Below, in pieces: positions 1 to 34,710 of a stretch of 34,710 nucleotides of DNA. Numbering within the stretch: position 1 is the first letter of the stretch; the number at the start of each line of letters is the position of its first letter. Source of the DNA: Candidatus Methanomethylophilaceae archaeon (GTDB lineage: Archaea; Thermoplasmatota; Thermoplasmata; Methanomassiliicoccales; Methanomethylophilaceae). The translations under genes were made by a program, and so were the position numbers. The notes under the pieces were generated by a model, which saw only the letters and a list, made by a program, of their open reading frames with translations, made no database searches and was not told where the DNA came from. Location of the stretch: positions 1-34,710 of the forward strand of contig JAGBGN010000055.1 in NCBI GenBank assembly GCA_017935945.1, in the 5' to 3' direction.

Positions 1-1
1 C

Positions 2-586
2 ACCGTCGACGAGGTCTGCTGTGGATCCGTCATGCAGAGGGTCGGATGGAGCCAGGACGACGTCACCGGACTCATGAGGAAGAACGTCAAGAACATCAAG
101 GCACTCGGCATCGAGACCCTCGTCCTCGCCTGCGCCGGATGCTACAGGATGTTCAAGCACGAGTACCCCAAGTACGTGGACGTCCCCTTCGAGGTCCTCC
201 ACATCACCGAGTTCCTCGCCAAGCAGGAGCTCGACCTCAAGCCCATGGAGGGCGTGGTCGCCACATACCATGATCCCTGTCACCTCGGAAGGCACTGCGA
301 CGTGTACGAGCCCCCGAGGGAGGTCATCGCGAAGATCCCCGGACTCGAGTTCAGGGAGATGACCTACAACCGCAAGACCAGCCACTGCTGCGGTGGAGGT
401 GGAGGGGTCAGGTCCGCCTACCCCGAGGACTCCATGGACATCGCCGGCACCAGGCTGGACGAGGCCGAGTTCGCCGACCTGATCATAACCACCTGTCCCT
501 TCTGTGTCAACAACCTCGACTCCGCGAAGGGAGACAGGAAGATCCAGGTCAGGGATCTCGTCGAGATCATCGACGAGTTGATGTGA
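2..586 (+). CDS. hdrD: HdrD-like heterodisulfide reductase / CCG-domain protein, C-terminal part
   Basis: The gene enters the window already open, so its start lies upstream. The visible 194 residues carry the cysteine-rich (CCG) region of HdrB/HdrD proteins. A CCG near residue 6 is followed after 36 residues by CAGC, which matches the known spacing CCx35-36CxxC. A second copy reads DPCH, then HCCGGGGG, then 34 residues later CPFC. In HdrB/HdrD these cysteines hold the unusual [4Fe-4S] clusters that reduce the CoM-S-S-CoB heterodisulfide in methanogens. The N-terminal ferredoxin region that would separate HdrD from HdrB, GlpC or LutA relatives is outside the window, so the exact subfamily is inference. 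It ends in TGA one base before the folP start. Confidence 0.75.
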   Translation, partial: TVDEVCCGSVMQRVGWSQDDVTGLMRKNVKNIKALGIETLVLACAGCYRMFKHEYPKYVDVPFEVLHITEFLAKQELDLKPMEGVVATYHDPCHLGRHCDVYEPPREVIAKIPGLEFREMTYNRKTSHCCGGGGGVRSAYPEDSMDIAGTRLDEAEFADLIITTCPFCVNNLDSAKGDRKIQVRDLVEIIDELM

Positions 587-587
587 G

Positions 588-1397
588 ATGAAAGTCCTAT
601 GTCCGAGGGAGGTGCCCCGGGGTACCCCCTCGGTCATGGGCATACTTAACCTCACCCCCGATTCCTTTTCCGATGGGGGGAGGTGGACGGATGCCGATGC
701 GGCCATCCGTCATGCTTTCGAGATGGTCGATTCCGGTGCCGACATCATCGACATCGGGGCTGAATCCACGCGTCCCGGTTCCGTCCAGGTATCCGCGGAT
801 TCAGAGTTGGAGCGCCTGGTACCTGTACTGAGGGAGCTGGTCCCGTCACTGTCCGTCCCGGTGTCCGTGGACACCATGAAGGCGGAGGTCGCCGAACGCT
901 GCATAGATCTGGGCATCGACATCGTGAACGATGTCTACGGTCTCCGCGATCCACGCATGGCGGAGGTGTGTGCGGAAGGTGGTGTCGGTGTGGTCATAAT
1001 GCACGCGGAAGGGGTGCCGGGTGACTTCCACGGACACACGATGGAGGGGGCCTTCAAGGACTCGGTCCGCGGTTTCCTCTGTGAAAGGGTCCAGGTGGCC
1101 ATCGATGCCGGTGTGGGGAAGGACAGGATAATCCTCGATCCCGGGATAGGGTTCGGCAAGACCCCCGAACAGAACTCCGCGATGGTCGACGACATGGCGT
1201 TCTTCTCCGACGGATACCCTGTTCTCTCGGCACCATCCCGCAAGAGGTTCCTCTCGCACCGCTATCCGGGGATGGATCCAGATGATGCCACCGTCCTCGC
1301 GGTACTGGATTCGATAAGGTCCGGTGCGGACATGGTACGTGTACACGATGTCGCACGTACGGTCGATGCCCTGGTGGAGAACGGTCTCAGAAGATGA
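588..1397 (+). CDS. folP: Dihydropteroate synthase
   Basis: This 269-aa TIM-barrel protein should join a pterin diphosphate to p-aminobenzoate (or a pABA derivative) to give dihydropteroate. The N-terminal pterin-site signature MGILNLTPDSFSDGG is intact at residues 17-31. It is followed by DIGAESTRPGS, the SVDT and NDV strands, ILDPGIGFGKT, and the C-terminal SRK loop (APSRKRF) that contacts the sulfonamide/pABA site. Length is normal. The ATG follows the hdrD-like stop after one base, implying translational coupling. Its 3' end overlaps the convergent zinc-ribbon gene by 11 bases. Classical FolP is not the usual route in H4MPT methanogens, so this fits an archaeon that makes folate or an altered pterin; that part is inference. 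Confidence 0.9.
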   Translation: MKVLCPREVPRGTPSVMGILNLTPDSFSDGGRWTDADAAIRHAFEMVDSGADIIDIGAESTRPGSVQVSADSELERLVPVLRELVPSLSVPVSVDTMKAEVAERCIDLGIDIVNDVYGLRDPRMAEVCAEGGVGVVIMHAEGVPGDFHGHTMEGAFKDSVRGFLCERVQVAIDAGVGKDRIILDPGIGFGKTPEQNSAMVDDMAFFSDGYPVLSAPSRKRFLSHRYPGMDPDDATVLAVLDSIRSGADMVRVHDVARTVDALVENGLRR

Positions 1398-1587
1398 ATC
1401 CCAGGGCGACGATGACGACGACGGAAAGTCCTGCGAGGATGAAGAACCTGTTCTCGTCGGACTTCTCCTTCCTGACCCTGGCCACTTCGTTCTGCCTGCA
1501 TGTGTCGTCGCAGTACTCCTCTCCGAACGGGATGGGGTCTCCGCAGTAGATGCAGTGCGAGTGATCGGGTAGTCTGATGGCCGCCAT
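1387..1587 (-). CDS. Small zinc-ribbon protein with C-terminal membrane helix (DUF2116-like)
   Basis: A 66-aa protein. The N-terminal half holds a treble-clef/zinc-ribbon pattern: CIYCGDPIPFGEEYC followed by DDTCRQ, giving CxxC, then Cys and Cys. A basic linker (about residues 33-47) leads to a single hydrophobic helix, FFILAGLSVVVIVALGFIF, at the extreme C-terminus. This matches the short archaeal DUF2116 family of unknown role and suggests a tail-anchored protein with a cytoplasmic zinc knuckle. A GGGTG element sits 4 bases before the ATG. Convergent with folP, 11-base overlap. Confidence 0.75.
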   Translation of the reverse strand: MAAIRLPDHSHCIYCGDPIPFGEEYCDDTCRQNEVARVRKEKSDENRFFILAGLSVVVIVALGFIF

Positions 1588-1669
1588 GTTGCACCCTTAT
1601 ATTCTATATGGATTAAAGAATTGTTCCCGATTGTTATATCCACATTCCGATGGAAGACCTGGTGGGAAC
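1588..1669. promoter_or_regulatory. Divergent promoter region
   Basis: AT-rich 82-base gap between the zinc-ribbon gene (minus) and the ubiquitin-fold gene (plus). A plus-strand TATA-like TTGTTATATCC at about 1631-1641 lies 30 or so bases before the ATG at 1670, which has GGTGGG at 1661-1666 as ribosome-binding site. On the minus strand CTTTAAT (about 1612-1619) could serve the zinc-ribbon gene. Assigned by eye. Confidence 0.45.
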
Positions 1670-1897
1670 ATGGTGAAGTTCACGCTTAGGGATGTGTGCG
1701 GTTCGCACAGCATGAGGATGGACATGAACGGGGACGAGGGCATGGACGCACTCTTCTCCGTCATATCTGAATACTATGGGAATGAGGGGTGCTGTCTCCG
1801 TCGTGGGTACGACCTGATGATCGGTGACGGTCATGTGGGGACCACGATATGCGACGGAGACGTCCTGGACATCATACCCGGATGGGCGGTGAGGTGA
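1670..1897 (+). CDS. Small ubiquitin-like (beta-grasp) protein, no C-terminal diglycine
   Basis: 75 aa. I prefer ATG 1670 over an in-frame ATG at 1577, because 1670 has GGTGGG 3 bases upstream and a TATA-like box before it, whereas 1577 would overlap the divergent gene. The protein has an N-terminal beta strand (VKFTLRDV), a central helix (about residues 22-36) and a C-terminal segment TTICDGDVLDIIPGW (58-72). That segment strongly resembles the last turn and strand of ubiquitin, YukD, MoaD and ThiS folds (L-x-DGD-hydrophobic-IIP-G). It ends WAVR rather than GG, so it is unlikely to be conjugated or thiocarboxylated as it stands. The next gene looks like a JAB/MPN protein, a classical partner of ubiquitin-fold proteins. 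The fold assignment is inference from pattern only. Confidence 0.5.
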   Translation: MVKFTLRDVCGSHSMRMDMNGDEGMDALFSVISEYYGNEGCCLRRGYDLMIGDGHVGTTICDGDVLDIIPGWAVR

Positions 1898-1924
1898 AAT
1901 ACGACGAATTCGGTCGCATGTCCG

Positions 1925-2302
1925 ATGTCGTCTAGAATGGGAATGTCCGTGGACGCGGTCATCCCGAGCAGTCTGTTGTCCAAGGCATTGGATTTCATCA
2001 CCGATGGAGCCGTTCAGGGCATCCGTGCAGGGATATGCATGGATGGAATCGTCGAGCTGGATGGAAACGGCGAGTACATCGTCGTCCTGGAATTGTCCGA
2101 TGAGCCCATCGATCCGGTCGGCATGTGCATCGCCTCGGACGAGGGCGGCGTGGAACCATCTGTCGATGATCTGATGCTGTTCCATGACGAGGTCGGGGAT
2201 CACGGCATCCTGGTCGTATCCGATCCGTTCGCATGCGAGTTCGCGGTCCACTTGGTGGATGGGGATGCTGTACGCAGGGCGGAGATCCTGCTGACGGAAT
2301 GA
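1925..2302 (+). CDS. Degenerate JAB/MPN (JAMM-like) domain protein, catalytic histidines missing
   Basis: 125 aa. The layout follows small archaeal JAB proteins such as AF2198: an opening IPSSLLSKALDF helix, central strands, then a stretch equivalent to HxHP...PSxxD. Here that stretch reads GMCIASDEGGVEPSVDDL (66-83). PS and the zinc-ligand Asp (D82) are kept at exactly the JAMM spacing (H-x-H-x10-D), but the two His positions are I69 and S71, and the upstream Glu is absent too. The tail ILVVSDPFACEFAVHLVDGD matches the closing strands. It should therefore bind rather than cleave. It starts 27 bases after the ubiquitin-like gene on the same strand and is probably co-transcribed. Alternative ATGs at 1937 and 1943 are possible. 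Family assignment is inference. Confidence 0.5.
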   Translation: MSSRMGMSVDAVIPSSLLSKALDFITDGAVQGIRAGICMDGIVELDGNGEYIVVLELSDEPIDPVGMCIASDEGGVEPSVDDLMLFHDEVGDHGILVVSDPFACEFAVHLVDGDAVRRAEILLTE

Positions 2303-2314
2303 TCGGGCCGTCTT

Positions 2315-2860
2315 TCAGACCCATATCGCGTGACGTCCGCGCATCTTATCCTCGGTGCTTCCACTGAGGTTCATTATGTCATGGACGATGCAGTCGAAGA
2401 AAAGTATCGTGGAATCCTCGAATATCGTACCCAACGGTGCGATATCGCCGATGGATTCCGTCCCGGACATGTCCAGGACGATGGACCTGTCGGAGTTCCT
2501 GCAGAGTTCGCAGTCATCGGTACCGGTCACGGATATGACGTAACTGCCGATCCTGCGGGCTATCACCGCGGTTTGCACGACGGAAGATGTGCGTCCGGTG
2601 TTGGAGATGAGGATGCACAGGTCGTCCGGCCCGATGATGGGCGTGGTCATCTCCCCGACGAAGTGCACGTCGAGTCCCAGCTGCACCAGGCGTACGGCGA
2701 AGAGCTGTCCGGCCAGTCCGGACCTGCCCGAGCCGTAGATGAAGACCTTGCGGCAATCCATTATCCTACGGATGAGCTCCTCCCTGTCATCCGCATCGAC
2801 GGATCCGATGGCCCTGCGGCAGCTCTCGACTATGGTGGAGAACGTGTCCAACTCACTCAC
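2315..2860 (-). CDS. hxlB: 6-phospho-3-hexuloisomerase (SIS domain)
   Basis: 181-aa single SIS-domain protein. The sugar-phosphate loop is VFIYGSGRSGLAGQ (residues 39-52), followed by LISNTGRTSSVV (84-95). The C-terminal signature LGTIFEDSTILFFD and the terminal RHA are typical of the PHI/HxlB branch rather than GmhA or GutQ. PHI converts 3-hexulose-6-phosphate to fructose-6-phosphate; in archaea it runs in reverse with HPS to supply ribulose-5-phosphate. No hps gene is visible here, but rpiA lies at 15.75 kb. The start overlaps the end of the upstream TIM-barrel gene by 8 bases, so the two are coupled. Confidence 0.85.
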   Translation of the reverse strand: MSELDTFSTIVESCRRAIGSVDADDREELIRRIMDCRKVFIYGSGRSGLAGQLFAVRLVQLGLDVHFVGEMTTPIIGPDDLCILISNTGRTSSVVQTAVIARRIGSYVISVTGTDDCELCRNSDRSIVLDMSGTESIGDIAPLGTIFEDSTILFFDCIVHDIMNLSGSTEDKMRGRHAIWV

Positions 2861-3893
2861 CGGTGGAAGCCATCGCCTCGAGCTTCTTCCTCTCCTTGAG
2901 CTCCTTGGCGACCTTCTTGCTGAGGACCCTCTCGTGGATGATCCTCATGTACATCGCATCGTGCTCCAGGAGGGGCGATGTGGATATGACCGTGGCGTTG
3001 GGCTTCATCTCGATGAGTGCCTCCGCCATGGCCTCGAACTTGAGGTCTCCCCTCTTTATGGGGGTGAGCCTCCTCTCGTTGCCGTCGACGTAGTCGACAC
3101 CGGCGAACGCGGTGTGGATCTGACCGTTGCTGTAGCGCTCCACCTGTTCGAGCACATCGAGGAAGTCGTCGACCTCCAGGAGCGATCCGTTGGTACGGGA
3201 GTGGTGGTGCGAGAAGTTGAGTACGGGTGTGACGCCCTCGATGGCATCGCACAGGTCGAGGACCTGGTCGAGCGATCCGAAGACATCCTGCTGCCCGGTG
3301 ACCTCGACACCCAGCCTGGGTGTGAGTCCGTTGCCCTGCCACCAGTCCATGAGCATGGCGACGTTCTCGTAGATGTTGTTCTCGATGTCCTCCGCAGGAG
3401 TCTTGTCATCGTAGAGTCCGAGGCTGGTGACGACGATGTCGCCGTCCATCGCGTTCATCATGAGCGCCGCATGCCTGATGCTGTTGAGGCAGACCTCGGT
3501 AAGTTCGGTGTTGGATCCCAGGTCCATGTAGTAGGGTGTGTGAATCGACATGTTGACGTCCAGCCTCTTCGAGACCTCTCCGATAGTGTAGAGTTCCCCG
3601 AAGGTGTCTGCGATACCGGAGGGCATGTAGACGAGGTCGTCATCCTCCTCGATGGGTTCGCTGGGGTCGCTGATGGGCTCTCCGTCCCTGAGGATCTCGA
3701 CGACGAAACCCTCCTCGATCTCGGGTATCGTCAATCCTACTTCCTCATCGTCGGGGCATCTGGTGTAGGCACCTGCCCTGACCATCTGGATCTCGAGGGC
3801 ACTGAGGCTGAGGTTGTGGACATCCTCAATGCCGTCCTGGAGTGTACGACCTTTGCACGAGAGCGGAATACCTGCGGGACCGAACCTAATCAT
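2853..3893 (-). CDS. Endonuclease-IV-like / xylose-isomerase-like TIM-barrel protein
   Basis: 346 aa. It begins MIRFGPAGIPLSCKGR and keeps motifs of the AP-endonuclease-2 barrel: SIHTPYYMDLGS (116-127), LGVEVTGQQDVFGS (194-207) with the metal-ligand Glu, NFSHHHSRTNGS (226-237), and HTAFAGVDYV (260-269). These give the His/Glu set of a trinuclear metal site. A roughly 50-residue acidic segment (about 45-100) between the first strands is longer than in bacterial Nfo. The family contains true AP endonucleases and sugar isomerases; DNA repair is the likely role but not proven. TATAAAA at 3923-3929 (read as TTTTATA on this strand) sits about 30 bases before the ATG. It is followed by the coupled hxlB gene. 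Confidence 0.75.
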   Translation of the reverse strand: MIRFGPAGIPLSCKGRTLQDGIEDVHNLSLSALEIQMVRAGAYTRCPDDEEVGLTIPEIEEGFVVEILRDGEPISDPSEPIEEDDDLVYMPSGIADTFGELYTIGEVSKRLDVNMSIHTPYYMDLGSNTELTEVCLNSIRHAALMMNAMDGDIVVTSLGLYDDKTPAEDIENNIYENVAMLMDWWQGNGLTPRLGVEVTGQQDVFGSLDQVLDLCDAIEGVTPVLNFSHHHSRTNGSLLEVDDFLDVLEQVERYSNGQIHTAFAGVDYVDGNERRLTPIKRGDLKFEAMAEALIEMKPNATVISTSPLLEHDAMYMRIIHERVLSKKVAKELKERKKLEAMASTGE

Positions 3894-3980
3894 GGAATCA
3901 CAGGAGGGGAAACACGGACTCCTATAAAACCAGTACGTCCGCACACGCACGCGTACGCTTGTATTGGGAAATGGGCAACC

Positions 3981-3988
3981 TTTATATG
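3981..3988 (+). promoter_or_regulatory. TATA box of the L18e-L13-S9-rpoN operon
   Basis: TTTATATG at this position predicts a transcription start near 4010, giving a leader of about 25 bases before the L18e ATG at 4036. The leader holds a short reading frame from ATG 4016 that stops (TGA 4037-4039) overlapping the L18e start. GGGAGA at 4021-4026 is a moderate ribosome-binding site. Confidence 0.6.
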
Positions 3989-4035
3989 CAACCCCTGTAT
4001 AGCGAGCGTCACCCAATGTCGGGAGAGTCAGAAAT

Positions 4036-4395
4036 ATGAAGAGCTGCAAGACAAATCCCCAGCTCCTCGCCACGATCGACAACCTCAAGGCGAAGACTAG
4101 GGAGACAGAAGCCGCTATCTGGCGAGACATCGCGCTTAGGCTCGAGAAACCCAAGAGTAACTGGGCCGAAGCGAATCTCAGCAAGCTTGAGAGGTATGCA
4201 AAGGACGGAGAGACAATCGTCGTCCCCGGCAAAGTCCTCGCAGCAGGTAGCATCAGCAAGAAGATCACCGTGGCCGCGTACAGCTTCTCCGAAGCTGCCG
4301 CAAAGGAGATCGTGGCTGCAGGCGGAAAGACACTGTCCTTCGAGGAGCTGGCAGATGCCAACCCCAAGGGAACCGGTGTCAGGATCATGAGGTGA
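4036..4395 (+). CDS. rpl18e: 50S ribosomal protein L18e
   Basis: 119 aa, normal length. The conserved start KTNPQLLATIDNLK, the central VVPGKVLAAGSISKKITVAAY and the C-terminal GTGVRIMR are characteristic of archaeal/eukaryal L18e (related to bacterial L15). It is a structural component of the large subunit. It is the first gene of the classical archaeal cluster L18e-L13-S9-RpoN; its stop overlaps the ribosome-binding site (GGTGAT) of L13. Confidence 0.97.
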   Translation: MKSCKTNPQLLATIDNLKAKTRETEAAIWRDIALRLEKPKSNWAEANLSKLERYAKDGETIVVPGKVLAAGSISKKITVAAYSFSEAAAKEIVAAGGKTLSFEELADANPKGTGVRIMR

Positions 4396-4400
4396 TTTGG

Positions 4401-4826
4401 ATGGTTACAGTTATCGACGGAAGGAATCTTATCCACGGCAGGCTCGCAAGCGTCGTCGCCGAGAAGATCATGGATGGCGAGGAAGTCGTCGTCCTCAATG
4501 CCGAGGCCATCGTCATCACCGGTGTCAAAGAGAACACCTTCGCCGACTTCAAGGCAAAGGTCGACCGCGGAGACACCACCAAGAGGAAGGGACCTTTCTA
4601 CCCCCGCAGGGCAGACCTCCTGTTCAAGAGGTGTGTCAGGGGAATGATCCCCTGGAAGACCACCAGCGGAAGAGAGGCCTACAGGAGACTCCACGTCTTC
4701 GTCGGAACCCCCAAGCAGTTCGAGGACTGCGAGAAGGAGAGGCCCGCCGAGGCATGCAGGAAGATCACCGGCAAATACACAACCCTGGGAGCCGTTTCCA
4801 AATTCCTGGGTTCCAATGTGAGATGA
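4401..4826 (+). CDS. rpl13: 50S ribosomal protein L13
   Basis: 141 aa with the archaeal L13 pattern: VIDGRNLIHGRLASVVA at the N-terminus, the KRKGPFYPRRADLLFKRCVR segment, and RGMIPWKTTSGREAYRRL. I take ATG 4401 rather than the in-frame GTG 4392, because GGTGAT at 4391-4396 is correctly placed before 4401 and family members begin just there. It lies between L18e and S9, 4 bases from S9, so it belongs to one operon. Confidence 0.96.
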   Translation: MVTVIDGRNLIHGRLASVVAEKIMDGEEVVVLNAEAIVITGVKENTFADFKAKVDRGDTTKRKGPFYPRRADLLFKRCVRGMIPWKTTSGREAYRRLHVFVGTPKQFEDCEKERPAEACRKITGKYTTLGAVSKFLGSNVR

Positions 4827-4830
4827 TCCC

Positions 4831-5232
4831 ATGGTTGAGTGCGTAAACACAAGCGGAAAGAGGAAGACCGCAATCGCAAGGGCCGTTGTTAAAGAGGGTA
4901 CCGGAAAGGTCACCATCAACAAAGTCCCGATCGACGTCTTCACCCCCGAGCTGGCAAAGCTGAAGATCGAGGAGCCCCTCGGTCTCGTTCCCGAGAAAGC
5001 AGAGAAGGTCGACATCTCCGTCACCGTCAACGGTGGAGGAGTCATGGGACAGGCCTCTGCAGCAAGGACCGCCATCGCCAGGGGACTCGTTGAGTTCTAC
5101 AAGGACGAGGAGCTCGAGGCAATCTTCAGGGCATACGACAGGACCCTCATCATCAACGATGACAGAAGGAAGCTGCCCAAGAACCCGCTCGGACCTGGTG
5201 CTCGCGCCAAGAAGCAGAAGTCTTACCGTTAA
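4831..5232 (+). CDS. rps9: 30S ribosomal protein S9
   Basis: 133 aa. It begins with the archaeal form TSGKRKTAIARAVV and ends in GARAKKQKSYR, the basic tail that reaches the P-site tRNA anticodon in the small subunit. GGGVMGQASAARTAIARGL is the core helix motif. It is the third gene of the ribosomal operon, ends in TAA, and is followed after 9 bases by rpoN with a GGTGAT site. Confidence 0.97.
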   Translation: MVECVNTSGKRKTAIARAVVKEGTGKVTINKVPIDVFTPELAKLKIEEPLGLVPEKAEKVDISVTVNGGGVMGQASAARTAIARGLVEFYKDEELEAIFRAYDRTLIINDDRRKLPKNPLGPGARAKKQKSYR

Positions 5233-5241
5233 GGTGATAGC

Positions 5242-5433
5242 ATGATAATTCCGGTGAGATGTTTCACATGCGGAAAGGTCGTAGGGTCCGCCTACCCCGA
5301 GTACGTCAAACGCGTCAGTATGGGCGAGGAGCCCAAGGCCGTCCTGGACAGTCTGGGCTTCGAGAGGTACTGCTGCCGCAGGATGATCGTCTCCCATGCT
5401 GACCTGATCGGAGAGATTGCTCCCCTCGGTTGA
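5242..5433 (+). CDS. rpoN: RNA polymerase subunit N (Rpb10)
   Basis: 63 aa. It has the Rpb10 zinc-binding arrangement CFTCGK near residues 7-12 and YCCRRM near 44-49, where the paired cysteines complete the site. The C-terminal tail [12 protein letters not shown] is close to the family consensus HVDLI..IAPY. It is a small assembly subunit of the archaeal RNA polymerase on the Rpo3/Rpo11 platform. It is the fourth gene of the L18e operon. Confidence 0.96.
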
Positions 5434-5453
5434 GGGTAGCCCTCTGAGTAAAC

Positions 5454-5462
5454 TTTTTAAAC
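5454..5462 (+). promoter_or_regulatory. TATA box of tRNA-Pro
   Basis: TTTTTAAAC about 26-30 bases before the first base of tRNA-Pro, directly after rpoN. The T-run may also serve as terminator for the ribosomal operon. Confidence 0.55.
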
Positions 5463-5487
5463 TAAAACCTATTCCCCCCTTTTGCAG

Positions 5488-5563
5488 GGGCCCGTGGGGT
5501 AGCTTGGTATCCTTCTTGCTTGGGGTGCAAGTAACTCCAGTTCAAATCTGGGCGGGCCCACCA
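5488..5563 (+). tRNA. tRNA-Pro (GGG)
   Basis: Full cloverleaf by eye. The acceptor stem GGGCCCG/CGGGCCC closes 5488-5494 with 5553-5559. The anticodon stem CTTGC/GCAAG encloses the loop TTGGGGT with anticodon GGG. The T arm is TCCAG/CTGGG with loop TTCAAAT, discriminator A at 5560. CCA is encoded in the genome at 5561-5563. It decodes CCC (and CCU by wobble). No intron. Confidence 0.95.
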
Positions 5564-5694
5564 CTTTCTTTCATACACTTGTTACCTGTTCGTTCCTTGT
5601 ATCGTCGCGGGACTCCGTCGGATGTCCTTGGCATCTGCACATTCTCGGTACGGATCTCCGATAGGGTTACCTACCAGTCCGCATACGGGCATCT
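5564..5694. other. Intergenic stretch without recognised element
   Basis: It begins with a pyrimidine-rich run (CTTTCTTTC) just after the tRNA CCA that could end its transcript. I see no clear TATA box for the following SIMPL gene and no ORF or RNA fold that I recognise. Confidence 0.4.
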
Positions 5695-6282
5695 ATGAGT
5701 GGCACGGTCATCGTGGAAGGGAGGGGGAAGGTCTTTGCGGACCCGGATACAGTCGTCATCGAGGGCGAGGTGGAATTCCTGGCAGATGGATACGATGAGG
5801 CTGTTGCAGGTTGTGCATCATCGGTGGAGGAGGTGAGGGGATCTCTGATTGCCCTCGGAATCGATGAAGCTGCTATACGCACCAGCGGTTCCTCTGTGCG
5901 CCCCTCATACAAGGATGATGTGTTCAACGGCTACCGGTGCAGGCATGGGATGAAGGTGACATTGTCGATCGGTGGCGATCTGCCCGACCGTGTGTTCTCC
6001 GCACTTTTCACAGAAGGTCACTCATCGTTCTACATGAACTACGTGGTATCGGATCCTACACCCTATGATTCCCAGGCCCTTTCTTCAGCTGTGAGGGATG
6101 CAAAGGGGAAGGCCATGCAATTGGCATCCGATGCAGGTGTGGAGCTCGGGGAGATCCAGGAGATCAGGTACAGATCCGACGGCGGCCATCCGATGATAAT
6201 GCGTGCCGCCCAAGTACACGGTGGCACCCCTGAGGCTGTCAAGTTCGAGGAATCCGTACTCATGACCTGGTCCATCCGTTGA
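5695..6282 (+). CDS. SIMPL (DUF541) domain protein
   Basis: 195 aa. The N-terminal strands VIVEGRGKVFADPDTVVIEGEVEF and the regular pattern of hydrophobic strands to ESVLMTWSIR match the SIMPL/DUF541 family. The signature region with S-x-VRDAKGKAMQLASDAGVELGEI (about 137-160) corresponds to the family's A...A..A..lGv.lG helix. SIMPL proteins are usually periplasmic or envelope proteins of unclear role; this one has no signal peptide or membrane helix, so it should be cytoplasmic unless its start is further upstream. It stands just before two membrane-anchored transglutaminase-like genes and may belong with them. Confidence 0.8.
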   Translation: MSGTVIVEGRGKVFADPDTVVIEGEVEFLADGYDEAVAGCASSVEEVRGSLIALGIDEAAIRTSGSSVRPSYKDDVFNGYRCRHGMKVTLSIGGDLPDRVFSALFTEGHSSFYMNYVVSDPTPYDSQALSSAVRDAKGKAMQLASDAGVELGEIQEIRYRSDGGHPMIMRAAQVHGGTPEAVKFEESVLMTWSIR

Positions 6283-6304
6283 ACCGGTGGACAAGGTTAA
6301 CAAT

Positions 6305-7525
6305 ATGCGAACCGTTGCAGGAGATATGAATTGTCCCGGTTGCGGTTCCGAGATCCAAGATGGCGACAGGTACTGTCGTGTATGCGGTAGGGAGTTGAAT
6401 CACTCCGGAACCAGTGAATCCGGATCCGATCGCAAGACCTCCGTCGTGTTGGGTGTTGTGATCCTCATGGCGTTGGCTGCCATCGCCGGTGTGGTGTTGG
6501 TTTCCGACGGTTTTGATATTGAATTCGAAGATACCTTGATAGTCAACGGTTCCATGATCAGGGGGGACATCGTGGACGAGGTCACACTTGATTCCAAAGG
6601 GGTGCTCACCTATGCGGACGGGACCGAACCCGTCCTGTGGACATACCATGACGTGTCCGGACCGTATCTGGAGAAGACGTCGGGTTTCTACACGACGCCG
6701 AGACCGATCGAGTACACGGGCGTATCCCTGGTGCTCCCTCCGGGAGATTACGAGATCGCCCTGCACGATGGAGACGGCAACATCCACAAGGGCAAGTTCT
6801 TCCACGACGGCGAGGTTACCCGCCATTACGAATGGTCAGCAATAATCGGCGGTGAGGTGCGCACCTTCACCATGGACCATGGATACATGTTCTCGGAATA
6901 CGACCGTTATGCCGATTCCGATATAGTCCGCAACATCCGGGTGGATGCCATGTCAAGATATGTGGTGACGGATGGAAGCATCGGGGAGCTGTCGAATTCG
7001 CTGAAGAGAACGTATCTGAACGTCATGGGCCATGATTCCTCCGTGGATGGGCAGGATTACGTAGACTACCTCCTGTCGTTCGTCCAATGCTGTTTCTCAT
7101 ACCCTGACATGGTCATCGAGGATGGGGTATACATCCAGGACAAGACCAACGGTAGCGGCGATACCTTCCTTAGGGGACAGACGGAGTACTGGATGTACCC
7201 GCAGGAGACGATCCACCTCGGCAGCGGGGACTGTGAGGACACATCGTTCCTCCTGGCGTCGCTGTATTCCGCCGCAGGTTTCGATTCAGCGCTCGTGAGC
7301 ACTCCCGGCCATATGCTGGTGTCAGTCATCCTGGAGGAGTTCTCAGCGCGCTCTTACGCCCTCGGATACGTGTATACGGTCAAGGCACTGGAAGACACCG
7401 GGGAACGCCTGTACTTCTGCGAGACGACAACGGAGACGTTCGTACCTGCGGGATACGTCAGTCCATCGGTCTCCGATGACATCGGTCGCATCAATGACGT
7501 GGTCTTCATCGAAGGGGTGGAGTGA
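6305..7525 (+). CDS. Zinc-ribbon, membrane-anchored transglutaminase-like protein
   Basis: About 406 aa from ATG 6305. A GTG at 6287 and an ATG at 6326 are alternatives; 6326 would begin MNCPGCG with GGAG close by. The layout has an N-terminal zinc ribbon (NCPGCGSEIQDGDRYCRVCG), a Ser/Gly/Asp linker, one hydrophobic helix (VVLGVVILMALAAIAGVVLV), then a large presumably extracytoplasmic domain. Near the C-terminus is a transglutaminase-like Cys-His-acid set: GDCEDTSF (Cys about 310), PGHMLVSV (His about 336) and LYFCETTT (Glu about 373). Such folds in archaea are thought to act as proteases or crosslinking enzymes at the cell surface; the substrate is unknown. It is followed with no gap by a paralogue (TGA then ATG). 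Confidence 0.75.
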   Translation: MRTVAGDMNCPGCGSEIQDGDRYCRVCGRELNHSGTSESGSDRKTSVVLGVVILMALAAIAGVVLVSDGFDIEFEDTLIVNGSMIRGDIVDEVTLDSKGVLTYADGTEPVLWTYHDVSGPYLEKTSGFYTTPRPIEYTGVSLVLPPGDYEIALHDGDGNIHKGKFFHDGEVTRHYEWSAIIGGEVRTFTMDHGYMFSEYDRYADSDIVRNIRVDAMSRYVVTDGSIGELSNSLKRTYLNVMGHDSSVDGQDYVDYLLSFVQCCFSYPDMVIEDGVYIQDKTNGSGDTFLRGQTEYWMYPQETIHLGSGDCEDTSFLLASLYSAAGFDSALVSTPGHMLVSVILEEFSARSYALGYVYTVKALEDTGERLYFCETTTETFVPAGYVSPSVSDDIGRINDVVFIEGVE

Positions 7526-8641
7526 ATGTCGAAGATCATATCCATACTGGCCCTCATGATCGTCCTGGTCTCAGGTATCATACTGGTGTACGAATCCCCC
7601 TCCGATAACACGGATGAGGGGGAAGGAGACGGACCCGAACAACCTCCGGTCCCGGAAGGTCCCGAACTGCCGAATGGAATCGGATATGATTCCATCGGAC
7701 ATACCCTATCCGCAGACGGAGCGGTCGAATGGATTGTAGAGGATGTGTTCGCACCGTTGTACATCTGTCGCGAGCCCTATCAGCCCCATAGGGAGGTGGC
7801 ATCCGAGATATCACTCAATCCCGGAAAGTACTCCGTCACTGTAACCGGGGAGACCTTCGAGATCACCGTTCCCGGAGATATCACGAGGACCTTGGACTGG
7901 AAGTACGATGATGGTTCCATGGTCCACGGATTATCCATCGAACTGAAGATGGACATCATGGATTTCATTGCAGACACTGAGGAGAACCGTGCCTGGAACT
8001 CCTCTGTCTTCAAGCACTCGTTCACGGACCTTCCCCGTCTGGTACGTGTGGATGACACCATACGTTCCCTCGAGCAGATGCTGAGGTCCGAGTACTTCGG
8101 AATAGGAGGCATCGTCGACAACGGACAGTCCTATGCTGATTTCCTTGCAGCCTTCGTCCAGAAGGCGACGGACTATCCGAGTTCAGTGGATGGCCATTCC
8201 GGGGAGTTCGATTACGGCATATGGGGTTCGGCAGAGTACTGGGCTCTTCCCTTGGAGACGTTGTACTACAAGATCGGCGATTGCGAGGATACCGCCGCAC
8301 TACTCTGCTCCCTGTACGAGGCGGCAGGTTACAGGAGTGCCATGGGAGGGCAATCCGGCCATGTCTTCGCAGGGGTCTCGATAGAAGGGTTCACGGAAGT
8401 GACGACGGAGAGGTTGAAGGAACTGAACATCAGCTACTACAGACTAGCCGAACGCACACTCGATGTGGATTACGGTAGTGGACCAGAATCAGTGACGTTC
8501 TACGCTGTGGAGACCATACGCGAGCAGAATCCCGTCGGATACCTCGCAGGTGGGGACCAGCATTTCGACAAGAACACCATGTGGGGTTGGGCAGGCTTCT
8601 ACCCTTACGGGGCCGTGGAAGGGATCCAGTCGTCATCGTAA
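7526..8641 (+). CDS. Membrane-anchored transglutaminase-like protein (paralogue of upstream gene)
   Basis: 371 aa. It opens with an uncleaved or lipoprotein-like hydrophobic segment (IISILALMIVLVSGIILVY, residues 4-22) and an acidic/proline linker (about 25-50) in place of the zinc ribbon of its neighbour. The C-terminal transglutaminase-like domain keeps the order GDCEDTAALL (C253), SGHVFAGV (H279), VTFYAVETI (E329). The shared middle motif SAEYWALPLETLYYKIGDCED aligns with TEYWMYPQETIHLGSGDCED upstream, so the two are tandem duplicates. The ATG directly follows the previous TGA; the 3' end overlaps the convergent beta-lactamase-fold gene by 37 bases. Function not known beyond the fold. Confidence 0.75.
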   Translation: MSKIISILALMIVLVSGIILVYESPSDNTDEGEGDGPEQPPVPEGPELPNGIGYDSIGHTLSADGAVEWIVEDVFAPLYICREPYQPHREVASEISLNPGKYSVTVTGETFEITVPGDITRTLDWKYDDGSMVHGLSIELKMDIMDFIADTEENRAWNSSVFKHSFTDLPRLVRVDDTIRSLEQMLRSEYFGIGGIVDNGQSYADFLAAFVQKATDYPSSVDGHSGEFDYGIWGSAEYWALPLETLYYKIGDCEDTAALLCSLYEAAGYRSAMGGQSGHVFAGVSIEGFTEVTTERLKELNISYYRLAERTLDVDYGSGPESVTFYAVETIREQNPVGYLAGGDQHFDKNTMWGWAGFYPYGAVEGIQSSS

Positions 8642-9438
8642 GTAGTTGCATCCGTCAGGGAGATCTCCTCCCCCACATCCATGACCATGAGGTCATGTGC
8701 CGCCATGGTGCGGACACCTGTCTCCTGCTGCACGTACGATGCCTCTTCATCGACGCCGCGTCTGAGGATGACGACCCCGAGGTGGACGAATATCGCAAGT
8801 TCCGGTTTTACACGCTGTATGAACGGTACGGCATCATCGGTGCACATGTGGTAGCGTATGCGGTTCCCACGGGGCGTGGTCACAGGAAGTATCAGGACAC
8901 GGGATCCGATGTACTGGTCCGCGATCTCATCGCTGTACTCCGTATCGCTGACATAGGACACCTTGCCGTGTGGTGTATCGATGACGAAACCGACGTTGGT
9001 CGGGTCGCTGTGCACAGCCTTCTTGATCGATATACTCAATCCATCGACATCAAGTGTGTCTCCGGGTCTGAAAACCGTGTGTCCCGCGGCTATGCCCAGA
9101 TGGTATGGCGATATGCAGGGTCCCAGACCACCCATCCCCTCGATGACGGTGGGCGATCCGTACACATGCCCTCTCTTGACCCATCCGCCACGTGTTATGC
9201 CCTCTATGACCGATTCCGCATCGGAGTAATGGTCAGGGTGACAATGGGAGATGATGACGGAATCCGTCTTCGTGAGGTCGTAGTGGATCCTGTGCATGTT
9301 CGTCAGGGCTCCTGGGCCAGGATCTATGTGGAGGTTCCCGCCGTCATGTTCCACGAGGAAGCCTCCGGTGGACCTGATCTGATACATGGTCGTGTGGCGA
9401 CCGCCACCAGTTCCCAGGAAAGTCATGCGGAATCCCAT
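8605..9438 (-). CDS. Metallo-beta-lactamase-fold hydrolase
   Basis: 277 aa from ATG 9438. This start is chosen because the TATA box at 9483-9489 predicts transcription beginning near 9460, which excludes a further upstream ATG at 9468; ATG 9426 (MTFLGTGGG) is also possible. It begins with the TFLGTGGGRHTT loop and carries SHCHPDHYSD (H65, H67, D69, H70), the dinuclear zinc signature, plus later VSDTEYSDE and FVHLG with the remaining ligands. This is the RNase-Z/PhnP-like superfamily; substrate cannot be told from sequence. It ends in TAA inside the 3' end of the convergent transglutaminase-like gene. Confidence 0.8.
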   Translation of the reverse strand: MGFRMTFLGTGGGRHTTMYQIRSTGGFLVEHDGGNLHIDPGPGALTNMHRIHYDLTKTDSVIISHCHPDHYSDAESVIEGITRGGWVKRGHVYGSPTVIEGMGGLGPCISPYHLGIAAGHTVFRPGDTLDVDGLSISIKKAVHSDPTNVGFVIDTPHGKVSYVSDTEYSDEIADQYIGSRVLILPVTTPRGNRIRYHMCTDDAVPFIQRVKPELAIFVHLGVVILRRGVDEEASYVQQETGVRTMAAHDLMVMDVGEEISLTDATTYDDDWIPSTAP

Positions 9439-9482
9439 GCCACCTGATTGGTGGGAGGGTATTTCCAACCATCGGTACCAAG

Positions 9483-9489
9483 TTTTAAA
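9483..9489. promoter_or_regulatory. Shared TATA box of two divergent genes
   Basis: TTTTAAA, nearly self-complementary (core TTTAAA). Its centre is about 26 bases before ATG 9513 on the plus strand, so that mRNA is probably leaderless. On the minus strand it predicts a start near 9460, about 22 bases before the beta-lactamase-fold gene. Confidence 0.6.
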
Positions 9490-9512
9490 CCATCTAGTTG
9501 GATGATACCGTC

Positions 9513-10802
9513 ATGATAACTGCAATCCGCAATGCGTGGATAGTGACACAGGATGCATCCAGGAGGATCATCCGTGGTGACGTGGTCATCGATGGTGAGA
9601 GGATAGTCTCCGTCGGTTCCGAGTACAACGGAACCGCCGATAGGGAGATCGATGCCACAGGAGATATCGTGATGCCTGGTATGGTCAACACCCACACCCA
9701 TGTGGCGATGTCCGTGATGAAGGGCGTGGTGGATGACCTCACCTTCCCCGACTTCCTTGACAAGGTCTTCAAGATCGATTCCGACAGGACCGATGAGGAT
9801 CTGGATGTGGGAACCAAACTGGGATGCATGGAGATGATGCTCTCAGGTACAACCACCTTCATGGACCTCTACTACTCCGAGGATGTCATCGCCAAGGCGA
9901 CGCAGCAGGCAGGCATCAGGGGAGTCCTGTGCTGGTGCGTCCTCGACCAGGAGTGCACCACCCAGGTCGGAAACCCCCTGCAGAACTGCAAGAACTTCTA
10001 TTCCCGTTTCAAGGACGAGAGGAAGATCGTCCCCGGAGTCGGACTCCAGGGTGTTTACGTCTGCAACGAGGAGACCTGTGTCGGTGCCAAGGAGTTCTCC
10101 GATGAGGTGGGCGCACCTATGAACTTCCATCTCTCGGAGACCCGCGGGGAGGTCAACGACCACAAGAAGAAGACGGGCATGAGGCCTGCAGAGTGGCTCT
10201 CCCACATCGGCGTCCTGGGACCCAGAGGGGTGGCCGCACATTCCGCATGGTTGACCCAGAGGGAGATCAGGCTGATGGGAGAGGCGGGAATGTCCATCTC
10301 GTCCTGTCCCGTGTCCAACATGAAGCTGGCCACCGGAGGCGTCGCCCCCGTGCCCGAGTTCATCCAGAACGGTGTCAATGTATCCATCGGAACGGACGGT
10401 AACACCACCAACAACACGCTCGACATGTTCTCCGAGATGAAGTCCCTCGGACTCCTCCAGAAATCAAGCAGGTGGGATCCCGTCGTATGCAACGCACAGG
10501 AGCTCCTGGATTTCGCCACCATCAACGGTGCGAAGGCTGTCGGTATGCAGGATTCGATCGGGTCCATAGAGCCCGGCAAGTACGCCGACATCCTGATCCT
10601 CGATGGAAAGGCACCCAACCTCAGGCCCCTGGTCCCCGAGAACATCCTGGCGAACATCGTGTACTCGGGCAACAGCCAGAACGTCAAGACCGTGTTCTGT
10701 CAGGGAGATATGGTCGTCGAGGACCGCAAGGTCCTGACTCTGGACGTGGATGACGTCCTTTCCAGGTCAGAGGATGCCTGGAGGTCCCTCTGCCTCAGGT
10801 GA
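9513..10802 (+). CDS. dadD: Amidohydrolase: 5'-deoxyadenosine / S-adenosylhomocysteine deaminase
   Basis: 429 aa from ATG 9513; an in-frame TTG at 9498 lies upstream of the predicted transcription start. This is a metal-dependent amidohydrolase of the MtaD/TrzN branch. PGMVNTHTHVAMS gives the HxH pair (H61, H63), MNFHLSETRGE and AAHSAWLT add further His ligands, and SIGTDGNTTNNT holds the catalytic Asp. The PGKYADILILD strand closes the composite beta-sandwich. Methanogen members (DadD) deaminate 5'-deoxyadenosine, SAH and MTA to recover radical-SAM and methyltransfer by-products. Exact substrate preference cannot be read from sequence. Confidence 0.88.
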   Translation: MITAIRNAWIVTQDASRRIIRGDVVIDGERIVSVGSEYNGTADREIDATGDIVMPGMVNTHTHVAMSVMKGVVDDLTFPDFLDKVFKIDSDRTDEDLDVGTKLGCMEMMLSGTTTFMDLYYSEDVIAKATQQAGIRGVLCWCVLDQECTTQVGNPLQNCKNFYSRFKDERKIVPGVGLQGVYVCNEETCVGAKEFSDEVGAPMNFHLSETRGEVNDHKKKTGMRPAEWLSHIGVLGPRGVAAHSAWLTQREIRLMGEAGMSISSCPVSNMKLATGGVAPVPEFIQNGVNVSIGTDGNTTNNTLDMFSEMKSLGLLQKSSRWDPVVCNAQELLDFATINGAKAVGMQDSIGSIEPGKYADILILDGKAPNLRPLVPENILANIVYSGNSQNVKTVFCQGDMVVEDRKVLTLDVDDVLSRSEDAWRSLCLR

Positions 10803-10809
10803 GGCGGGA

Positions 10810-12570
10810 TCAGTCCTCGAAAACATCTTCCATCTCGGACTCGTCATCATCCGGGTCCGAGTGTGCCTTCTTCTGTGACCTGTAGTAGAACAGACTCACC
10901 GCGATGACCGCCAATGCGATGACCAGTATGTGCTCCTTCATACCGAGGGGGTTCGGAACCACGATGAGGATCAGCGCATCGATCACCAGGACGATGAGGA
11001 ACGAGTTGAGTTCCAGGAAGTTCTGGTAGGCCCTTCCGGGTTCATCGGCCTTGCCCTCCATGGAGACCAGTTTCGCACCCTTGATGACCAGCTCATCCAG
11101 GTACTTCACGTTGTTGACCAACTGGTATGTGGGAAGGGACAGCATCACGAAGTTGAGGACCAGCAGGGCCACCGTCCAGATGAACTCCGTGGCTCCGAAC
11201 GACTCGGTCAACCAATCCACCGCGAGGGGTATGAGGAAGAAGAACGCGACCTCCACGATGGCGATCATGACCAGGTTGATGTAGGACTTGGTCATCCCGC
11301 GGGTGAATGCCCTCTGAGACTTCTTGGACGATGCCGTGACCCTCCTGTACATGTTGTCCCTGGCATGGTTGATCATGTCGATCTTCTCGCGTATCCTCGG
11401 GGGACACCTCTCCTCAGCGGTGAACCACAGCGGGTCGGAGTAGCGTGTGAGGAACGGCAGCACGATCATGGACAGTAGTGCCGCTCCGATGACGGCGGTG
11501 TAGAACGAGTTGTCGACCACACCGTAGTCCAACGCCTCCTTCGCGATGATGAACGCGAACTCTCCCATGGTGACCAGGCTGACCGCGGACACGAAACCCT
11601 TGTATGCCTTCTCATTGCCTATCCAGTAGGCCAGGAAGACGGTGGACGACTTCATCACCGCGAACAGGAGGTAGAATATCAGGACCAGTCCGATGTTGTC
11701 CACAAGTCCGGAGACACTGACCTCCATTCCGACCGATATGAAGAACATGGCCATGAAGAGGTCCTTCATGGGACCGATGTCGTGGTTGATCTCCCTGCTC
11801 TTCCTGCAGGCGGCGATTATCATTCCCATGAGGAATGCTCCGATGGCCATGGACAGTCCGACGAAAGTGGAAAGCAGGGCCATGCCGAATGCAAGTCCCA
11901 CGCAGAACACGATGAGGACTTCCGATGAGACATTGTCCGACACCCAGTTGACGATACGGGGTATGAACTTCAGTCCCAGGAAAATACTGACGAGCATGAA
12001 CGCCACGATGCTTATGATCATGACCGCGAGGTCGTTGACATCCATGGACGATCCAGCGAGCATGGGTGTGATCATCGACAGGATGATGACCTGACCGATA
12101 TCCTCCATGATGGTGATCAGGACGAGGGTCTCGACAGTCTCCTTGTCCAAGCGGTTCTGGGATTTCAGGACGGCCATGACGACCGCTGTACTGGAACCGG
12201 AGATGATGGCACCCAGACAGATGGACTGCAGCATGTTGAATCCGAGGAGGGTACCTCCCAGGTATCCGCCTAGGACCATGAGCGGTAGCTGTATGACAGC
12301 AACCTCTATCGCGAACACTCCCTGTTTACGTATCTTCTTCAGGTTGATCTCCAAACCGATGCAGAACATCAGCATTACCAGACCCATGTCCGATAGCATG
12401 TTGACGACATACTCGCCATCATGACCGACTTCCCATAGGTTGGCTATGAGGATTCCCGACACAAGGTAGCCGATAAGCGGGGGCAGACGCAGTTTATTGA
12501 ATATGATGGAGCAAATCCCTGCAAGCAACGTGAACAACGTCAGACTCGTAAGCAGTGCTACCTCATCCAT
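10810..12570 (-). CDS. CPA2-family cation/proton antiporter
   Basis: 586 aa, with about 12 hydrophobic segments in the first 390 residues (LRLPPLIGYLVSGILIA near the N-terminus). The discontinuous-helix motif ISGSSTAVVMAVL and VTMGEFAFIIAKEAL are typical of KefB/KefC/NapA exchangers. After a basic cytoplasmic region (about 390-430) come four more hydrophobic segments and an acidic tail (DPDDDESEMEDVFED). There is no RCK/TrkA-N nucleotide domain, so it is not a complete Kef protein. It probably exchanges Na+ or K+ for H+ at the cell membrane. Its 3' end meets the dadD 3' end 7 bases away. Confidence 0.85.
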   Translation of the reverse strand: MDEVALLTSLTLFTLLAGICSIIFNKLRLPPLIGYLVSGILIANLWEVGHDGEYVVNMLSDMGLVMLMFCIGLEINLKKIRKQGVFAIEVAVIQLPLMVLGGYLGGTLLGFNMLQSICLGAIISGSSTAVVMAVLKSQNRLDKETVETLVLITIMEDIGQVIILSMITPMLAGSSMDVNDLAVMIISIVAFMLVSIFLGLKFIPRIVNWVSDNVSSEVLIVFCVGLAFGMALLSTFVGLSMAIGAFLMGMIIAACRKSREINHDIGPMKDLFMAMFFISVGMEVSVSGLVDNIGLVLIFYLLFAVMKSSTVFLAYWIGNEKAYKGFVSAVSLVTMGEFAFIIAKEALDYGVVDNSFYTAVIGAALLSMIVLPFLTRYSDPLWFTAEERCPPRIREKIDMINHARDNMYRRVTASSKKSQRAFTRGMTKSYINLVMIAIVEVAFFFLIPLAVDWLTESFGATEFIWTVALLVLNFVMLSLPTYQLVNNVKYLDELVIKGAKLVSMEGKADEPGRAYQNFLELNSFLIVLVIDALILIVVPNPLGMKEHILVIALAVIAVSLFYYRSQKKAHSDPDDDESEMEDVFED

Positions 12571-12602
12571 GCATCCATCCCATATACATCATCTACGTAC
12601 GG

Positions 12603-12611
12603 TATTTAAAA
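12603..12611 (-). promoter_or_regulatory. TATA box of the antiporter gene
   Basis: Minus-strand TTTTAAATA, about 38 bases before the antiporter ATG at 12570, predicting a leader of about 12 bases. The rest of 12571-12696 is AT-rich and shows no ORF. Confidence 0.5.
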
Positions 12612-12696
12612 CATTAGCAGATGGTTTCGTTGAGCCAGATGGTTCGTTTTTCCACAGGGAATTTTGTAGACAAGTGAGGTAACGTCACAATGGAAA

Positions 12697-13167
12697 TCAC
12701 CCTTTTCCACCGAAACGTTTCGCAAATCTCACCTTGAGCCCATCATCGATGTCGCCCATATAGATGACGAATTCCTTGATGTCAATCTCGACCCGTTCGA
12801 CGATATAGGAGAGGATGTCCATGGCCGAGTCCTTGTCGTAGTCCTTTGAGAACTCGATGATAAACGGTTGGACACCCGGTTCCAACGAGATCAGATGGAG
12901 GATGGCACGGGACAGCACCCTCTTCACAGCGATCAGCGGGATGAGGTCACCAAATTCTTCCTTGATGCCCTTGTCTTGGACCCCTTTTGCGTTTTTCAGT
13001 AAGGATCCGATGCACTCACACCCGGGATGTCCGGTTTCCTGGTTGTAGAACTCGCTGAACTGCAGTGTCTCGATGTAATCGAGGAAGGTCGCTTGGAGGT
13101 GGCTGTCCGAGATGTGCATCAGGCTGTCCACAAGGGCGTTGTGGAGCCAGGGCGGTCGAATATCCAT
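12697..13167 (-). CDS. Hypothetical protein, unrecognised
   Basis: 156 aa; I do not recognise a family. It looks soluble and helical, without a membrane segment or signal peptide. Two cysteines stand close together (HPGCECIGS). The middle has a hydrophobic helix (LIPLIAVKRVLSRAILHLISL), and the C-terminal half alternates acidic and hydrophobic stretches (VERVEIDIKEFVIYMGDIDDG) before a basic tail RFAKRFGGKG. The ATG is preceded by GGTGG. No neighbour on the same strand gives a functional hint; upstream lie 166 bases without a gene, then tRNA-Tyr. Possibly lineage-specific. Confidence 0.6.
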   Translation of the reverse strand: MDIRPPWLHNALVDSLMHISDSHLQATFLDYIETLQFSEFYNQETGHPGCECIGSLLKNAKGVQDKGIKEEFGDLIPLIAVKRVLSRAILHLISLEPGVQPFIIEFSKDYDKDSAMDILSYIVERVEIDIKEFVIYMGDIDDGLKVRFAKRFGGKG

Positions 13168-13330
13168 CTGCCACCATGGTCCGTGCGGAGCCTCTTCCTG
13201 GAACGGTCATGGGTGGGTTCCGGTGGAGGGAAGTCCTCGAGGGAACTCTGATATGGGCGGGGAATCTTGGAATCATGATGGATATCTTGACTGTGAAGAT
13301 TCTCAAATTTCAAGGGGTGCTGGAAAAGGA

Positions 13331-13444
13331 TGGTCCCCACTCCCTGATTTGAACAGGGGGCCTGCTGATTTCAGCGGCTGTATCGGATTTTCTTCCGAAA
13401 ACACTCTACAGTCAGCCGCTCTGGCCAGTCTGAGCTAAGTGGGG
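13331..13444 (-). tRNA. tRNA-Tyr (GTA) with an intron
   Basis: Read on the minus strand. Acceptor CCCCACT/AGTGGGG (13438-13444 with 13335-13341), discriminator A (13334) and encoded CCA (13331-13333). The C1-G72 pair is the archaeal/eukaryal tyrosine identity. D arm GCTC...GAGC; anticodon stem GCTGA/TCAGC; T arm CCCTG/CAGGG with loop TTCAAAT. The mature anticodon loop is CTGTAGA with anticodon GTA. An insert of 36 bases at about 13370-13405, between positions 37 and 38, is an archaeal tRNA intron removed by the splicing endonuclease; the boundary is ambiguous by one A. TATA ATTATATAAAT at 13466-13476 lies correctly upstream. Confidence 0.93.
13370..13405 (-). other. tRNA-Tyr intron
   Basis: 36-base intron in the anticodon loop. 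It contains its own hairpin (TTTTC-GGAA-GAAAA) and, near the 3' end, CAGCCGCT. That stretch is complementary to AGCGGCTG of the 5' exon (13413-13420), so the precursor can fold differently from the mature tRNA. Confidence 0.8.
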
Positions 13445-13465
13445 ATAAACCACGGATACTGAACA

Positions 13466-13476
13466 ATTATATAAAT
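13466..13476 (-). promoter_or_regulatory. TATA box of tRNA-Tyr
   Basis: ATTTATATAAT on the minus strand, centred about 26 bases before the tRNA 5' end at 13444. Confidence 0.65.
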
Positions 13477-13492
13477 GTTCACTTGGTGAAAA

Positions 13493-14242
13493 TCATCCGA
13501 AGTAAGAGAGATCCTCTTTCGGTGCTTCAAGGACTGCATCCTGGGCCTGTTTGTTGATCTCATCTATCTGATCGATCTCATCCTGCATGTCGGAAGTATC
13601 GATTTCGATACCGAGGAAGCTGGCCAGGACATCGACGACGCACTTGGCACTCTTGTGATCCACGAACATACCGGGGGTCTCCCCCATTATGCATATGGAG
13701 TCTATGCCGTATTCCTTGCCGAAGGCCACGAACATCGCGGCGGCACCGACGATGCCTCCTGCAGGCTCATCGGGGTAGAAGCCGACTCCATGTTCCTCAA
13801 AACGGGACTTGAGCTTGGAGTCGGAAACGCAACCGAGTACGCGGGGTTCGGTGACTATGTTGCCTGTACCGTATCCACCCAGGGTGATTATCAGGGATGG
13901 ATCGTAGGGCAGGATCTTGTCGAAGACGAATTTGGTCAGTATGTATTGTCCCTGGGTCGTCGAACCCTGGTGTTCTCCGAGGAGGAATATGAGGTCGTGG
14001 CCGTTGACGTCCTTGACGAACCACAGTTCGTTGCGTGCGACCTGTGCGACGCATTCCTCGTCCAGGAATATCTGTGTGGGGAGGTCCTCAGACAGTATGT
14101 CCGCAAGAAGGGTGGCATTGAGTTTCTCGGCGAGGAAATCCGCGGCGACCTTGCCTACCGCTCCGACTCCGGGCAGTCCCTCTATGAAGATGGGTCTTTT
14201 CAGTTCAGGACGGCAGTTATAGGTGATGACCGTGTTTTCCAT
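13493..14242 (-). CDS. PAC2-family protein (proteasome assembly chaperone-like)
   Basis: 249 aa from ATG 14242, chosen because GAGAGG lies 10 bases upstream; ATG 14251 is an in-frame alternative. The N-terminal RPIFIEGLPGVGAVGKVAADFL, the central LIFLLGEHQGSTTQGQY and ITLGGYGTG, and GAAAMFVAFGKEYGIDSICIMGETPG match the PAC2 (DUF75) family, whose archaeal members PbaA/PbaB help assemble the 20S proteasome. The C-terminus is an acidic, coiled-looking tail (DMQDEIDQIDEINKQAQDA) ending in EDLSYFG, a hydrophobic end as used to dock on proteasome alpha rings. It is the last gene of the L44e-S27e-aIF2alpha-Nop10 operon and overlaps nop10 by 26 bases. Confidence 0.88.
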   Translation of the reverse strand: MENTVITYNCRPELKRPIFIEGLPGVGAVGKVAADFLAEKLNATLLADILSEDLPTQIFLDEECVAQVARNELWFVKDVNGHDLIFLLGEHQGSTTQGQYILTKFVFDKILPYDPSLIITLGGYGTGNIVTEPRVLGCVSDSKLKSRFEEHGVGFYPDEPAGGIVGAAAMFVAFGKEYGIDSICIMGETPGMFVDHKSAKCVVDVLASFLGIEIDTSDMQDEIDQIDEINKQAQDAVLEAPKEDLSYFG

Positions 14243-14408
14243 TTTCACCATACCTCTCGAGAATGGTCTTCCTACGATACTCCCCCATGCGGTCCACCGG
14301 AGAATATTTCGGTGGAACGGGGCAATGTGTTTTGGAGCCACAGGAAGGGCAGTCTGCGGACAGGGTGTACCTTCCGCAAGAACCGCACTTCCTGAGTTCC
14401 GATTTCAT
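14217..14408 (-). CDS. nop10: Nop10, H/ACA ribonucleoprotein component
   Basis: 63 aa. The archaeal Nop10 zinc ribbon KCGSCGRYTLSADCPSCGS (CxxC...CxxC) is followed by the extended PPKYSPVDRMGEYRR segment that wraps the Cbf5 pseudouridine synthase. It is required for H/ACA-guided pseudouridylation. The ATG follows directly after the aIF2alpha TAA, and its own 3' end overlaps the PAC2 gene, so all three are tightly coupled. The aIF2alpha-Nop10-PAC2 order is conserved in many archaea. Confidence 0.95.
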   Translation of the reverse strand: MKSELRKCGSCGRYTLSADCPSCGSKTHCPVPPKYSPVDRMGEYRRKTILERYGENGKHGHHL

Positions 14409-15191
14409 TTACTTACTCTCACGCTTGAGGGTCGCTGTACCGCCTTTGGATATGAGATCCTCGATGGCACAGTTGGAGACATCCTTCAGGATCTCCTCGG
14501 CCTCTTTGTACTCGCTTGCACAGACGACCAGCCTGTATTTCGGACATCCGACGCAAGTAATCTCGACATCGGCACCGTCGGCGGCCTCGAGTCCCTTGAG
14601 CAGAGAGGATTTGACGAGTTCCATTCCGTCAGGTGACGAGGAGCTCATCTCGAGGATCGCGTCGATCTGCACCATGGGTGGTGCGACGTTCTCCTCTGCG
14701 ACCTCGATGAAGGTTTCGATCCAGTCTCCGGAGAAGTCCTCGAGGAATTCCTCGCGGTAGGCCACGGCGGACTCGAAAGCCCCGTACAGGGTCTCGTACA
14801 CCTCGAGCAACTCGTTACCGAACTCATCGTAGGCATCGTCCACGGATATGGACATCCTCTCTGCGATGATCTCGACGAGCTTCTCGGCCTTCTTCTCGTT
14901 CTTCCACTGCTGGATCTTCTCCCTCTTCTGGTGCTCGTTAACGGATTTGAGGGAAAGGTCGATGTGACCTTTCGATGAATCAACGCCCAGAACTTTGCAG
15001 ACGATTTTTTGGCCTTCTCTGATGAAGTCTCTGATGTACTTGACCCAGCCAGTGGCAACATCCCTGACGTGTACGAACCCCTCCTTGTCATCGTACTCAT
15101 CGAGAGTGACGAATGCTCCGAAGTTCTTCACGTTCTTGACGGTGCAGACTACGAGCTCACCGTTCTCGGGGAAGCCTCTGACCCTTGACAT
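14409..15191 (-). CDS. eif2a: Translation initiation factor aIF2 alpha subunit
   Basis: 260 aa with the usual three parts. An S1/OB domain (about 10-85: GELVVCTVKNVKNFGAFVTL, EGFVHVRDVA, GHIDLSLKSV) is followed by a helical domain with QKREKIQQWK, and then a C-terminal alpha/beta domain that binds the gamma subunit (GADVEITCVGCPKYRLVV). With beta and gamma it delivers initiator Met-tRNA. The serine region equivalent to the eukaryal phosphorylation site is not distinctive here. The start overlaps the S27e stop (TGATG). Confidence 0.96.
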   Translation of the reverse strand: MSRVRGFPENGELVVCTVKNVKNFGAFVTLDEYDDKEGFVHVRDVATGWVKYIRDFIREGQKIVCKVLGVDSSKGHIDLSLKSVNEHQKREKIQQWKNEKKAEKLVEIIAERMSISVDDAYDEFGNELLEVYETLYGAFESAVAYREEFLEDFSGDWIETFIEVAEENVAPPMVQIDAILEMSSSSPDGMELVKSSLLKGLEAADGADVEITCVGCPKYRLVVCASEYKEAEEILKDVSNCAIEDLISKGGTATLKRESK

Positions 15192-15358
15192 CAGCCAACT
15201 ACCTCAGTTACTTCGCCTTTGATCTCGCCGACGCCGCCCTTGGGGACGATGAGGGTGGAACCGCACACGTGGCAGGTGACCTTGGTGGCTGCCTTCTTGA
15301 AGGCAATCTGCTCGTTGGCGCAGTCGGGGCATTTAATCTTGATGAAATCTCCGGTCAT
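15191..15358 (-). CDS. rps27e: 30S ribosomal protein S27e
   Basis: 55 aa, short and easy to miss. The translated sequence begins MTGDFIKIKCPDCANEQ and continues through TKVTCHVCGSTLIVPKGG, the C2C2 zinc finger of S27e (CPDC...CHVC). Its TGA shares bases with the ATG of aIF2alpha. Upstream is L44e, 5 bases away. The L44e-S27e-aIF2alpha order is standard in archaea, which supports the call. Confidence 0.93.
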   Translation of the reverse strand: MTGDFIKIKCPDCANEQIAFKKAATKVTCHVCGSTLIVPKGGVGEIKGEVTEVVG

Positions 15359-15363
15359 GTCAA

Positions 15364-15642
15364 TCACTCCGTGAGTTCGAACTTCTTGGCACGAATACAG
15401 GGTGCCAGGTTAGCTTTCTTGCAGGTGGTGCATCTGTACCTGAGGTTGATCCTCTTGGTGGGCTTCTCCCTTCCCTCGGGCTTAGGCCTGGGGAAACCTC
15501 CGTATCCGGCGGTAACCTTTCTGAATCTCCTCTGACCCCACTTGAGCTCACTTGCCTTCTTCTTCTTGACCCTCTCGACCTCCTGGTCGGTGTGGGTCTT
15601 GCAGTAGGGGCAATACCTTTTGATTGATCTGGGCATTTTCAT
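15364..15642 (-). CDS. rpl44e: 50S ribosomal protein L44e
   Basis: 92 aa. MPRSIKRYCPYCKTHTDQEV and RYRCTTCKKANL provide the CxxC...CxxC zinc site, with a basic middle (KKKKASELKWGQRRF) and GYGGFPRPKPEG that is diagnostic of L44e. ATG 15642 is preceded by AGGTGA with 5-6 bases spacing; a GTG at 15651 is less likely. It leads the L44e-S27e-aIF2alpha-Nop10-PAC2 operon. Confidence 0.95.
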   Translation of the reverse strand: MKMPRSIKRYCPYCKTHTDQEVERVKKKKASELKWGQRRFRKVTAGYGGFPRPKPEGREKPTKRINLRYRCTTCKKANLAPCIRAKKFELTE

Positions 15643-15686
15643 TATATTCACCTTTAAATGAATCGGGACGTGCTAATATCGAGGTT

Positions 15687-15697
15687 ATATAAAAAGG
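15687..15697 (-). promoter_or_regulatory. TATA box of the L44e operon
   Basis: Minus-strand TTTTTATATAA about 45-55 bases before the L44e ATG, predicting a leader of about 20-25 bases that includes the AGGTGA ribosome-binding site. Confidence 0.6.
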
Positions 15698-15749
15698 TGT
15701 AGCCCTTCCGAAACCCCGTTTCCAGCATCCCGTACGGATCCCGTCGGAA

Positions 15750-16472
15750 TCACCTTACAGGCAGTTCCTCGGGTTTCGGCGTGGTGTCCGCCATGTGCCT
15801 GACCTCGCCGTTTTCATCGCATATCAGGACATCGACCGCGGTGTTGAGGAACAGTCCGTTCTCAACCACGCCGGGTATGACATCGATCCTCGATTCGAGG
15901 AAGAACGGGCTGTCGATGCCATCGAACCTGCAGTCGTAGATGTAGTTGCCACCGTCCGTGATGAACGGCTCCTCATCCTTCATCCTGAGCTCGGCTTTGC
16001 ATCCCTGCCTCTCCAATGCGTATTTGGTGTGGAGGTGTCCGAATCTGAGGACCTCCACGGGGAGGGGAGCCTTCGTTCCGAGCTTGTCGACGAGTTTGGA
16101 ACCATCGACCACGATGATCTCCTTGACAGTGGCAGCCGCGACGATCTTCTCCCTGAGGAGTGCACCGCCGAGTCCCTTGACGAGCTGCATCCTGGGATCG
16201 ACCTCATCGGCGCCGTCGATGGTGACATCCAACTTGTCCACCTCATCCACGTCGACGACCTTGATGCCGCATTCCCTTGCAAGCTCCTCGCTCTGGACGG
16301 ATGTCGCCACACAGGTGAGGTCGTATCCGGACTCCACGAGTTCGCCGATCCTCTTGATGGCGTAATATGCTGTGGAGCCGGTACTGAGACCGACATTCAT
16401 TCCGTCCTTCACGTACTTGTTCACCGCAGCTTCTGCTACGATCTTCTTCATGGATGCTGCATCGAGGGTCAT
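15750..16472 (-). CDS. rpiA: Ribose-5-phosphate isomerase A
   Basis: 240 aa from ATG 16472, with GGTGAT a few bases upstream; an ATG at 16505 would lie before the predicted transcription start. The RpiA motifs are in order: VGLSTGSTAYYAIKRIGE (phosphate loop, about 28-45), TIDGADEVDP, LVKGLGGALLREK and IIVVDGSKLVDKLG. It interconverts ribose-5-phosphate and ribulose-5-phosphate, the step after the HPS/PHI route for which hxlB is present at 2.3 kb. It is transcribed away from dph6 from a mirror-image promoter. Confidence 0.94.
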   Translation of the reverse strand: MTLDAASMKKIVAEAAVNKYVKDGMNVGLSTGSTAYYAIKRIGELVESGYDLTCVATSVQSEELARECGIKVVDVDEVDKLDVTIDGADEVDPRMQLVKGLGGALLREKIVAAATVKEIIVVDGSKLVDKLGTKAPLPVEVLRFGHLHTKYALERQGCKAELRMKDEEPFITDGGNYIYDCRFDGIDSPFFLESRIDVIPGVVENGLFLNTAVDVLICDENGEVRHMADTTPKPEELPVR

Positions 16473-16508
16473 GTCATCACCGGGATGTTCGGACGGGCTA
16501 TGCACTTG

Positions 16509-16544
16509 CCGATAAAAGCATTGTGTCGGTGACGCTTTTATCGG
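16509..16544. promoter_or_regulatory. Mirror-image divergent promoter of rpiA and dph6
   Basis: Perfect 11-base inverted repeat, CCGATAAAAGC (16509-16519) and GCTTTTATCGG (16534-16544), with a 14-base spacer. Each arm reads GCTTTTATCGG in the direction of its gene and can act as a TATA element. The right arm is centred 26 bases before the dph6 ATG (leaderless). The left arm predicts a start near 16490 for rpiA, leaving room for its ribosome-binding site. Confidence 0.65.
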
Positions 16545-16563
16545 TCATACCATACGGAGTCCC

Positions 16564-17244
16564 ATGAGGCTCGCTTCACTCTACTCCGGTGGAAAGGATT
16601 CCACCTTCTCCCTGTACCTCGCCGAGCAGATGGGACATGAGGTCCCGTACATCGTCAATATCGTCCCTGAACACGACGAATCATGGATATTCCACGTCCC
16701 CAACCTGGATGTCGTCCCGCTGATGGCCGAGTCAATGGGTAAGGAAGTGGTCACGGCCAGGACGGTCGGTTCGGAGGAGGGTGACATGGAGGGTCTGCGC
16801 AGGGCGTTGGAGGGCCTCGATGTGGACGGCATCGTCACCGGTGCGGTATGGTCGGATTACCAATGGGACCGTATCAACATGGTCTGCGGCGACCTCGGGC
16901 TGAAGGTCATATGCCCCCTGTGGAGGAAGGATCAGGACCTCGTCGTGGAGGAGATGATCCGCGCGGGTGTGCGTGCCATCATAATCGGATGCTATGCGGA
17001 GGGCCTGGGTCAGGAATGGCTCGGACGCGAGATAGACATGGAGGCCGTGCGTGAGCTCCGCCTCTTACGTGAGAAGTACGGCATAAGCGTCATGGGTGAG
17101 GGCGGGGAGTACGAATCCCTGACCATAGACTCGCCTCTCCACTCCGCACCTTTGGAGATATTGTCGTCAGAGGTCCAGTGGTCCCGTGGCAGCGGGACCA
17201 TGAAGGTCACCTCTGCCCGTCTCCGTCCAGGGCCCTCGGCCTGA
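16564..17244 (+). CDS. dph6: Diphthine--ammonia ligase (Dph6-type ATP pyrophosphatase)
   Basis: 226 aa. The N-terminal PP-loop is [16 protein letters not shown] (residues 6-21). [21 protein letters not shown] and [17 protein letters not shown] match the MJ0570/Dph6 family (adenine-nucleotide alpha-hydrolase fold), which amidates diphthine on elongation factor 2 as the last step of diphthamide synthesis. Length is normal for archaeal members, with no RidA-like extension. The mRNA is probably leaderless. The 3' end overlaps the convergent copper ATPase by 38 bases. Confidence 0.9.
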
Positions 17245-19432
17245 AGCGCTTCATCCTCATCGCGTTCGACACCACCGATATGGACGACAGCGACATGGCC
17301 GCAGCGGACAGCATGGGCATGTGGTCGACGAGTCCGTCGTAACCCAGGACGACCGGGAGTCCGGCAGCTATCGGGATGCACACCGCGTTGTACACGAAGG
17401 CGAAGAACAGGTTCTGCTTGATGTTTCCAAGGGTGGCCTTTCCGATCTCCAGGGCCGCAGGTACTGACCTCAGGTCATCGTTCATCATCACGATGTCGGC
17501 CGATTCTATGGCTATGTCCGTTCCGGATCCGACGGCTATGCCGACATCGGACTGCGTGAGTGCGGGTGCATCGTTGATACCGTCACCCGTCATGGCGACA
17601 TGGGCCTGACCCACCTGTAGCTTCTTCACGGTATCGAGTTTGTCACCGGGTTTCATCCCGGAGCGGACCTCTGTTATCTCGACCTGTGCCGCGATACCCT
17701 CGGCGGTCTCCATGCGGTCACCGGTGGCCATGATGACCCTGACCCCATCTCTCTTGAGGGATGCGATGGCCGATGCGCTCTCGGGTCTGACGGTGTCCGA
17801 TACGGCTATCATGCCCAGGTACGAACCATCCGAGGACACATGGATGCGTCCCACGTAGTCCGGAACGCCCTCATTGACGTTTTCATCGATGATGACGCCG
17901 TTCTCAATCAGGAATCCCTCGTTTCCAACGAGCACGGTGTGTCCGCGGACATCGGCGATGACACCGCCGCCGGTCACGCTTTCGAACGACGAGTGGTCCG
18001 GGGCCGTGATGCCGTTCTCATCGGCATATCTCCTGACGGCCTTCGCCAACGGATGCTCGGAATCGGATTCCGCCGCAGCGGCCATGGAGACGAGGTCCAT
18101 CGCATCCCCGGTCGGGTGGACCGAGACGACCTCGGGATGACCCATCGTGATGGTTCCGGTCTTGTCCAGGATCACGGTGTCGATTTTCGCCGAGGCTTCC
18201 AGTGAAGCCGCGGTCTTGTAGAGTATGCCGTGTCTGGAACCGTTCCCCGTTCCGACGACTATGGCCAGGGGTGTGGCCAATCCCAGTGCACACGGGCACG
18301 ATATCACGAGGATGGATATCGCTATGTTGAGACAGAACTGCACATCCCTTCCCGCCACCATCCATCCGATGAACGCGATGAGTGCGATGGCCATCACCGC
18401 AGGGACGAAGACGGATGCAACCCTGTCGGCGATACTGGCCACAGGAGCCTTGGTGCCCTGTGCCATCTCCATCATCCTGGCTATCTGGAACAGGACCGTC
18501 TCCTCGCCGACCTTCTCGACGGATATGCGGAGACTGCCCTGTCCGTTCACGGTCGCACCGTACACGAGGTCCCCCACGCGCTTGGTCTCGGGCATGCTCT
18601 CCCCTGTGAGCATGGATTCGTCCACCGAGGACTCGCCCGATATGACGGTCCCGTCGGTGGGTATCCTCTCACCCGGACGTACCAGGACGACATCGCCGAT
18701 CACGAGTTGGTCGGACGGTACGGATTCCTCGACACCGTTCCTGATGACGGTCGCATGATCGGGGGCCATCGACAGGAGTTTCCTGAGGGAATCGTTTGTG
18801 TTGGATTTGGAACGAGCTTCCAGGTACTTCCCGACGCTCACAAGGGCGATGATCATCCCGACGGAGTCGAAACTCAGCATATGGGCGGCGCTCGGATCAT
18901 CCGTGAATATCAGGAAGGTGTTGTACAATCCCAACACCAGGGATGCAGTGGTTCCCAGGGCCACCAGTGAATCCATGGTGGGGCTCCTCGTCAGGAGTGC
19001 TGGGAACCCTTTCTTGTAGAAACGCCTGCCCGCATACAGTATCGGCATGCACAGTGCGATCTGCACGATGCAGTCTGTACGGCGGTCGAACGGCATCGAC
19101 AGGCCGAACATCGGACCCATCGCGATCACACTCAGGGGTATCGCGAAGAGGATGGCTACGATCAGGTCGTTGCGTTGGACCCTCAGGGCCTCTTTCTCCT
19201 GTCTGGCGGCCTCGTCCCTGTCATCGCTGATGAACGAGTATCCCGCACGTTCGACGGCGTCCCTGATGCGATCTTCGTCGATAAGCGACTCATCGTAGGT
19301 CACGGTCGCGGTGTTGTTGCCGATGTTGGCCGCGACCGATATGACGCCCTGCAGCCCTCCGATCGCATTCTCCACTCTGCCCGTGCATGCTGCACAGGTC
19401 ATGCCACCTATGCGGAAGACGCGCGTCCTCAT
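17207..19432 (-). CDS. copA: Copper-type P1B ATPase
   Basis: 741 aa. One N-terminal heavy-metal domain ([15 protein letters not shown]13 and C16) precedes membrane segments. Then come the actuator TGES (276-279), the metal-transport motif [11 protein letters not shown] (CPC 379-381), the phosphorylation site DKTGT (423-427), SEHPLAKA (459-466), and the hinge [11 protein letters not shown]. The CPC motif together with C-terminal-helix residues [11 protein letters not shown] (Asn) and [12 protein letters not shown] (Met, Ser) fits Cu(I) export (P1B-1). It starts 4 bases inside the small chaperone gene, so the two are translated together. Confidence 0.94.
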
Positions 19433-19650
19433 GAGAACAGTCCACGTTTGACGGATGCCCTGAATCCGGCATCCACGACGGTGGCGATCAGAGTTTCATC
19501 CGATACCCCGTCATGGTTGACGACGGCGGTACCCTTCTTCAGGTTGACATCGACGGAAGTCACTCCCTCGAGTCCCTCGAGGCGATTCTTCACATTGGCG
19601 ACGCAGCCCTCGCACATCATTCCTTCAATCTTCAATGACGTCTTTGCCAT
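19429..19650 (-). CDS. copZ: Copper chaperone-like heavy-metal-associated domain protein
   Basis: 73 aa, a single ferredoxin-like HMA domain with metal loop [15 protein letters not shown] (CxxC) and the usual strand pattern ([18 protein letters not shown]). It probably hands Cu(I) to the downstream ATPase. Its stop overlaps the ATPase start (ATGA). The ATG lies just after an inverted repeat and AT-rich stretch that may be promoter and operator. No regulator gene is nearby. Confidence 0.88.
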
Positions 19651-19670
19651 GGCGTATCGAATCCCCTGTT

Positions 19671-19694
19671 GATATTTAGTTTATCCTAAAAATC
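19671..19694 (-). promoter_or_regulatory. Inverted repeat overlapping the copZ-copA promoter (candidate operator)
   Basis: On the plus strand GATATTTAG (19671-19679) and CTAAAAATC (19686-19694) form arms matching at 8 of 9 positions, with spacer TTTATC. The stretch contains the only TATA-like bases before copZ, so a bound repressor would block the promoter. It also overlaps the nitroreductase stop codon. Inferred from symmetry and place only. Confidence 0.4.
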
Positions 19695-20196
19695 AGGCGT
19701 ACCTCACAAACTCCTCCATGGGCTTACGCACACCATGGTTGGGAGAAGTCTCATCCGCCTTGTGGCCGACGACCAGGATGTTCACGGGCTCCACGTTCTC
19801 GGGGAGTCCGAACTCCTCACTGATGACCGCAGGGTCGAACCAGCATATCCAGCAGGTGCCGAGACCGAGTTCGGTGGCCTGGTACATCATCTGGGTCGTG
19901 ACTATGGACGCGTCGATGTCGGAGATGTTCTTACCGTCGAACCCGCGGACCCAGGACCTGTCGCGGTCGCAGCATACGATGAGGGCCAGCGTCGCACCGA
20001 ACGTCCTGGAGCATTTGTGGATCCTTTCGAAACCATCCTCGGACGTCACCGCGATCACGGTGACGGGTTGACTGTTCTTCCCGGTGGGTGCGAGACGTCC
20101 GGCCTCGAGGATGGACTGCATGTCCCCTTCCGAGACGGGTTCATCCGTGTAGCTGCGGGATGAGTATCTGCTTCTGACGAGATCGATGTAGGTCAT
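19693..20196 (-). CDS. Nitroreductase-family FMN protein
   Basis: 167 aa. It opens DLVRSRYSSRSYTDEPVSEGD, the FMN-phosphate Arg pattern (RxSxR) of the nitroreductase fold. Then come ILEAGRLAPTGKNSQPV, a hydrophobic ALIVCCDRD strand and YQATELGLGTCWICWFDP, and it ends with a GVRKPMEEFVRY tail. It is shorter than NfsB-type enzymes, as is common in archaea. It probably reduces small electrophiles or flavin using FMN; substrate unknown. No partner gene. Confidence 0.85.
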   Translation of the reverse strand: MTYIDLVRSRYSSRSYTDEPVSEGDMQSILEAGRLAPTGKNSQPVTVIAVTSEDGFERIHKCSRTFGATLALIVCCDRDRSWVRGFDGKNISDIDASIVTTQMMYQATELGLGTCWICWFDPAVISEEFGLPENVEPVNILVVGHKADETSPNHGVRKPMEEFVRYA

Positions 20197-20204
20197 TGGG
20201 ATTT

Positions 20205-20222
20205 CCTGCCGTTTCCGGCAGG
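20205..20222 (-). terminator. Stable hairpin with GAAA tetraloop between helicase and nitroreductase genes
   Basis: Read on the minus strand it is CCTGCCG-GAAA-CGGCAGG: a 7-bp GC-rich stem closed by a GNRA tetraloop, ending 9 bases before the nitroreductase ATG. It could mark the end of the helicase transcript or be a leader structure. There is no T-run after it, so it is not a classical intrinsic terminator. Confidence 0.4.
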
Positions 20223-20275
20223 GTAAGAATCTCCCGGGTGTTGAAAAACGTGTTCCCGGGGGAGTGGTTCGGGGA

Positions 20276-23200
20276 TCAGACCCTTTCTATGGCCTCGATT
20301 ATGCGGGAGATCTCCTTGTCGGGGTTCTTCCACATACCCGGGGTCCAGACCCTGTGGATCTTCCATCCGCGGGACTCGAGGTACTTCTGCCTGTGGTAGT
20401 CCCTCTCCCTGGTGGATGTGGAGAGTTCGTAGAGCCTGCTGTCGCATTCTATGCCGAGGATGAAGCGTCCGTTCTGCTTGACACCGATGTCGATCTGGTA
20501 TCCACCGATTCCGACGTTCCTCTCGACGCTGTATCCCTTCCTGGACAGGATGTTGTACACCTTGTCCGCGATCTTCCCGCCACTGTAGTCCTCCTTGTTG
20601 TTCCAGCGGTCGTTTCCGAAGGAGTGGAGGATGGTGTTGGCGAGCTCCCTGTCGCCGGCGCTGACGGCATCGGCGTACTGCAGGTACTTCTTCAGGATCC
20701 TCGGGCCCTCGTTCTTGGTTTCCTCCACCTGGAGGTCGCTGGGGTCGAAGGACTTCACGATGAGGATCTTCTTCTTCGCACGGGATATGGCGACGTTGAG
20801 ACGGTTCTCACCTCCGCGGTTGTTGAGCCATCCGAACCTCTGCATGAGCTTGCCCTCGGAGTTCTTGGCGTATCCGATGGAGAACATGATCACGTCGCGT
20901 TCATCTCCCTGGACACTCTCGATGTTCTTGATGAAGAGACCCACGTCCTCTCCGTTGTCATGCCTCTTCATCTCCTCTGCGACCATCTTGCCGAATGTCA
21001 GGTCCTTCCCGCATTCCTCATCCAGCACATCGTTGATCAGGTCCCTCTGGGAGCTGTTGAACGTGATTATGCCCACGGTCTCGTTGTTCTTCCTGTTGAG
21101 GAAGAACTCCTTCAGGAGGGCCACGATCTTGTCGGCCTCGGCCCTGTTGGATTTGTCCTCCCACAGTCCGTCGACCTTGAACACCTCTATCGGGGGTTTC
21201 TCGGGTTCGATGACGTTGGGTGAGACGTACAGTCTGCCGTTGTAGAACGCATAGTTGGAGAACGCTATCAGCTCCTCGTACCTGGCCCTGTAGTGGAAGT
21301 TCAGGAGGATGGAGTCGTACCTGGCCCTGGCGAGGTCGAGGAGGGACTCCTCCTCGAGTGCGGCAGAGACGACATCGTCCAGGTCGTCCTCATCGCTCTC
21401 GTACTCTATTCTCCCCATTCCGAGGCTGGATGGACGGAGCTGCTTGTGGTCGCCTGCGACGACGACCTTCTTTGCACGGTATATGGACGGGACACCCTTC
21501 TCCACGTACATCTGGGATGCCTCGTCGAAGATGAGCAGGTCGAAGATACCCATCTCGAGCGGGAGGATCTCGGACACCACCTCGGGTGTGAGCAACCAGA
21601 CACGGACCCCCTTGAAGAGCTCGTATCCGTAGCGGTTGATGAACTTGTTCAGGTTCCATTTCCTCTTGGACTCGATGATCCTGTTGATGTCCCCGCGCCT
21701 CTTGGATTCGGTGATGTACTTGAGGTTCTCCTGGAAGACCTCCTCGACCTTGTCCCTGGTCAGGTCCCTCTTCTCGGTGATCTTCCTGTCCATGTCGGCT
21801 ATTATGCTGTCGAAGTCCCATATCTCCTGCATTATGTCCTTGTGGGACGCATCGAACTTCTGGAGGTGGTCGTTGAGGATCCAGTTGTAGATGCGCTCGT
21901 TGCTGTCGGAGAACGGGAGCTTGGTCGCTGCGGAGACGCCGAGGATGTCCTCACCGTACATCTTCTCGGAGGCGCTCATCTTGTTGTACACGGTGGACCT
22001 GGCGGAGTATGTCTCGTATCCGTCGAGGGCATCGAACATCTTGCGGGGGTCGTCCATGATCGCGTTGACGGTGTGCTCGTTGTAATGGGAGAAGTACTTG
22101 TCCGCCATGGCGGTGGTCTCACGGGAGACCTTGCCCTTGGAGAACAGCTTGCCGATGAATCCCTTGGACTTGAAGTCCAGCATCTGATGCTCCAGGTCCA
22201 GCAGGTCCGCCTTCATCTCCCCGATGTTGTACTCGGACAGGTCCGCCTTCATCTGGGTCATCCAAGGGTACTTCGAGACGAGTTCGTTGTACTCGTTGAA
22301 GTTCTTCATCAGGACCGGGTCGTTGAACTTCCTGTGGAGTTCCTCGATCTCAGGGTACTTGAGGTCCATGAGGGAGGGTTCGATGTTGTCCTTGAGCGTC
22401 TTGTACTCCTCGAACTGGCGTGGGTCGTTGACGTCGAGCCACCTGTCCATCGAGTAGAGCTTGTACGGCTCGATGCCGAACTCGCACGGACTGTACATGA
22501 CATCCGCGATGTTCTCCAGGAGCATGACGTCCTCGTCGATGCTGGTGGATATGGCGTCGAGGTCTGTACCGGACTTCTTGGTGTTGCAGGAAAGCATCTC
22601 GTCCAGCTGTTTGTAGAACAGGTCCTTGTTACCGACATCGTCGATCATCAGGCAGTACCTGGCGAGGTTGCCGAGACGGGAGTAGACGACATCCAGCGCG
22701 GTCTTCTTCTCGGACACCATGAGGACCGTCTTACCCTTGAGGACCGCGGAAGTGATGAGTCCGGTTATGACCTGGGACTTGCCAGTGCCCGGGGGACCCT
22801 GTACGACGATCTCGTCACCATGCTCTATGGCCGTGAGGATGTTCTCCTGGGCGCTGTTGAGCGAGTTGATGTAGACCAGGTCGTGTTCGGATGCCTCCAT
22901 CCCCTTCTTGCGGATCTCGGACTCGGTGAGCGGCGCGGGCAGGTCGGACAGGAAGTCGGTCTTGTTCAGGTCTGCGACCAGGTCGTTCAGGATACCGTTG
23001 ATCTCCCTTCCCGCAAGCATGCCGTCGAAGTCCCTCTGGATGGAACTGGAATACGTGGGGTACTTCCCGAGCATGACATTGGGTACGACCTCCATGTCCC
23101 CCGCGAGGTACTTGGGGAACTCCCCGGCCTTGTAGTCGATGAAAGGTGTGGGCAGGCTGAACTCGTACTCTATGTTGAGTCCGCTGTCCTTGTAGAACGC

Positions 23201-23995
23201 CAGGAGGTCGCTCATGAACGTCTCCCCGGAGTAATCCTCGAGGATGTTGTTGGGGAGGGGTTTGTTCAATCCCGTGGATTTGATGTATGCCAGTATGAGC
23301 GTGTTGTTGTACATGGCATCACGGGAGTTGTCCAGCGTGAGTGTGATCGTGCGGGCGTCCTTCTCGAGGATGACCGGGAACAGCGCGAGGGGTGCACGGA
23401 TGTCGAAGTCCTCGTTGGGCATCTTACCCTGGACGAACGGGTATCCGATGTACAGGTCGTACTGTCCCTTGTCCCTCAGCTCCCTGTTGACCTCACGTAT
23501 GATCTCGTTGAGGTGCTTGTACGTCCTCATGGCCTCGGGACTCTTGGCGGAGTCGCACAGCTTGAGTGACCTCTTCCTTCCGAAGAGGAGTCCCATGACA
23601 TCCACGTCGGTGAGCGTCATGAGGTCGAAGGTGTTTTTCCTGGAGATCTTGCCTTGGAACAGTAGACGGTTGCCCCTTCCGATGTTGATGAGCTTCTTCT
23701 CCAGTTCCCTGAGCGTGCGTGCGGCTTCCTCGTCGATGTTCGATCCGTTCGCCGCAGTTATGGCGTATTTGCGTGTGATGTTCAGGAAGTCCTCGCCGTA
23801 GAGTTCGACGAAACGCTGTCCGACTCCGACGATGGCCGAGAAATCCTCGACTTTGGTGGGTACACGCTGTGCCATCTCCATGAGGGCTTCGTCGGAACAG
23901 ACCGTAGGTATCCTTCCGTTCGACATCCTGCGTTCCGTCCTGAGGCTCTCCCTCAATTCGTACAGCTCGCTGTAAAGGTCGTTCTCCAGTCCCAT
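20276..23995 (-). CDS. HRDC - DUF4011 - SF1 helicase - Vsr/MTES-type nuclease fusion
   Basis: 1239 aa. Residues about 11-77 look like an HRDC domain (RIPTVCSDEALMEMAQRVPT followed by AIVGVGQRFVELYGEDFL). Residues about 90-340 resemble DUF4011 (LINIGRGNRLLFQGK). The SF1 motor follows: Walker A GPPGTGKS (400-407), Walker B LLIFDEAS (820-827), GDHKQLRPS (848-856), LNFHYRARYEELI (898-910), ESVQGDERDVIMFSIGY (1026-1042) and NRLNVAISRAK (1064-1074). A 400-residue helical insert separates Walker A and B. The C-terminal 100 residues are a PD-(D/E)xK/Vsr-like nuclease: YQIDIGV (D1169), ILGIECD (E1183, D1185), then RERDYHRQKYLESRGWKIHRVW. Such DUF4011/MTES proteins are often in defence islands; here it is alone. 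Role inferred: DNA processing or antiviral defence. Confidence 0.85.
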   Translation of the reverse strand: MGLENDLYSELYELRESLRTERRMSNGRIPTVCSDEALMEMAQRVPTKVEDFSAIVGVGQRFVELYGEDFLNITRKYAITAANGSNIDEEAARTLRELEKKLINIGRGNRLLFQGKISRKNTFDLMTLTDVDVMGLLFGRKRSLKLCDSAKSPEAMRTYKHLNEIIREVNRELRDKGQYDLYIGYPFVQGKMPNEDFDIRAPLALFPVILEKDARTITLTLDNSRDAMYNNTLILAYIKSTGLNKPLPNNILEDYSGETFMSDLLAFYKDSGLNIEYEFSLPTPFIDYKAGEFPKYLAGDMEVVPNVMLGKYPTYSSSIQRDFDGMLAGREINGILNDLVADLNKTDFLSDLPAPLTESEIRKKGMEASEHDLVYINSLNSAQENILTAIEHGDEIVVQGPPGTGKSQVITGLITSAVLKGKTVLMVSEKKTALDVVYSRLGNLARYCLMIDDVGNKDLFYKQLDEMLSCNTKKSGTDLDAISTSIDEDVMLLENIADVMYSPCEFGIEPYKLYSMDRWLDVNDPRQFEEYKTLKDNIEPSLMDLKYPEIEELHRKFNDPVLMKNFNEYNELVSKYPWMTQMKADLSEYNIGEMKADLLDLEHQMLDFKSKGFIGKLFSKGKVSRETTAMADKYFSHYNEHTVNAIMDDPRKMFDALDGYETYSARSTVYNKMSASEKMYGEDILGVSAATKLPFSDSNERIYNWILNDHLQKFDASHKDIMQEIWDFDSIIADMDRKITEKRDLTRDKVEEVFQENLKYITESKRRGDINRIIESKRKWNLNKFINRYGYELFKGVRVWLLTPEVVSEILPLEMGIFDLLIFDEASQMYVEKGVPSIYRAKKVVVAGDHKQLRPSSLGMGRIEYESDEDDLDDVVSAALEEESLLDLARARYDSILLNFHYRARYEELIAFSNYAFYNGRLYVSPNVIEPEKPPIEVFKVDGLWEDKSNRAEADKIVALLKEFFLNRKNNETVGIITFNSSQRDLINDVLDEECGKDLTFGKMVAEEMKRHDNGEDVGLFIKNIESVQGDERDVIMFSIGYAKNSEGKLMQRFGWLNNRGGENRLNVAISRAKKKILIVKSFDPSDLQVEETKNEGPRILKKYLQYADAVSAGDRELANTILHSFGNDRWNNKEDYSGGKIADKVYNILSRKGYSVERNVGIGGYQIDIGVKQNGRFILGIECDSRLYELSTSTRERDYHRQKYLESRGWKIHRVWTPGMWKNPDKEISRIIEAIERV

Positions 23996-24030
23996 GGGGA
24001 CCCGTACCCGTTTAGATTTAGTTAAACTCT

Positions 24031-24038
24031 ATTATAAT
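24031..24038. promoter_or_regulatory. Palindromic TATA element shared by helicase and thioesterase genes
   Basis: ATTATAAT is self-complementary and lies midway between two divergent genes. Plus strand: about 26 bases before ATG 24057, giving a leaderless or nearly leaderless mRNA. Minus strand: predicts a start near 24008, 13 bases before the helicase ATG, with no clear ribosome-binding site. Confidence 0.6.
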
Positions 24039-24056
24039 GGTAGGCGATTTGCGTGT

Positions 24057-24443
24057 ATGTTGGATGTAGGAGTCAAGGGAAGCAGCACTGTAATCGTGGA
24101 CGAGGGCAACACGGCACTCGCCATCGGCAGCGGAACCCTCCGTGTCTTCGCGACACCCGCGATGATAGCCCTGGTGGAATCCACCGCCAGTCGCAGTGTG
24201 GCACCGTTTCTGGATGAGGGAAGCAGCACTGTGGGCACACACCTGGATGTGGCACACACGTCCGCGACGCCCGTCGGCATGGAGGTTGTATGCGAGACCG
24301 AACTCATCGAGGTCGACCGCAGGCGCCTGGTGTTCTCCGTCGTCGTCAGGGATGCTGCCGGGGAGATCGGCAGCGGGACACACGAGAGATTCATCGTCGA
24401 CAATGCCAAGTTCATGTCGAAGGCGGAGTCGAAACTGGAGTGA
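24057..24443 (+). CDS. Hotdog-fold thioesterase (fluoroacetyl-CoA thioesterase-like)
   Basis: 128 aa from ATG 24057; an ATG at 23994 overlaps the helicase start and lies before the promoter. The pattern ALAIGSGTLRVFATPAMIALVESTA, then STVGTHLDVAHTSATPVGMEV, then DAAGEIGSGTHERFIVD, matches the FlK-like single hotdog family, including the Thr-Glu-His positions (TP, E, H) used for acyl-CoA hydrolysis in FlK. The natural substrate in archaea is unknown. A 15-base repeat inside the gene encodes two similar GSSTV stretches and is part of normal coding. Confidence 0.82.
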   Translation: MLDVGVKGSSTVIVDEGNTALAIGSGTLRVFATPAMIALVESTASRSVAPFLDEGSSTVGTHLDVAHTSATPVGMEVVCETELIEVDRRRLVFSVVVRDAAGEIGSGTHERFIVDNAKFMSKAESKLE

Positions 24444-24446
24444 CGG

Positions 24447-25709
24447 TCAGAACAGCATAACCGGTAACAGGAGGCACCCGCAAAGGGTGGTCCTCCCCAT
24501 CCCGCATGAGGCCGGCACCGAACCTATGACGACGGATGCGATCAGCACGACCAGTCCCCACGGTCCGGTCAACAGGAGCACGAGGGCCACCAGGAGCACC
24601 GTCACCGCACGGCTGGTCCTCCTCTGATCCATCCTGGCCAGGGTAGCCGACAGCACCTTCCCGGAGAAAATAGTCATCTTGTACCCGACCATCGCCGACA
24701 TGATGGTCGCCATCATCAGTATCAGGAACCCCTGCGACATGAAACCCTGCACCTGATCCATACCGATCTCACCGACCACTATGGCGGTCCCGGACCTCCC
24801 GCCGCCGTTCACGGACAGTACTACCAGGGACAGGACGGAGGTGACCGTCCCTATGGAGGCGACGGTGGAGACGAACCTGTCGGCACGGTTCTCCGGCATG
24901 ATGCACACGGACATCGTGGCACCTATGTTGGATGTGATCCCGGGAAACCATCCCGCCACGGAACCCATCAGGACGCCCTTGAGTCCGGGAACCATCCCCA
25001 CGGGGTCCATGACGTCATCGCGCTGTGGTGGAAGGATCCCCCTGCCGCTGGATGATTCCAGGAGGACGGGGATTCCGAACAGTCCCGTCAGGAGGGGGAA
25101 GAGCAGCGACCCCTCGCCCACCAGGCCGTCCGTGGGTATCGGAAGCGTCATGCAGGCGTATCCGAGCGCACCTGACAACGCGAACGTCACCGAGCCCCAC
25201 AGCAGCGTCCCCTGTCTGGATTCGTTCATCAGTATCACCATGCATGCGATCAGGACGACCACGGGGGTCAGCCTGTCGAGTATGGGCTCGGCACCGTTGA
25301 AGAGGAGGTACTGGAATGGTATGGAGAGGGCGACTGCACAGCAGCATCCGACGAGGCTCCCTATGGCGGCGGCCCTCACGGCCGCCATCCCGCGCCCCTC
25401 CAGGAGCATCCTGTGTCCCGGTAGGACGGACACCGCATCCTCCGATTCCGGGGCCCCGATGAAAACCGATGGTACGAAGTCCACGAAGGAATGCACGACA
25501 GCAGCGGAGACGACACAGCAGCACACCGCGATGGCGGTCTCATCTTTCCCGATGACCGCACCTATCGCCGATTCCAGCGACGGGTAGGATGCCAAGAGGA
25601 TGGCCGCGAGGGTGTTGCAGTGTATCCCGGGCATGAGCCCGCTGAACAGTCCGAGCAACGACCCTAGGAGGACCATCCCGATTATCACCGTCAAGACCAG
25701 GGGTTCCAC
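24447..25709 (-). CDS. TctA/DUF112-family permease
   Basis: 420 aa, nearly all hydrophobic, with about 11-12 predicted helices. The two signature hairpins are GLFSGLMPGIHCNTLAA (about 20-36) and its inverted partner AGWFPGITSNIGATMS (about 255-270), as in TctA permeases of the tripartite tricarboxylate family and the archaeal DUF112 group. No TctB or periplasmic TctC gene is nearby, so it acts alone or with distant partners; substrate unknown. The start is GTG 25709. ATTTAA at 25733-25738 lies 26 bases upstream, so the message is probably leaderless. Confidence 0.82.
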   Translation of the reverse strand: MEPLVLTVIIGMVLLGSLLGLFSGLMPGIHCNTLAAILLASYPSLESAIGAVIGKDETAIAVCCCVVSAAVVHSFVDFVPSVFIGAPESEDAVSVLPGHRMLLEGRGMAAVRAAAIGSLVGCCCAVALSIPFQYLLFNGAEPILDRLTPVVVLIACMVILMNESRQGTLLWGSVTFALSGALGYACMTLPIPTDGLVGEGSLLFPLLTGLFGIPVLLESSSGRGILPPQRDDVMDPVGMVPGLKGVLMGSVAGWFPGITSNIGATMSVCIMPENRADRFVSTVASIGTVTSVLSLVVLSVNGGGRSGTAIVVGEIGMDQVQGFMSQGFLILMMATIMSAMVGYKMTIFSGKVLSATLARMDQRRTSRAVTVLLVALVLLLTGPWGLVVLIASVVIGSVPASCGMGRTTLCGCLLLPVMLF

Positions 25710-25760
25710 TCGGATGTCTTCGGAGAGGATGGATTTAACCGGAACACCGTGCGGTAACGG

Positions 25761-26324
25761 TCACCTGATCGTGGGGACCCCGTCCACGACGGCGATGGAC
25801 AGGAGGCTCCTGATGGGAACGCCCAGACGTTCCGATATCGATTGCAGGTCATCGGATTTGTCGAAGACCACCACGACCTCGGTGACCTGCACCCCTTCCG
25901 ACCTCAGGGCGCCGACGGTCGCTTCCAGCGTCCCGCCCGTGCTGACAACATCATCCACTATGGCGACCCTGTCGCCGGCGGAGACGCCGTTGATGTACAG
26001 GTACGAGTCGGAGTACCCGGTTCTCTGATGGAGTTCGATCTCCCCCTCCAGGTCGTAGCGCCTCTTCCTGATGACGGAGAACGGGATCCCGGTGCGGATG
26101 GACAGTGCGGTGGCGAGGGGTATGCCCATGGCTTCCGGAGCGAGTATGACGTCGCAGTCCATGTCGGCCAACTCGACCATCCGGTCCACGACCTCTGAGA
26201 GGAGGGACGGATCCACGCGGGGAACACCGTCCGTGAGTGGATGGATGAAGTACTGATACTCCCCCCTGCTCACGACAGGGGATTCCAGGAACGATGTTGC
26301 GAGTTGGGGGGTGCCGTCTACCAT
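25761..26324 (-). CDS. hpt: Archaeal hypoxanthine/guanine phosphoribosyltransferase
   Basis: 187 aa from ATG 26324 (ATG 26336 is in frame too). The A/T run 26344-26352 is centred about 25 bases before 26324, suggesting a leaderless start there. Family motifs are SPVVSRGEYQYFIHPLTDGVP near the N-terminus, APEAMGIPLATALS, VIRKRRYDL, HQRTGYSDSYLYINGV, and the PRPP loop VAIVDDVVSTGGT. This pattern belongs to the archaeal HPRT group within the type I phosphoribosyltransferases, which salvages hypoxanthine or guanine. Adenine specificity cannot be excluded. Confidence 0.85.
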   Translation of the reverse strand: MVDGTPQLATSFLESPVVSRGEYQYFIHPLTDGVPRVDPSLLSEVVDRMVELADMDCDVILAPEAMGIPLATALSIRTGIPFSVIRKRRYDLEGEIELHQRTGYSDSYLYINGVSAGDRVAIVDDVVSTGGTLEATVGALRSEGVQVTEVVVVFDKSDDLQSISERLGVPIRSLLSIAVVDGVPTIR

Positions 26325-26343
26325 GTTGCTATCCATACTGATG

Positions 26344-26353
26344 TTTTTTTAAG
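26344..26353. promoter_or_regulatory. Divergent promoter of hpt and tyrS
   Basis: A run of seven T followed by AA (TTTTTTTAAG) can act as TATA box on both strands. It is about 25 bases before hpt ATG 26324 and about 33 bases before tyrS ATG 26382, giving the latter a leader of about 7 bases. Confidence 0.45.
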
Positions 26354-26381
26354 TAGTTTGCAGTACGGACGGTTGATTTAA

Positions 26382-27449
26382 ATGAATGTAGATGAAAGGA
26401 TGGCAATTGTCCTCAGGAACGCAGAGGAACTCGTCACAGAGGATGAGCTCCGTTCGCTTCTCACCGAGAAGGAGGAACCCACCGCATACATCGGTTTCGA
26501 ACCCTCCGGTCTCGTCCACCTCGGCTGGGTTCTCGTCGCACAGAAGATCAGGGACCTCACCGACGCAGGATTCAGGGTGACCATCTTCTGGGCAGACTGG
26601 CACGCCTACATCAACGACAAGCTCGGCGGAAACCTCGAGAACATCCGTACCTGCGCCAGGTACATGGAGGACTGCTTCATCGCACTCGGCGTCCCCGCGG
26701 ATAAGATCGAGTTCAAGTACGCCAGTCAGCTGGTTTCCGAGGTCGAGTACTGGGAGACCGTCATCAAGATCGCCAAGGTCACCTCGCTCTCCAGGGTCAA
26801 GAGGGCCATGACCATCATGGGCAGGTCCGAGGACGAGGCGGAGGTCGACTCATCCAAGATGTTCTACCCGATCCTCCAGGCCGCGGACATATTCTGCATG
26901 GGACAGGACCTCGCATACGCGGGTCTCGATCAGAGGAGGGCCCACATGCTCGCAAGGGTTGCGGCCGACAAGCTCGGATGGAAGAAACCCATCGCTCTCC
27001 ACACCCCCCTGCTCCCCGGTCTCAAGGGAGGCAACAGGATGGATCCCGCCGAGTCGAAGATGTCCAAGAGCGACCCCAACAGCAGCATCAACATCCACGA
27101 TGACAGGGATTCCATCGCTCAGAAGATGAAGAAGGCGTTCTGTCCCCCGGAGAAGGATGCGGAACTCGAGAACCCTGTCCTGATGCTCTGCAGGCACGTC
27201 ATATTCCCCAGGAACGGCACACTGTTCATCGACCGTCCCGAGAAGTACGGCGGACCCGTGTCCTACAACAGCTACGAGGAGCTCACTGAGGCGTACTTCG
27301 GAGGCGCACTGTCGCCCGTAGACCTTAAGTCCGGAGTCGTCGACGGTCTCGCAAAGACACTCGAGCCCGTTGCCGAGTACTTCGCAGCACACCCCGAGAA
27401 CCGTGAGGCACTCATCGAGGTCCTCAAGGGAATCGGAAAACTCAGGTGA
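26382..27449 (+). CDS. tyrS: Tyrosyl-tRNA synthetase
   Basis: 355 aa, class I. The HIGH-equivalent is PSGLVHLGW (41-49), preceded by YIGFE that lines the tyrosine pocket. YAGLDQRRAHMLAR (179-192) holds the Gln-x2-Asp-like recognition loop of archaeal TyrRS, and KMSKS is at 226-230. The archaeal/eukaryal short form lacks the bacterial S4 tail, as here. It charges tRNA-Tyr, whose gene is at 13.3 kb in this window. It is convergent with the DHH gene, 26 bases apart. Confidence 0.93.
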   Translation: MNVDERMAIVLRNAEELVTEDELRSLLTEKEEPTAYIGFEPSGLVHLGWVLVAQKIRDLTDAGFRVTIFWADWHAYINDKLGGNLENIRTCARYMEDCFIALGVPADKIEFKYASQLVSEVEYWETVIKIAKVTSLSRVKRAMTIMGRSEDEAEVDSSKMFYPILQAADIFCMGQDLAYAGLDQRRAHMLARVAADKLGWKKPIALHTPLLPGLKGGNRMDPAESKMSKSDPNSSINIHDDRDSIAQKMKKAFCPPEKDAELENPVLMLCRHVIFPRNGTLFIDRPEKYGGPVSYNSYEELTEAYFGGALSPVDLKSGVVDGLAKTLEPVAEYFAAHPENREALIEVLKGIGKLR

Positions 27450-27475
27450 AAACAATAAAAATGGAGGGATGGGGC

Positions 27476-28453
27476 TCAGGCCCTGTCCTTCTCCAGAACA
27501 TCCTTTGCTTTTATCTCACGGAAGATCTCCATCGTCTTCTTCATGCATATGTGGAGCATGGCCTCCACGTCGCCGATCCCGGAGATGCCGGCCGCACCAC
27601 CGTGTCCGCCGCCATCGGTCATGGTCTCGCCACTGATGCACTTCATTATGTCTCCGAGGTGCACCCCCTTACGGACCACTTCCTGGGTGGCCCTGGCGCT
27701 GAGGCGGAACTCATCCTCCCTCTGGGATCCGACAAACACGACATCCGCACCCGCACCCATTATGGCGCGGCAGGAGGATGCCTCGAAGCTGCCCCCGTAA
27801 GATGTTGCCACGATGTAGTTGCCGATGCGGTCGAACTTCGTACGCTCGATCGCCTTGAGCATCGCGATCTTCTCGGACATGCTGGGTTGTGCCTTTGTGA
27901 GGTCGAAGGCCTCATCCATGTCTATCCCGCAGCGGGTCATGATGTCGCTGAACGCCAGCAGGAGCTCGGGTTTCGCGAACTGGAAATGTCCGCTGTCGGT
28001 GATCATGCCGCCCAGGAGCATCAGGCCCATGTCGCGTGTGATCTCGATCCCCGCGGTGTCGAGGAGGTCCTTGACGATCTCGCAACAGGATGTCCTCCCC
28101 TCCTCGCAGTGGAAGTGGCGTATGTGGTCCCACTTGCCGGTTATGCTGTGGTGGTCTATGACGACGGCATCATCCGGGACCGTCTGATCCATCTCCAGCT
28201 GCTCGGGGGATGATGTGTCGACCACGATGACCTGCTCATAGGTAGATATGTCGCAGTTCTCCAGGAACTTCACGTCCAGTTTGTCGACCACGACCTTCGT
28301 GATGCGGTCGATGCCGTTGGGGGCGAAGATGTCGGCATCCGGGAAAGCTTTGGAAATGGCATAGGCGGAGCCCATGGCATCCATATCCGCATTCCCATGG
28401 ACCAAAACGACCTTCCTCTTGCCTGTCAGTTCCTTGGCGATTTCTCCGAGCAT
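27476..28453 (-). CDS. DHH/DHHA1-family phosphoesterase (RecJ/NrnA-like)
   Basis: 325 aa. Metal motifs are VHGNADMDAMGSA (H19, D23, D25), VIVVDTSS (D79) and VVIDHHS (DHH 100-102). A substrate-binding DHHA1 domain ends with GGGHGGAAG. The first motif has Ala-Asp-Met-Asp where most members have Pro-Asp-x-Asp. Family members degrade short oligonucleotides, pAp or single-stranded DNA; archaeal RecJ-like proteins of this size also bind replication or Rrp factors. The exact substrate is open. CTTTTATA (28475-28482) lies 25 bases before the ATG, so it is probably leaderless. Confidence 0.85.
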   Translation of the reverse strand: MLGEIAKELTGKRKVVLVHGNADMDAMGSAYAISKAFPDADIFAPNGIDRITKVVVDKLDVKFLENCDISTYEQVIVVDTSSPEQLEMDQTVPDDAVVIDHHSITGKWDHIRHFHCEEGRTSCCEIVKDLLDTAGIEITRDMGLMLLGGMITDSGHFQFAKPELLLAFSDIMTRCGIDMDEAFDLTKAQPSMSEKIAMLKAIERTKFDRIGNYIVATSYGGSFEASSCRAIMGAGADVVFVGSQREDEFRLSARATQEVVRKGVHLGDIMKCISGETMTDGGGHGGAAGISGIGDVEAMLHICMKKTMEIFREIKAKDVLEKDRA

Positions 28454-28472
28454 GCAACTTCATAAGATGGAT

Positions 28473-28504
28473 GGTATAAAAGAAAAGGGGTGCCCGAAGG
28501 CACC
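28473..28504 (-). terminator. UUCG hairpin plus T-rich tail after the ABC permease gene
   Basis: On the minus strand GGTGCC-TTCG-GGCACC (28489-28504) is a perfect 6-bp stem with the extra-stable TTCG tetraloop, followed by CCTTTTCTTTTATA. It starts four bases after the permease stop. The T-rich tail contains CTTTTATA, the likely TATA box of the next gene (DHH phosphoesterase), so terminator and promoter overlap. Confidence 0.6.
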
Positions 28505-28507
28505 GTT

Positions 28508-29860
28508 TCACTTGCGACCGGTGAGTTTCTGGACCGTCTTGTTCTGACCGAGTCCTGTGATCAGGATGTCGGAGTTGTACAGTTTCACCGTTATGAGTAT
28601 CGTCGCCACTGCGAACACGACCATGTACGCTATTCCTGAGAGGACGAGTGTGACGTCATCGTACATCAGCGCCTGCATGGCCATCATCGGATGTGAGAAC
28701 GGGATCGCGAACGTCACGGCCTGGATGAGTGCACCGGAACCGTACCATCCCGAGAACATGACGATGAACATGGGGATCATGGCCATGATGCTCAGGGGCA
28801 TGGTCATCGTCTGTGCGGACTTGTAGTTCTTCGCGAATGCCCCGAGGATCATGCAGATTCCGAGGGCGCAAATGATGGACAGGAACATCGACAGCATGAC
28901 CAGCGCATAGTCTCCGACGGACAGGGTGAGTCCGAGGTCCTCCAGGTTCAGTCCGGAGGACATGGTTCCGGTGAGCGAGTTCATGTAGATGCTCATTCCG
29001 ACCATGTATGCCAGTCCATAGACCAATCCGACGATCGCGGCCGCGATGATCTTGCCCGCCACGATGGATGTCCTCTTGATGGGCAGTGTGAGCAGGGTCT
29101 CGAGGGTCTTGTTCTCCTTCTCGGAGCCCATGGAGCTGATCACGAGGCTGCCGACCATCATTATGATGATCATTATGATGATGGGGATCATCATGGTCTG
29201 ACTGGAAACCTCTCCGGCGATCTCCTGGGGTGTGATCCCGGAGACGACCTTGCCGTTGACGATGGTCTTCACGTTGTCCCCGTTGTAGTCTATGGGTTCC
29301 GTCAGGAAACCGTAGTCGGTCATGTCTATCTGCGTTCCGAGGAGTCTCTTGGAGAGGTCCTCGTTTATCATGGACATCACGCTGGAGACCACGCTGGATG
29401 AAACTGTTCCGAACATCCCCGTGGGCTCGTACACGTAGATCTGCTCGACCACTCCCCTGGTCCCAGAGACTATGTCCTTCGAGAAATCAGGATCCACGAA
29501 CAGGGCGGAACCTATGCCTTCCTCATCCATGATGGCGTACGCCTCATCTATGCTGTCGGAATCCACGAGCCTGATGTAGTCGCTCAACTCGTCCTCGGGT
29601 ATCCCGGACGATGTGTACAGGTCTTCGAGGAACGATGAGATGCTCCATGTGTATGTTCCATCGGCATCGGTGAACTCGATGATGCTGGCATCCTCGTTGA
29701 CCACACAGAGTTCGGGGAAGGCCTGGGCCTTCTCGATCTCGCTGTCGATCATCCCTCCCAGTCCGGCGAACAGTACGACCATCAGGACGACGGATATGAC
29801 CGATCCGGGTGTCAGGAGCTCCTTCAACTCCTTCGATATGATGTTGGTGATGTGGCTCAT
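28508..29860 (-). CDS. ABC-2 type exporter permease
   Basis: 450 aa. One N-terminal helix (VISVVLMVVLFAGLGGMI, about 19-36) is followed by a large extracytoplasmic domain of about 180 residues. Then come five or six helices (from about 225: TMMIPIIIMIIIMMVGSLVI; later ILGAFAKN and GIAYMVVFAVATILITV). The cytoplasmic ENKTLETLLTLPIKRTSI segment after the second helix is the ABC-2/NatB-like signature. It forms an exporter with the ATPase, whose stop overlaps this start (ATGA). Cargo unknown; NatAB-like Na+ export and drug or lipid export are both possible. Confidence 0.87.
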   Translation of the reverse strand: MSHITNIISKELKELLTPGSVISVVLMVVLFAGLGGMIDSEIEKAQAFPELCVVNEDASIIEFTDADGTYTWSISSFLEDLYTSSGIPEDELSDYIRLVDSDSIDEAYAIMDEEGIGSALFVDPDFSKDIVSGTRGVVEQIYVYEPTGMFGTVSSSVVSSVMSMINEDLSKRLLGTQIDMTDYGFLTEPIDYNGDNVKTIVNGKVVSGITPQEIAGEVSSQTMMIPIIIMIIIMMVGSLVISSMGSEKENKTLETLLTLPIKRTSIVAGKIIAAAIVGLVYGLAYMVGMSIYMNSLTGTMSSGLNLEDLGLTLSVGDYALVMLSMFLSIICALGICMILGAFAKNYKSAQTMTMPLSIMAMIPMFIVMFSGWYGSGALIQAVTFAIPFSHPMMAMQALMYDDVTLVLSGIAYMVVFAVATILITVKLYNSDILITGLGQNKTVQKLTGRK

Positions 29861-30582
29861 GCGTTCTTCACCGCCTTGACGAAGACCTCTTCGAGTGTGT
29901 CGGCACCGTACCGCTCCTTGAGCTCACCCGGGGTCCCCAGCAGGATGAGGTTCCCGCCGTCTATCACGCCGACCCTGTCGCAGAGCATGTCCACCTCGAA
30001 CATGTTGTGGGACGACATCACGACGGTGACGCCGGACCTGGCGATCTCCCTGATGATCTCCCTTATCTCGAATGCGTTGATCACATCCAGTCCGGATGTG
30101 ACCTCATCCATGATGGCTAGTTTAGGGGATGGCATGATGGCCCTGGCTATGAGCAGTCTGCGCATCATGCCCTTGCTGTATGTGTCAACCTTGGAATCTA
30201 TCCTATCGCCGAGGTCCGCGAGCCTCATGCCCTTCTCGACCATCGCATCGCGTTCCTTCCCCGAGGCGAAGAACCCCGCTATGAATTCAAGGTAGGCTCT
30301 TCCGGTGAGGTCCTTGTAGGCCCCTGCATCCTCCGGTAGGTAACTGATGATCTCCCTGACCTTCCCAGGTTCGGTGGCGACATCGTATCCGTAGACGCTT
30401 ATCGTGCCGGATGTGATGTTCAGCAGAGTCGAGATCATGCGGAGCGTGGTGGTCTTTCCGGCTCCGTTGTGTCCGATCAAGCCGAAGATCTCCCCTTCTT
30501 TCACGGTTAGGGAGATCCCATGGACGGCTTCGCGGTTGCCATAGGATTTGCGTACATCGTTCAGGACGAGTGCATCAACCAT
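29857..30582 (-). CDS. ABC transporter ATP-binding protein
   Basis: 241 aa from ATG 30582. It is probably leaderless because TATATATATTA at 30604-30614 is centred 26 bases upstream; a longer frame begins at 30654 but lies before the promoter. Walker A GHNGAGKTT (37-45), a Q-loop region YLPEDAGAY (81-89) with Glu as in the NatA/CcmA-like branch, signature YSKGMMRRL (135-143), Walker B LAIMDE (155-160) and the switch His (SSHN) are all intact. It energises the ABC-2 permease that follows with a 4-base overlap. Confidence 0.92.
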   Translation of the reverse strand: MVDALVLNDVRKSYGNREAVHGISLTVKEGEIFGLIGHNGAGKTTTLRMISTLLNITSGTISVYGYDVATEPGKVREIISYLPEDAGAYKDLTGRAYLEFIAGFFASGKERDAMVEKGMRLADLGDRIDSKVDTYSKGMMRRLLIARAIMPSPKLAIMDEVTSGLDVINAFEIREIIREIARSGVTVVMSSHNMFEVDMLCDRVGVIDGGNLILLGTPGELKERYGADTLEEVFVKAVKNA

Positions 30583-30603
30583 GGTGGTGCAATCGACTAA
30601 TCG

Positions 30604-30614
30604 TATATATATTA
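30604..30614 (-). promoter_or_regulatory. TATA box of the ABC exporter operon
   Basis: TAATATATATA on the minus strand, 22-32 bases before ATG 30582. Just upstream, the prefoldin gene ends in a short stem (ACCC...GGGT) followed by a C/T-rich tract that may terminate the exosome superoperon. Confidence 0.6.
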
Positions 30615-30650
30615 TGGAAAAAGGGAACCCGTAAAGGGTGTAAGGAGTTT

Positions 30651-31001
30651 TCACTGCATGGGCATGTTGCCCATTGCCGCGTTGATGGTCTCCTGGAGCA
30701 CGGTGTACCTCTCCTTCAGGGAGTTCTCCTGGCGCTCCAGGCTGTTGATCCTGACGCCCATCATCTCGATGGATTCGTCGATGTCCGCCTTGAGTGCGTC
30801 GACATCGTCCACCTTGATGAGGAGGGATCCAGCGTTCTTGTACACTGTTCCGCTGCTCTTGTCCAGTTCTTCCTTGGTCCTGACGAGCTCGCGCATCTGA
30901 CCGTCCATCTGCGCCTTCTGGGCGGAGACGGCCTGAAGCTGCTGCTGGACCTGCTGGAACTGTGTGATCTGGTTCTGGAGCTGGGGACTGATTCCGTTCA
31001 T
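30651..31001 (-). CDS. pfdB: Prefoldin beta subunit
   Basis: 116 aa, two long coiled coils joined by a beta hairpin. The N-terminal coil LQNQITQFQQVQQQLQAVSAQ, the conserved hairpin GTVYKNAGSLLIKVD and the C-terminal coil to the Met/Gln tail are characteristic of archaeal prefoldin beta. With alpha it forms the jellyfish-shaped hexamer that passes unfolded proteins to the thermosome. It is the last gene of the exosome superoperon. The start overlaps the pcc1 stop by 4 bases. Confidence 0.94.
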   Translation of the reverse strand: MNGISPQLQNQITQFQQVQQQLQAVSAQKAQMDGQMRELVRTKEELDKSSGTVYKNAGSLLIKVDDVDALKADIDESIEMMGVRINSLERQENSLKERYTVLQETINAAMGNMPMQ

Positions 31002-31237
31002 GGTCTCACTCTGGTTATGTTACCGATGTTCTCGATGATTCTGATGCATTCCAAGTAGGAATTGAGGGCAGCCCTCATCGCCGTTGTGTCGGTGGCGGTT
31101 ATCTCGATCTCCGCGCACCCGTCCCCGTACGAAATTCTGGATTCCGTACGGGGCAACTCTCTCTCCAAATCGGGGGAGATCGTGGGCACGGTTATATCGG
31201 CGTCGTCGCCGTCTATCCTGAGGGTTGCCTTGAGCAT
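30998..31237 (-). CDS. pcc1: KEOPS complex subunit Pcc1
   Basis: 79 aa. The fold is two strands, helix, strand: KATLRIDG, SYGDGCAEIEITATD, then the long helix TTAMRAALNSYLECIRIIENI that forms the dimer interface. This matches Pcc1, the dimerisation subunit of KEOPS, which makes threonylcarbamoyl adenosine at position 37 of tRNAs. Its place between rpoP and pfdB is the usual one in archaea. Confidence 0.9.
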   Translation of the reverse strand: MLKATLRIDGDDADITVPTISPDLERELPRTESRISYGDGCAEIEITATDTTAMRAALNSYLECIRIIENIGNITRVRP

Positions 31238-31240
31238 CGC

Positions 31241-31372
31241 TCAATCGGATTTCAGGACCTTCTTCACAGGAGGCCTCTCCTTGAAGAAGATCTTAGATCC
31301 GCACTTCTCGCACTGGAGTCCCAAAGAGTTAACGTTCCTGACGGGCTCGTTACACTTTGCGCATCTGTACAA
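31241..31372 (-). CDS. rpoP: RNA polymerase subunit P (Rpb12-like), TTG start
   Basis: 43 aa, too short for many gene callers. It reads YRCAKCNEPV, then LQCEKCGSKIFFKERPPVKKVL. The two CxxC pairs make the zinc ribbon, and the KERPP motif is diagnostic of archaeal RpoP. There is no ATG: an in-frame TGA precedes the TTG at 31370-31372, which has AGGTGAT a few bases upstream. The gene sits between L37Ae and pcc1, its standard position in archaeal genomes. It is an essential small subunit of the RNA polymerase assembly platform. Confidence 0.92.
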   Translation of the reverse strand: MYRCAKCNEPVRNVNSLGLQCEKCGSKIFFKERPPVKKVLKSD

Positions 31373-31392
31373 TCAAATCACCTACGGCAATC

Positions 31393-31644
31393 TCACTGCT
31401 CGGAAACCTGGGAGATCTCTTTCTTGGCCTTGGGGCTGTATGCCTCTGCCGCGAATTTGGTCTCGCAGTGCTTGCAGAACCAGATTCCAGAGCTGATCCT
31501 CTTGACGGACATGTGGTGGCAGACGGGACACTCGTGTTTTGCCTTCTGCTTTGCCTCGATGGTCTTGATCCTGTTGCGCACGATAACTCCGTACCTTGCG
31601 CCGAACCTTCCTGCGCTACCTGCCTTCTCTGTTCTCTTTGCCAT
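31393..31644 (-). CDS. rpl37ae: 50S ribosomal protein L37Ae
   Basis: 83 aa. The start KRTEKAGSAGRFGARYG and the zinc ribbon CPVCHHMSVKRISSGIWFCKHC are typical of archaeal/eukaryal L37Ae (L43e) of the large subunit. GGTGAT precedes the ATG. It is embedded between rrp42 and rpoP in the exosome superoperon. Confidence 0.96.
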   Translation of the reverse strand: MAKRTEKAGSAGRFGARYGVIVRNRIKTIEAKQKAKHECPVCHHMSVKRISSGIWFCKHCETKFAAEAYSPKAKKEISQVSEQ

Positions 31645-31649
31645 TTATA

Positions 31650-32423
31650 TCACCCGATGATTTTTCTGATTTCCGCACCCTTCTCTACGGCTCTGTCCAG
31701 ACAGAGGCTGAGGTCATCCAGTGTGATGGATCCGCAACCGCCTTTCTGCATCGCCCTGAAGTTGCCGTTGTCGTCGGTTGTGACAGTCAGGCGGGCCGAT
31801 GAAATCTGTTCTTCGTCGAAATTTGGGTCTACTATTAAATCGTTTCCTATTTTGACCTCCGTCACCGAAATCGGCAGGCATGTGACGGGCAGGGGTTTGT
31901 TCTCTCCCTTTCCGTACTGCTCTCCGGGGATGATGGCGGTCTTGAGTGCACACACTGCTGCGAGGTTGGCTGCGTCGAACAGGTTGCCGTCGTAGTCGAG
32001 GGCGTAGATATCGACGAAGCACATCCATACCTCCTCTCCGGGTACGATGCACAGCTGCTCGACATCGACCATTCCAGATTCACGGATTCCGCGGTCGACG
32101 ACACGTGCGAGCTCGATGGCATCCTCTCCGGGGGGACCGGACTCGAATGTGGGGTGTGCCATGGGGATGAGCTCCGCACCGGTGGTGAGGACTCCGCTGG
32201 TGGGGGTGTCTCCGAAGGGGGTTCCGGGTATGATCTTCACTCCCGCGATGACCTCTGTCTTGCCCAGTTTGACCCTGGCGGATCCATCTGCACTCTCGAT
32301 GCAGTTGGTCTCGACGGAGATCTTCCTGAAGTCTGTGGGGCTGCGCTTGTCGACCCTTGTACCCTCTGCGAGGAGGTTCATGATGTGGTCGCGCTTGATC
32401 TCGGACATGATGGGGTTACTCAT
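31650..32423 (-). CDS. rrp42: Exosome subunit Rrp42
   Basis: 257 aa from ATG 32423, preceded by GGAGG and overlapping the rrp41 stop by 8 bases. It is an RNase-PH-fold protein: [66 protein letters not shown] and [12 protein letters not shown]. It is the non-catalytic partner that alternates with Rrp41 in the hexameric ring of the archaeal exosome (3'-5' phosphorolysis and tailing of RNA). Confidence 0.94.
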
Positions 32424-33162
32424 CTGCTCCCTCCTTTGCGGGTTTGGCGGAATAGCGCTTCTTGAGTGCATCCTTCTGGATGTCGTAAACCTGGTGGCAT
32501 GCATCCACTGCGAGCTCGATGGCGTGGTCGAACTCCTCGCGGGTCATGTTTCCATCCATCTGGAGGAGCACGATCTCGTCGGTCGAGGGGACGATCGCGA
32601 TGGGCACATCGGCCTGTCCGTAGTTGTCTTCCTCCTTGTTGAGGTCCAGGAGGACATGTCCGTCAGCCTTTCCGGCTGCGATGGCGGGGACGATGTCCCT
32701 CATGGGGATTCCTGCGTCGGCGAGTGCGACGGATGCTGCGGTGAGTCCTGCGCACCTGGTTCCGGCATTGGCCTGGAGGATCTCGATGTAGACATCGATG
32801 GATGCGCGGGGGTAGAGCTCGGTGAGGACGACCTTCTCGAGGGCCTCGGAGATGATCTTGGAGATCTCGATGGACCTTCTGTCGGGACCGGGCCTCTTCC
32901 TGTCGCTGACGGAGAAAGCCTGCATGTTGTACTTGCACTGGATGATCGCCTTGGTGGGGTTCTGGAGGTGCCTGGGGTGACACTCCCTGGGTCCGTACAC
33001 GGCTGCAAGGACCTTGTTCTTACCGATCTCGACATAGGCGGATCCGTCGGCGTTGTTGAGGACGCCAGCCTCGATCTTGATGGGCCTGTGTTCCTCGGCG
33101 GTCCTGCCGTCGATCCTCATGCCGTTCTCGTCAACTAAAACCATATCTGTGTGTCCGCTCAT
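32416..33162 (-). CDS. rrp41: Exosome subunit Rrp41 (catalytic)
   Basis: 248 aa from ATG 33162; a GTG two codons earlier is possible. It has the RNase-PH fold with the RNA- and phosphate-binding loops [14 protein letters not shown] and [22 protein letters not shown]. The catalytic region [20 protein letters not shown] carries the conserved Asp of active archaeal Rrp41. It degrades RNA phosphorolytically in the central channel. The start lies inside the end of rrp4, so the three exosome genes are translationally linked. Confidence 0.95.
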
Positions 33163-33164
33163 GG

Positions 33165-33875
33165 TCACTCATCCCCCTCGTCGTAATCATCATCCTGGGG
33201 TATCCTCTTCTCGATAAACTCTTTGATTTTGTCAGTAAGGTTGCCGGACTGCGCCTTCTCCTCGATCATCATGATCGCCTGGGCGGCAACATCGGCGTTC
33301 TCGTCATCCCCATCGACCCAGATCATTCCGTTCTGTCCGACGGTTATGCGGCAGTCGGTCATGTTCTTCAGCATGGAGATCATGGAACCGCTCTTACCGA
33401 TGACCCTGGAGACCTTGGAGTGGGATATCTTGACGAGCCTTCCGCCCTCGATCCTCCTGAGTCCGGAATCCTTCATCGTGACGGATATCTTCCTGCTCTC
33501 GTCGACGGAGAGGACCTTGAGGATGACGACGTGACCGATACTGAGGTATCTTGATGTGTCCCCGAACTCGACCTTCCAGGGAACCTCGTTCACATGGAGG
33601 GGTGCGGGATAGGGGGCGTTGATGTTCACAAGCCAGTTGGAGGGTCCGATGTCCTCGATGACTCCGATGACGGTGTCACCAGAGGAGGGCATGTAGCATC
33701 CCCTGAGAGGGATGACTCCCACCGTGTTCTGGAAGACGTTCCTGACTCCCATGGCGCTGGCACGCACCTTGCCGTCGAGCACGTACGCGTTCTCTCCCGG
33801 TTTCATCCCAGATGCATCGAGGATGTCGCCGGGGACGACGATCTCACGCGTCTGTCTGGCGTTTCTCTTTTCCAT
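33165..33875 (-). CDS. rrp4: Exosome cap subunit Rrp4
   Basis: 236 aa in three parts: an N-terminal strand domain ([10 protein letters not shown]...GENAYVLDG), an S1 domain (about 70-140: [35 protein letters not shown]), and a KH domain ([33 protein letters not shown]). It ends with an acidic tail ([10 protein letters not shown]). It forms the RNA-entry cap of the exosome, giving poly(A) preference. It lies between SBDS and rrp41. Confidence 0.95.
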
Positions 33876-33900
33876 ATTATCACTCTTCTAAATGTAAGAT

Positions 33901-34593
33901 TCAAATCAGTTTCACGGTCGCAGTGCCCTTGGTCTTGTTCCTGAGCTTGTCCGTGATTTCAGTTATGAGTCCTGCGGGAATCTCCATGAGGCCTATCCAA
34001 GAACCATCTGCAGTCCACTCCTCCCTCTCGACGATCCCGTAGTGGACGATCTCGTCGAAGCAACGGCCGTAGTCCGATCCGTTGAGTTTGATGGCGATGC
34101 GGCTCTTCTCGAACCTGATGGGGAGGATGGGGCGCAGGAGTTTCATGGCCTCGTCGATCTCCTTGTCCAGGGGTTTGAAGGGGTCCACATGGAACTTGGC
34201 CTCCTCCAACGCCATCTGTATCCTGAGTGGGGGATGGGGCGTGCGGGTCTGTGGGTTGATTGCGTTCGCGGCAATGTATGTGATGACCTGTTGTCTCTTC
34301 GCGTCGAGCATCTCCTTGCGTTGCTCGGCTGTAATCTGGATCTCGCCTTTCTCGACGATCTTCCGTGCAATCTCCCCGATTTCATCGGTCCCGAAGGCCT
34401 CTTTGATCTTGTCTTCCGCAGGTCTGGTCCCCTTTCCGGCGTTCTTGAACACATCCTCGACGGCCATGTACTCGACTATGTCGAACTCCTTTCCTTTCTT
34501 GATGAGGTCGAACACGGCTGGATCTAGCAGTATCTCGAATGTCTCGCCATGGCTTTCCAGTCTGGCGGTGATCGCGTCGTCAAGGTTGACCAT
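33901..34593 (-). CDS. sbds: Ribosome maturation protein SBDS (Sdo1)
   Basis: 230 aa. The N-terminal FYSH domain (DDAITARLESHGETFEILLDP...FKNAGKGTRPAE), a helical middle (GEIQITAEQRKEMLDAKRQQVITYIAANAINPQTRTPHPP) and a ferredoxin-like C-terminal domain (LPIRFEKSRIAIKL) match the SBDS family. In archaea and eukaryotes it acts in late large-subunit maturation. Its ATG is 9 bases after the psmA TGA, with GAGGT between them, as in other archaeal proteasome-exosome operons. Confidence 0.95.
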   Translation of the reverse strand: MVNLDDAITARLESHGETFEILLDPAVFDLIKKGKEFDIVEYMAVEDVFKNAGKGTRPAEDKIKEAFGTDEIGEIARKIVEKGEIQITAEQRKEMLDAKRQQVITYIAANAINPQTRTPHPPLRIQMALEEAKFHVDPFKPLDKEIDEAMKLLRPILPIRFEKSRIAIKLNGSDYGRCFDEIVHYGIVEREEWTADGSWIGLMEIPAGLITEITDKLRNKTKGTATVKLI

Positions 34594-34602
34594 GTCGATA
34601 CC

Positions 34603-34710
34603 TCACAGCTTCTCGATGAGGGCGGAGACCTCTTCCTCGGAGAGCCTCTTGAACTTCTTGCCGATGTCGGCGACTCCGATCTCGACGGACTAGACCTTGG
34701 GTTTGTCCTC
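34603..34710 (-). CDS. psmA: Proteasome alpha subunit, C-terminal end, with an in-frame TAG
   Basis: Only the last 36 codon positions are in the window. They read EDKPKV, TAG, then 28 sense codons SVEIGVADIGKKFKRLSEEE...IEKL and TGA (34603-34605). The part after the TAG (34690-34692) resembles the C-terminal strand and helix of archaeal proteasome alpha subunits (a -VE-hydrophobic- strand, KKFKRLSEEE, final helix). psmA is the expected gene before SBDS, rrp4, rrp41 and rrp42. Either TAG is read through, as pyrrolysine in a Pyl-decoding archaeon, or the protein is shortened by 29 residues, or the base is an error. No other coding region here ends in TAG. Confidence 0.65.

Follow-up and report, generated by a model that had tools for sequence, protein, structure and literature searches.

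An in-frame TAG near the 3' end of psmA, the gene of the proteasome alpha subunit, probably reflects one mistaken base, a G>T change at the poorly supported end of a contig. The window (the whole stretch of DNA analysed, 34,710 bp) is a complete contig, C102, of a mixed-strain MAG of 136 contigs and 1.57 Mb (1.568 Mb). Among named records, Candidatus Methanomethylophilaceae MAGs come closest. The features at its right end are as follows.

34603–34710, minus strand: psmA 3' end, last 35 codons and TGA, truncated at the contig tip (TIGR03633, from the full-length copy on contig C28)
34690–34692, minus strand: in-frame TAG, where C28, which overlaps here, reads GAG (Glu208; contig comparison)
34395–34710: contig-end overlap with C28:15626–15941, 97.2% identity, 9 mismatches (contig comparison)
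33901–34593, minus strand: SBDS ribosome assembly factor gene (TIGR00291, 266 bits)

The minus strand of 34603–34710 translates to EDKPKV, a stop, SVEIGVADIGKKFKRLSEEEVSALIEKL and a second stop. The first-pass annotation had placed the TAG at 34690–34692, within psmA, with a continuation of 28 codons to a TGA ahead of SBDS. These coordinates and the count were confirmed: exactly 28 sense codons follow the TAG, the TGA lies at 34603–34605 and 9 bases separate it from the SBDS start codon (ATG, 34591–34593). One sign expected of a pyrrolysine-containing protein, an in-frame TAG with homologous codons continuing behind it, is present in the psmA of the window.

The conserved archaeal cluster psmA-SBDS-rrp4-rrp41-rrp42-L37Ae-prefoldin beta occupies 30651–34710 of the window on the minus strand. 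A helicase-like protein of 1239 aa (20276–23995, minus strand) is related to the anti-phage protein ProA/Hhe, below the NCBIfam cut-offs, and to PADLOC PDC-S37. The other end of the window overlaps contig C107 at 99%.

The TAG begins 18 bases from the tip of the contig and the changed base is the 19th. At this end the window is overlapped at 97.2% identity by the last 316 bases of C28, a contig of the same bin. There psmA is complete (236 codons, 236 aa), codon 208 is GAG and the product gives a full-length match to TIGR03633 (residues 6–233; 338.8 bits, curated cut-off 287.35), as well as a match to NF003075. Of the nine mismatches, six are synonymous, one is an R>K change, one is intergenic and the last, at 34692, is the G>T creating the TAG; among the other C102 variants are those at 34649 and 34666. 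Past the TAG, all 28 codons keep the PsmA sequence, with the R>K as the one change relative to C28. The TAG was not confirmed by an independent copy, as the overlapping contig reads GAG, and no third copy of the psmA locus was found in a pattern scan of viral contigs. Compared with the archaeal 20S proteasome alpha subunit (PsmA, TIGR03633; solved relatives 1PMA, 1J2P and 6HE8), the gene shows the full-length family match, the conserved C-terminal strand and helix, and SBDS and exosome genes as neighbours. It differs only in the TAG of the C102 copy, and the C28 copy does not differ at all.

According to an AlphaFold model, codon 208 lies in a loop ahead of the last strand (210–216) and the C-terminal helix (226–235), with a block pLDDT of 88–96 in the C-terminal region. 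The loss of the last helix upon termination at the TAG, as foreseen in the first-pass annotation, agrees with this model, and the last beta strand, likewise conserved, would be lost as well. A real nonsense allele would leave the strain with a PsmA of 207 residues lacking both elements. That TAG can still terminate in this organism is suggested by pylB (C81, 4035–5093, minus strand), which seems to end at TAG: its match to the family is already full-length by residue 341 of 352, and only 19 more codons follow in frame, running into pylC. Such an allele is nevertheless very unlikely, because the elements lost are conserved and confidently folded in the prediction, psmA is single-copy in relatives (its beta homologue aside) and the codons behind the TAG have retained their PsmA sequence.

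A survey covered 146 other genomes of the order. Strong psmA matches were obtained in 129, all of them free of internal stops. A TAG common to the orthologues, typical of methyltransferases and not required for stray ambers, was accordingly absent from the psmA of these 129 genomes. The tail of 28 residues aligned to the relatives: it is the genuine end of PsmA and is conserved, F221 being present in 111 of 111 rows. In the column of codon 208, 110 sequences (some genomes fetched twice, and one row being the C28 copy of the bin itself) held E 45, Q 24, D 15, K 13, A 8, G 3, R 1 and H 1. None of the 110 sequences had an aromatic residue there. A conserved pyrrolysine site in the Methanomassiliicoccales proteasome, to which the coexistence of pyl genes and an in-frame TAG is all that points, deserves practically no credence. 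It was refuted at the order level by the stop-free survey, by a column of sense codons only and by the GAG in the same bin. The description of the proteasome as a near-universal pyrrolysine substrate is consequently wrong within the order. What stands of the proposed pyrrolysine codon is the genuine PsmA tail and the presence of a pyrrolysine system in the bin; its extension to the whole lineage was not supported.

The quality of contig ends was assessed by comparing contigs all-against-all in 1.256 of the 1.568 Mb, the part covered by all bin comparisons and scans. Many exact end overlaps of 141 bases were found, a pattern that MEGAHIT leaves. Another 26 end-to-end overlaps, of about 130–1000 bases, were mismatched at roughly 94–99% identity, which indicates that the bin is a mixture of strains. 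The 232 coding mismatches in these overlaps comprised 179 synonymous differences, 52 missense differences and a single nonsense difference, the psmA TAG. Within 40 bases of a tip the numbers were 15, 5 and 1, the last again being the psmA TAG. As the tip mismatches are largely synonymous, most of them are probably real strain variation, and the idea that they are mostly errors was not supported. For the same reason, our confidence in an error at the psmA base was kept moderate. The nonsense difference does not fit this pattern, and an isolated error at a weakly supported tip appears to be its simplest source.

The first-pass annotation had proposed a search for pylTSBCD in the genome, and the genes were found. 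The bin carries pylS, pylB, pylC, pylD and ramA, and a tRNA-Pyl gene adjoining pylS was located with a tRNA-Pyl probe sequence (ARAGORN found no tRNA-Pyl); pylT, pylS, pylB, pylC and pylD thus occur in one genome. In addition, mtbB and two mtmB-like genes each contain an in-frame TAG. The mtbB product matches TIGR02368 when TAG is read as pyrrolysine, and the mtmB names were assigned by visual comparison of the sequences, NCBIfam giving no match. With the methyltransferases counted, TAG terminates no more than 9 of the 786 closed ORFs that reach 150 aa, which is comparable to the 1.6% of 'Ca. M. alvus' (PMC4153887). Full reassignment of TAG was not supported, as pylB and an ORF at C62:1610–2365 appear to be TAG-terminated. 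Because the machinery is present and TAG is rare as a stop, decoding of the psmA TAG as pyrrolysine is plausible provided that the base is correct.

An amber allele genuinely present in one strain is the main rival to an error, possible though rather unlikely. Codon 208 would have changed from GAG to TAG in one strain and be read by tRNA-Pyl, which would place pyrrolysine in the loop just ahead of the last strand; the change would be recent, near-neutral and tolerated through TAG suppression. Besides the pyl and methyltransferase genes and the scarcity of TAG stops, the range of residues tolerated at codon 208 is in its favour. Against it are the GAG of C28 and the position at the contig tip.

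Stray stops elsewhere in the bin bear on the same reading. Frames that were coding-like on both sides of a stop were scanned for and gave, apart from the methyltransferases, the following cases.

C4:2843–4006, minus strand: endA (tRNA-splicing endonuclease), TAG at 3260, in the contig interior
C48:8055–8759: NADH:quinone/Mrp-type antiporter gene, TAG at 8628, 131 bases from the contig end
C98:7127: TAG in a HIRAN protein gene
C133:1102: TAG
C73:6929: TGA in an SPFH protein gene, with an intact paralogue on C104
C122:17086: TAA in a DUF6198 gene
C64:8378: TAA

For most other TAA and TGA candidates, sorting by eye pointed to adjacent genes, with a Met no more than a few codons away; two further TAG matches (C101 and C38) were discarded as probably being in the wrong frame. 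At the endA site, Lys is found in 9 of 11 relatives of the genus, and no stop occurred there in 29 other genus genomes with endA. The antiporter site holds Trp (TGG) in 6 of 6 close relatives. Given these residues, both sites are suggestive at the sequence level and lend some support to an amber allele in psmA; the interior position of the endA TAG also speaks against a general explanation by contig-end error, and endA is a better pyrrolysine candidate than psmA. Enrichment of TAG among stray stops was considered as evidence of decoding and rejected, since TAA and TGA cases also occur (C122, C64 and C73), roughly in line with the codons one change away from each stop (57.6k for TAG, 24.2k for TAA and 23.7k for TGA). 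The counts are small and the stray stops not clearly TAG-enriched, so the presence of a stray TAG in this bin does not alone argue for decoding, and TAG not being specially favoured weakens the case for the amber allele.

Two known systems can be compared. In 'Ca. Methanomethylophilus alvus', 16 further pyrrolysine proteins were predicted beyond the methyltransferases, and ambers were argued to appear as stable mutations (PMC4153887). The present case shares the archaeal family, the pyrrolysine machinery, the rare TAG stops and a conserved gene with an in-frame TAG that is absent from its homologues. It differs in that the psmA TAG sits at a contig tip and is absent from the overlapping contig, and psmA is not among the pyrrolysine proteins listed for that organism (PMC4153887).

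If the psmA TAG were real, it would resemble the tRNA-His guanylyltransferase of Methanosarcina as a stray amber tolerated via tRNA-Pyl. Pyrrolysine reportedly arose in that enzyme by neutral evolution, in work by Heinemann and colleagues (PNAS, 2009). The protein itself was tested there, whereas for psmA even the base is unconfirmed.

An error at the contig end is the more likely explanation because of the position of the TAG, the GAG copy and the stray stops of the bin, which include TAA and TGA interruptions and are not TAG-specific. On the other side, the pyrrolysine machinery and the rarity of TAG stops make a tolerated amber allele plausible. The likelihoods given to the four readings are judgements, and that the base is an error, not an allele of a minority strain, is what we infer. 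The true codon 208 of the species would then be GAG (Glu) in an ordinary archaeal psmA, and the TAG would stem from one G>T within the last 19 bases, most likely introduced during sequencing or assembly at a tip with weak support. PsmA would be a normal subunit of 236 residues, its strand 210–216 and helix 226–235 being reached through a sense codon and without pyrrolysine.

In-frame stops near metagenome contig ends need overlapping contigs and reads before recoding is claimed, and this caution holds even where the decoding machinery is present. It is doubtful, though conceivable, that one uncultured Methanomethylophilaceae strain has a genuine psmA TAG, with pyrrolysine in a loop of the alpha subunit and a proteasome dependent on the pyrrolysine system. 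Were the amber real, proteasome assembly, and hence protein turnover, would be tied to pyrrolysine supply in that strain. Together with the TAGs of endA and the antiporter gene, it would show housekeeping genes acquiring TAG as a sense codon, a step toward a plain coding role for TAG.
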